NCBI GenBank assembly: GCA_021373015.1
Contig: JAJFTJ010000010.1
Coordinates: forward strand, 1 to 43,808
Reading direction: 5' to 3'
Length of the DNA: 43,808 nt
Source of the DNA: Nitrospiraceae bacterium
GTDB lineage: Bacteria > Nitrospirota > Thermodesulfovibrionia > Thermodesulfovibrionales > UBA1546
The notes under the pieces: generated by a model
The model's input: only the letters and a program-made list of their open reading frames with translations
Databases searched by the model: none
Told to the model about the DNA's origin: nothing
Position numbers and translations under genes: made by a program
Shown here: positions 1 to 43,808 of the stretch, in pieces
Layout of the letters: the number at the start of each line of letters is the position of its first letter
Numbering within the stretch: the stretch's first letter is position 1

Positions 1-19
1 TATTTTTCAGGAGAGAGCC

Positions 20-1084
20 ATGTGTGATGCGAAAGGCACGGAAGTATTAAGCAAAATTGGAGCAAAGACTGTTCCTGTGCAAAACGCAGTGGGGATGGTG
101 CTTGCTCACGATATCACCGAAATACGAAAAAACGATTTTAAGGGAAGGGCATTTAAAAAGGGACATGTAATAAAAGAAGGAGATGTAGATCATCTTAAAA
201 GACTTGGGAAGGAAAATCTTTTTGTTCTCAATATAGACGAGACAGAGATGCACGAGGATGATGCGGCATATGCGCTTGCGCAGGCGCTTATTGGCGAAGG
301 CGTTAAGATGACAGGCGAGACTAAAGAAGGCAAGATAACACTTGCGGCTGACAGAGACGGATTGTTAAAGATCAATAAAGAAGCGCTTTTAAGCTTCAAT
401 ATGCTCGGCGAAGTTATGTGCGCAACAATACATAATAATACTGTTGTTAAAAAAGACCAGATAATCGGAGGAACAAGAGCGATACCTCTTGTTGTTAAAA
501 AAGATATAGTGAATGCCGCGGTCTCAGCCGTGAGCCAAAACAGCAGGGCAATACAAGTAAAAGAATTCAGAAAACCCAAGGCAGGGGTTGTTATTACAGG
601 CAATGAAGTTTATCACGGAAAGATAAAGGACGCATTTGCTCCGATAATAAAAGAAAAGATAGAAGAATTCAAAGGCGAGATAGTTGGAATGTATTATGCG
701 CCTGATGATGAAAAATTCATAGAAGAAAAACTCAGAGAGCTGATAAGCGCAGGAGCAGACATATTGATAACAACAGGAGGAATGTCTGTTGACCCTGATG
801 ATGTTACGAGGTTTGCAATAAGAAATCTGGGGGCAAAAGATCTGTGTTACGGTTCAGCTGTGCTTCCGGGAGCAATGTTTTTAACAGCCTATGTTGGGTC
901 CATCCCTGTCCTAGGAATACCTGCATGCGGAATGTATCACAGGACAACAATATTCGACCTTGTTTTTCCGCGCATACTTGCAGGAGAGAAGATAGGAAGG
1001 AAAGAACTCGCAGAAATGGGACACGGCGGCTTATGTCTGGACTGCGAAGAATGCAGATACCCGCACTGCCCTTTCGGTAAATAA
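20..1084 (+). CDS. MoeA-like molybdopterin-binding protein
   Basis: The 354-residue protein resembles the MoeA-like/MogA-fold family that binds molybdopterin. The N-terminal part carries the MoeA-type segment around VPVQNAVGMVLAHDITE and a lid-like GRAFKKGHVIKEGDVDHL stretch. The C-terminal half has the MPT-binding core, with VVITGNEVYHGKI near residue 193 and a TTGGMSVDPDD loop near 250. An AGGAGAG ribosome site lies 5-6 bases before the ATG. It is shorter than true MoeA (about 400) and ends in a cysteine cluster C339-x2-C342-x2-C345-x4-C350 that canonical MoeA lacks; this could bind metal (inference). Similar proteins accompany molybdo/tungstoenzyme genes, but no such partner is visible here because the window begins 19 bases upstream. 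The family is secure; whether it inserts metal or acts as a sensor/accessory protein is not. Confidence 0.82.
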   Translation: MCDAKGTEVLSKIGAKTVPVQNAVGMVLAHDITEIRKNDFKGRAFKKGHVIKEGDVDHLKRLGKENLFVLNIDETEMHEDDAAYALAQALIGEGVKMTGETKEGKITLAADRDGLLKINKEALLSFNMLGEVMCATIHNNTVVKKDQIIGGTRAIPLVVKKDIVNAAVSAVSQNSRAIQVKEFRKPKAGVVITGNEVYHGKIKDAFAPIIKEKIEEFKGEIVGMYYAPDDEKFIEEKLRELISAGADILITTGGMSVDPDDVTRFAIRNLGAKDLCYGSAVLPGAMFLTAYVGSIPVLGIPACGMYHRTTIFDLVFPRILAGEKIGRKELAEMGHGGLCLDCEECRYPHCPFGK

Positions 1085-1098
1085 TGGATTGGTTTTTT

Positions 1099-1150
1099 TG
1101 GTGGAGCTGAAGGGGATTAGACCGACCTGTCGATGCGACCGCTCTCCTCT
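1099..1150 (-). repeat. tRNA-Ala 3'-end remnant downstream of the GIY-YIG gene
   Basis: Bases 1099-1117 are identical to the last 19 bases of the intact tRNA-Ala (1444-1462), including the encoded CCA and acceptor strand. Read on the minus strand, the preceding bases (about 1145-1121) carry a degenerate variant of the tRNA middle in which the anticodon arm is replaced by a short GGTCGCATCGACAGGTCG block. The same block recurs in the tandem repeats at 1520-1710. The remnant has no 5' acceptor strand and cannot fold as a tRNA. It forms the distal boundary of the insert that carries the GIY-YIG gene. Confidence 0.75.
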
Positions 1151-1183
1151 TGTGTCATCAGCCGAATATCTGATCGAACTCGT

Positions 1184-1429
1184 TTATAGAATTCCTTTTT
1201 CTTTCAGCTCTAATCTGCCGGCTACAGTTTTAAAAAATTTTTCTCGAGAAACAGCCTCTGCACGCGTTGGATATTCCTCTTTATAAACTAATTCCCATGG
1301 TTTTTTGTATTTAGTCGAATAGGATTTTCCTGAGTTATGCTCTGCAAGTCTTTTTTCAAGATTGCCGGAACTGCCTGTGTACGAACTTCCTGCAGTCTTA
1401 CTTTTTAGAATGTAAACAAAATAAGGCAT
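1184..1429 (-). CDS. Small GIY-YIG nuclease-family protein (UPF0213/COG2827 type)
   Basis: The 81-residue protein is a single minimal GIY-YIG domain: MPYFVYILKSK at the start, SSYTGSSGNLEKRLAEHN with the conserved Tyr-Gly, Arg and His, then TKYKKPWELVYKEEYP, the metal-binding Glu in SREKFFK, and a terminal GRLELKEKG. Homologs are predicted DNA endonucleases or repair-type nucleases; the biological role of this subfamily is poorly known. A longer open frame to 1504 exists, but its first 25 codons are just the translated tRNA-Ala gene, so I start at the methionine at 1429. No Shine-Dalgarno precedes that ATG, which lies 14 bases beyond the tRNA 3' end, so the gene may be read from the tRNA transcript or be weakly expressed. 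A 19-bp duplication of the tRNA 3' end flanks it, suggesting it arrived by insertion at the tRNA. Confidence 0.82.
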   Translation of the reverse strand: MPYFVYILKSKTAGSSYTGSSGNLEKRLAEHNSGKSYSTKYKKPWELVYKEEYPTRAEAVSREKFFKTVAGRLELKEKGIL

Positions 1430-1443
1430 AGTTTTTTGTTTTT

Positions 1444-1519
<76 letters not shown>

Positions 1520-1710
1520 TAATGAAAAATATTCCTGTCTTTTTGAACTGTACTTCTCACTCGACCTGTCGATGCGACCGCTCTAAGAGCCTTATCCCAA
1601 CTGAGCTACAGCCCCTAATGAAAAATATTCCTGTCTTTTGAACTGTACTACTCACTCGACCTGTCGATACGACCGCTCTAAGAGTCTTATGCCAACTGAG
1701 CTACAGCCCC
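1520..1710 (-). repeat. Two 95-96 bp tandem repeats, each containing a tRNA-Ala 5' half
   Basis: Units 1520-1615 and 1616-1710 differ by four substitutions and one single-base indel. On the minus strand each begins with the exact tRNA-Ala 5' end (GGGGCTGTAGCTCAGTTGG). An insertion follows in the D loop, then GAGC and the GGTCGCATCGACAGGTCGAG block that replaces the anticodon arm, then about 40 bases of AT-rich spacer ending in ATTCCTGTCTTTT read on the plus strand. The T arm and 3' acceptor strand are missing, so they are not functional tRNAs. They sit head-to-tail directly upstream of the intact tRNA-Ala. Confidence 0.85.
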
Positions 1711-2015
1711 TAATAAGCAGACCTAAGATTCTAAATTCTTGTATTGCTTAAGTCAAGGATGCTTTAAGAATAACATTTAAGTTTAATTTAATGCGTACGA
1801 TATTTTTTAATATATTCCTGAGCAACATACAAAGCTGTGGTTTTTTTGCAATGGGCTGTTGCATCAAGGACACATAGAACTTAAAAACCACGGGATTTTA
1901 CCCTTATTTTCATTAAAATTTAACTGGTATTTTTCTTGCTTTATGTTTTATAACGTGTTACGGTAGGGCATGCTAAAGCGGATAAAAAATAAATATTCAA
2001 GGCCTGAAATAGGGC
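1711..2015. other. AT-rich intergenic stretch with no recognised feature
   Basis: About 300 bases lie between the tRNA-derived repeats and the porin promoter. I see no open frame of note, no paired repeat with a T-tract and no tRNA-like fold. Confidence 0.5.
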
Positions 2016-2044
2016 TTGACAAAAGTTTTGAATATGGTTTATAT
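2016..2044 (+). promoter_or_regulatory. Sigma-70-type promoter of the porin gene
   Basis: TTGACA (2016-2021), a 17-base spacer and TTATAT (2039-2044) make a near-consensus promoter. The predicted transcription start is near 2051, giving an unusually long leader of about 230 bases before the porin start codon. Confidence 0.75.
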
Positions 2045-2106
2045 TTTGGCCAAATAACTGTTCTTTGATAAGATGTTTTAAGCAGAACTCTGAAATTTAT
2101 TTATAA

Positions 2107-2254
2107 GCCTCGGGAAGAGGCTGAGACCCAGATTATCAGGGAGGTGATGGAGGAGGAGAATTTTTAAATAATTTTATGATTATTAAATTTTGAGTGAAGA
2201 ATAGTTATCATTCAAAAATCCTGTTTAACAGGAAAAAATGCAGTCAAATTTGAC
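2107..2254 (+). promoter_or_regulatory. Structured 5' leader of the porin mRNA
   Basis: Four self-complementary elements occur in series: GCCTC/GAGGC (2107-2121), a 10-bp stem TTTTGAGTGA/TCATTCAAAA (2188-2217, one G-T pair), CCTGT/ACAGG (2220-2232) and the perfect 12-bp palindrome GTCAAATTTGAC (2243-2254), followed by the ribosome site AAGGAGGG (2268-2275). The 2121-2160 stretch is purine-rich, with several GGAGG-like words. I could not match it to a known riboswitch class; a role in mRNA stability, small-RNA control or protein binding is inference. Confidence 0.45.
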
Positions 2255-2282
2255 GTAAGATCAAACGAAGGAGGGTAAAGCA

Positions 2283-3653
2283 TTGAAAAAGTATTTGGCA
2301 TTAATCGTAAGCATGTTGTTAGTACTCAGCTTTGCGGCAGTTGCTTTTGCACAGATGCCTGCTGGAACCACATCTGTTGTGGCTAAAGGCGATACACAGG
2401 TAGCTCTTACCGGTGAGATAGGCATGAGAGGCAGATATTTTAAGAACCTTGACCTTAATGACAGCGACGGCAGCGGGGGTGAAAAAGGTAATGCTTCTAT
2501 GTATCAGTACCACTATGCCCTTGGTGTAACAGCAACAACAGGCAAGGTGAAAGGCGTAATAGAGTTCTACTCAGGAAAGACAGGATGGCTCACATGGGGT
2601 AAAACTAGTTCCACAGCTGAAATCGGCAAGCCTGCTGAAGACGATGTGACTACAGGATCACTTGGTCCAAACTTCAGACAGCTCTTTATCGAGTTCCCAG
2701 TATTAGGCGTTAATGTTAAGGTTGGTCATCAGCTCGGCCAGCTCGGCGTAGCATCATTCCTTGATTTCTCAAAAGAAGGCGCTGATGCTCTTATTCTTTC
2801 ATACCCATTCGGCAAGAATTCAGTAGCATTAGGAACAATTAAAGTTACTGAAATGAACGATGTTGCAACAACTGAAGGCTCACCTGACAAGGATACGGAC
2901 ATCTACTTTGCAACAGGCGATTTTGATCTCTCAGGTCATGGCCTCGGATTCAACGTTGCTATGGTTAGAAATTCTGATGTTGCTACTAAAAAGAGCAATG
3001 TACTATACAACGCAGGACTTACCTACAAGGGCAAGTTCGGTCCATTGGGATTGCTTGCAGCATTTGACAAGCAGTTTGGTGATCATGGATCAGACACAGC
3101 AAAAGTAAAATACCAAGGCTACCATGCACGCTTAGTCGCAAACTATGCTCCAATCAACGAGTTGACACTCTCAGCAGCTTCCATTTACTACAGCGGAGAC
3201 AAAGGCGACACTACCGACAAATCAGAAGGCTTCACAACATATCTTGAAGATAAAGACTATGCAACATTCGTATATGGCTATTTGGTAAGAGGAGTACAGG
3301 GAGGCGCCCTTACAGCAACTAGCAACTACGGTCCTGGCGTACCAGTTCCAGCAGGAACATGGTTCAACAGATTGGCAGCAACTTACAAGCCAATGAAAGA
3401 CCTTGCTGTCACAGGAGCTTTTATAAATCTCAGAGGAACATATAAGAACATCTCAGCAATGTCATATAATGGCAGCAGCAAGTCAATCGGTAATGAAATT
3501 GATATGCTGATCAGCTATGACATCACAAAGAACCTCAACTACAGCATTCAGGGCGGTATCTTAATGCCTGGCAAAGCTTGGGAGAGAAGCGACACTCTGA
3601 AACAGGACGAGAATGCAATCGCAATGCAGCACGTTCTTATGTACAAGTTCTAA
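2283..3653 (+). CDS. Outer-membrane beta-barrel porin
   Basis: The 456-residue protein starts with a clear Sec signal peptide (MKKYLALIVSMLLVLSF..., likely cleavage after AFA at residue 23). The rest alternates short amphipathic strands with Gly/Asp/Asn-rich loops and ends in an aromatic strand finishing ...LMYKF. A C-terminal phenylalanine is the BAM recognition signature of outer-membrane barrels. It is therefore a general or anion-type porin inserted in the outer membrane; the substrate cannot be told. The start codon is TTG at 2283, preceded by a strong AAGGAGGG site. The strong promoter, long leader, and dedicated terminator at 3681 indicate a highly expressed single-gene transcript. Codon choice is richer in C-ending codons than the neighbours, in line with high expression. 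No N-terminal SLH domain is apparent. Confidence 0.82.
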   Translation: MKKYLALIVSMLLVLSFAAVAFAQMPAGTTSVVAKGDTQVALTGEIGMRGRYFKNLDLNDSDGSGGEKGNASMYQYHYALGVTATTGKVKGVIEFYSGKTGWLTWGKTSSTAEIGKPAEDDVTTGSLGPNFRQLFIEFPVLGVNVKVGHQLGQLGVASFLDFSKEGADALILSYPFGKNSVALGTIKVTEMNDVATTEGSPDKDTDIYFATGDFDLSGHGLGFNVAMVRNSDVATKKSNVLYNAGLTYKGKFGPLGLLAAFDKQFGDHGSDTAKVKYQGYHARLVANYAPINELTLSAASIYYSGDKGDTTDKSEGFTTYLEDKDYATFVYGYLVRGVQGGALTATSNYGPGVPVPAGTWFNRLAATYKPMKDLAVTGAFINLRGTYKNISAMSYNGSSKSIGNEIDMLISYDITKNLNYSIQGGILMPGKAWERSDTLKQDENAIAMQHVLMYKF

Positions 3654-3680
3654 GTTAGACAACACTTAATTGTGTTTAAA

Positions 3681-3707
3681 GGCGGGTCTTTTCGACCCGC
3701 CTTTTTT
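3681..3707 (+). terminator. Rho-independent terminator of the porin gene
   Basis: A perfect 8-bp stem GGCGGGTC/GACCCGCC with loop TTTTC (3681-3701) is followed by six T residues, 28 bases after the porin stop codon. Confidence 0.93.
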
Positions 3708-3730
3708 ATTTGTGTTAAAATTGTCCAAGG

Positions 3731-3736
3731 TAAAAT
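3731..3736 (+). promoter_or_regulatory. Candidate -10 box of hemD (near-leaderless)
   Basis: TAAAAT lies 10 bases before the hemD ATG, and no Shine-Dalgarno precedes that ATG. The predicted start of transcription falls about 3-4 bases upstream of the start codon. No convincing -35 box is visible. Confidence 0.35.
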
Positions 3737-3746
3737 AATCTTATAA

Positions 3747-4565
3747 ATGAATGCCAATAATATAAAAATACTTATCACAAGAGAAGACTCTGCGGAATTC
3801 GATCCGTTGAGAAATTTCGGCGCAGAGATAATCAAATTTCCCTGCATCGAGATAATCCCGCCTGAAAACTATGATGCGCTCGATAATGCAATAGAAAAAA
3901 TAGAAACATACGACTGGATAATTTTCACAAGCAGAAATGCTGTCAAGTATTTCATCAAAAGATTTTCTGCCCTTAACAAAGAAATCGAATTAATAAAAAA
4001 GATAAAAGTCTGCGCTGTCGGCTCAAAGACAGCGGAAGAGATAGAAAGATACGGGATAAAAGTAAGCCTTATACCGGATAAATTTAATGCTGAAGGTTTG
4101 ATAAACGTATTCCCGAACCCCAAGGGGATGAGATTTCTTTTGCCGCGCGCTGAGAACGCAAGAGAGATTTTTCCTGGGAAGATGCGAGAACTCGGAGGAG
4201 AGATAGATGTTCCCGTAACTTACAGGACTGTTATGCCTGAGATAAAAGCAGAAAAAGTAAAAAAACTTCTTTCAGAGATACGGCTTTCGAGAAAAATAGG
4301 CAGAGAATTCATGGCAGTGTTCACGAGCAGTTCCGCATTCAATAATTTCATAAAGATCATCGGAGAAGACTCAAAAGCCCTGCTCGAAGATGTGACCATC
4401 GCTGTTATCGGCAATGTTACTGCAAAGGCAGTCGAAAAAGCAGGATTCAAAGTTGATATAATGCCTTCTGAATTTACCATAGAAGCGATGAACAGAGAGA
4501 TAATCAGCTTTATTCAAAAAGGCGATAAGAAGCTGGACGAAAAACAAAAGGAGATGTTATCATAA
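3747..4565 (+). CDS. hemD: Uroporphyrinogen-III synthase
   Basis: The 272-residue protein matches HemD, which closes and inverts ring D of hydroxymethylbilane to give uroporphyrinogen III, the last common precursor of heme, siroheme and cobalamin. The two-lobed U3S fold is marked by ILITREDS at the start, IIFTSRNAVKYF near residue 60, VCAVGSKTAEEIERYG near 90, LLPRAENAREIFP near 130, then FTSSSAFNNF near 195 and VTIAVIGNVTAKAVEKAGF near 215. HemD sequences diverge strongly, but this motif order is diagnostic. It stands alone rather than with hemC or cobA. The start has no Shine-Dalgarno and lies close to a -10 box, suggesting a leaderless or nearly leaderless mRNA. It is followed at once by tRNA-Arg, possibly on the same transcript. 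Confidence 0.9.
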   Translation: MNANNIKILITREDSAEFDPLRNFGAEIIKFPCIEIIPPENYDALDNAIEKIETYDWIIFTSRNAVKYFIKRFSALNKEIELIKKIKVCAVGSKTAEEIERYGIKVSLIPDKFNAEGLINVFPNPKGMRFLLPRAENAREIFPGKMRELGGEIDVPVTYRTVMPEIKAEKVKKLLSEIRLSRKIGREFMAVFTSSSAFNNFIKIIGEDSKALLEDVTIAVIGNVTAKAVEKAGFKVDIMPSEFTIEAMNREIISFIQKGDKKLDEKQKEMLS

Positions 4566-4609
4566 ATTTATTTTTCAACCTTGAGTCTGAATTTAGAATT
4601 TATCCCCCC

Positions 4610-4686
4610 GCCCCCTTAGCTCAGTAGGATAGAGCACAGGTTTCCTAAACCTGGTGTCGCAAGTTCGATTCTTGCAGGGGGCACCA
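4610..4686 (+). tRNA. tRNA-Arg (anticodon CCT)
   Basis: The cloverleaf is complete: acceptor GCCCCCT/AGGGGGC, D arm GCTC...GAGC, anticodon stem CAGGT/ACCTG around loop TTCCTAA (anticodon CCT), T arm with TTCGATT, discriminator A and encoded CCA. It lies between hemD and the convergent fabF gene. Confidence 0.95.
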
Positions 4687-4693
4687 GATTTTT

Positions 4694-5923
4694 CTAAACT
4701 TCTTTTATGATTAGAACTGCGTTTGTTCCGCCGAATGCGAAGGAATTTGACATGACAGTTCTGACCTTTACGCCGTGTCGCCCGACATTTGGAACATAGT
4801 CAAGGTCGCATTCAGGATCCGGCACTTTTAGATTTGCTGTTGGAGGCACCGCTTTGTTTTTTATAGCGAGAATTGAAGCTATGAACTCCACTGCTCCGCC
4901 TGCTCCAATCAGATGGCCGTGCATTGACTTGGTTGAGCTTACAGGGATTTTGTACGCCTGCTCAGAGAACACTTTTTTTAATGCCTGAGTTTCAACAAGA
5001 TCATTTATCTCTGTTGCAGTTCCATGCGCATTTATGTAATCAATATCATCAGTAGATATTTTTGCATCGTCAAAGGCAAGGTTCATTGCACGCACCTGCC
5101 CTTCAACAGAAGGACTTGTGATGTGATGTGCATCGCACGTTGAAGAATATCCGATTACTTCTCCATAGATCTTTGCTCCGCGTTTTTTTGCAGCTTCCAT
5201 CTCTTCCATTACAATGACTGCAGCGCCTTCTCCAAGCACAAAACCGGTTCTGTTTTTTGAAAAAGGCTTGCATGAAGCAGACGGGTCTTCAGGATCCTCT
5301 AAAGCCAGCACACGCATTGACTCCCAGCATTTGAAGGATGCTAATTGAAGGATGCTCTCTGTGCCGCCTGCAAGCATTCGGTCAACGCTGCCGTATTTTA
5401 TCCTGTGAAAGGCTTCTCCTATCGCAACTGACGAGGCTGAACATGCCGTTGAAAAAGTAAGACATGGACCGAATAATTTATATTCAATAGAAATGTGGGA
5501 TGCAGAGGCATTGTTCATTATCTTTACTACTGACAAGGGGCTTACCCTGTCAGCTTTTTTCACGTATATGCTTAAATTTACATCCTCCAGAGATTGCGAT
5601 CCGCCCATCCCTGTTCCCATATACACGCCTGTGCGAAGTTTTTCCTCGTCGGTGAGTGAGAGTCCTGAATCATTCCATGCCTGCGACGCTGCTACAAGAG
5701 CCATCTGGGTCACTCTGTCAAGAGACCATGCGCCTTTGCCATGGAAATAATCTGATACATTGAAATCAGCAGGAGCAGAAATCTTTATAGAGAGTTTTTC
5801 AGCAAAGGGTTCAGATATTCTTTTCACCGCTGATTTTGCGGACATTAGATTATTAAAGAAATCGGCAGGGTTTTTGCCGGTTGGCGAGATAATGCCCAAT
5901 CCTGTAACAGCTACTCTTCTCAA
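4694..5923 (-). CDS. fabF: 3-oxoacyl-ACP synthase II (KAS II)
   Basis: FabF condenses malonyl-ACP with acyl-ACP in fatty-acid elongation in the cytoplasm. The 409-residue length is typical. The nucleophilic cysteine is C161 in FSTACSASSVAIGEA, and the two catalytic histidines are H300 in INAHGTATE and H337 in STKSMHGHLIGAGGA, with the conserved Lys at 332. The C-terminal SNSFAFGGTNAVLI is also family-typical. The gene is preceded 12 bases upstream by an acyl carrier protein and, before that, by an LpxL-like acyltransferase. This suggests a unit supplying acyl-ACP for membrane or lipid A synthesis. The stop codon lies 8 bases from the convergent tRNA-Arg. Confidence 0.95.
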   Translation of the reverse strand: MRRVAVTGLGIISPTGKNPADFFNNLMSAKSAVKRISEPFAEKLSIKISAPADFNVSDYFHGKGAWSLDRVTQMALVAASQAWNDSGLSLTDEEKLRTGVYMGTGMGGSQSLEDVNLSIYVKKADRVSPLSVVKIMNNASASHISIEYKLFGPCLTFSTACSASSVAIGEAFHRIKYGSVDRMLAGGTESILQLASFKCWESMRVLALEDPEDPSASCKPFSKNRTGFVLGEGAAVIVMEEMEAAKKRGAKIYGEVIGYSSTCDAHHITSPSVEGQVRAMNLAFDDAKISTDDIDYINAHGTATEINDLVETQALKKVFSEQAYKIPVSSTKSMHGHLIGAGGAVEFIASILAIKNKAVPPTANLKVPDPECDLDYVPNVGRHGVKVRTVMSNSFAFGGTNAVLIIKEV

Positions 5924-5935
5924 ATCAAACTATCC

Positions 5936-6190
5936 TTAAGCTTTTTTAGGATTTTGTTCAGCTACAAATCTGTCAATCGTGTCTATCAGATCCTGAATTG
6001 TGTTTATCTGAACTTCGCGGTCAGGTATCTTAATGTCAAATTCTTCTTCGATTGTGAACATGAACTCGATCTTGTCAAGAGAATCGAGGCCGAGGCTGTC
6101 TAATGTTGAGGAGGGCGTAAGCTCAGCCTCGTTTAGTTTCAGCTTCTCGACAAAAAGGTCTTTTACTCGCTGCAATGTAGATGCGGACAT
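5936..6190 (-). CDS. acpP: Acyl carrier protein
   Basis: The 84-residue acidic helical protein carries the phosphopantetheine site Ser37 in STLDSLGLDSLDKIEF, with the usual EEEFDIKIPD helix after it. I place the start at 6190, where AGGGGTGA precedes the ATG by five bases; an in-frame start at 6235 would add 15 residues not seen in ACPs and has no ribosome site. It sits between lpxL and fabF and is likely their acyl donor or extension scaffold. The NPKKA tail after the last helix is slightly longer than in E. coli AcpP. It may be the main housekeeping ACP or a second, dedicated one; the window cannot decide. Confidence 0.9.
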   Translation of the reverse strand: MSASTLQRVKDLFVEKLKLNEAELTPSSTLDSLGLDSLDKIEFMFTIEEEFDIKIPDREVQINTIQDLIDTIDRFVAEQNPKKA

Positions 6191-6304
6191 AGTCACCCCT
6201 AAATAATTTTTTATTTTTATCAATTCCAATGACAAAAGATCTGCTGCATCTGCAGGCCAAAGGAACCTATATATTATCCATAAAAATAAATTTCTAGTAA
6301 AGAC

Positions 6305-7192
6305 CTAAACACGTTTCCACTTTCTGTGTATCCAAAGCCACTCAGTCGGATGTTCCTTAATGTAATTTTCTATATAACCGGAGAACTTTTTTGTATCTTC
6401 GATAACAGCCTGTTCCTTGTTCTCAGAATGAGAAAGCTCTATCTCAGGATAGATGATTATCTTATGCCCATTTCCTTGTCTGTGAATAAAAACAGGAACT
6501 ACTGCTGCCTCATATTTTCTTGCTATAAGCGCAGGCATCTTTGTTGTCCATGCGCCTCTTCCAAGAAAATCAATAATATAACCTTCAACAGCCAAAACCG
6601 ACTGGTCCATAAGAATTCCGACAGTCCCGCCTGTCCTGAATGTATTGAGAATATCCCTTAGAGCGCCTTCTTTGTAAATAATATTGTTGCCGTAACGCTT
6701 TCTTGTTATCTCAACAAATCTATTAATAAATTTATTGTTTAAGGGTCTGGCAAGGACAGAAAAACCTTTAAACTTTGCAGAACCTGCCAGAGCCATAATT
6801 TCCCAGTTGCCGCAGTGGCCTGTTATCAGCATTATGCCCTTGCCTTTGGAATTTGCTTTTATGGCATGCTCAATGCCTTCGACAACAACAGAATCAATTA
6901 TCTTTCTGCCAAGACCATAATATATCTTTATCACCTCGACTAATGACCTGCCCATATTTTTAAAATTTTCTTTTATTGCCAGTTCAGGAGTTCCTTCAAG
7001 TCGTATTGCTCCAGCGTCAACAGATTTTCTCATGTTCTCTATTGCTATTTTTCTTCTGCCTCCCCAGATATGGAAGATAAAGAGTCCTAAATATTCCCCT
7101 GCCTTCAAAGCCCATCTAAGCGGCAGAAGAGCAAAAGGAGCAGATAAGACGAGAATAAAAAAAATCTGAATTACCCACAAAAGTCTTTTCAT
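6305..7192 (-). CDS. Lysophospholipid/lipid A acyltransferase (LpxL/HtrB family)
   Basis: This family transfers a late acyl chain from acyl-ACP to Kdo2-lipid IVA at the inner membrane. An N-terminal membrane anchor is visible (LLWVIQIFFILVLSAPFALL), followed by the HX4E catalytic motif in ITGHCGNWEIMA and family blocks FINRFVEITRKRYGNNII, GILMDQSV and the C-terminal PTEWLWIHRKWK. The frame extends to an ATG at 7210, but that ATG has no ribosome site. Instead its own bases form GGAGG (7208-7204) eleven bases before the ATG at 7192, so I favour 7192 (295 residues). The length is typical of LpxL. Upstream of acpP-fabF, it supports an acyl-lipid gene set and an LPS-bearing outer membrane. Confidence 0.87.
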   Translation of the reverse strand: MKRLLWVIQIFFILVLSAPFALLPLRWALKAGEYLGLFIFHIWGGRRKIAIENMRKSVDAGAIRLEGTPELAIKENFKNMGRSLVEVIKIYYGLGRKIIDSVVVEGIEHAIKANSKGKGIMLITGHCGNWEIMALAGSAKFKGFSVLARPLNNKFINRFVEITRKRYGNNIIYKEGALRDILNTFRTGGTVGILMDQSVLAVEGYIIDFLGRGAWTTKMPALIARKYEAAVVPVFIHRQGNGHKIIIYPEIELSHSENKEQAVIEDTKKFSGYIENYIKEHPTEWLWIHRKWKRV

Positions 7193-7344
7193 TGAAAGCA
7201 ATGCCTCCATAATTCAAAAATCGCTGAATAAAACAAAAAATAGGGTATCATGAGATTGAAAAATATTCAACAGAAATAAGGAAATTTGCTGTATCTATAT
7301 CAATAAAGATTATAGGTTAAATGCGTTTATATATACAAACAAAA

Positions 7345-7353
7345 TGGTAAAAT
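7345..7353 (+). promoter_or_regulatory. Possible extended -10 promoter of the cysteine-rich protein gene
   Basis: TGGTAAAAT is an extended -10 match (TG at 7345-7346, TAAAAT at 7348-7353). No good -35 box is visible. The mRNA leader would be about 40 bases. Confidence 0.3.
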
Positions 7354-7398
7354 AGACAAAATACAGTTTTCCAGATATTAAAAAAAGAGGAGTGAATT

Positions 7399-7749
7399 AT
7401 GAAAAGAAATTTAGGGTTTATGCTTGCAGCGCTGGTCATAATATTAAGTTTAGGAACAGCATTTGGCGAGAGTCCTGCAGTACAAACAGAAAATACTGCA
7501 TGCGGAGTAACTATTGATACTGTATCAGCAGATTCCATAAGCATTGAAAAAGCCTATCCGCTTTTAGCATCCGGTGCGTGCGGGGGGAATCTTAACTGCG
7601 GTTTCAACACAGGATGCGCACCCGGAAAATATTATTGCTGTCCAAGCAACGCTCCGAATCTGAATATGTGCAACTGCAGCTGCTATGCAAGGAAGAATTA
7701 CGATACATCAAAACAGGGCGGCTGCAATGTCTGGCATAATTGCAGGTAA
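7399..7749 (+). CDS. Secreted cysteine-rich small protein, unrecognised family
   Basis: The 116-residue protein starts with a clear Sec signal peptide (positive MKRN, hydrophobic residues 6-19, likely cleavage after AFG at 23). A 35-residue linker holds one cysteine (C35). The C-terminal 56 residues contain ten more: C61, C67, C73, C80, C81, C91, C93, C95, C109 and C115, with glycines and prolines between them. The adjacent C80-C81 and the C91-x-C93-x-C95 run look like a disulfide-knotted or metal-binding export product. No CXXCH heme motif is present. A GAGGAG ribosome site precedes the ATG, and a terminator-like hairpin follows, so it is a single-gene unit between lpxL and the hyp genes. 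I do not recognise the family; a structural/envelope protein, toxin-like peptide or metal binder are all possible. Confidence 0.72.
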   Translation: MKRNLGFMLAALVIILSLGTAFGESPAVQTENTACGVTIDTVSADSISIEKAYPLLASGACGGNLNCGFNTGCAPGKYYCCPSNAPNLNMCNCSCYARKNYDTSKQGGCNVWHNCR

Positions 7750-7800
7750 CATAATTTAATAAAGATAAAAAATACACGAACTGAATTAAAATTTTATTTA

Positions 7801-7845
7801 TGGCGCTTCATGCTTTAGTCTTGCATCGGGCGCCATTATTTTATA
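7801..7845 (+). terminator. Hairpin with T-rich tail after the cysteine-rich gene
   Basis: TGGCGCTTCATGC (7801-7813) pairs with GCATCGGGCGCCA (7823-7835) with two G-T pairs and one mismatch, around a nine-base loop. TTATTTTAT follows. It lies about 50 bases after the stop codon and well before hypA. Confidence 0.55.
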
Positions 7846-7989
7846 AAAAGACAGTAATTCCCCAGCTTCAAAATGTCAAATTACTTTATCTTATAATCAA
7901 TATAAGCCGGGTTGAGTATTTCAAATTCATGTGTTAGCATTATTTACCTGCATAAAAATGCTGAATAAAACATCAGGGATTTATAAAAA

Positions 7990-8334
7990 ATGCATGAAGT
8001 CTCGATAGCTCTCAGTATTATGGATATAATTGTCAAAAAATGTAGAGAAGAAAGCTGCAATAAAATAGACTCGGTCAGGCTCAAGATTGGAAAGGCTGCG
8101 GGTGTGATGCCTGATGCACTTTTATTTGCATTCGATAACATAAAAACAGACACGATCGCAAAAGACGCGGAGATGATAATCGATATCATCCCTCTGGGCG
8201 GAACGTGCAATAGCTGCAAGAGAGATTTTGATACAGAAGAAGCTTATGTTCTGGAATGTCCAAAGTGCGGTTCTGCTGATTTTGTGATAAATAAAGGGAA
8301 TGAGATGGAAATTATTGATATGGAGGTCAGCTGA
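7990..8334 (+). CDS. hypA: Hydrogenase nickel incorporation protein HypA
   Basis: HypA delivers nickel to the [NiFe] hydrogenase large-subunit precursor together with HypB. The 114-residue protein begins MHEVSIALSI, where Met1-His2-Glu3 forms the nickel site, and carries the structural zinc ribbon C73-x2-C76 and C90-x2-C93. The length is standard. It is the first gene of hypA-B-F-D-E. Its stop overlaps the hypB start (TGATG). No close Shine-Dalgarno is seen; an AGGGA lies about 12 bases upstream. The hydrogenase it serves is probably the one encoded on the opposite strand at 19457-14488. Confidence 0.95.
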   Translation: MHEVSIALSIMDIIVKKCREESCNKIDSVRLKIGKAAGVMPDALLFAFDNIKTDTIAKDAEMIIDIIPLGGTCNSCKRDFDTEEAYVLECPKCGSADFVINKGNEMEIIDMEVS

Positions 8335-8981
8335 TGAAAGTAAAAGTTGTTACACGAATACTTGAGGCGAACGAGCGCCTTGCTGAAGAAAACAAAAAAA
8401 GATTCAAGGAAGCAGGATTGTTTGTAATAAATCTTATGGGAGCTCCGGGCGCAGGAAAGACAACACTTCTCGAAAAAACAATTCAAAAACTAAAAGGAAA
8501 AGCAAAACTAGGTGTTATTGAAGGCGATATTGCAGGCTCTGATGATGCAGAGAGAATTAATGCTGCAGGCGTGCCTGTTGTTCAGATAAATACAGGAGGC
8601 GCATGCCACCTTGACGCTAATATGATAAGCGGAGTTCTGGGTGAACTTCCTCTCAAAGATATGAATATGCTCATAATCGAGAATGTAGGCAATCTGGTCT
8701 GCCCTGCAGAATTCAAGGTCGGCGAGAACATAAAGGCTATGGTTCTGAGCATCACCGAAGGGCATGACAAGCCTTTGAAATATCCGCTCATGTTTCAGGA
8801 ATCAAAGGCATTGGTGCTGAATAAGATAGACCTTGTTCCGTACACAAATGTTGATATTGAAAAAATAAAAAAAGACGCGCTCTCGCTCAATCCTGAGATA
8901 AAGATATTTGAGGTTTCATGCAGTACAGGCGAGGGCATTGACTTATGGGCTGAATGGCTGAACGGGCAGAGATCAAAGTAA
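8334..8981 (+). CDS. hypB: Hydrogenase maturation GTPase HypB
   Basis: HypB is the metal-binding GTPase that powers nickel insertion. The 215-residue protein has the P-loop in GAPGAGKTTLLEK (about 36-45), the metal-binding/dimer cysteine and histidine C91-H92 in TGGACHLDA, C123 in ENVGNLVCPAEF and the NKID guanine motif at 163-166. It lacks the histidine-rich N-terminal nickel store and the CXXCGC motif found in some HypBs, so it is the minimal type. It shares bases with hypA at its start and overlaps hypF by 28 bases at its end, pointing to tight translational coupling. Confidence 0.95.
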   Translation: MKVKVVTRILEANERLAEENKKRFKEAGLFVINLMGAPGAGKTTLLEKTIQKLKGKAKLGVIEGDIAGSDDAERINAAGVPVVQINTGGACHLDANMISGVLGELPLKDMNMLIIENVGNLVCPAEFKVGENIKAMVLSITEGHDKPLKYPLMFQESKALVLNKIDLVPYTNVDIEKIKKDALSLNPEIKIFEVSCSTGEGIDLWAEWLNGQRSK

Positions 8982-11278
8982 GAGGCATTGTTCAGGGCGT
9001 TGGCTTCAGACCCTTTGTCTATAATCTTGCGGTGTCGTTTAACTTAAATGGATTTGTGATCAATACTGCAGAAGGCGTTACAATCGAGGTTGAAGGCAGT
9101 GAGGTCTCAAGATTTATCGCCAAGCTTGGCACTGATGCTCCGTCTCTCTCAAAAATAACAGATATCTCGATATCCATTTTGCCTGAACACGGATATAAAA
9201 AATTCGAGATACTCGAGAGCGCAAAGAGCTTAGACACAGAAAAATTTACAATGGTCTCTCCTGATGTAACAGTCTGCGATGACTGCTTGAAAGAGATGTT
9301 TGATCCAAAAGATCGCCGCTATCTTTATCCGTTTATTAACTGCACAAACTGCGGCCCAAGATTTTCTATTACAAAGGCTGTGCCATACGACAGGCCTGAT
9401 ACAACAATGGCTGTTTTTAAGATGTGCAGAGAATGTCTGGCTGAGTATAAAGATCCTAAAAACAGAAGATTTCACGCTCAGCCGAATGCATGTCCCAAAT
9501 GCGGGCCGTCTCTGGAATTGAAAATTCTGAATCAGGATTTTAAGAATGTAAAAGGCAAGAATCCTCTTGAACATGCCATAACCCTGCTTAAACATGGAGC
9601 TGTCATTGCAATTAAAGGCATAGGGGGTTTTCATATTGCATGCGATGCTGAGAATGATGAGGCTGTTAAAAAACTCAGAGAGCGCAAACGCAGAAACAAC
9701 AAGCCGTTTGCATTAATGGCGTCTGAAATAAGAAGTATTAAGCTGTTTGCTAATGTATCGAAAGAAGAAGAGGATATGCTTTTATCAAACAGGCGTCCGA
9801 TAGTTCTTCTAAGAAAACAGGATAACCCCGAAAATAAATTCTCTGATTTTATTGCGCCGAATAATAAATATCTTGGCTTTATGCTCCCATATACGCCTCT
9901 GCATTATCTGCTTTTAAAGAACGAGCAGAATGAAAATTTATTTAATGCGCTTGTTATGACAAGCGGAAATTTTTCAGAGGAGCCGATTGTAAGAGACAAC
10001 AATGAGGCAATAGAAAAACTTTCAGCGCTTGCTGATGCTGTTCTGCTTCATAACAGAGATATTTTCATGCGCGTTGATGATTCTGTCCTAAGCACGCATG
10101 ATATTGAAGAAAAATCTCTTCCTGTATTTATACGAAGGTCAAGGGGATATGTTCCTGAACCGATTCCATTGCAGGGTGATGGGCCTGAGGTAATTGGCTG
10201 CGGAGCTGACATGAAAAATACATTTACGCTCACAAAGGGAAGTTTTGCAATATCAAGCCAGCATATCGGCGACATGGAAAATTACGAGACTTTAAAATTT
10301 TTTGAAGAAAGCTTTGAAAATATAAAATCTGTCTACAAAATAAATCCAACGGCAATAGGCCACGATATACACCCTGGTTATATGTCCACGCAATGGGCTT
10401 TAAAACAAGATCTCGAAAAATATCCTATACAGCATCATTATGCGCATATCGCATCAGTAATGGCTGAGCATGGAATTAACAAAAAAGTAATCGGAGCTGC
10501 ATTTGACGGAACAGGCCTTGGCACAGACGGAAAAATCTGGGGAAGCGAATTTCTGCTTGCTGATATCAATGGATTTGAACGACTGGGGCACTTTAAATAT
10601 ATCCCTCTGCCCGGAGCTGAGACCGCAATCCGCGAGCCTTGGAGAACCGCAGTCAGTTACATCTGTGAATCTATGGGCGAAGAAGCAATGGAATACCTTG
10701 ATAAAATCGGCTTTATAAAAAAATATAAAAAAGAAAATATTGATGCAATCATCAAAGTTATGAATTCCCGCGAATTTTCCCCTCTGTCATCAGGCGCAGG
10801 GAGACTCTTTGATGCGGTCTCTGCAATCACAGGCATATGCGATAAAAACACATTTGAGGGAGAGGCGGCAATTGCTCTGGAGGCAGTGATTAATGATGCA
10901 AAATACAGCAAGGATTATCCTGTGAATATTAAGAAAAGCGCAACTATCGTAATAGACTTTTCCCAGACAATACTCGAGATTCTAAGAGATGTTATCAGAG
11001 GAGAAGACAAAAAAATAATATCAATCCGTTTTCATAATACGATCGTTAATGTTATTATCAAAACAGTTAAAATTCTCAGCGAAAGACTGAATATCTACGA
11101 TGTTGTCTTGAGCGGCGGCACATTCCAGAACAGATATATAACAGAACGCACTGTAAGCGGCCTTTTGTCTAACAACATTAAAGTTTTTTTGAATAAAGCA
11201 ATGCCGTGCAATGATGCATGCGTATCACTCGGCCAGGCTTACATTGTGCGCGAGAGAATTAAAAATGAAAAGGGATAA
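8954..11278 (+). CDS. hypF: Carbamoyltransferase HypF
   Basis: HypF uses carbamoyl phosphate and ATP to carbamoylate the HypE C-terminal cysteine, the source of the active-site cyanides. The domains are in the normal order. The acylphosphatase-like domain carries GIVQGVGFRPFV with Arg19 and Asn37. The paired zinc fingers have C108/C111/C130/C133 and C158/C161/C180/C183. A YrdC-like domain spans about 200-390. The Kae1-like domain has HHYAHIASVMAEH near 494 and FDGTGLGTDGKIWGSEF near 517. The 774-residue length is typical. The ATG at 8954 lies inside the end of hypB and is supported by the conserved domain start. hypD follows after 6 bases. Confidence 0.96.
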   Translation: MAERAEIKVRGIVQGVGFRPFVYNLAVSFNLNGFVINTAEGVTIEVEGSEVSRFIAKLGTDAPSLSKITDISISILPEHGYKKFEILESAKSLDTEKFTMVSPDVTVCDDCLKEMFDPKDRRYLYPFINCTNCGPRFSITKAVPYDRPDTTMAVFKMCRECLAEYKDPKNRRFHAQPNACPKCGPSLELKILNQDFKNVKGKNPLEHAITLLKHGAVIAIKGIGGFHIACDAENDEAVKKLRERKRRNNKPFALMASEIRSIKLFANVSKEEEDMLLSNRRPIVLLRKQDNPENKFSDFIAPNNKYLGFMLPYTPLHYLLLKNEQNENLFNALVMTSGNFSEEPIVRDNNEAIEKLSALADAVLLHNRDIFMRVDDSVLSTHDIEEKSLPVFIRRSRGYVPEPIPLQGDGPEVIGCGADMKNTFTLTKGSFAISSQHIGDMENYETLKFFEESFENIKSVYKINPTAIGHDIHPGYMSTQWALKQDLEKYPIQHHYAHIASVMAEHGINKKVIGAAFDGTGLGTDGKIWGSEFLLADINGFERLGHFKYIPLPGAETAIREPWRTAVSYICESMGEEAMEYLDKIGFIKKYKKENIDAIIKVMNSREFSPLSSGAGRLFDAVSAITGICDKNTFEGEAAIALEAVINDAKYSKDYPVNIKKSATIVIDFSQTILEILRDVIRGEDKKIISIRFHNTIVNVIIKTVKILSERLNIYDVVLSGGTFQNRYITERTVSGLLSNNIKVFLNKAMPCNDACVSLGQAYIVRERIKNEKG

Positions 11279-11284
11279 TACAGG

Positions 11285-12349
11285 ATGAAACAGACTGCTA
11301 AAAAGATCAAAATGCTTACTGCCAAAATAGGCAGACCAATAAAACTCATGGAGGTTTGCGGAACACATACTGTCGCAATATTCAGACAGGGGATTAGAAG
11401 CCTGATACCGAAAGAAATAATTCTTTTGAGCGGACCCGGCTGTCCTGTCTGTGTTACTTCTATCAAGGATGTTGATTCTGCGTTAGCAATCGCGGGAATG
11501 GATGATGTGATACTAACCACCTTCGGCGATATGATGCGTGTGCCTGGAGGAGAAAAATCACTTGATGAGGCAAAGGCAGAGGGAATGGATATCAGAGTGG
11601 TTTACTCGCCGATCGATGCGCTCAAGCTGGCATTAAAAGAAAAACACCGCAAAGTGGTTTTTTTCGCAACCGGATTCGAGACAACTTCTCCTATAATTGC
11701 AGGAACCCTGCATGAGGCAGAAAGACTGAATGCAGAAAATTTTATGATATATTCCACGCATAAGCTGGTCCCTCCTGCATTGAGGGCGCTCCTTGCTTCT
11801 CCTGATATTTCTGTTGACGGGTTTATCCTCCCAGGACATGTGAGCACTATTATCGGGAAAAAACCCTATGAATTCCTGGCATCGGAATACAAAAAACCGT
11901 CTGCTATAACAGGCTTCAGCGCAAAAGATATACTTGATGGGATACTAATGATAGTGGAGCAGATAGCTGAGAACAGGGCTGAAGTCATGATCCAGTACAC
12001 TGATGTTGTTAGAGAAGAAGGAAATCCCAAGGCATACGGTATGGTATTAAAATATTTCGAACCTGAAGACGCATACTGGAGAGGAATCGGAATAATACCC
12101 GGAAGCGGATTAAAATTGAAAAAAGAATACAATTTATTCGATGTACTTCAAAGATATAAGATAGAAGTTCCGTATCATCCTGAACCTTCTGAATGTTCAT
12201 GCGGAGATGTTTTAAAAGGAATAAAGATACCTACTGAATGCCCTATGTTTGGGACAGGATGCACGCCTGAAAATCCTGTTGGGGCATGTATGGTCAGCAC
12301 AGAGGGAAGCTGTGCAGCTTATTATAAATACGGAGTTTTTAATGGATAG
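11285..12349 (+). CDS. hypD: Hydrogenase maturation scaffold HypD
   Basis: HypD, with HypC, is the [4Fe-4S] scaffold on which the Fe(CN)2CO unit is assembled. The 354-residue protein has the invariant CGTH at C25 and the redox pair GPGCPVC (C53, C56). It also has ATGFETTSP near residue 125, GFILPGHVSTIIG near 180 and the C-terminal iron-sulfur cysteines in ECSCGDVLKG, ECPMFGTGC and GACMVSTEGSCAAYY. hypC, usually just upstream of hypD, is instead on the opposite strand at 13647-13874. The end overlaps hypE by 8 bases. Confidence 0.96.
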   Translation: MKQTAKKIKMLTAKIGRPIKLMEVCGTHTVAIFRQGIRSLIPKEIILLSGPGCPVCVTSIKDVDSALAIAGMDDVILTTFGDMMRVPGGEKSLDEAKAEGMDIRVVYSPIDALKLALKEKHRKVVFFATGFETTSPIIAGTLHEAERLNAENFMIYSTHKLVPPALRALLASPDISVDGFILPGHVSTIIGKKPYEFLASEYKKPSAITGFSAKDILDGILMIVEQIAENRAEVMIQYTDVVREEGNPKAYGMVLKYFEPEDAYWRGIGIIPGSGLKLKKEYNLFDVLQRYKIEVPYHPEPSECSCGDVLKGIKIPTECPMFGTGCTPENPVGACMVSTEGSCAAYYKYGVFNG

Positions 12350-13340
12350 AATACGCTTGGGTCATGGAAGCGGCGGAAAGATGATGCATGAACTCATTTC
12401 AAATGAGATTGGAAAATCATTCAACATCACAGCATATAATGATTCTGCTGTTCTGGAAATAAAAAATGCTTCACGCATAGCTTATACAACAGACTCTTAT
12501 GTTGTCTCCCCTTTGTTTTTCCCGGGCGGAAACATAGGCGAGCTTGCTGTTTATGGAACAGTAAATGACCTTGCAGTTTCAGGTGCAGAACCCAGATGGT
12601 TAACTGCCGGGTTCATCTTAGAAGAAGGCTTTCTGATATCTGATTTGAAAAAGATTGTTGCATCCATGTCAGAGGCCGCAAAAAAAGCAGGGGTGAAGAT
12701 TGTTGCCGGTGATACCAAGGTTGTGAATAAAGGTAAAGGCGACGGAATATTCATCAATACATCAGGCATTGGCATTGTTTATGACAAGGTCTCTATATCT
12801 GCAAAGAACATAAAAACAGGAGATAAGATTATTATAAGCGGTGAGATTGGAAATCACGGCATATCGATTATGGCTGAGAGAAACGGGATTACATTTGACC
12901 CGCCTGTGATTAGCGACACAAGACCTTTAAATGGACTGGTCAAAAAGATGCTCGGTGTTACAAAAGATATTGGCTTTATGCGCGACCCGACAAGAGGCGG
13001 GCTTGCGACTACTCTGAAAGAAGCTGCTCTTGAATCCGGGAAATGTATCCGCATACAGGAATCAGAAATCCCTTTCACAGGACAGGTAAAAGGCGCTTGC
13101 GAGCTTTTAGGACTTGATCCTTTGTATATAGCAAATGAAGGAATACTTGCAGCTATTGTTCCTTCCAATCATGCAGAAAAGATTCTTGAGGCAATGCAGT
13201 CTCATGAATACGGGAAAGTATCTGCAATTATCGGAAGCATTGAGGAATCTCCAAACGGCATGGTATTGATAGAAACCAGCGCAGGCGGAACAAGGATGCT
13301 GGATATGCTGCAGGGAGAACAGCTTCCCAGAATCTGTTGA
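12342..13340 (+). CDS. hypE: Thiocarboxamide-dehydrating protein HypE
   Basis: HypE is the ATP-dependent PurM-like enzyme that dehydrates its own carbamoylated C-terminal cysteine to a thiocyanate. The start is at 12342 (MDRIRLGHGSGGKMMHE); the upstream in-frame codons belong to hypD read in another frame. GGAG lies just before this ATG. The 332-residue protein has the ATP-site RLGHGSGG, the TTDSYVVSPLFFPGG segment and AGDTKVV, and ends in the diagnostic PRIC with the modified terminal cysteine. It is the last gene of the hyp run and its stop abuts the convergent small membrane protein gene. Confidence 0.96.
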   Translation: MDRIRLGHGSGGKMMHELISNEIGKSFNITAYNDSAVLEIKNASRIAYTTDSYVVSPLFFPGGNIGELAVYGTVNDLAVSGAEPRWLTAGFILEEGFLISDLKKIVASMSEAAKKAGVKIVAGDTKVVNKGKGDGIFINTSGIGIVYDKVSISAKNIKTGDKIIISGEIGNHGISIMAERNGITFDPPVISDTRPLNGLVKKMLGVTKDIGFMRDPTRGGLATTLKEAALESGKCIRIQESEIPFTGQVKGACELLGLDPLYIANEGILAAIVPSNHAEKILEAMQSHEYGKVSAIIGSIEESPNGMVLIETSAGGTRMLDMLQGEQLPRIC

Positions 13341-13598
13341 TCATATTTTTCTGAATGTAAGAAATAAAACAAGCAGCAGAATGAACATAACCAGAACTGC
13401 TATCTTCCCCATCAACCTCAACAGCATGAGCATGAAAATTATAAGAATAACAATTGCGATAAAACGTCCCAGCTTGTTGTGTTTTATGAATTTTAACAGG
13501 CTGAATTTTTGTCCTTGCGAAAAACTTCTTATCTGAAGGAATACTAATCCTGCAAAGAAGATTAGAACTATAGCGATGATTACCGGCAGAAAGCGCAT
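13341..13598 (-). CDS. Small membrane protein, unknown
   Basis: The 85-residue protein is almost entirely hydrophobic, with an N-terminal membrane segment (about 4-21), a basic amphipathic middle (SLLKFIKHNKLGRF) and one or two further segments (about 47-82), ending TFRKI. It follows hypC by 48 bases at the end of the hydrogenase transcript, and its stop codon touches that of hypE. The ribosome site is weak. I do not recognise a family. It could be a hydrogenase-linked membrane factor or unrelated; the frame and hydrophobic pattern make a real gene likelier than not. Confidence 0.5.
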   Translation of the reverse strand: MRFLPVIIAIVLIFFAGLVFLQIRSFSQGQKFSLLKFIKHNKLGRFIAIVILIIFMLMLLRLMGKIAVLVMFILLLVLFLTFRKI

Positions 13599-13646
13599 TT
13601 TTCTAGTTCATCGCCCACAGGATTAAATACAACCAGATGGAGATTT

Positions 13647-13874
13647 TCACTCGGCAGAATTACTGAACATGGTTTTTATCAGATTTAAAGCATCCTCGGC
13701 AGCTTCTTGTTCAACCTTTTGTATCGCAAACCCAGCATGAACAAGAACATAATCTCCTATAAAGACAGTCTCCGGCAGAAGAAGAAGACTTACTTCTCTG
13801 CGTGCGCCGTATACATCTATTGTTGCCATCATATCATTTATTGAAATCACTTTTGAAGGCACGGCAAGACACAT
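13647..13874 (-). CDS. hypC: Hydrogenase maturation chaperone HypC/HybG
   Basis: The 75-residue protein begins with the diagnostic MCLAVPSKVI; Cys2 contacts HypD and the large-subunit precursor. The family motif GDYVLVHAGFAIQKV follows near residue 40. AAGGAGA precedes the ATG. It sits 14 bases after the protease gene in the structural operon rather than between hypF and hypD, like hybG in the E. coli hyb operon. It may therefore act both in HypCD assembly and as the chaperone of this large subunit (inference). Confidence 0.94.
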   Translation of the reverse strand: MCLAVPSKVISINDMMATIDVYGARREVSLLLLPETVFIGDYVLVHAGFAIQKVEQEAAEDALNLIKTMFSNSAE

Positions 13875-13888
13875 TTTAAATCTCCTTG

Positions 13889-14398
13889 TTATTGTTCTGA
13901 TTTATTAATCTTAATTCCAATTTTTTCCAATTCATCCGCAAGCATATCCGATATCTTTGGTACAGAAGATTTTACTATATCAGTCATCTCTAGGCCTGTT
14001 TTCAGTTCTGACGGCTCAATCCCTAAAAGAACAATCTGTTTAGGCATGCGTAATGTCAACGCTGCCGCTGCAAGCAGATCTGAAACCCCTATTTGATGAG
14101 GCGATATCTTTCCCGCAAAATATTTGGGAACTTCATCTCCCTCCATACGGATTATGCTCCCGGGTTTGGCGCCTGATTTTACTACATCAATAATAAAAAG
14201 ATTTTCTCTGTTTTCAATATATTCCAGAAGTTCTATCCCGCTTGTGCCGCCGTCTAATATCTCTACATCTTCAGGCAGAAAATATCTTTTTTGAAAATCC
14301 TCAACGACCCTTACTCCTGCGCCTTCGTCCATTAAAAGAATATTTCCTATGCCCATAATAAGGACTTTTGGTTTTGTTTCCGTAATGTTTTCTTTCAT
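13889..14398 (-). CDS. hybD: [NiFe] hydrogenase maturation endopeptidase (HybD/HyaD family)
   Basis: This protease trims the C-terminal peptide from the large subunit once nickel is inserted. The 169-residue protein has the family start VLIMGIGNILLMDEGAGVRVVE, with the nickel-sensing Glu in MDEGAG, the second acidic ligand in FIIDVVKSGAKPGS, and the third-ligand histidine in KISPHQIGVSDLLAAA. It follows the large-subunit gene, which carries the matching cleavable tail, after an 89-base gap containing a strong hairpin. hypC follows 14 bases later. Confidence 0.93.
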   Translation of the reverse strand: MKENITETKPKVLIMGIGNILLMDEGAGVRVVEDFQKRYFLPEDVEILDGGTSGIELLEYIENRENLFIIDVVKSGAKPGSIIRMEGDEVPKYFAGKISPHQIGVSDLLAAAALTLRMPKQIVLLGIEPSELKTGLEMTDIVKSSVPKISDMLADELEKIGIKINKSEQ

Positions 14399-14431
14399 AT
14401 TGTAGTTTAGCTTATTTTCCCTTTAAAATTG

Positions 14432-14459
14432 TTGAGGAGCCTTTAATCAGGCTCCTCAA
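14432..14459 (-). terminator. Hairpin between large subunit and maturation genes
   Basis: A perfect 11-bp inverted repeat TTGAGGAGCCT/AGGCTCCTCAA encloses six bases, just downstream of the large-subunit stop. On the minus strand it is followed only by CAATTTTAAA, a weak T-run. A partial terminator or mRNA-stabilising element, lowering protease/hypC expression relative to the structural genes, fits its position. Confidence 0.6.
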
Positions 14460-14487
14460 TGTATATGCCGGCAATTTCCGAGTATTC

Positions 14488-16188
14488 TTAGAATGCCGTT
14501 ACTTTAACAATCTCTTTCTTGTTTTTGTCAACAACATGGATTGCACATGCAAGACACGGGTCGAACGAATGGATTGTTCTTAATGCCTCAAGAGGCTTTT
14601 CAGGATCAGCAATTGGATTGCCTATCAAAGATGCCTCATAAGGTCCGAGATCATCTGACTGATTTCTTGGTCCTGCATTCCATGTTGAAGGAACAACGCA
14701 CTGGTAATTCTTGATCTTGCCGTTCTTTATAACAACCCAGTGCGAAAGAACTCCTCTTGGAGCTTCATGGAATCCAAAGCCTCTGATCTCTCCGCTTGGG
14801 AATTCAGGTTTGTTATATGTAGCAGTATCTCCCTTGCCGATATTGTTGATCAGAAGGTTCCACTGTTTTAAAAGCACTTCGTGCAGAACAGCGCATCTGA
14901 TTGCGCGCGCCGCATGACGGCCTATTGTGGAGTGGAGCGCTGATATCGGCACTTTTGCTCCAGCAAGAGCGCTTACTGTTGCGAGAGCTTTTTCAGCATA
15001 TTTCTTTGCAATAGGATTCCCTGATGCATAAAGAGCAAGCACGTTTGCCAATGGACCAACCTGCGCAGGCTTACCGTTGAATGACGGAGACTTTACCCAT
15101 GAATACTTTCCGTCGTCCTTAAAATCCGTGTATTTAGGAACTGTGTCCTCTTCCCATGGATGTTTAGTCCAGTTGCCGTCATACCATGAATGTTTTATGC
15201 TTTCTTTTACCCCATTCTTGAACAGGTCATCCTGAAAACTTTTTATTGGTTTGAATGCGCCTATGTTTCCATTTTCGATGTAACCGCCGGCAAGCTCGAA
15301 GGTCGTGCCTTTAGTGTCCAGAGGGAACTCAGGAACTGAAAGATAGTTGGTCACGCCCGAGCCGTATTTTGTCCAGTCGGCGTAGAAAGCTCCGACAGCG
15401 CAGACATCAACGAAATAAACATCGTTAATGAATCTTCCTATCTCATCAATGATTGTCTTGATGAAATAAAGTTTCTCAACTGTGAGCGTTGATGGGCTGC
15501 TTGGATTGATTGCATTAGCAACACCTCCTACAGCCAGATTCTGGATATGTGGCGTTTTCCCGCCAAGCACAGAGACTATCTTATTTGCTGTTCTCTGATA
15601 TTCAAGAGCCTGCAGATAATGAGATGCTGCAAGCAGATTGACTTCAGGAGCAAGCTTCATTGCAGGATGCCCCCAGTATCCATTTGCAAAGATACCGAGC
15701 TGTCCTGAACTTACAAATGTCTTTAGTCTCTCCTGAACATCTTTAAAGTGCTGCTGGCTGTTTATTGGCCATTTTGACACGCTCTGTGCGAGTCTCGATG
15801 TTTTAGCAGTATCTGCTTTCAAGGCTGAAACAATATCCACCCAGTCAAGCGCTGACAGGTGGTAGAAGTGAACGATATGATCGTGAATAGCGTGTGCAGC
15901 AACAATCAGGTTTCTTATGTACTGTGCGTTCAATGGTATCTCAAGCTTGAGTGCATTTTCGACTGCTCTTACTGATGCAACAGCATGAACAGTTGTGCAA
16001 ACACCGCATATTCTTTGTGTGAAGAGCCATGCTTCGCGGGGATCCCTCCCTTTCAGTATTACTTCAATTCCGCGCCACATTTGGCCCGATGACCAGGCAT
16101 TTTTAACTTTGCCGCCATCTATCTCGCAGTCTATTCTAAGATGGCCTTCGATTCTTGTTACAGGGTCAATCGTAATTCGCTTTGCCAT
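14488..16188 (-). CDS. hybC: [NiFe] hydrogenase large subunit (group 1, Hyb type)
   Basis: The 566-residue catalytic subunit holds the NiFe(CN)2CO site. The L1 motif is RICGVCTTVHAVAS (C61, C64) and the C-terminal motif is DPCLACAIH (C545, C548). After His551 comes a 15-residue tail ending VTAF, the part expected to be removed by the protease encoded next. All four ligands are cysteine, with no selenocysteine. GGAGGAG precedes the ATG. It follows the HybB-like gene by 20 bases in the order small subunit, HybA, HybB, large subunit, protease, HypC. This matches the E. coli hyb operon apart from the missing hybE and hybF. It should oxidise H2 in the periplasm and feed quinones. Confidence 0.96.
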   Translation of the reverse strand: MAKRITIDPVTRIEGHLRIDCEIDGGKVKNAWSSGQMWRGIEVILKGRDPREAWLFTQRICGVCTTVHAVASVRAVENALKLEIPLNAQYIRNLIVAAHAIHDHIVHFYHLSALDWVDIVSALKADTAKTSRLAQSVSKWPINSQQHFKDVQERLKTFVSSGQLGIFANGYWGHPAMKLAPEVNLLAASHYLQALEYQRTANKIVSVLGGKTPHIQNLAVGGVANAINPSSPSTLTVEKLYFIKTIIDEIGRFINDVYFVDVCAVGAFYADWTKYGSGVTNYLSVPEFPLDTKGTTFELAGGYIENGNIGAFKPIKSFQDDLFKNGVKESIKHSWYDGNWTKHPWEEDTVPKYTDFKDDGKYSWVKSPSFNGKPAQVGPLANVLALYASGNPIAKKYAEKALATVSALAGAKVPISALHSTIGRHAARAIRCAVLHEVLLKQWNLLINNIGKGDTATYNKPEFPSGEIRGFGFHEAPRGVLSHWVVIKNGKIKNYQCVVPSTWNAGPRNQSDDLGPYEASLIGNPIADPEKPLEALRTIHSFDPCLACAIHVVDKNKKEIVKVTAF

Positions 16189-16208
16189 ATGAATCTCCTC
16201 CTATAAAT

Positions 16209-17345
16209 TTATGTATGCCGCAGAACAGGCAATACAGGCAGTTTTTTTACTAAATATAAATATCCCATTATCTCTATAGAAATGAAACCAAGGGTGATCA
16301 TTGTCTCTGAGAAAGATGGGAAGTAATGCCATCCCGGACCCGGATCAAATCCGACCAGAAAGGCGTTGAATCTATAGACTGAACCTGCAAGCAGCATTGA
16401 GACAGCGGCGATGAATATCATGCGCGGCTTAGTCAGATTTTTCGACTGAAACAAAATAACAACAGGTATTAAATACAGTATATTTTCTACTATAAACATG
16501 AATCCCTTGAAATCACCGTTTAATGCAAGACCGAGCTGTCCTCTGTAGATAAGCTCGCCAAAACGCACAACAAGATAAAAGACTATAAGCCTCGGTATTA
16601 TTTTTGAAAGTTTCCCAAGTATCGGAGTTTCAAGAGGCATTCTGAATCCAAGAGATGAAAGAATTGACTCCATCACGACTATGGAGTAGCCCATTGTTAT
16701 GGCAGTTGTGAGAAACAATAACGGAAGAAGATTTGTCTGCCACAGAGGCGATACCTTTTGTCCAGCTATAATAAGCAGAGAACCTAGAGATGACTGGTGC
16801 ATTGTGGGAAGCAGAATGCCTATAGCGATAAATATAAACATGAACTTATTGGCTATTTTCAAATACTTTTCTGTTTTCCATTTTTCTAGGAATGAAGGAG
16901 TGAACTCGATCCAGAGAACTAAGACGTACAAGGCTATGCAGACCCCAACCTCAAACAGTATCGAGTTAATCTGCGAAAACCACGGCAGGAACATATTATG
17001 CAGCTGCCAGTAACGTCCAACATCGAAAAATATTGATACGCCAGCCAGTGTATATCCAAACACGCTTGTAAGTATGGCTGAACGTATAAGAGGATAGTAC
17101 TCGCCTTTGTTTAAAACATATATCAACAGGGCCATTGCGTAACCGCCGCAAGCAAGCGCTGTACCGACAACAACATCATATGCAATCCATATTCCCCATG
17201 GATAACCGTCAGTGAGATTTGTTACAGAACCCACGCCGAATATAAGTCTTTTAATCAGCAGGATCCCAGCGATTGCCAAAATGACCAAGCAGACCAGAAA
17301 CGGTTTTGTAAGGATTTTTCCGCCTAGCGGCTTGTTATCTGCCAT
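16209..17345 (-). CDS. hybB: HybB-like integral membrane subunit (NrfD family)
   Basis: The 378-residue protein has about ten hydrophobic helices and belongs to the NrfD/PsrC superfamily, which passes electrons from periplasmic iron-sulfur proteins to quinone without heme. HybB-typical blocks are DGYPWGIWIAYDVVVGTALACGGYAMA near residue 40, VSIFFDVGRYWQLHN near 105, ILLPTMHQSSLGSLLI near 175 and GWHYFPSFSETMITLGFISI near 340. It lies between the FeS subunit and the large subunit with 15- and 20-base gaps. In E. coli this subunit allows proton-coupled H2-quinone exchange; the same role here is inferred. Confidence 0.93.
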   Translation of the reverse strand: MADNKPLGGKILTKPFLVCLVILAIAGILLIKRLIFGVGSVTNLTDGYPWGIWIAYDVVVGTALACGGYAMALLIYVLNKGEYYPLIRSAILTSVFGYTLAGVSIFFDVGRYWQLHNMFLPWFSQINSILFEVGVCIALYVLVLWIEFTPSFLEKWKTEKYLKIANKFMFIFIAIGILLPTMHQSSLGSLLIIAGQKVSPLWQTNLLPLLFLTTAITMGYSIVVMESILSSLGFRMPLETPILGKLSKIIPRLIVFYLVVRFGELIYRGQLGLALNGDFKGFMFIVENILYLIPVVILFQSKNLTKPRMIFIAAVSMLLAGSVYRFNAFLVGFDPGPGWHYFPSFSETMITLGFISIEIMGYLYLVKKLPVLPVLRHT

Positions 17346-17360
17346 GTCTTTTCTCCTTTT

Positions 17361-18317
17361 TTATTTATCATCTTTTTTTGTATTCTTGTATACCGTAAAC
17401 AGAAGGCCTGCTAACAACGCAACAGGTCCGATCATGCCTTTATAAATTCCGTGCTGTATGCCCTCTGAAACAGCAGCATCTGCTCTATCGGAAAGTTTAG
17501 GAAGTCCAAGTTTTTCATGGGATACTCCTGCGAGGAAAAGAACCTGTGTTCCTCCGCCTTCTTTCTCACCGTAAATATGCTGAAAATATTTTCCTGCTGG
17601 CCGGGCTGTTGTGTCTTTTGAGTTAATTGACGCTACAGGAAACACATTTTCTTCGCCAGGCTTCATTTCCAGTCTTCGTTTTGCCTCTTTAAGAAGGTCA
17701 TTAACATTGCCGAAAAGTGATGCTCCTGTAGGGCATACATCGCAGCAGGCTGATATCTTTCCCTTCTTAATAAGGTGAGAACATAGCTGACATTTTCTGA
17801 TCTGCGGAAATGCCTCAAGCCACTCGAATTTAGGAATATTATACGGACATGCAAGCTGGCAATAGCGACAGCCTACACATGCATCTTTATTGTATTCAAC
17901 AATACCGTTTTTAGGATTTTTTGTGAGTGCTTTTACAGGACAGGCTGAGATGCACGAAGGATCAATGCAGTGCATGCAATGTCTCTTTATGTATGAATAC
18001 CCGGTCTCATTATCTTTTTCAGTGCCGGCGCCGTGTTTGTAAAGCTTGATGATATTCAGCGTCTTGCCTGAAAGATCTATAGGGTCATCATAGAGCTTTT
18101 CCTCTGTAGTATGATCAGGAGGCATGTCATTATTCTGCTTGCAGGCAGCTACACAGGCCTTGCATCCAACGCAGAGCGTGGCATCATAAAGAATGCCAAG
18201 CGCATCAGATGAAAGTGTCTTTCGAGGCTCTGCTGCAAAGACAGAGGGAGCGTCTGCTGCTAGCAGCAGACTGCTGCATGCAACTCCTTTAATAAAATCT
18301 CTCCTCTTTAGATCCAT
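17361..18317 (-). CDS. hybA: HybA-like periplasmic iron-sulfur protein
   Basis: The 318-residue protein has a twin-arginine signal (RRDFIKGVACSSLLLAADA) and several 4Fe-4S motifs: CVGCKACVAAC (C49, C52, C55, C59), CMHCIDPSCISACP, CVGCRYCQLACP and CQLCSHL...ACCDVCP. A C-terminal hydrophobic anchor (MIGPVALLAGLLFTVYK) ends in a basic tail. It is the electron carrier between the hydrogenase heterodimer and the HybB-like membrane subunit. It starts 3 bases after the small-subunit stop, implying coupled translation. Confidence 0.94.
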   Translation of the reverse strand: MDLKRRDFIKGVACSSLLLAADAPSVFAAEPRKTLSSDALGILYDATLCVGCKACVAACKQNNDMPPDHTTEEKLYDDPIDLSGKTLNIIKLYKHGAGTEKDNETGYSYIKRHCMHCIDPSCISACPVKALTKNPKNGIVEYNKDACVGCRYCQLACPYNIPKFEWLEAFPQIRKCQLCSHLIKKGKISACCDVCPTGASLFGNVNDLLKEAKRRLEMKPGEENVFPVASINSKDTTARPAGKYFQHIYGEKEGGGTQVLFLAGVSHEKLGLPKLSDRADAAVSEGIQHGIYKGMIGPVALLAGLLFTVYKNTKKDDK

Positions 18318-18320
18318 GGC

Positions 18321-19457
18321 CTACCTCACTTTTTTATTATCTTTATTTTCTTCTTCGGATTCACCAAGTTTTTTAGCAACTGATACGCCTGCTCCGATTG
18401 CTGCGCCTGCAATACCTGCAACAACTGCAGCGCCGAGAACTGTTGCGCCGCCGCTCTTCTCTTCAACGATTCGCGGATATGTGTCTGGTGGGGTAAAGTT
18501 TTTAACCTTAGCAACAGTATGAAGCGGTATATTGAAGCCTACGCCTTTTTCTGTACAGCCGAAACATGGATGTCCAACTCCAACAGGCCATGTGCCTGCT
18601 CCTGCTCCGGTGTCGCCAAACTGAATTGACGGACAGTTTGAATATGTTTCTGGTCCTTTGCATCCAAGTTTATAGAGACACCAGCCTTTTCTATGACCAT
18701 CGTCTCCGAACTGTTTTGCGAATCTTCCTGCATCATAATGAGGTCTGCGTTCGCAATTCTCATGTATAAGCTCGCCGTATGCGAATTTAGGTCTGCCTTT
18801 ATCGTCAAGTTCGGGAAGTTTTTTAAATGTCAGAAAGTGAATTACAGTTGAAAGAAGATTGTATGGATTTGGCGGACATCCCGGGATTGCTACAACAGGC
18901 TTGTCTTTAATAATTTCTGATACAGGTTTAGCGCCGGTTGGATTTGGACCTGCTGACGGTATCCCACCCCATGATGCACATGAGCCCATTGCAATGATCG
19001 CTGCTGCATGAGGCGCTGTTTCCTTTAGAATCTCGAGTGCGGTTTTTCCTGCAATCTTGCAGTATATCCCATTGTCTTTTGTAGGGATTGAGCCGTCGAC
19101 TACGAGAATGAATTTCCCCTTGTTTTCTTCGATGGATTTTTTCTTTAAAGCCTCGACCTGATGTCCAGCTGCTGCGCAGAGAGTTTCAGAGTAGTCGAGA
19201 GAAATGAGATCAAGAATAAGATGTTCCAGTGTAGGGTGAGTTGACCTTAATAAAGACTCAACGCATCCGGTACATTCCTGGAATGACAGCCAAATTACCG
19301 GCGGTCTTTTGGGGTTAATTATTGCCTCGGCAATTTCTGCTCCCATGCCTAGAGGCAGCCCCATACTTGCAGCCATGACAGTACAGAATTTCAGAAAATC
19401 TCTTCGCGATACTCCGCCAAGCCGTTTTCTGACAGACTCAAAATCATGCTTGTTCAT
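18321..19457 (-). CDS. hybO: [NiFe] hydrogenase small subunit (HybO type)
   Basis: The 378-residue iron-sulfur subunit carries three FeS clusters. A twin-arginine signal SRRDFLKFC (R18-R19) directs export of the folded complex. Cluster ligands are visible in FQECTGCVES (C62, C65), AIIAMGSCASWGG, VVAIPGCPPNP, the H-x2-C-type NCERRPHYDAG region, WCLYKLGCKGP, YSNCP and HPCFGCTE. A C-terminal helix (GAAVVAGIAGAAIGAG) anchors it, and a charged tail follows. An AGGAGG site precedes the ATG. It heads the structural operon. Confidence 0.96.
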   Translation of the reverse strand: MNKHDFESVRKRLGGVSRRDFLKFCTVMAASMGLPLGMGAEIAEAIINPKRPPVIWLSFQECTGCVESLLRSTHPTLEHLILDLISLDYSETLCAAAGHQVEALKKKSIEENKGKFILVVDGSIPTKDNGIYCKIAGKTALEILKETAPHAAAIIAMGSCASWGGIPSAGPNPTGAKPVSEIIKDKPVVAIPGCPPNPYNLLSTVIHFLTFKKLPELDDKGRPKFAYGELIHENCERRPHYDAGRFAKQFGDDGHRKGWCLYKLGCKGPETYSNCPSIQFGDTGAGAGTWPVGVGHPCFGCTEKGVGFNIPLHTVAKVKNFTPPDTYPRIVEEKSGGATVLGAAVVAGIAGAAIGAGVSVAKKLGESEEENKDNKKVR

Positions 19458-19801
19458 CAGTATCCTCCTGTTAAATTATCTTGAGATTGTGTTCTAATGC
19501 ACATCCCTGCAACTGATGCAAAAGAACAAGTATTCCTTTATTTGCATTAATTTATAACCCCTTCAGTATATAGTCAAATGAATATTTTTTATAAGTCTAT
19601 AGTTTAGATTATATAAGGGAAGCAAAAATAAAAAAAGACCATTTTTTTCAAAGAAATGAATTTTTAACCTGTTTTTTGACATCAGCTCTCTGATTTGCTG
19701 AAATATATAATTATGTTCTCGAACACGGCCAAAAATTGAAAATCTCGCTTATCAGTTTCTTTGCAGAAGAATTTAATTTTCCAGGATATTGAGATGTTTA
19801 C
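19458..19801 (-). promoter_or_regulatory. Intergenic region upstream of the hydrogenase operon
   Basis: This AT-rich stretch has no open frame. The best promoter-like match on the minus strand is TTGACT (19577-19572) and TATAAA (19556-19551), but the 15-base spacer is short. I found no FNR-type TTGAT-N4-ATCAA site and no sigma-54 GG-N10-GC pair, so the regulation of the operon is not evident. Confidence 0.3.
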
Positions 19802-19842
19802 TAAAAACTAGAGGCGCGGCATAAAACTGCCTCGCCTCTAGT
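19802..19842 (-). terminator. Rho-independent terminator of the 19858-20388 gene
   Basis: ACTAGAGGCG (19807-19816) pairs perfectly with CGCCTCTAGT (19833-19842), with a further inner GGC/GCC pairing. On the minus strand the stem is followed by TTTTTAG. It lies 16 bases past the stop codon. Confidence 0.88.
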
Positions 19843-19857
19843 AAATGATATATTATG

Positions 19858-20388
19858 TTACGCTGCTTTCTGTTTACAGAAGCAATTTTTCCAGACAGAA
19901 AATATCACTCCAAAAAGACCGAGGATGGAAAGCCCTCCTCCTATGATTGCAAGAAGCTCGAATGAGTTTTTAGCTGCGCCAGTGTTTCCAAGGAAAGGCG
20001 CTTTTAGTCCAACACAAAACCAGAACAAAGAATAAGAGAGGGGTCCTATCCCAAGGGCAAGAGAGCTCAATTTTTCAATCAGGCCGAGTTTGGAAACAAG
20101 AATAAGAATACAGATAGCTGCAAGAGAAAAAACTCCGATAGCTCCTCCGTGAAGATGAGATCTTATTAAATAGGAAAATGATTTTTTCACAACAGCATCC
20201 ATTTTCTGCGCATCACCTTTATAAACGGATTCCAGAACGCTTTTCCCTGAATCATCAAGGTATTTTTTTATGACTTCTTCTCCTATTCCGAATGTTCCTC
20301 CTAGGCCGAAACTAAAAAGGACTGCGATCAATGCAAGAAGAATTCCTGCTGCGACTGTTTTTGGGACTGACATAAATTGATTTGCCAT
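19858..20388 (-). CDS. Four-helix membrane protein, unknown
   Basis: The 176-residue protein has four hydrophobic segments (about 11-33, 80-98, 108-127 and 145-165) and a charged external or cytoplasmic stretch after the first. The second helix begins with RSHLHGGAIG, and its two histidines could bind heme or metal (inference). A cysteine pair C168/C170 lies near the lysine-rich C terminus. It has a good GGAGGG ribosome site and its own terminator, so it forms a single-gene unit between the hydrogenase operon and divergent bioA. I do not recognise a named family. A redox-linked membrane protein is a guess from its neighbours only. Confidence 0.7.
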   Translation of the reverse strand: MANQFMSVPKTVAAGILLALIAVLFSFGLGGTFGIGEEVIKKYLDDSGKSVLESVYKGDAQKMDAVVKKSFSYLIRSHLHGGAIGVFSLAAICILILVSKLGLIEKLSSLALGIGPLSYSLFWFCVGLKAPFLGNTGAAKNSFELLAIIGGGLSILGLFGVIFSVWKNCFCKQKAA

Positions 20389-20471
20389 GATTTAACCCTC
20401 CATTATTTTTTTGTTCTCTCTGGATTTCAATTATGATTGTATGACAAGACGATTAACGTGTCAAGGCGGTG

Positions 20472-20480
20472 TGATATACT
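20472..20480 (+). promoter_or_regulatory. Extended -10 promoter of bioA
   Basis: TGATATACT (TG at 20472-20473, TATACT at 20475-20480) lies 15 bases before the bioA ATG. No Shine-Dalgarno follows, and the predicted leader is only about 8-9 bases. TTAACG (20453-20458) is a weak -35 candidate with a 16-base spacer. Confidence 0.45.
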
Positions 20481-20495
20481 TAACACATCCATAAT

Positions 20496-21860
20496 ATGAG
20501 CGATATAAATAACAGAAAAAAACTCTTAGAGGCTGACAGAAAATTCATCTGGCATCCATTCACGCAGATGAAAGAGTGGGCTGAGACCGAGCCTGTCATC
20601 ATCTCTGAAGCAAGAGACTGTTTCATAAAAGACATTGACGGCAGATGGTATCTCGACGGAGTGTCATCAATCTGGGTGAACATCCACGGCCACAGAAAAA
20701 AAGAGATTGATGAGGCAATAAAAGAACAAGTTGATAAAGTCTCGCACTCAACACTTCTTGGATTAAGCAATGTTCCGGCAATAAAGCTTGCAGAGAGACT
20801 TGCAAAGCTCATGCATGATTCTGGCTTTAATATTTCTAAGACTTTTTATTCTGATAATGGTTCAACATCAGTTGAAGTCGCATTAAAGATGGCATTCCAG
20901 TATTGGATACATAAGGGAGTGAAAGGCAGAAACACATTTCTCTCTTTGAACAACGCATATCATGGAGATACATTGGGCGCGGTAAGTGTCGGCGGCATAG
21001 ATATTTTTCACAAGACATTCAAGCCATTGTTGTTCAAAACATATAAAGCTCCGTCTCCATACTGCTACAGGTGTGAACTTAAACTTAGTTATCCGAGTTG
21101 CAAAATGGCGTGTCTTAAAAAAATGGAGGATATTCTAAAAAAATATTCATCCAGCATCGCTGCAGTTATAATCGAACCGCTGGTTCAAGCAGCAGGCGGA
21201 ATGATTGTCTCGCCAGAAGGATATTTAAAAGGGGTCAGAGATCTATGCACAAAATATAATGTTCTAATGATAGCTGATGAGGTTGCAACGGGATTCGGAA
21301 GAACAGGGAAGATGTTTGCCTGCGAACATGAAAAAGTAACCCCGGATATAATCTGTCTTTCGAAAGGAATTACAGGTGGATATCTGCCTTTGTCAGTAAC
21401 AGTCACAAACAATGAGATCTATAATGCATTTCTTGGCGAGTTCAAAGATTTAAAAACATTTTTCCACGGTCATTCATACACAGGAAACCCTATTGCATGC
21501 GCAGCGGCTCTGGCATGTCTTGAGATATTCGAGAAAGAAGAAACACTGAAAAAACTTCAGCCTAAAATCCAGATGCTTAAAGAGTGGCTCAAAGAAATAT
21601 TATCCATGCCGAGTGTTGGAGACGTCAGAAACAAAGGGCTTATGGCAGGAGTTGAATTAGTCGAGAATAAAAAAACTAAAAAGCCGTATCAATGGGAAGA
21701 TAAAATTGGATGGAAGATTGCAAATTATGCGAGAGAAAATGGAGTCTTCTTAAGACCACTTGGAAATGTGATTGTAATAATGCCGCCTTTGAGCATAAGC
21801 GAGGTGAATCTAGAGCAGATGCTTGTGGTGGTAAAAAACGCAATTAGTGGAGTACAATAA
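20496..21860 (+). CDS. bioA: Adenosylmethionine-8-amino-7-oxononanoate aminotransferase
   Basis: BioA converts KAPA to DAPA in biotin synthesis using SAM as amino donor and PLP as cofactor. The 454-residue protein shows the BioA-specific start IWHPFTQMKEW, the LDGVSSIWVNIHGH segment, YSDNGSTSVEVALKMA, the NAYHGDTLGAVSVGG block, the PLP aspartate in IADEVATGFGRTG and the PLP lysine K290 in SKGITGGYLPL. An inserted CYRCELKLSYPSCKMACLKK segment near residue 190 has four cysteines, a pattern I associate with bacterial BioAs outside enterics. Other bio genes are not in the window. It is followed by an OsmC-family gene, with which it may share a transcript. Confidence 0.95.
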   Translation: MSDINNRKKLLEADRKFIWHPFTQMKEWAETEPVIISEARDCFIKDIDGRWYLDGVSSIWVNIHGHRKKEIDEAIKEQVDKVSHSTLLGLSNVPAIKLAERLAKLMHDSGFNISKTFYSDNGSTSVEVALKMAFQYWIHKGVKGRNTFLSLNNAYHGDTLGAVSVGGIDIFHKTFKPLLFKTYKAPSPYCYRCELKLSYPSCKMACLKKMEDILKKYSSSIAAVIIEPLVQAAGGMIVSPEGYLKGVRDLCTKYNVLMIADEVATGFGRTGKMFACEHEKVTPDIICLSKGITGGYLPLSVTVTNNEIYNAFLGEFKDLKTFFHGHSYTGNPIACAAALACLEIFEKEETLKKLQPKIQMLKEWLKEILSMPSVGDVRNKGLMAGVELVENKKTKKPYQWEDKIGWKIANYARENGVFLRPLGNVIVIMPPLSISEVNLEQMLVVVKNAISGVQ

Positions 21861-21882
21861 AACTGATTTTCAGGTGAATAGA

Positions 21883-22344
21883 ATGGAAAACGAACATGAG
21901 AACATAGACCTTAGCTGCCATGATGAAAAGAACAGGCATTTACTTAAAACTACACTAAATCTTGAGAAGGATTTAGTTTTTAAAGCAAGAACACAGAGCG
22001 GTTACGAGATTGATTTTGATGCCAATGTAGAGTGGGGATGCATGCCCACAGAGTCTTTGCTTATGAGTCTTTCAGGCTGTCATGCAATATATGTCGTGTC
22101 TTTTCTTAGAAAAATGAAGGTTGAGATTGCAAGCTTTAAGATGAACATATCAGGCGAGAGAAGATCAAACCCTCCGCAGTATTTCAGATCAATCGAAATG
22201 GTTATAAATATCTCAGGCAAAAACATTACTCCTGAAAAAATGGATAAGGCTATATCTTTATCAAAGGAAAAATACTGTTCTGTGCAGCATTCGCTCAGAA
22301 AAGATTTAAAGATTAACGTGAAATATAATATAACGAATGAGTAA
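21883..22344 (+). CDS. OsmC/Ohr-family protein
   Basis: The family reduces organic hydroperoxides with two cysteines. Both are present: the first in LMSLSGCHAIYVVSFLRK and the second in SKEKYCSVQHSLRKD. The ARTQSGYEIDFDANVEWG strand and PTESLLMSL also match OsmC/YhfA-type proteins. I start at the ATG at 21883, where AGGTGA lies at the right distance; an in-frame GTG at 21847 inside the end of bioA would add 12 residues. The protein has 153 residues. It lies 22 bases after bioA and overlaps the next gene by 8 bases. Confidence 0.85.
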   Translation: MENEHENIDLSCHDEKNRHLLKTTLNLEKDLVFKARTQSGYEIDFDANVEWGCMPTESLLMSLSGCHAIYVVSFLRKMKVEIASFKMNISGERRSNPPQYFRSIEMVINISGKNITPEKMDKAISLSKEKYCSVQHSLRKDLKINVKYNITNE

Positions 22345-22789
22345 AAAATCAATCATACTGCTTTTTCTGTTGATACTTTCTCCAGTAATCATATATCTTC
22401 TCTGGCCATCTGATGAGGCAAGGATCAAAAAATTGATTAAAGAAGGCTCAGCGGCAGTGGAGAAAAAAGACCTTGATGTTGTGATGTCAAAAATCTCATT
22501 CAATTATCAGGATGAATACGGAGTGTCATATCTGATCCTTAAAAAGGTTCTCGAAAACCAGTTCAAGGCAATGAATGACATAAAGATTGAATATGAAAAC
22601 CTTAAGATAAGCGTTAAAGAAGAAAAGGCAAGTGCAGAGCTTGATATCAGGGTGATAGCAACTATAGGGAATGATACAGGATACATAATAGGAGACATAA
22701 AAGCCCCTATGCATTTAAAATTCTCTCTGGAAAAAGAACGCGCAAAGTGGCTTGTGATCAAGACAGAAGGACTTAAAATATCATTTTAG
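22337..22789 (+). CDS. Membrane-anchored NTF2-like protein, unknown role
   Basis: The 150-residue protein has one N-terminal hydrophobic anchor or uncleaved signal (SIILLFLLILSPVIIYLLW). The soluble domain begins with an SDEARIKKLIKEGSAAVEKKDLDVVMSKIS helix pair and ends in alternating strands, the usual layout of NTF2-like/DUF4440-type cone domains. No catalytic motif is evident. The start overlaps the OsmC gene end by 8 bases. Its 3' end overlaps the convergent selenoprotein gene by 9 bases. Confidence 0.7.
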   Translation: MSKKSIILLFLLILSPVIIYLLWPSDEARIKKLIKEGSAAVEKKDLDVVMSKISFNYQDEYGVSYLILKKVLENQFKAMNDIKIEYENLKISVKEEKASAELDIRVIATIGNDTGYIIGDIKAPMHLKFSLEKERAKWLVIKTEGLKISF

Positions 22790-23005
22790 ATTTTTTATTA
22801 GTATGATTACTTCCTGTTCTTCCGGAAATTTTCCTGCCTGATGCTTCGAATATATAATGTTTCCATCCACTATTACATCGAAAATGCCGTTATTTCCGGG
22901 AAGCAGATCGCTTCTGTACCCAACCTCTTTTTCAATTCGAGCCGCCAGGCTGGCAGCTTTAGGAAGATAGTTTCAAGGCACACAATATGTAATTGATATT
23001 TTCAT
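22781..23005 (-). CDS. SelW-like (Rdx family) selenoprotein with in-frame UGA
   Basis: Reading the minus strand from the ATG at 23005 (GGAG ribosome site seven bases upstream) gives a 74-residue product if the TGA at 22975-22973 is read as selenocysteine. The start is MKISITYCVPUNYLPKA, with Cys8-x-x-Sec11, the redox motif of SelW/SelT/SelH thioredoxin-like proteins. The rest keeps the Rdx signatures SLAARIEKE, LLPGNNGIFDVIVDG and IYSKHQAGKFPEE, and ends at a TGA at 22783-22781. Fifteen bases after the UGA codon a stem GCTGCC/GGCGGC with loop AGCCT (22957-22941) forms. Its position, and the G in the first two loop bases, fit bacterial SECIS elements. It follows pdxA by 19 bases as the last gene of yjbQ-pdxA-selW. 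A pseudogene is the alternative, but every other feature of the frame is intact. Confidence 0.85.
22941..22957 (-). promoter_or_regulatory. Bacterial SECIS-like hairpin
   Basis: A 6-bp stem GCTGCC/GGCGGC with one G-T pair and the loop AGCCT begins 15 bases after the UGA codon, inside the coding sequence. Bacterial SelB recognises such small stem-loops at this distance, with a G among the first two loop bases. Confidence 0.7.
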
Positions 23006-23024
23006 TGTATTCTCCTTCAGAAAA

Positions 23025-23999
23025 TTATATCCTGAGCCTTACTGCGAGTTTTATAGCTTCGATCATGCTTGATGGATTTGCGATCCCCTTCCATGCAATG
23101 TCATAAGCAGTGCCATGGTCAGGCGATGTTCTGATGATGGGAAGACCGATTGTTATATTTACTCCTTCTTCAAATGCAGTCATCTTAAGTGGAATTAAGC
23201 CCTGATCATGATACATGCAGATAACAATATCCAGTTCCTGATTATATGCTTTGTAAAATACTGTGTCTGGCGGATATGGACCTGTTACAGTAACTCCATG
23301 TTTTTTTGCCTCTGCAATTGCAGGAACAATCTCTTTTATCTCTTCATCTCCGAACATGCCTGCTTCTCCTGCATGAGGATTGAGGCCTGCAACTGCAATG
23401 CGGGGATGCTTAATGTCAAGCATGTCAGCGGCTTTTTTAGCAATCAGTATTGTTTTTAAAACTTTTTCTTTTGTAATTTGTTTAGGCACGGTTTTAATAG
23501 ATGTATGAATCGTTACAAGCAGGACTTTTAATTGTCCGCCGATAAGCATCATTGCGTAGTCTTTTGTCCCAGTAAATTCAGCAAGCATCTCAGTATGACC
23601 GGGCCATTTCAAACCCGCCATATTCAATGATTCTTTTGAAATTGGCGCTGTCACAATTGCATCAACTTCTTTATTCAAGGCAAGTTCAACAGCTTTTTGG
23701 ATGTAACTTACACATGCCTTTCCATTTTCAGCAGATGGTCTGCATGTATGAAATTTTTTCAGAAGCTTCAAGTCAATAAGATTTATGCATTCAGGGTCTG
23801 ATATGCATTCATCTGCTGACTGGATTGTTTTTATTTTAATTTGAGATTGAAGAAGGCTGATTATTTCTTCGATAACTAATCTGTCGGCGATAATAATTGG
23901 CGTGCAGAGGTTCGTGATCTTATTAGATGAGACGGCCTTGATAATAATTTCAGGGCCTACGCCCGCAGCATCGCCCATTGTTATAGCAATCTTTTTCAT
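23025..23999 (-). CDS. pdxA: 4-hydroxythreonine-4-phosphate dehydrogenase
   Basis: PdxA oxidises 4-phosphohydroxy-L-threonine in the DXP-dependent pathway to pyridoxal 5'-phosphate. The 324-residue protein begins [21 protein letters not shown] and carries [11 protein letters not shown], the metal-site histidine block [26 protein letters not shown] and [16 protein letters not shown], all family-specific. [20 protein letters not shown] ends the protein. It overlaps yjbQ by 4 bases at its start and is followed by the selenoprotein gene. Confidence 0.95.
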
Positions 24000-24412
24000 T
24001 CCCCTATTATCTTAACCAAAACCCTTTTTTTTCTTTTCCCGTCAAACTCGCCGTAAAAAATCTGCTCCCACGGCCCGAAATCAAGTTTAGCGTTTGTAAT
24101 AGCAACTATAACTTCCCTCCCCATAATCTGGCGCTTTAAATGCGCATCAGCATTGTCTTCAGCGTTATTGTGTTTATATTGTGTGACAGGTTCATTAGGC
24201 GCGAGTTTTTCAAGCCATTTATCAAAATCAGAATGCAGTCCCGATTCGTCATCATTTATAAAAACAGAGGCTGTGATGTGCATTGCATTAACAAGCACAA
24301 TGCCCTCGCTTATTTTGCTTTCTCTCAGACACTCCTCAACCTGCGGAGTGATGTTTATAAACGCCCTTCTTGACGGGACATTGAACCACAGTTCTTTGCG
24401 AAATGTTTTCAT
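23996..24412 (-). CDS. YjbQ/UPF0047 family protein
   Basis: The 138-residue single-domain protein has the signatures of UPF0047: [50 protein letters not shown] and the C-terminal [28 protein letters not shown]. Family members are reported to have weak thiamine-phosphate synthase activity, though the true role is unsettled. It is the first gene of the minus-strand yjbQ-pdxA-selW unit, with ATGA-type overlap to pdxA, so a link to phosphorylated pyridine/thiamine chemistry is plausible but not shown. Confidence 0.9.
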
Positions 24413-24679
24413 GAACTAAATAATAACAACTCTGATTGTTTAACTACAAGGATTAATCACAATCAGTGATCAGTGAGGCAGTCACAGCTTCTAAGCCTTT
24501 TGTAAAGCGATTAAATTAATGTTTATATTGTCTGATTTAAGGTGATTCTGAAACAGCTTAACAGAGCGGGAGGGCTTGGCGCTGAAGTATCGCTGCAAAA
24601 GGCTTTTCATCCGCGCCTGCCGCACTTTATAAATGCCTGCTTACAAATAGTTGGATTATCAAACCATAAACAAACGACA

Positions 24680-24688
24680 TGTTATAAT
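24680..24688 (+). promoter_or_regulatory. Extended -10 promoter directly at the DUF401 gene start
   Basis: TGTTATAAT (24680-24688) is a consensus extended -10. The ATG begins only 6 bases after it, so transcription should start at or beside the first base of the start codon (leaderless). No Shine-Dalgarno and no -35 box are seen. The rest of the 24413-24693 gap shows no clear feature. Confidence 0.5.
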
Positions 24689-24693
24689 TTGAA

Positions 24694-25884
24694 ATGCTTG
24701 ACGTTCTGAAAATCACTGCTGTATTTGTTATCATCCTGATCCTTCTCAGAAAAAAATGGAACATTGGGTATGTAATGCTCGTAGCTGCCGGTACACTTGC
24801 CTTGTTGTATTTAATGCCCCTGACTTTAATAGTATCCTCGATAAAAAACGCTCTTATTGACAAGGTAACAATCAAGCTTGCACTAGCGCTAACTATGATA
24901 AAGAGCTTTGAGCTTGTGCTTCGGGAGAATGATGTGCTTGCTGAGATGATGAAGGCGTCAAGGGCTCTGCTCCAGAGAAAAAAAGCGGTGATAATCTCGA
25001 TGCCTCTGCTTATAGGTCTTCTTCCTTCAATCGGTGGCGCATATTTCTCAGCTCCAATGGTGGATGAATCCACAAAAGATATGAAGATGTCTCAAGAGGA
25101 AAAGGCATTTGTGAATTACTGGTTCAGGCATCCATGGGAATATATACTTCCGCTTTATCCCGGCATACTGCTTGCCTCAGCAGTAACAGGCATAGAATTA
25201 AGAACCATGATCATTGCTAACGCAACTTATGCTGTTTTTATTTTTGTGACAGGATTTATTTTTGGCATGAAAGAGGTAAAGGGAAAATTCCCTTTATCAG
25301 AAGGCATATCTAAAAAAGGCGCGCTGAGTTTTATCCCTGTCGCAGCTGTTCTTGCGCTTGTTGTTGTATTTAATTTCGAACTTCACTACGCGCTTTTGAT
25401 TCTGCTGCTGGGGCTTTTCATTTTTTACAGATACAAAATCAAAAATATGGCAAGGGTTATTCTGCACGGCTTATCAATCGATGTTTTGCTCCTTATAGCT
25501 GGTGTGATGGTTTTTAAGGAGATTATGGAGGTTTCAGGCTCGGTAAAAAATCTAAGCGGAGTTCTGACTGAAACAGGAGTGCCTCTGATGCCGATTCTTG
25601 CGCTTCTGCCTTTTGTAAGCGGACTGCTCACAGGGCTTACAGCCGGTTTTGTTGGAACCACATTTCCTCTTATATTAAGCATTGTAAAAGAGCCTTCAAT
25701 CGGTGTGATCACATTTGCTTTTGCCGCGGGATTTATGGGCGTTTTGTTCTCGCCGGTTCATGTCTGTCTTGTGCTGACAAGGGAGTATTTCAAGGCAGAC
25801 ATATGGGGAGTGTACAAAAAAATTATCCCGGCAGGTTTAATTGTTTTTTTCATCGCTGTTATAGAGTATTTTATTCTCAAGTAA
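24694..25884 (+). CDS. DUF401 family integral membrane protein
   Basis: The 396-residue protein has about ten membrane helices and matches the DUF401 family, distantly related to anion/dicarboxylate-type transporters, of unknown substrate. Recognisable stretches are ALALTMIKSFELVLRENDV, LLPSIGGAYFSAPMVDE near residue 110, FVNYWFRHPWEYILPLYPG, LLTGLTAGFVGTTFPL near 310 and GFMGVLFSPVHVCLVLTREYF near 347. The paired half-repeats (GLLPSIGGAYFSAP and SGLLTGLTAGFVGT) suggest internal symmetry as in ion-transporter folds. Its ATG abuts a -10 box. Confidence 0.85.
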   Translation: MLDVLKITAVFVIILILLRKKWNIGYVMLVAAGTLALLYLMPLTLIVSSIKNALIDKVTIKLALALTMIKSFELVLRENDVLAEMMKASRALLQRKKAVIISMPLLIGLLPSIGGAYFSAPMVDESTKDMKMSQEEKAFVNYWFRHPWEYILPLYPGILLASAVTGIELRTMIIANATYAVFIFVTGFIFGMKEVKGKFPLSEGISKKGALSFIPVAAVLALVVVFNFELHYALLILLLGLFIFYRYKIKNMARVILHGLSIDVLLLIAGVMVFKEIMEVSGSVKNLSGVLTETGVPLMPILALLPFVSGLLTGLTAGFVGTTFPLILSIVKEPSIGVITFAFAAGFMGVLFSPVHVCLVLTREYFKADIWGVYKKIIPAGLIVFFIAVIEYFILK

Positions 25885-25911
25885 ATAATTTGATTAAAAC
25901 GGAAAATTTAA

Positions 25912-25940
25912 TTGACAAGTCAGATATAGTTGGATATAGT
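25912..25940 (+). promoter_or_regulatory. Sigma-70-type promoter of the zinc-ribbon gene cluster
   Basis: TTGACA (25912-25917), a 17-base spacer and TATAGT (25935-25940) form a near-consensus promoter, with predicted start near 25947 and AGGAG before the first ATG. The word GATATAGT occurs twice in tandem around the -10. Confidence 0.8.
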
Positions 25941-25979
25941 TAGCAATAACTTTGCGCACATTTTTTTCAGGAGTGGAAA

Positions 25980-26453
25980 ATGTATTGTCCCAAATGCGGC
26001 GCCCAAAATGAGGATAACAATTTCAGATGTATAAAATGCAACTATGTAATTCAATCTGTACAGCCCCCATCAATTCATATTAAAGAAACAAATCCCGTTA
26101 AAATAGTGCTGTGGGTAGCAGTCCCGCTCATGATAGTTTTTATTCTTGGAATTCTTGCCGCAATCGCTATTCCTGCGTATATAAACGCGCAAACAAAGGC
26201 ACGGGAAAATATAGCGCGCTCTCAGGCTAAGGCAGCTTGTTTTGTAGCGCAGGAATTATTCAGCCAGGATCCGAACAAGACAATAACATACGAGGATTTG
26301 GAAAAACAGGGGTTTATACGGCCTGATGTTGAAGTCTTGATAAAACAAGGAACAAGAGAGAACATGCTGATAAAAGCAAGGCATACAAAAGGCAAAAAGA
26401 TTTATTCTGTTGACAAGGAATGCGTTATTTCAGAAATTACGCAGTGGAAATAA
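25980..26453 (+). CDS. Zinc-ribbon protein with a pilin-like membrane helix
   Basis: The 157-residue protein begins with a short zinc ribbon (C3-x2-C6 and C17-x2-C20 in MYCPKCGAQNEDNNFRCIKC). A linker precedes a helix at about 43-67 ending ILGILAAIAIPAYINAQTKARENIARS, which closely resembles the N-terminal helix of type IV pilins. The usual prepilin peptidase site and Glu5 are absent, so processing as a pilin is unlikely. The globular end has a pilin-like helix followed by strands. It probably sits in the inner membrane with the ribbon inside. The zinc ribbon is nearly identical to that of the next gene. The function is unknown. Confidence 0.75.
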   Translation: MYCPKCGAQNEDNNFRCIKCNYVIQSVQPPSIHIKETNPVKIVLWVAVPLMIVFILGILAAIAIPAYINAQTKARENIARSQAKAACFVAQELFSQDPNKTITYEDLEKQGFIRPDVEVLIKQGTRENMLIKARHTKGKKIYSVDKECVISEITQWK

Positions 26454-26479
26454 ATCTATAATTAAAGACGGAGGACTCT

Positions 26480-26836
26480 ATGTTTTGTACAAAATGCGGG
26501 ACACAGAATGAGGATAATGCTTTCAAATGTATTAAATGCGGCAATGCTTTACAAAGAACTGCTAGTATACAAAGCACACAGAGTGTGCCGAATTATCTAG
26601 CACAGGCAATTTTGGTTACTATTTTTTGCTGTCTTCCATTTGGGATTCCAGCGATAGTATTTGCAGCACAGGTGAACGGCAAGCTTGCAGCAGGTGATTA
26701 TAACGGAGCTCTAGAGACCTCAAAAAAAGCTAAGATGTGGTGCTGGGTATCTTTCTGGGTGGGACTGGGCGTTGTGATTCTCTACCTGCTGGCGCTGATG
26801 ATCCCGCTTATGCTTGGAGGTTCAAAAAGTTTTTAA
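26480..26836 (+). CDS. Zinc-ribbon CD225/dispanin-type membrane protein
   Basis: The 118-residue protein has the same N-terminal ribbon (C3, C6, C17, C20 in MFCTKCGTQNEDNAFKCIKC). After a polar linker comes a CD225-like domain: SVPNYLAQAILVTIFCCLPFGIPAIVFAAQVNGKLAAGDYNGALETSKKAK spans the re-entrant helix, cysteines and basic loop of the family, followed by a membrane helix (WVSFWVGLGVVILYLLALM). Bacterial members have no assigned role. A good GGAGG precedes the ATG. It lies 26 bases after the pilin-like zinc-ribbon gene. Confidence 0.8.
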   Translation: MFCTKCGTQNEDNAFKCIKCGNALQRTASIQSTQSVPNYLAQAILVTIFCCLPFGIPAIVFAAQVNGKLAAGDYNGALETSKKAKMWCWVSFWVGLGVVILYLLALMIPLMLGGSKSF

Positions 26837-26869
26837 TTTTTAATAAGCATTGGTAAAAATAACCTGGCT

Positions 26870-27253
26870 TTGAAATATCCAATATATTTATATATAGGAA
26901 CAGCTTTATTTTTACTGCTGATATTTTTATTTAATCCGACTGAGTCGCTAATTTTCCCTCCCTGTCTGTTTAAAAAACTGACAGGATTTTACTGCCCGGG
27001 CTGCGGTTCATTGCGAGCATTTCACCAAATATTGCACGGCAATCTGGCTGCTGCTTTTGGATTTAATCCCATGGCTGTTTTGATGATCCCCTTTTTAGCA
27101 GGGTATATTTTGTATGATGGGGTCATGAATAAAATTTTTCAACAGAAAATTCTGATGCCGCCTATAGTGATCTGGACTCTGTTATTTATTATCATACTAT
27201 TCGGAATCCTCAGAAACATCCCGATTTACCCTTTTATTCTGCTGGCGCCATAA
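26870..27253 (+). CDS. DUF2752 membrane protein
   Basis: The 127-residue protein has three membrane helices and the DUF2752 core FYCPGCGSLRAFHQILHGNLAAAFGFNPMAV, with its characteristic CPGCG. The start is a TTG at 26870 with no strong ribosome site, so the exact start is uncertain. DUF2752 genes often sit beside CD225/TM2 membrane proteins, as here, which suggests a shared but unknown membrane role. Confidence 0.82.
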   Translation: MKYPIYLYIGTALFLLLIFLFNPTESLIFPPCLFKKLTGFYCPGCGSLRAFHQILHGNLAAAFGFNPMAVLMIPFLAGYILYDGVMNKIFQQKILMPPIVIWTLLFIIILFGILRNIPIYPFILLAP

Positions 27254-27274
27254 TGCAAAATATTTTCCTTTGTC

Positions 27275-27302
27275 TTGATTAAATAAGGCTAAAACGTATA
27301 GT
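27275..27302 (+). promoter_or_regulatory. Promoter of the yajC-secDF operon
   Basis: TTGATT (27275-27280) and TATAGT (27297-27302) with a 16-base spacer lie about 60 bases before the yajC start, which has an AGGAGG site. Confidence 0.6.
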
Positions 27303-27361
27303 ATATAAATCGAAAAATTCTTTCCCCTTGATTAAAATCCCGGGGTAAACAGGAGGCTAAA

Positions 27362-27703
27362 ATGTTTTCATTTACAGATATTGCGTGGGCAATGGGTCCG
27401 GCACAGCAGGATGGAGGAGCACAGGGCGCAGGCTCGATGATACAGTCTTTACTCCCCCTGATAATAATCTTTGTAATCTTTTATTTTCTCCTTATAAGAC
27501 CTCAGCAAAAGAGGCAGAAGGAGCACAAGGCTATGATAAACAGCCTTAAAAGAGGCGACAAGATTGTTACTTCTAGCGGTATTTATGGTGTTGTTGAATC
27601 TGTCGGCACAATTACAGTGACAGTGAAGATCGCTGAAAATGTAAAGGTAAAATTCGGCAAAGACGCTGTTGCAGCTATCAGGCTGGCTTCAGAGGAAGAA
27701 TAA
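27362..27703 (+). CDS. yajC: Preprotein translocase auxiliary subunit YajC
   Basis: YajC associates with SecDF in the inner membrane and aids protein export. The 113-residue protein has a glycine/glutamine-rich N terminus, one membrane helix (LLPLIIIFVIFYFLLIRPQQKRQKEHKAM) with the diagnostic RPQQKR at the cytoplasmic edge, and a small beta domain (GDKIVTSSGIYGVVESVG). It starts the run yajC, HD protein, secD, secF, recJ, rel. Confidence 0.95.
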   Translation: MFSFTDIAWAMGPAQQDGGAQGAGSMIQSLLPLIIIFVIFYFLLIRPQQKRQKEHKAMINSLKRGDKIVTSSGIYGVVESVGTITVTVKIAENVKVKFGKDAVAAIRLASEEE

Positions 27704-27704
27704 T

Positions 27705-28367
27705 TTGGCTCCTGATCTGGACAGATTACACAATAATATAAGGGCCAGGCTCTATATAAAGATGGCAGACAAATATCTTGATACCATCGGCTACACTGAA
27801 CATGGTCTTAGACACACAGATATAGTATCTAAAACTGCATATGATATCATGAAGAAACTTTCCTATAATGAAAAAGATACGGAACTGGCAGCAGCAGCAG
27901 GATTTCTTCATGACATCGGCAATATGCTTGGAAGACAGAACCATCAGAATCTCGGAGCGATTCTCGCAAAGGAAGTGCTGGAAGAACTTGGATATGAATT
28001 AGAAGACATTGTTAAAATAATGATGGCAATAGCAATACACGAAGAGGACGGAGCAGAGATACCTGATGTTATTTCAGCAGCGCTTGTAATTGCCGATAAA
28101 GCTGATGTTCATAGAAGCAGGGTCAGAAACCCGAAGATGGTGAGCGAAGACATACACGACAGAGTAAATTATGCGGCAACAGAATCGAAGCTGAAAGTTG
28201 ATCCTGATAAAAAACTTATAGTGCTTTCACTTGTCATAGACACAAAAATCTCTCAGGTGATAGAATATTTTGCGATATTTTTGACTCGTATGATGGCGTG
28301 CAAAAAAGCAGCCGGTGTTTTGGGCTGTGAGTTCGAGCTTTTTATAAACAATACTCGGATGGCATAA
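27705..28367 (+). CDS. HD-domain phosphohydrolase-like protein
   Basis: The protein carries an HD domain: the metal ligands are in TEHGLRHTDIV, the diagnostic His-Asp pair is in AAGFLHDIGNMLGRQNHQNLG, and ALVIADKADVHRSRVR supplies the later Asp. I start at TTG 27705, one base after the yajC stop, because GAGGAAG precedes it (220 residues); an ATG at 27669 would overlap yajC. HD proteins hydrolyse nucleotides or phosphate esters; the substrate here is unknown. Its placement between yajC and secD suggests co-expression with the Sec accessory genes. Confidence 0.82.
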   Translation: MAPDLDRLHNNIRARLYIKMADKYLDTIGYTEHGLRHTDIVSKTAYDIMKKLSYNEKDTELAAAAGFLHDIGNMLGRQNHQNLGAILAKEVLEELGYELEDIVKIMMAIAIHEEDGAEIPDVISAALVIADKADVHRSRVRNPKMVSEDIHDRVNYAATESKLKVDPDKKLIVLSLVIDTKISQVIEYFAIFLTRMMACKKAAGVLGCEFELFINNTRMA

Positions 28368-28457
28368 GCAGATTTAGAGTTAAAAGCTACAGGTTAACAA
28401 AGAAAAATTTATTTCTAACATTGAAATTTTAATTTTTATTTCAAATTTGGAGGGCAG

Positions 28458-30083
28458 ATGAAGAAAAAGATAATTTGGAGATTCAGTCTTATCGGCGTAA
28501 CCGTGGCTCTTGCAGCAGTTTTTTTCCTGCCAAATACACCTGTATTCAAGCATATGCCTGAATGGTGGAAAAAAAGCATGCCTGACAAGGGAATAGTGCT
28601 TGGTCTTGACCTTCAGGGAGGGATACACCTTGTATTCGAGGTCGAAGGCGACAAGGCTGTTGAGATAACAATAGACAGAATAAGCCAAACCTTAAAAGAC
28701 CTGCTTGCAAAAAAGAAGATTAACGCTGAGATAACAGCAAAAGGGAAACAGATAATAGTCACGCCTTCAACTATGGAAGTGAGAAAGGCGATAGAGGAAA
28801 ATTACCCATTTCTTATGGCAGTTGAAACAGGTTCAAAGCTTGTATATGAACTTACTGCAAAAGAAATGACAAAGATAAAGGATAATGCTTCTGATCAGGC
28901 TCTCGAGACAATCAGAAACAGGATTGACCAGTTTGGAGTTGCAGAACCTACTATTCACAGACAGGGGACAAATGAGATTGTTGTTCAGCTTCCGGGCATA
29001 AAAGATCCTAAAAGAGCAATAGAAATAATCGGCAAGACAGCACAGCTCGAATTCAAACTTGTTGACGAGTCGTCATCAGTGGCAGTTGAGATTCCTCAGA
29101 CCGTAGATCCCGGCGAGGAAGAGGCATTATTGAAAAAGTTTGAAGGAAAAATCCCTGCCGATACCGAGATACTTTTTGAGAAAAGAACTAACAGGGAGAC
29201 CGGAGCAGTAAGGAAATTCCCTATACTTCTTAAAAAGCAGGCTGTTATTACAGGCGATCTTCTGAAAGAGGCAAAAGTAAGTCTTGATCAGGGAAGCTTT
29301 GGCGAGCCGCATGTATCAATAGTATTTAATGCTTTGGGCGCAAAAAAATTCGAAGAGGTTACAGCAGCAAATGTTAAAAAGCGTCTAGCAATAATTCTTG
29401 ATAACACTGTCTATTCATCGCCTGTTATCAGGGAGAGAATAGGCGGCGGCAACGCACAGATATCAGGAGGGTTTTCTTTGGAAGAGGCAAAAGATCTTGC
29501 AATAGTTCTTAAGGCCGGAGCTCTTCCTGCTCCTGTTAAGATGCTTCAAAATATAACAGTTGGTCCTTCGCTCGGCACAGACTCGATAGAAGCAGGAAAG
29601 CTGGCAGGAATAATGGGAACAATACTCGTAGCTCTGTTCATGATAATTTACTACCGCATGTCTGGATTTATTGCAGATCTTGCACTGATTTTCAATATAG
29701 TTCTGCTTCTTGGAGCAATGGCATCTTTAAATGCAACACTCACAATGCCGGGTATTGCAGGAATAATCCTCGCGATAGGAATGGCGGTTGACTCTAATGT
29801 GCTTATGTTTGAGAGGATGAGGGATGAACTGCATGCAGGAAAAACTCCGCGCGCCGCCGTAGATTCAGGGTATCACAAGGCATTCTGGACTATTTTCGAC
29901 TCTCATGTAACAACTCTTATAACAGCAGCGGTTCTATTCCAGTTTGGCACAGGGCCTATAAAGGGATTTGCTGTTACATTGAGCCTCGGCGTAGCCATAA
30001 ATCTTTTTACAGCGCTTATCGGCACAAAAACAGTTTTTGACCTTATAAATTCAATGCGTGACATAAAAAAACTGAGCATATAA
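28458..30083 (+). CDS. secD: Protein translocase subunit SecD
   Basis: SecD with SecF uses the proton gradient to pull exported proteins through SecYEG. The 541-residue protein has an N-terminal helix, the [15 protein letters not shown] motif near residue 50, the large periplasmic region (including [18 protein letters not shown]), a GAIPAPV-like [19 protein letters not shown] block, and five C-terminal helices including [26 protein letters not shown] site precedes the ATG. It is followed after 12 bases by secF. Confidence 0.96.
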
Positions 30084-30095
30084 TCAGGAGGCTGA

Positions 30096-31007
30096 ATGTT
30101 AGAGATAATAAAGAATACAAAAATAGATTTCATGGGCTGGAGAAAAACAGCTTTTGTTTTTTCAGGCATACTCTCGATTCTTGGAATCATTGCCATAGTG
30201 CAGATAGCCAATGGAAAGGCAAATCTTGGGATAGATTTTGCCGGCGGAACATCTATACAGCTTAAATTCGAGAAACCTGTGGTACTGCACGATGTCAGGC
30301 TTGCACTTGAAAATTCAGGCGTGAAGGACTTTGACCTTCAGGATCTTCCAAGTGTTAACAAGATACTAATCAGGATAAAGAAAACAGATCATGAGGTGGG
30401 GAAAACAGGAGAGTCGATCACAAACATAATCAGTCAAAGATTCCCTGACAATAAATATGCTGTTGATTCAACAACAGAGATTGGCCCAAAGGTCGGGAGC
30501 AGGCTGAGACTCGATGCAGCGCAGGCAGTAATATTCGCAGTCATAGGAATACTTGTATATGTAGCAATAAGGTTCCAGTTCAGATTCAGTGTTGGAGCAA
30601 CAATCGCGACATTCCATGATGTGCTCGCAGTGCTTGGAATATTTTATTTGATGGGCCGCGAGATCAATCTTATACTTATTACAGCGCTTCTTACCATCGC
30701 GGGATATTCTCTGACTGATACAGTCGTTGTTTTTGACAGAATAAGAGAAAATCTCAGGTTCAGATTCAAGGAACCGCTTGATGTTGTTATGAACGCAAGC
30801 ATAAATGAGGTGCTTTCAAGAACAATAGTAACCTCGCTCACAGTTCTTATCTCATCAGCTGCATTATTCTTTTTTGGAGGCGAGGTTATTCATGATTTTT
30901 CTCTTGCCATGATAATGGGCGTTATAATCGGGACATATTCCTCGATCTTCATAGCGAGCCCGGTTGTTCTGCTCTGGGGCGGGAAAAAACCTTTATCAAA
31001 AAAATAG
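30096..31007 (+). CDS. secF: Protein translocase subunit SecF
   Basis: The 303-residue partner of SecD has the N-terminal helix and NLGIDFAGGTSIQLKF near residue 43, a short periplasmic domain, VGSRLRLDAAQAVIFAVIGILVYVAIRFQ, and the signature TIAGYSLTDTVVVFDRIRENLR near 200, then SRTIVTSLTVLISSAALFFFGG. The length is typical. AGGAGG precedes the ATG. Confidence 0.96.
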   Translation: MLEIIKNTKIDFMGWRKTAFVFSGILSILGIIAIVQIANGKANLGIDFAGGTSIQLKFEKPVVLHDVRLALENSGVKDFDLQDLPSVNKILIRIKKTDHEVGKTGESITNIISQRFPDNKYAVDSTTEIGPKVGSRLRLDAAQAVIFAVIGILVYVAIRFQFRFSVGATIATFHDVLAVLGIFYLMGREINLILITALLTIAGYSLTDTVVVFDRIRENLRFRFKEPLDVVMNASINEVLSRTIVTSLTVLISSAALFFFGGEVIHDFSLAMIMGVIIGTYSSIFIASPVVLLWGGKKPLSKK

Positions 31008-31018
31008 ATTTTGGATAT

Positions 31019-31067
31019 AAGGCGGAAGAATTTTCTTATCAGAAACAAGGATAAATTCTTTCGCCTT
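31019..31067 (+). terminator. Hairpin between secF and recJ
   Basis: AAGGCGGAAGAATTT (31019-31033) pairs with AAATTCTTTCGCCTT (31053-31067) over 15 bp with one G-T pair and a 19-base loop. It is followed by TTAAAAATAT rather than a T-run, so it may be a weak terminator, an mRNA processing site or a stabilising stem. The recJ ATG follows 10 bases later. Confidence 0.45.
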
Positions 31068-31076
31068 TAAAAATAT

Positions 31077-32777
31077 ATGCATAGAAAGTGGCTTGTAAAA
31101 AGAACCAATCCTGAATACATAAGTTATATCTCAAAAACAGCTTCAATCTCTCCTGCGCTTGCAAAGATATTAGTGAACAGGGGAATAAAGACTGTTGAGA
31201 AGATAAAAAGCTTTATTGCCCCCTCTTTTTCTGCATTATCAAATCCATTTGATTTTGCAGGCTTGGAAACCGCTGTACAAAGAATCAAAAGCGCAATCTC
31301 TTCAAAAGAAAAGATTCTCATACACGGAGATTATGACGCTGACGGTCTTACTGCAACTGCAATAATGGTTCATGTAATAAATGCACTGGGCGGCGATGTG
31401 CATTATTTTATTCCAAACAGAATCCAGCATGGCTATGGATTCAATCTTGCCTCGATTGACCTTGCAAAAAAAATGGGAATCACACTGATAATCACGGTCG
31501 ATTGCGGCATCACGGCATTTGATACTGCTTCGTATGCAAAAAAACAGAGGATAGAAGTGATAATCACGGACCATCATGAACCGTCTGACAAAAATATTCT
31601 GCCTGAGGCAGCAGCAGTTATAAATCCGAAATATTCAGCTCCTGGTTCTGATTCGGCAAATTTATCAGGCGCAGGCATTGCATTTAAGGTTGCACAGGCG
31701 CTGGATTCAGTTTTCCAAACAGAGTTTTCTTCAAAGCTTCTTGATCTTGCTGCAATAGGCACAATGGCAGATGTTGTTCCCATCATAGGCGAAAACAGGA
31801 TAATTGTAAAAGAAGGACTCAAACTCATTGATCAGGGACATAGGACTGGGATAAGCGCTTTGAAAAGTATTGCGGGAATAGACAAGAGAGAGATCAGCGC
31901 AGGACTTCTTGCATTTACTCTTATCCCAAGGATCAATGCAGCCGGACGCATTGGCGATGCCGCAGATGTTGTCCGTCTTCTCACCTCTGATATCGCTGAT
32001 GAAGTGTCAGGGCTTAGTTCATGGCTTGATAAGCTGAATTCTGAAAGACAGAAACTCGATGCTGATGTTTATCAGCAGGCGCTTTCGATAGTAAATGAAA
32101 AAAAAATAGGCAATGTTATCGTGCTTTCAGGAGAGGGATGGCATCAGGGTGTTCTTGGGATCGTTGCATCAAGGCTTGCAGACGAATTTTCAAGACCTGT
32201 TTTTGTTTTCGCTGTAAAAGACGGTATTGCAAAAGGTTCTGCAAGAAGCATCCCATGTTTTGACATATGCAGCGGACTTGCTGAATGCAAAGATCTCCTT
32301 CTTTCTTTTGGCGGACATAAGCAGGCGGCAGGCATAAAACTGAGTGCTGAAAATCTTGAGGCTTTTGAAAAAGCAATGCATGATTTAGTTAATAAAAGCG
32401 TGAGCGAGAGTGATCTTGAGCCATTGCTGGAAATCGATGCAGATGTCATGCTCTCGGAAGTGAATCATAATTTACTTAAAGAACTCGATATACTCCAGCC
32501 CTTTGGATATGGAAATCCGGAACCTGTCCTGGGTGCAAAAAAACTTGAGGTTGTTAATCCAAGAATAGTAGGGAGCAATCATCTGAAGATGAAGCTCAAG
32601 CAGGGCTCCCAGTCAATAGATGCTGTTGGTTTTGACATGGGAAAATTAAACGGTCTGCTTTCGAATGAAGATTCCCTACCTCAATATGTTGATGCGGTTT
32701 TCACTCCAGCGCTGAATGAATGGAATGGAGGCAGATATGTTCAACTGATCCTAAAGGCATTCAGACCCAGCCAATAA
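31077..32777 (+). CDS. recJ: Single-stranded-DNA exonuclease RecJ
   Basis: RecJ degrades single-stranded DNA 5' to 3' in recombination and mismatch/base-excision repair. The 566-residue protein has the DHH-family motifs: IHGDYDADGLTATA (motif I, Asp85-Asp88), VDCGIT (near 142), ITDHHEPS (165-169) and LAAIGTMADVVP near 225. The DHHA1 region holds GWHQGVLGIVASRL and FGGHKQAAG. The OB domain ends the protein (ELDILQPFGYGNPEP onward). No clear ribosome site precedes the ATG. It follows secF and precedes rel, an order common in anaerobic Gram-negatives. Confidence 0.95.
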   Translation: MHRKWLVKRTNPEYISYISKTASISPALAKILVNRGIKTVEKIKSFIAPSFSALSNPFDFAGLETAVQRIKSAISSKEKILIHGDYDADGLTATAIMVHVINALGGDVHYFIPNRIQHGYGFNLASIDLAKKMGITLIITVDCGITAFDTASYAKKQRIEVIITDHHEPSDKNILPEAAAVINPKYSAPGSDSANLSGAGIAFKVAQALDSVFQTEFSSKLLDLAAIGTMADVVPIIGENRIIVKEGLKLIDQGHRTGISALKSIAGIDKREISAGLLAFTLIPRINAAGRIGDAADVVRLLTSDIADEVSGLSSWLDKLNSERQKLDADVYQQALSIVNEKKIGNVIVLSGEGWHQGVLGIVASRLADEFSRPVFVFAVKDGIAKGSARSIPCFDICSGLAECKDLLLSFGGHKQAAGIKLSAENLEAFEKAMHDLVNKSVSESDLEPLLEIDADVMLSEVNHNLLKELDILQPFGYGNPEPVLGAKKLEVVNPRIVGSNHLKMKLKQGSQSIDAVGFDMGKLNGLLSNEDSLPQYVDAVFTPALNEWNGGRYVQLILKAFRPSQ

Positions 32778-32804
32778 AAGCAGTGAACAGTTATTTTAAA
32801 ATAG

Positions 32805-32810
32805 TATAAT
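32805..32810 (+). promoter_or_regulatory. -10 box directly before rel (leaderless)
   Basis: A consensus TATAAT lies 6 bases before the rel ATG with no Shine-Dalgarno in between, so the predicted transcript begins at the start codon. The -35 region is poor. It lies in the 39-base recJ-rel gap, so rel may have its own promoter. Confidence 0.45.
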
Positions 32811-32816
32811 AGTTTT

Positions 32817-34946
32817 ATGACTAATGGAGCGAAAACCATTGATGACCTGATAAAAAAAGTCTTTTTATATCATCCCGATGCCGACATAGAAATTCTTAAA
32901 AAAGCATTTGATTATTCAAGTGAAGCGCACAAAACCCAGACCCGCATTGAAGGCTCTCCGTTTATAAAACATCCTTTGGCAGTCGCATCGATCCTTGCTG
33001 ACATGAAGATGGACACAACTACAATCGCTGCCGGATTGCTGCATGACACAATCGAAGATACAAATGTAACAGTCAAAGACATAAAAAGCAATTTTGGCGA
33101 TGACATTGCATTTCTTGTAAACGCACTCACAAAACTTAGCAAGATAGAATTGATGTCAAAAGAAGAAGAGCAGGCAGAGAATTTCAGGAAAATGCTTCTT
33201 GCAATGGCTGAGGATGTGCGCGTAATACTCATAAAATTTGCTGACAGGCTCCACAATATGAGGACGCTCGAACATCTTTCCCAGCAAAAAAGAAAAAGGA
33301 TTGCCGCTGAGACACTTGATATATATGCTCCGCTTGCAAACAGGCTTGGCATCGGCTGGTTAAAGATAGAACTTGAAGATCTGAGTTTCAAGTTCATTCT
33401 GCCTGAACTCTATAATGACCTTGCAAGAAAGATTGCCAGGAGAAAAGAAGAACAAGAAGGCTATCTTGAAAATGTTGTTGGAATAATAGAAAAGAAGTTG
33501 GAAGAAGAATCCATACAAGCAAAAGTTTCGAGCAGGGTAAAGCACGTGTATGGCATATATCAAAAAATGCAGGCGCAGAAAATAGTCTTTGAACAGATAC
33601 ATGATGTTCTGGGAATCCGCATCATCACAGACACAAAGGCTAACTGTTATGCAATCATGGGGATAATTCATTCGCTCTGGACTCCTGTGCCAGGCAGATT
33701 CAAGGATTTCATAGGCGTGCCAAAATCAAACATGTATCAGTCCCTGCACACAACAGTTATAGGACCAAAGGCTGAGCGTGTCGAGTTTCAGATAAGAACA
33801 GAGGACATGAACAGAATTGCAGAAGAAGGTATTGCTTCTCACTGGCGATATAAGGAAAAAGGAGTGTTATCTGAAAAAGACAGCAGATATATTTCATGGC
33901 TCAGGGAATTAATACAATCGCAAAAAGAGCTGCCGACCGCAACAGATTTTCTTGAGGAAGTAAAAGGAGCGGTTACCTCTGAGGTTGTTTATGTTTTTAC
34001 CCCAAAAGGTGATATAAAAGACCTTCCTATAGGTTCGACTCCTGTTGATTTTGCATACAGCGTGCATACACAAATAGGACATAAATGTGTCGGCGCAAAA
34101 ATTAACGACAAGATCGTGCCTCTGAAATACCAGTTAAAAAATGGGGATACAATAGAAATAATAACTTCGGCATCTCATTCCCCCAGCAGGGACTGGCTGA
34201 AATTTGTAGTTACTCAAAGGGCAAAGAGCAGGATAAAACAGTGGATCAAAACAGAAGAGAGGAAACAGAGCATTGAACTCGGCACAAAGCTTCTTGAAGA
34301 AAATCTCAAGAGAAATAATCTCAGCATATCATTGCTCAAATCAGACAATATCCTCGAGGCAGGGAAAGCGCTGGGGATGCAGACACTCGAAGACCTTCTT
34401 GTTGAAGTGGGATATGGAAAGATATCGCCTCATCAGATAATTAACAGGCTGCTTCCTGAAAAACCTCAGGAAGAGATAGTGCCAAAGGCACTGAAACCCG
34501 AAACAGAGCAGAAGGGCATAAGCATAAAAGGCGTTGATGATGTTCTTTACCATACAGCAAAATGCTGTTTCCCTGTTCCGGGAGATAATCTTGTTGGATT
34601 CATTACAAGGGGAAGAGGCGTAACCATACATAACAGCAAGTGTCAGAATCTTGAGAAACTCTCTGTTGATGATGAAAGATTTGTTGATGTTGAATGGAAA
34701 CAGGAAGGCGAGGCAACATATCCGGCAAGGCTTACAGTCGAGGCTCTTGACAGCCAAGGGTTCCTTGCAGGACTCAGCGCGCTGATAACATCACTAAATG
34801 TAAATATAAGGAGCATAGAAGCCGCATCAACCACTGACAAAAAAGCCCATGTCGGATTGATAATCGAAGTAAAAGACAAAAAACAGCTATCAGCTCTCAT
34901 ACAAAAAATCGCATCTGTTGACGGAGTATTAAGAGTGGTGAGATGA
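32817..34946 (+). CDS. rel: Bifunctional (p)ppGpp synthetase/hydrolase
   Basis: The enzyme makes and breaks the alarmone (p)ppGpp in the stringent response. The 709-residue protein has all domains in order. The HD hydrolase has H52 in KHPLAVASIL and H76-D77 with E80-D81 in LLHDTIEDT, all intact. The synthetase has VYGIYQKMQAQK, LGIRIITDTK and RFKDFIGVPKSNMYQSLHTTV. The TGS domain begins at VYVFTPKGDIKDLP near 385. The helical/zinc-type region has CCFPVPGDNLVGFITRGRG, and the C-terminal ACT domain is LTVEALDSQGFLAGLSALI. The intact HD residues make it a Rel/SpoT-type bifunctional enzyme rather than a RelA synthetase. Confidence 0.95.
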   Translation: MTNGAKTIDDLIKKVFLYHPDADIEILKKAFDYSSEAHKTQTRIEGSPFIKHPLAVASILADMKMDTTTIAAGLLHDTIEDTNVTVKDIKSNFGDDIAFLVNALTKLSKIELMSKEEEQAENFRKMLLAMAEDVRVILIKFADRLHNMRTLEHLSQQKRKRIAAETLDIYAPLANRLGIGWLKIELEDLSFKFILPELYNDLARKIARRKEEQEGYLENVVGIIEKKLEEESIQAKVSSRVKHVYGIYQKMQAQKIVFEQIHDVLGIRIITDTKANCYAIMGIIHSLWTPVPGRFKDFIGVPKSNMYQSLHTTVIGPKAERVEFQIRTEDMNRIAEEGIASHWRYKEKGVLSEKDSRYISWLRELIQSQKELPTATDFLEEVKGAVTSEVVYVFTPKGDIKDLPIGSTPVDFAYSVHTQIGHKCVGAKINDKIVPLKYQLKNGDTIEIITSASHSPSRDWLKFVVTQRAKSRIKQWIKTEERKQSIELGTKLLEENLKRNNLSISLLKSDNILEAGKALGMQTLEDLLVEVGYGKISPHQIINRLLPEKPQEEIVPKALKPETEQKGISIKGVDDVLYHTAKCCFPVPGDNLVGFITRGRGVTIHNSKCQNLEKLSVDDERFVDVEWKQEGEATYPARLTVEALDSQGFLAGLSALITSLNVNIRSIEAASTTDKKAHVGLIIEVKDKKQLSALIQKIASVDGVLRVVR

Positions 34947-35053
34947 ATTTCTATATATGTAGTCTATTACATGTTTGGAGAAAAGATTCCACAAAATATT
35001 TTGTTGAATAAAGGAAAAGGCTTATTTTACAGAGAATTATATTGTTAAATTTC

Positions 35054-35099
35054 TGGTATAAAGATTGCATTATGTCAAGATATTAAGAGTGTTTATAAT
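35054..35099 (+). promoter_or_regulatory. Candidate sigma-54 promoter (and a -10 box) upstream of the pilus locus
   Basis: TGGTATAAAGATTGCA (35054-35069) has the sigma-54 invariant GG and GC separated by exactly ten bases and the TTGCA -12 element. The predicted start is near 35080. A separate TATAAT at 35094-35099 could act as a sigma-70 -10, but no -35 is visible. The downstream gene has an AGGAGG site. Confidence 0.45.
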
Positions 35100-35129
35100 G
35101 CAATTTTATAGAATGCAGGAGGACTCAAA

Positions 35130-35459
35130 ATGAGAATAAAACAGATAATTATAATTTTTATAATAGCTTTTTTCGTGATAGGAGTCTTGGGTATTCATGA
35201 TTCTTATGCTAGAAAAACAGCAAAGACAGTTAACCCAAGCAAAGCAAGAACAGTAGAAGGTATTATTGAATACACAGGGAAAGATTTCATTACTATCAAA
35301 GGCAAAAATTACTATATACCAAACTCTGCCCAACTGCTTAATCCATCAGGCGGTAAACTGGATAAAAGTGCTTTTCAAAATGGCAGAAAAGTGACAATAT
35401 TCTTTAAGCATAATAATATTACCAGCGTTGTAATCCACGAAAAAGCTCTTGCAGAATAA
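35130..35459 (+). CDS. Small exported protein preceding pilY1, unknown
   Basis: The 109-residue protein has a signal peptide (residues 4-21 hydrophobic, probable cleavage near DSYA). A basic linker follows, then a compact beta-rich domain ARTVEGIIEYTGKDFITIKGKNYYIP that looks like a small OB/SH3-type barrel (inference). No catalytic residues are evident. It is the first gene after the candidate promoter and lies 13 bases before pilY1, so it is probably a pilus-locus accessory protein of the periplasm. Confidence 0.7.
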   Translation: MRIKQIIIIFIIAFFVIGVLGIHDSYARKTAKTVNPSKARTVEGIIEYTGKDFITIKGKNYYIPNSAQLLNPSGGKLDKSAFQNGRKVTIFFKHNNITSVVIHEKALAE

Positions 35460-35472
35460 GGGGGAAATTATA

Positions 35473-38400
35473 ATGAGAAAAAACGAGATAATTTTTTATA
35501 TCATTGGAATTATTATTTCAGTTATTTTTATTTCTCCTCCTTCGAATTTAGAATCCGCAGTAATGGAAGACTATTGTCAGGTTCCGCCTTATGTTATACA
35601 GAATGTTCCTGCAAATGTAATGATCATTGTTGATAATTCAGGGAGTATGTTCAATTTTGCATATTCGGATGGTTGGACAACGCCTACAGTCCCACCATAT
35701 GATGATAATGACTGTACCAATTCAAGTGATCCATGCGACAATTTCACAGAACCCGGGACTTATCCAGCTTATAAATACTACGGATATTTTGACCCTGATT
35801 ACTGGTACACATATTCCAGCAACAGATTTTCTCCTTCTGCTCCCAAAACAGGAAGCGGTCTTAGCGGCGCTAGAGCGAAATTAAGTTCTGAGTGGGATGG
35901 TAATTTTTTAAATTGGCTTACTATGAGAAGGATAGATGTTTTAAGAAAAGTTATGACTGGGGGAAAATCTACAGGTTCCGGACTTAGCACCAGACTCTTG
36001 GGAGAGGTAGCGGATGATCCTATAAGAGGAAGATACAAATCAATAACAACAAATGCCGGGGACTATACTGCATACACTGGAACTAAGACATTTACTTTCA
36101 GCACTGGAAGCTCTGGGACATCTTCATTTACGGTTTCAGGCGGTAGTTCTTTTAACGTTGACGTGAATGTGGCACTTCCAGGGCAAACTGCTTCCCAGGT
36201 TCGGGTTGAAGGTATTCTGCAAAGTGATGTTGGAACAAAAGCAAGGCTGGGTTTGATGTTTTTTAATACTAATGAAGGCGGCACTGTCAGAGTCAGCATT
36301 GCTGGGGGAAGTCTGTCTAGTACGGTTAATGAGATTAATCTCACAAGACCCTCTGCAAACACACCTTTGGCTGAGGCTCTCTGGACAGCTGTCGGCTACT
36401 TTGCACAACAAAGTTCGATACTTGGGGGACCTGGTCCTCGATATAATTCTGCGGATTTTACCATCAATAATAATAATGATCCCTTTAATTTCGGCACTGG
36501 AGGATCGCCGTCATTTCCTTCATGCGCTAAAAGTTTTGTGTTATATATTACTGACGGCGAACCATGCTCTGACGGAAATCTCCCTGCCTCTCTTGCAAGT
36601 TATGCTTCAACAAAAGGATCACCATATGTATGCAGTGGCAGCAATTGTCCTGCTGTAGGACCCTTCGCTGGTTCAACTCTGCCTGCATGTTCTGCTGGGG
36701 GAAATGTTGCAGGAGTAGAGAGTGTAGCGCTTTATGCGCATACAACTGACCTGAGAAATAATCCTACACTCGGTGTAAATAATATGTCAGGAACTCAAAG
36801 TCTTGATCTATATACTGTTCTTGCCTTTGGGAAAGGCTCAACAATTCTAAGATATGCTTCAATTAACGGCGGTTTTGTTGATGTGAATGGAAACGGCATC
36901 CCGGATCTTCAGTCAGAATGGGATAATAACGGCGATAATGAACCTGACACTTTTTATGAGGCTAACGACGGTTATGAACTGGAGGCACAGCTTAAAAATG
37001 CGTTTTCGAACATTCTAAGCAGGGCATCCTCAGGTACTGCTGCTTCTGTTCTTGCATCAGGAGAAGGCAGCGGGGCAAACATTGTGCAGGCCATATTCTA
37101 TCCAAGGAGAAGATTCGGAAACGATATAATAAACTGGACAGGCTCTCTTCAGAATCTCTGGTATTACATTGACCCTATGTTTGGAAGCAGCAGCATCAGA
37201 GAAGATACACAAAAAGAGACCCCTGCAATGATGGATTTGAAGACTGATTATATTGCTAATATGTATTTTGATGATACTGCTCAGCAGACGAAAGTTCACC
37301 GTTGTGTAGACACTGACGGCGATGGAATCGGGAATGATGCCAATCATGATGGGGTATGCGATTATATTAATCCTGATATAACATTAGAGGCATTGAGTCC
37401 TGTATGGGAAGCAGGGAAACTTTTATGGGACAGAGACCTTAGCACGTTACCCAGAAAAATATACACCAATTGCCAGATAAGCGGTGGTACGTGCATCGGA
37501 TCAACAAAGCTAATGTATTTTTCTACTGCTAATGCATCTATTCTTGCGCCGTATTTAAACCTGACAGACCTGAATTCATTAAATGGGACAACAGATGAAG
37601 CGTCATATCTAATACGATACATACATGGAGAAACCCTTAGCACAGAAGATACTGACGGAGACGGAATATCGGATACAACCGGAATAGACTTAAACAGCGA
37701 TGGTATTGATGATTATAGAAGCAGATATGTTCTTATAGGAGGCACAGGCAAAGAATGGAAACTTGGAGATATTCTTCATTCTACTCCGAAAATTTCATCT
37801 TGGATACCGCCCAACTATTATCATATAACATATAAAGATACAACATACGGCCCTATCGGTAAAAATCCTTCGGAAGATGATCCTGTAAACAATACAAGGT
37901 TTACTGAGACAGCCAAATATAAAAGCAGGGGTATGGTATTTTCAGGTTCGAACGACGGCATGCTTCATGCGTTTAAAATGGGATGGCTTGAACAGACATG
38001 GACAGGCAAGCTTAAACATCAAACAGCGAGGCTGAAAAGAACATGTTCGACAACAACGGAGACTACATGTTCTTCCAATGCTGACTGCCCTGTGGGAGAG
38101 ACATGCCCTTTGCTTGGCGAGGAGATGTGGGCATTTATACCAAAAGGAGCTCTGCCTTATCTTCAGTATGTTGCAAATCAAGAATACTGCCATATCTATT
38201 CTGTTGATCTAACACCGTTAATAGTTGATGCGAGCATTGAAAAGCCCGGAACCTGTTCTATCGCAACTAACTACTGGGATTGCGCAAGGGATGTAACCAG
38301 CTGGAGAAAAATTCTTATAGGGGGCATGAGACTTGGAGGTGCTTGCAGAAAAACAACAAGCACTTGTACCGACTGTGTTAAAACGCCGATTTTAGATCCG

Positions 38401-39714
38401 GCTGATGCCACAAAAGGACTAGGTTATTCATCTTATTTTGCGCTGGATATAACTGATGAGAACAACCCGATACTGCTTTGGGAATTTTCAGACGAGCAGC
38501 TTGGCTTTTCGACAACAGGCCCTGGGATTGTAAGGATAAGCGCAAGAGACGCAGGAAATAATATAGACAGTTCAAAAAATGGCAGATGGTTTGCTGTGTT
38601 AGGATCAGGACCAACAGGGCCTATCGATACAGCAACTAATCAGTTTCTTGCAAAATCAGACCAAAATCTTAGGCTTTTTATTCTTGATCTGAAAGGTCCT
38701 GGCTCAGGAGCTTGGACTCTTAACTCGAACTATTGGATAAAAGATACGGGAATAGCAAATGCCTTTTCAGGGTCTCTTGTAAATAGTGTTGTTGACACTC
38801 TGCAAACGCAAACTGATTATCAGGACGATGTTGTCTATTTAGGATATGTTAATAAATGCGCTGCTACTAATGGGATTTGTGTTTTGAATACATGGACAGA
38901 CGGAGGAGTTCAGAGGCTGGTAACAAAAAAAGATATTAATCCTGCAAACTGGACAACAAGCAGTTTGATAAGTAATACAGGGCCTGTAACTTCTTCGATA
39001 GCTCATCTAAGAGACACAAGGAATGGGATTCTGTGGTTGTATTTCGGGACTGGAAGATACTATTACGAGCAAAATAGTGTTACAGATGATGCAGACGGTA
39101 GGAGACATCTCTTTGGGGTAAAAGAATCATGTTATTCTTTGGCAGGAGGATTTAATTCAGCATGCGGAGCTTCGAACCATCTTAATTTCTGCACAGCCCC
39201 TTGTTCAAATGCAGCATGCACAGCACCTCTGTCATGTTCAGATCTGCAAAATGTTACGGATATTGCTAATGTGCCTTCAAAAACCACTGCAAACAGCTCG
39301 AGCTTCTATGGATGGTATATTGGGATAAAGGGAACAGGGAATTATACTTTAAATGAGAACGGAACACTTGTAACAAGAGCTTACAAAGCGGAAAGGGTTA
39401 TAACCGACCCCCTTGCTTCAACAACAGGGTGTGTGTATTTTACAAATTATAAACCTTATGCTGATGACTGCAGTATTGGAGGCAAGAGCAATATTGCGGT
39501 ATTAGAATATGACACTGGCGGTAATCCTTTGTGTCAAGGTGTAATATTGTTACAGGTATCAACAGGCAGTATTGAGCAGCTAGGGATTCCTAGTGGGACA
39601 GGAGATACAAGATTTACTGAATATGTTGAAGGGGTGCCGCCTCCAGGACAAGGTATTTCGGTGATTGGGTCACCCCCGGCAATGAAGAGGACGATACATA
39701 TTAAGAAAAAATGA
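35473..39714 (+). CDS. pilY1: PilY1-type pilus tip/adhesin protein
   Basis: PilY1 caps type IV pili with the minor pilins and acts in pilus assembly, adhesion and surface sensing. The 1413-residue protein has an N-terminal signal/membrane segment, then a von Willebrand A region with the MIDAS motif DNSGSM (D54-x-S56-x-S58) and FVLYITDGEPCSDGN near 355. The C-terminal half carries the PilC/PilY1 beta-propeller (PDTF-like YKSRGMVFSGSNDGMLHAFKMG near 820, GEEMWAFIPKGALPYL). Calcium-type loops DVNGNGIPD, DTDGDGIGN and DTDGDGISD are visible near 469, 613 and 725. About 25 cysteines suit an exported disulfide protein. The start at 35473 follows a GGGGGA site; the frame extends 8 codons upstream into the previous gene. 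The stop overlaps the next pilin gene by 4 bases. Confidence 0.92.
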   Translation: MRKNEIIFYIIGIIISVIFISPPSNLESAVMEDYCQVPPYVIQNVPANVMIIVDNSGSMFNFAYSDGWTTPTVPPYDDNDCTNSSDPCDNFTEPGTYPAYKYYGYFDPDYWYTYSSNRFSPSAPKTGSGLSGARAKLSSEWDGNFLNWLTMRRIDVLRKVMTGGKSTGSGLSTRLLGEVADDPIRGRYKSITTNAGDYTAYTGTKTFTFSTGSSGTSSFTVSGGSSFNVDVNVALPGQTASQVRVEGILQSDVGTKARLGLMFFNTNEGGTVRVSIAGGSLSSTVNEINLTRPSANTPLAEALWTAVGYFAQQSSILGGPGPRYNSADFTINNNNDPFNFGTGGSPSFPSCAKSFVLYITDGEPCSDGNLPASLASYASTKGSPYVCSGSNCPAVGPFAGSTLPACSAGGNVAGVESVALYAHTTDLRNNPTLGVNNMSGTQSLDLYTVLAFGKGSTILRYASINGGFVDVNGNGIPDLQSEWDNNGDNEPDTFYEANDGYELEAQLKNAFSNILSRASSGTAASVLASGEGSGANIVQAIFYPRRRFGNDIINWTGSLQNLWYYIDPMFGSSSIREDTQKETPAMMDLKTDYIANMYFDDTAQQTKVHRCVDTDGDGIGNDANHDGVCDYINPDITLEALSPVWEAGKLLWDRDLSTLPRKIYTNCQISGGTCIGSTKLMYFSTANASILAPYLNLTDLNSLNGTTDEASYLIRYIHGETLSTEDTDGDGISDTTGIDLNSDGIDDYRSRYVLIGGTGKEWKLGDILHSTPKISSWIPPNYYHITYKDTTYGPIGKNPSEDDPVNNTRFTETAKYKSRGMVFSGSNDGMLHAFKMGWLEQTWTGKLKHQTARLKRTCSTTTETTCSSNADCPVGETCPLLGEEMWAFIPKGALPYLQYVANQEYCHIYSVDLTPLIVDASIEKPGTCSIATNYWDCARDVTSWRKILIGGMRLGGACRKTTSTCTDCVKTPILDPADATKGLGYSSYFALDITDENNPILLWEFSDEQLGFSTTGPGIVRISARDAGNNIDSSKNGRWFAVLGSGPTGPIDTATNQFLAKSDQNLRLFILDLKGPGSGAWTLNSNYWIKDTGIANAFSGSLVNSVVDTLQTQTDYQDDVVYLGYVNKCAATNGICVLNTWTDGGVQRLVTKKDINPANWTTSSLISNTGPVTSSIAHLRDTRNGILWLYFGTGRYYYEQNSVTDDADGRRHLFGVKESCYSLAGGFNSACGASNHLNFCTAPCSNAACTAPLSCSDLQNVTDIANVPSKTTANSSSFYGWYIGIKGTGNYTLNENGTLVTRAYKAERVITDPLASTTGCVYFTNYKPYADDCSIGGKSNIAVLEYDTGGNPLCQGVILLQVSTGSIEQLGIPSGTGDTRFTEYVEGVPPPGQGISVIGSPPAMKRTIHIKKK

Positions 39715-40280
39715 AAGACAATAAAGGCATAACACTTATAGAGGTTATTGTTGTAGTGGCAATAATTGCCATTCTTATTATAGCGCTTGGGTTTTCATTT
39801 CAGGGATGGATAGGAAAATACAGGGTGGAAAGCGAAATAAAAACTCTTTATATTGATATGATGAATGCACGGGGAAGAGCCATGAACAGAAGCAGAATGC
39901 ATTTTATTAACTTTCCCACTGCAACATCATATGAGATATTTGAAGACACTAACCCTGCGCCCGACGGCAATATAACACTAGAAACAGCTAATGACACAAG
40001 GGTACCCGGATTTGCTGCAGCAAAAACAGTTCTTCACCCAATAACTTGGGCAGGCGGTGTTATTAATATAGATCGAAATGGTGTAACCAGGCCAACAGTA
40101 GGTGCGCTTGGCGGCACTATTTGTATTTTTACTGATGGGCCTGATGCAGATACAGATTCTGATTTTGATCCTGATTACGATTGCATTGTGATATCTCCAA
40201 CAAGAATACGTATGGGAAAAATCTCAACGCAAAATACTGCAGGAGGACTTTGCGATGACAACAACTGTATCCTGCGTTAA
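39711..40280 (+). CDS. GspH/FimT-type minor pilin
   Basis: The 189-residue protein has a prepilin leader ending at Gly, cut before ITLIEVIVVVAIIAILIIALGFSF, with Glu5 present. The short basic leader MKDNKG precedes it. The C-terminal domain fits FimT/GspH pseudopilins, with an FTDGPDADTDSDFDPDYDC acidic stretch that may bind calcium. It overlaps pilY1 by 4 bases and the next gene by 26 bases, so translation is coupled. Confidence 0.9.
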   Translation: MKDNKGITLIEVIVVVAIIAILIIALGFSFQGWIGKYRVESEIKTLYIDMMNARGRAMNRSRMHFINFPTATSYEIFEDTNPAPDGNITLETANDTRVPGFAAAKTVLHPITWAGGVINIDRNGVTRPTVGALGGTICIFTDGPDADTDSDFDPDYDCIVISPTRIRMGKISTQNTAGGLCDDNNCILR

Positions 40281-40674
40281 AAACAGGGGCTTCAGTCTGG
40301 TCGAAGTAATGATAGCTCTGGTTATTTTTCTTTTTGTTTTCCTTGCTCTAATGCAGACGGCTCTTGTGAGCATCGATTCTAATACCAGAAATTTGCTCAG
40401 GGATGAGGCAGTTGGAATCGCAGATGCAAGGATGGTGCAGCTCAGGAATCTGGCATTTACAGATGCTGCGCTTACTCAAAATTGGCCTGCCGGCGCTGTT
40501 GAAGCAGGGATACCAAGCAATGCAAGAAACCTCGGGAATATTATTTTTACTCCCAGAAGAACTATAAGGGATTTGAATGTCAGAAACAAACAAATAACAG
40601 TAACTGTCACTTGGACATGGAAAAATGAAAATTATACCCACAATATCTCAACAATAATAAGGAGTCCTCAATGA
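40255..40674 (+). CDS. pilV: PilV-type minor pilin
   Basis: The 139-residue prepilin has the leader MTTTVSCVKNRG, cut before FSLVEVMIALVIFLFVFLALMQT, with Glu5 present. The mature part has the DEAVGIADARMVQLRNL helix typical of PilV-like proteins. PilV is a priming minor pilin at the pilus tip. The start lies within the end of the preceding gene and the stop overlaps pilW by 4 bases. Confidence 0.88.
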   Translation: MTTTVSCVKNRGFSLVEVMIALVIFLFVFLALMQTALVSIDSNTRNLLRDEAVGIADARMVQLRNLAFTDAALTQNWPAGAVEAGIPSNARNLGNIIFTPRRTIRDLNVRNKQITVTVTWTWKNENYTHNISTIIRSPQ

Positions 40675-41744
40675 TGATGAGGAGAGAAGAAGGATTTAGT
40701 CTAGTAGAGCTTCTCATTACAATGGTTATATTTGTTTTTGCTATTGCTGCGGCTTCAAGTGTTTTTACTGGTCTTTTGACCCAGTTCAAGCAGCAAAGCA
40801 AGATTGTCGAAACTAATATTGAAGGCGCTGTTGGACTTGAGTTCCTTGTATATGATCTTCAGTCAGCCGGATACGGGCTTCCATGGGCTAATCTTCCGGC
40901 TTACGCAGAAGCTACCGGAGATCCAGGAGGGCTTAATGACGCATCTGGCAGTGCACCGAAAGGAATAAATAGCGCCAATTCTTGGGATATTGTGAATGGT
41001 TCAGACAGGCTTACTATAAAAGCAGCAAATGTTTGCAATAACACTGCATGCAAGAAGTGGACGAATGTCAGGATGAATAATGTTGTTAGAGTATGGACTC
41101 CTGCTTTTGAAAGACTTGAGAACAATAACAGGGTTATTGTTATAGACCCTGGAGTTTCAGGAGCTACTATGAAAACTCTGATACAGAGTGGTGCGGCATT
41201 TTTTACTTTATATAATAATGATACTCTTAGTGATCCAGATTTTGTTCCTACAAGCCAGAACGATGCTTATTTAGTTTATGGCATTGATGATAACACAAAT
41301 CTTTTAAGACCATTCAACAGGGCAGATTATTTTATATCCTATGCTAATGTTCCTGCTAGATGTGCTCCGGGCACGGGTGTTCTTCTGAAGGCAGTGTTGA
41401 ATCAGGGCAATGGGAATTTTAATAATACGCCGATCCTTGATTGTGTGGCCGATATGCAGGTGAGCTTTAGGCTGGATACGGATGGAGATGGAATTCCCGA
41501 TACTTCAACCAATGCCTTGGCGGGATTAGCGAATGCTTCTGATATTAGAAGCCAGGTAAAAGAAGTCAGAGTTTATATACTTGCGCACGAAGGCCAGATG
41601 GATACAAATTACACACATCCGGTTGGCACTATACAGGTAGGTGAAACTGTTGGGCTCGGTCAAAACTTTGTGCTGGGGGCAAATAGGATGAACTACCGAT
41701 GGAAAATATATACTATCTTTGTAAAAACAGAGAATTTACAATGA
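40671..41744 (+). CDS. pilW: PilW-type minor pilin
   Basis: The 357-residue prepilin has MMMRREEG before FSLVELLITMVIFVFAIAAASSVF. The large soluble domain carries VGLEFLVYDLQSAGYGLPW, the PilW-typical segment after the N-terminal helix. A calcium-type loop DTDGDGIPD occurs near 270 and a QVKEVRVYILA strand follows. PilW is part of the minor pilin complex with PilV, PilX and PilY1. The end overlaps pilX with ATGA. Confidence 0.88.
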   Translation: MMMRREEGFSLVELLITMVIFVFAIAAASSVFTGLLTQFKQQSKIVETNIEGAVGLEFLVYDLQSAGYGLPWANLPAYAEATGDPGGLNDASGSAPKGINSANSWDIVNGSDRLTIKAANVCNNTACKKWTNVRMNNVVRVWTPAFERLENNNRVIVIDPGVSGATMKTLIQSGAAFFTLYNNDTLSDPDFVPTSQNDAYLVYGIDDNTNLLRPFNRADYFISYANVPARCAPGTGVLLKAVLNQGNGNFNNTPILDCVADMQVSFRLDTDGDGIPDTSTNALAGLANASDIRSQVKEVRVYILAHEGQMDTNYTHPVGTIQVGETVGLGQNFVLGANRMNYRWKIYTIFVKTENLQ

Positions 41745-42382
41745 GGAATATTGTGCACTACATATTCAAAAAGCATAAAACTAATAGTTTAACTTTTGCC
41801 TGTATCAGATCCGATCGCGGAATGGCTTTGGCAATGATCTTAGTTCTTTCAGCCATAGCGCTTATTGTCATGGCAGGTCTTGTATACATGCTTACATCAG
41901 GCACCCAAATCTCAGGTCTCCAAAGAAGATACGCAACAGCTTATGAAGCTGGAGTCGGCGGCCGAGACATTATGTATCAAGTAGTTGCAGAAAGAGGAGA
42001 TCCAAATATTCCTTCATTGACAAACTTTCTTATTCCAGCAACGAATGTGGGAGGGATAAACTGTCTTACAAATAAACTCCTTAGCTATACAGCAGATTGG
42101 AACGCAGCATGCAGTAATACTCTTACAATTGACCCTTTAACAGTTACAACATTTGATGTTCGTTATGACCTTGGAAATTATAGAGTATATGCTAAAATTG
42201 TTGACACAGTATTAGGGAATTCTGCACCAGACTTTGGTCTAGCAAAAGGCTCTGTTGCTACTACAGACACTGGAGAAATAAAAGTCCCTACAAAACCATT
42301 TCTTTATTCTATCGAAATTAATTCGGAAAATATAGTTAATGCTGATGAGCGAGCTAAGATTTCAGTGCTATATGCTTATTAA
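41741..42382 (+). CDS. pilX: PilX-type minor pilin
   Basis: The protein has an N-terminal basic region, then RGMALAMILVLSAIALIVMAGLVYML, the hydrophobic helix of PilX (Gly-Met-Ala in place of Gly-Phe-Thr, no Glu5), and LQRRYATAYEAGVGGRDIMYQ. I start at ATG 41741, which overlaps the pilW stop (ATGA), giving 213 residues with a roughly 30-residue leader; the frame extends to 41699. PilX-like proteins often lack the standard FTLIE, so function in the tip complex is likely. Confidence 0.8.
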   Translation: MRNIVHYIFKKHKTNSLTFACIRSDRGMALAMILVLSAIALIVMAGLVYMLTSGTQISGLQRRYATAYEAGVGGRDIMYQVVAERGDPNIPSLTNFLIPATNVGGINCLTNKLLSYTADWNAACSNTLTIDPLTVTTFDVRYDLGNYRVYAKIVDTVLGNSAPDFGLAKGSVATTDTGEIKVPTKPFLYSIEINSENIVNADERAKISVLYAY

Positions 42383-43280
42383 TTTATTCAGAAACATAGT
42401 TTATATTGTTATTTTTATTTCATTATTATCCTGCACATCTGATAAACCAGCTGGTTCGTTAACTCCAGAGGGCGAAAAGACAAAAAAAACTCAAAGAAAT
42501 TACTCAATAGAGATAACTCCTTTTGAAGCAGACAAAAACACTATTTTGAATTTGGCTATATATGGATATAATTTGACTGAGGCTAAGGTTGATGTTATTG
42601 AATGGTTTGTAAATGAAACTGCTGATGCATCATCATCGCAATATCAGTTTAATCCAGTCAATGCTAAAAGAGGGGATAATATAAGTGCAAAAGTTGTGAT
42701 TAATGGTAGCCCCCTTTTTTCAAACATTGTAACAATAAAAAATGCTTTACCTATAATTACAGGTGTAGATATTCGCCCAGATATTGTAAATGGAACTCCT
42801 ACGCTTGCAGTTCAAGCTTCTTTTTCTGATGCGGATGAAGATGCGGTAAGCTTAAAATATAAGTGGACAGTTAATGGAGAATATGCAGGCGAAGACAAGA
42901 AAGTTAATGCGGTTCTAAAACGCGGAGACAAAATTTCTGTGCAAATAACTCCCTTTGATGGTGAAAGTTATGGCAAAACTGTTGTTATAGATCGTGAAAT
43001 TTACAACATGCCTCCAATGATAGCTGAAAATAAAGAATATGAATATAATGGAAGAATTTTCAAACATCAGGTCAAGGCTTCTGATCCAGATAACGATAAA
43101 CTAACTTATGAGATAAAAGATTCTCCCGAAGGGATGACAATCAATCCAGATACGGGTTTGATTTTATGGACTGTCCCCAGCGGATTTTCCGGTGATGTTT
43201 CGACCACAGTAATTGTTAAAGACGGGAATGGAGGAGTAGTTTCTAATAATTTATTTTTTAGAATTAAGTTAACACGTTAG
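42372..43280 (+). CDS. Lipoprotein with cadherin/Ig-like domains, pilus-locus partner
   Basis: The 302-residue protein starts MLINLFRNIVYIVIFISLLSC, with lipobox LLSC and lipidated Cys21; the frame extends 11 codons upstream into pilX. Two or three Ig-like strands-rich domains follow: DADEDAVSLKYKWTVNGEY near 155 and a dystroglycan-type cadherin-like domain YNMPPMIAENKEYEYNGRIFKHQVKASDPDNDKLTYEI near 220, with DPDNDKLTYEI-type calcium residues. GLILWTVP is the family marker. It overlaps pilX by 11 bases, so it belongs to the pilY1 operon and may be an outer-membrane anchored adhesin or assembly partner (inference). Confidence 0.8.
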   Translation: MLINLFRNIVYIVIFISLLSCTSDKPAGSLTPEGEKTKKTQRNYSIEITPFEADKNTILNLAIYGYNLTEAKVDVIEWFVNETADASSSQYQFNPVNAKRGDNISAKVVINGSPLFSNIVTIKNALPIITGVDIRPDIVNGTPTLAVQASFSDADEDAVSLKYKWTVNGEYAGEDKKVNAVLKRGDKISVQITPFDGESYGKTVVIDREIYNMPPMIAENKEYEYNGRIFKHQVKASDPDNDKLTYEIKDSPEGMTINPDTGLILWTVPSGFSGDVSTTVIVKDGNGGVVSNNLFFRIKLTR

Positions 43281-43808
43281 TCTTGTTTTTTTGGTGTCCC
43301 CTGCAGTATTTTATGTTCTTCCTCTTGGAGAGAAATGATTTCAGAATTGTATTTTAGTATTTTATCATTAAGTTCTTTTGCTTTTTGTTCGAACTCCCTT
43401 GATTTTCTTATAGATGTGAGTCTGCCTTCTTTCTTCATCTCTTCGTTAAGCTTCTTTTGCTCTGACTTGAGTTGTTCAGCTTTTAACTTAATATCTTCTT
43501 TCTTTTTTATGATACCCTTTAGCTTGCTGTCGGTATCGTCATATTTTTTCCCCTTATCGTATTGCTGTGGTTCTGTTTTTTGGTCATTCTCTTCTGTTAT
43601 CTCAGATGCCGCATTGTTTTTAGTAAGGCTTTTTGTCGTATCTTTAATGCTTTCTATCAGGCTTTTGTCCAGTTCGACTTCGCCGCCGCTTCGGTAGAAT
43701 TTTATTTTACCGTTTATTTCCTTATAATCTTCGACAATAAATTCTCTGCCGTTTTTAAGGATTATTTTAAAGTTGGCAAAAGCTGACGTGCAGATTAAAA
43801 GTACTGCT
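43277..43808 (-). CDS. Exported coiled-coil protein, 5' end beyond the window
   Basis: The minus-strand frame enters from the window edge and reads 176 residues to a stop at 43279-43277. It opens with a signal-peptide end (AVLLICTSAFA). A short beta domain follows (NFKIILKNGREFIVEDYKEINGKIKFYRSGG, then an acidic VELDKSLIESI). Next is a linker rich in Asn/Glu/Gln, and then a lysine/glutamate-rich coiled coil (KKKEDIKLKAEQLKSEQ onward) to the end. Similar layouts occur in periplasmic proteins of unknown role in related bacteria (inference from memory, not a search). The stop overlaps the convergent lipoprotein gene by 4 bases. The true start lies outside the window. Confidence 0.75.
   Translation of the reverse strand, partial: AVLLICTSAFANFKIILKNGREFIVEDYKEINGKIKFYRSGGEVELDKSLIESIKDTTKSLTKNNAASEITEENDQKTEPQQYDKGKKYDDTDSKLKGIIKKKEDIKLKAEQLKSEQKKLNEEMKKEGRLTSIRKSREFEQKAKELNDKILKYNSEIISLQEEEHKILQGTPKKQD

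Follow-up and report, generated by a model that had tools for sequence, protein, structure and literature searches.

SelW-like selenoproteins with a CxxU motif and a SECIS element have been described from bacteria since 2005 (PMC1088965, PMC1794560, PMC9312934). They comprise 48 genes in Sargasso Sea data (PMC1088965) and 10 in genomes (PMC1794560), and they are tabulated as Rdx proteins with CxxU (PMC9312934); their substrate and partner are unknown (PMC1088965). In Epsilonproteobacteria, selW was completely missing from annotation (PMC4607533). How does the locus studied here compare? The window—the whole 43,808-nucleotide stretch of DNA that was analysed, from a Nitrospiraceae bacterium—almost certainly holds a further SelW-like selenoprotein gene at 23005-22781 on its minus strand, decoded via SelB and a bacterial SECIS. 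As with the described bacterial proteins, its product is an Rdx protein with CxxU, the SECIS lies just downstream, and relatives have Cys homologues; it differs from them in host lineage (Nitrospirota, Thermodesulfovibrionales) and neighbours and in nothing of substance. With the Campylobacterota SelTWH (NF041051) and Epsilonproteobacteria SelW (PMC4607533), it shares its size, its having been missed by annotation, and a minimal 5-6 bp hairpin with an invariant G.

The minus-strand frame opens at an ATG (23005-23003), meets a TGA at codon 11 (22975-22973), and runs on for 63 sense codons to its own terminal TGA (22783-22781). Read through the first TGA, it yields a 74-residue product, MKISITYCVPUNYLPKAASLAARIEKEVGYRSDLLPGNNGIFDVIVDGNIIYSKHQAGKFPEEQEVIILIKNLK, which carries the motif C8-V-P-U11 (CxxU). 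The ATG lies 19 bases past the end of pdxA, and the gap (23006-23024, minus strand) contains a strong ribosome-binding site, GAAGGAG, directly 5′ of the start. An earlier note on this DNA had proposed a hidden 74-residue Rdx protein here, and both the frame and the family searches agree: the product matches Pfam PF10262 (Rdx) over its full length with 58.7 bits (cut-off 22.6) and NCBIfam TIGR02174, also over its full length, with 48.9 bits (cut-off 34.2). The same note held that standard calling leaves the area blank, and the ORF listing indeed shows nothing there. Score, CxxU motif, and thioredoxin-like fold together place the product in the Rdx/SelT-SelW-SelH family (PF10262, TIGR02174), and a genome-wide search for this family found no second Rdx gene in the window's genome. 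The closest curated model by score is the Campylobacterota SelTWH equivalog (NF041051, SelTWH_Campy), which is the nearest model for Sec forms in the window's class; its cut-off of 88 bits is passed by the TGA forms of genomes G006, G025, and G301 (89-94 bits), and because the window protein reaches 74 bits, we do not assign it to that equivalog. A plasmid search gave remote matches only (<41% identity). The chance of a 63-codon open frame after the TGA is 4.5%, not rare taken alone; it is the family match (E 7e-16) and the comparative data, not the length of the frame, that exclude a chance frame.

How are selenocysteine and cysteine distributed among the homologues? Searches found Rdx genes in 10 genomes out of the 101 that make up the relatives set, and in 26 out of 396 taken from the phylum, counting that of the window itself. 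Leaving aside a partial TGA-bearing match in G265, nine of the resolved genomes (the window's own, G000, together with G006, G010, G025, G171, G244, G246, G301, and G347) have TGA at position 11 and the remaining resolved ones TGC or TGT (i.e., Cys), so that homologues lacking both Cys and Sec at this position, which the earlier note had seen as fatal to its reading, did not turn up among them. The named Cys-form relatives are Nitrospirota, Thermodesulfovibrionales among them. A Thermodesulfovibrio MAG (L033) and a Thermodesulfovibrionales MAG (L035) share their SelW proteins with G056 and G041, two genomes from the window's order. In a tree of 25 SelW proteins, eight of the nine Sec forms are divided from the main group of Cys forms by a 98/95 branch; with two long branches and a further, divergent group of Cys forms, the tree does not fix how often Sec and Cys were exchanged.

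Is there a SECIS at the expected distance from the UGA? The minus strand at 22958-22940, AGCUGCCAGCCUGGCGGCU, folds into a hairpin of 8 bp with loop GCC (about -11.4 to -12.1 kcal/mol) that begins 15 bases downstream of the UGA, with 14 unpaired bases between. Its loop region, AGCCU (22951-22947), keeps the conserved G without the usual following G or U. Published bacterial SECIS limits are a loop of 3-9 nt, a stem of 4-16 bp, MFE <= -7.5, a G at loop position 1 or 2, and a UGA-to-loop distance of 16-37 nt (PMC13188914). The hairpin lies within all of them, at a UGA-to-loop distance of 22 nt, whereas, of the window's 1,694 TGAs, only 1.4% satisfy our in-house version of these constraints and 0.24% reach -10 kcal/mol. 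Folded alone, it failed to beat only 2 of 200 shuffles; in a 56-nt folding window, its z-score is only -0.8. A strict in-house scan passed four of seven TGA forms, the hairpins of G010, G244, and G246 falling short of the published energy threshold, and a single one of the 25 Cys rows; some genomes appear twice among these rows. An Rfam scan of the window returned two tRNAs only and no SECIS, and no hairpin stands at the terminal TGA of the selW-like gene or of its two sister-genus copies.

In all nine TGA forms, the hairpin keeps its register, starting 15 bases downstream of the UGA with no gaps. Their 6-bp core stem is paired in 88.9% of cases, with matched changes on both sides in four of the six pairs, and their covariation score is 0.481, against 0.157 in shuffled sets (0 of 500 reach it) and at most 0.185 for slid partners; as the TGA genomes are related, this amounts to about three independent events. 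Loop positions G26 and U29 (alignment numbering) are invariant. Agreement with the published limits and the retained covariation uphold the earlier suggestion of a stem-loop placed like a bacterial SECIS. Could the pairing instead be a by-product of the conserved Ala-rich protein sequence (KAASLAARI)? The helix residues are indeed conserved in Cys forms too, but Cys forms of similar protein sequence lack the hairpin (47.6% paired, no excess covariation), and in G025 and G244, where AASLAA has become ALRLRD/E, matched changes have kept the stem. We consider this origin of the hairpin improbable and regard the structure as a SECIS.

Is the gene a pseudogene, in which TGA replaced a Cys codon and the remainder is a decaying remnant? 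Close Cys-form homologues in the same order and the absence of the gene from most genomes of the family fit such a history. However, the post-TGA codons of the window gene and its two sister-genus copies give dN/dS values of 0.20, 0.24, and 0.19; at 78-84% identity, most of the differences fall at third codon positions. The sister-genus copies have neither a further stop nor a frameshift, and the TGA occupies the same codon in nine genomes. Decay is thus very improbable, and the comparison indicates that the frame past the UGA is under purifying selection, translated, and kept.

Can the organism decode UGA as selenocysteine? Its genome, 1.69 Mb in 22 contigs with a listed completeness of 100%, has selA (611 bits), selB (383 bits), and selD (334 bits), all above cut-off, and one tRNA-Sec gene (selC; 69 bits, above cut-off) that ARAGORN also calls as tRNA-SeC with anticodon TCA. 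All four genes on which the earlier note had made its reading depend are therefore present. In SelD, an in-frame TGA likewise occupies the canonical Sec site (AAGUAGK), as it does in two formate dehydrogenase alpha subunits (FdhA), within RVUHAPTV and RIUHSATV; the SelD gene and the two FdhA genes lie on contigs C14 (L019), C21 (L069), and C7 (L073). Judged from these motifs, UGA appears to serve as a Sec codon in at least three other genes of this genome, whose selenoproteome was sampled through families. Standard annotation would likely truncate or split all three. Other candidates from the window were set aside: the TGA of HypE (12249-13367) is a natural stop, since HypE must end in PRIC, and RelA-type ORFs that apparently run through TGA were likewise judged to end at natural stops. 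The window also carries a NiFe hydrogenase operon with large, small, Fe-S, and membrane subunits (14488-16188 and 18321-19457, both minus strand), accompanied by hyp maturation genes at ~8312-14405; it is not of the NiFeSe type, as its large subunit has Cys (DPCLACAIHVV).

A UGA aligned with Cys, a bacterial SECIS-type hairpin downstream of it, and selA, selB, selC, and selD in the same genome are thus found together, the combination that marks a bacterial selenoprotein gene, and the UGA at 22975-22973 is very probably read as selenocysteine. A Sec-free decoding of this codon, as Trp or some other standard amino acid by way of leaky suppression or a general recoding of UGA, is hardly credible: the open frame would allow it, but UGA exchanges only with Cys among the homologues, the full Sec system is present, and TGA is an ordinary terminator elsewhere, including at the end of selW itself and of hypE (PRIC-TGA). 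A sequencing or assembly error that turned TGC or TGT into TGA, one base away, is very unlikely, as eight other, independent genomes of the phylum have the same TGA at codon 11 with the hairpin kept. None of the three findings that the earlier note had said would refute its reading was thus borne out.

Does the decoding system account for which genomes have the Sec form? Across 17 genomes checked, which included Sec-form, Cys-form, and SelW-less ones, a selA match (16 over cut-off, 1 partial) and a tRNA-Sec were found in every case. Having selA and tRNA-Sec thus does not explain the choice between Sec and Cys: the tested Cys-form genomes carry both. A second tRNA-Sec family match above the gathering score (58-62 bits) occurs in G002, G006, G059, and G077, each of which possibly has two selC genes.

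An AlphaFold model, run on an alignment of the window protein and its Nitrospirota homologues, shows a thioredoxin-like fold of strand-helix-strand-strand-strand-helix (pLDDT 96), with the first strand at residues 3-8, followed by the CxxU pair, and a helix at 14-28. The best Foldseek match in the PDB is the SelW-related structure 2fa8 (TM 0.92), and the predicted fold is shared with the bacterial SelW-related structures 2fa8, 2obk, and 2p0g (TM up to 0.92-0.95), which we take to be Cys forms, and with mouse selenoprotein W (2npb, TM 0.69). Eukaryotic selenoprotein W uses a different SECIS, located in the 3′ UTR. The product is most likely a small thiol/selenol oxidoreductase. The frame, family, machinery, UGA/Cys exchange, hairpin covariation, purifying selection, and predicted fold come from the data, whereas Sec insertion itself, the redox chemistry, and a cellular partner are inferred. 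In the proposed course of decoding, ribosomes would reach UGA11, where SelB carrying Sec-tRNA-Sec (selC) would bind the hairpin that starts 15 bases downstream, leading to insertion of selenocysteine; translation would then continue and end at the second UGA, where there is no such hairpin. In the resulting 74-residue thioredoxin-like product, the Cys8-x-x-Sec11 pair would probably cycle between selenenylsulfide and selenol/thiol, giving a small thiol-disulfide oxidoreductase.

What do the neighbouring genes suggest? Upstream on the same strand are pdxA (23025-23999; PF04166, 384 bits) and yjbQ (UPF0047 by family match; 23996-24412), which shares 4 bases with the start of pdxA. The order of pdxA-selW, the convergent ORF, the OsmC-family gene, and the aminotransferase genes is kept in the sister genus (G006 and G010), but yjbQ is not adjacent to pdxA there. 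Of the yjbQ-pdxA-selW unit described earlier, the pdxA-selW pair therefore stands, whereas the attachment of yjbQ is a local arrangement only. Nor does selW face OsmC, as had been stated: its direct convergent neighbour is a 150-aa ORF (22337-22789, plus strand) whose tail overlaps the selW tail by 9 bases, and the OsmC-family gene (21847-22344, plus strand; PF02566, 58.4 bits) lies one gene further. This ORF, of unknown family and without a Pfam match, has an N-terminal hydrophobic segment and is 67-68% identical at the same place in the sister genus. The proposed small redox context holds insofar as the sister genus has the OsmC and 150-aa genes in the same position, but not for yjbQ.

In both sister-genus genomes, pdxA-selW also lies head to head with selB (L060 815-2683 in G006; L061 755-2620 in G010). 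PdxA makes PLP, which SelA needs. The window's own genome lacks this link, however: there, selB is on another contig than selW. That the SelW-like selenoprotein of this family of Thermodesulfovibrionales is functionally tied to Sec synthesis or decoding, and might handle selenium or sense Sec supply, is accordingly a long shot drawn from gene order.

Overall, the window gene is an ordinary member of the known SelW family, and it leaves the picture of selenocysteine biology unchanged. Its recognition rescues a gene missed by standard calling, adds a fourth selenoprotein to the window's genome, and provides, from a single order, a clean series of SelW proteins in Sec and in Cys form.
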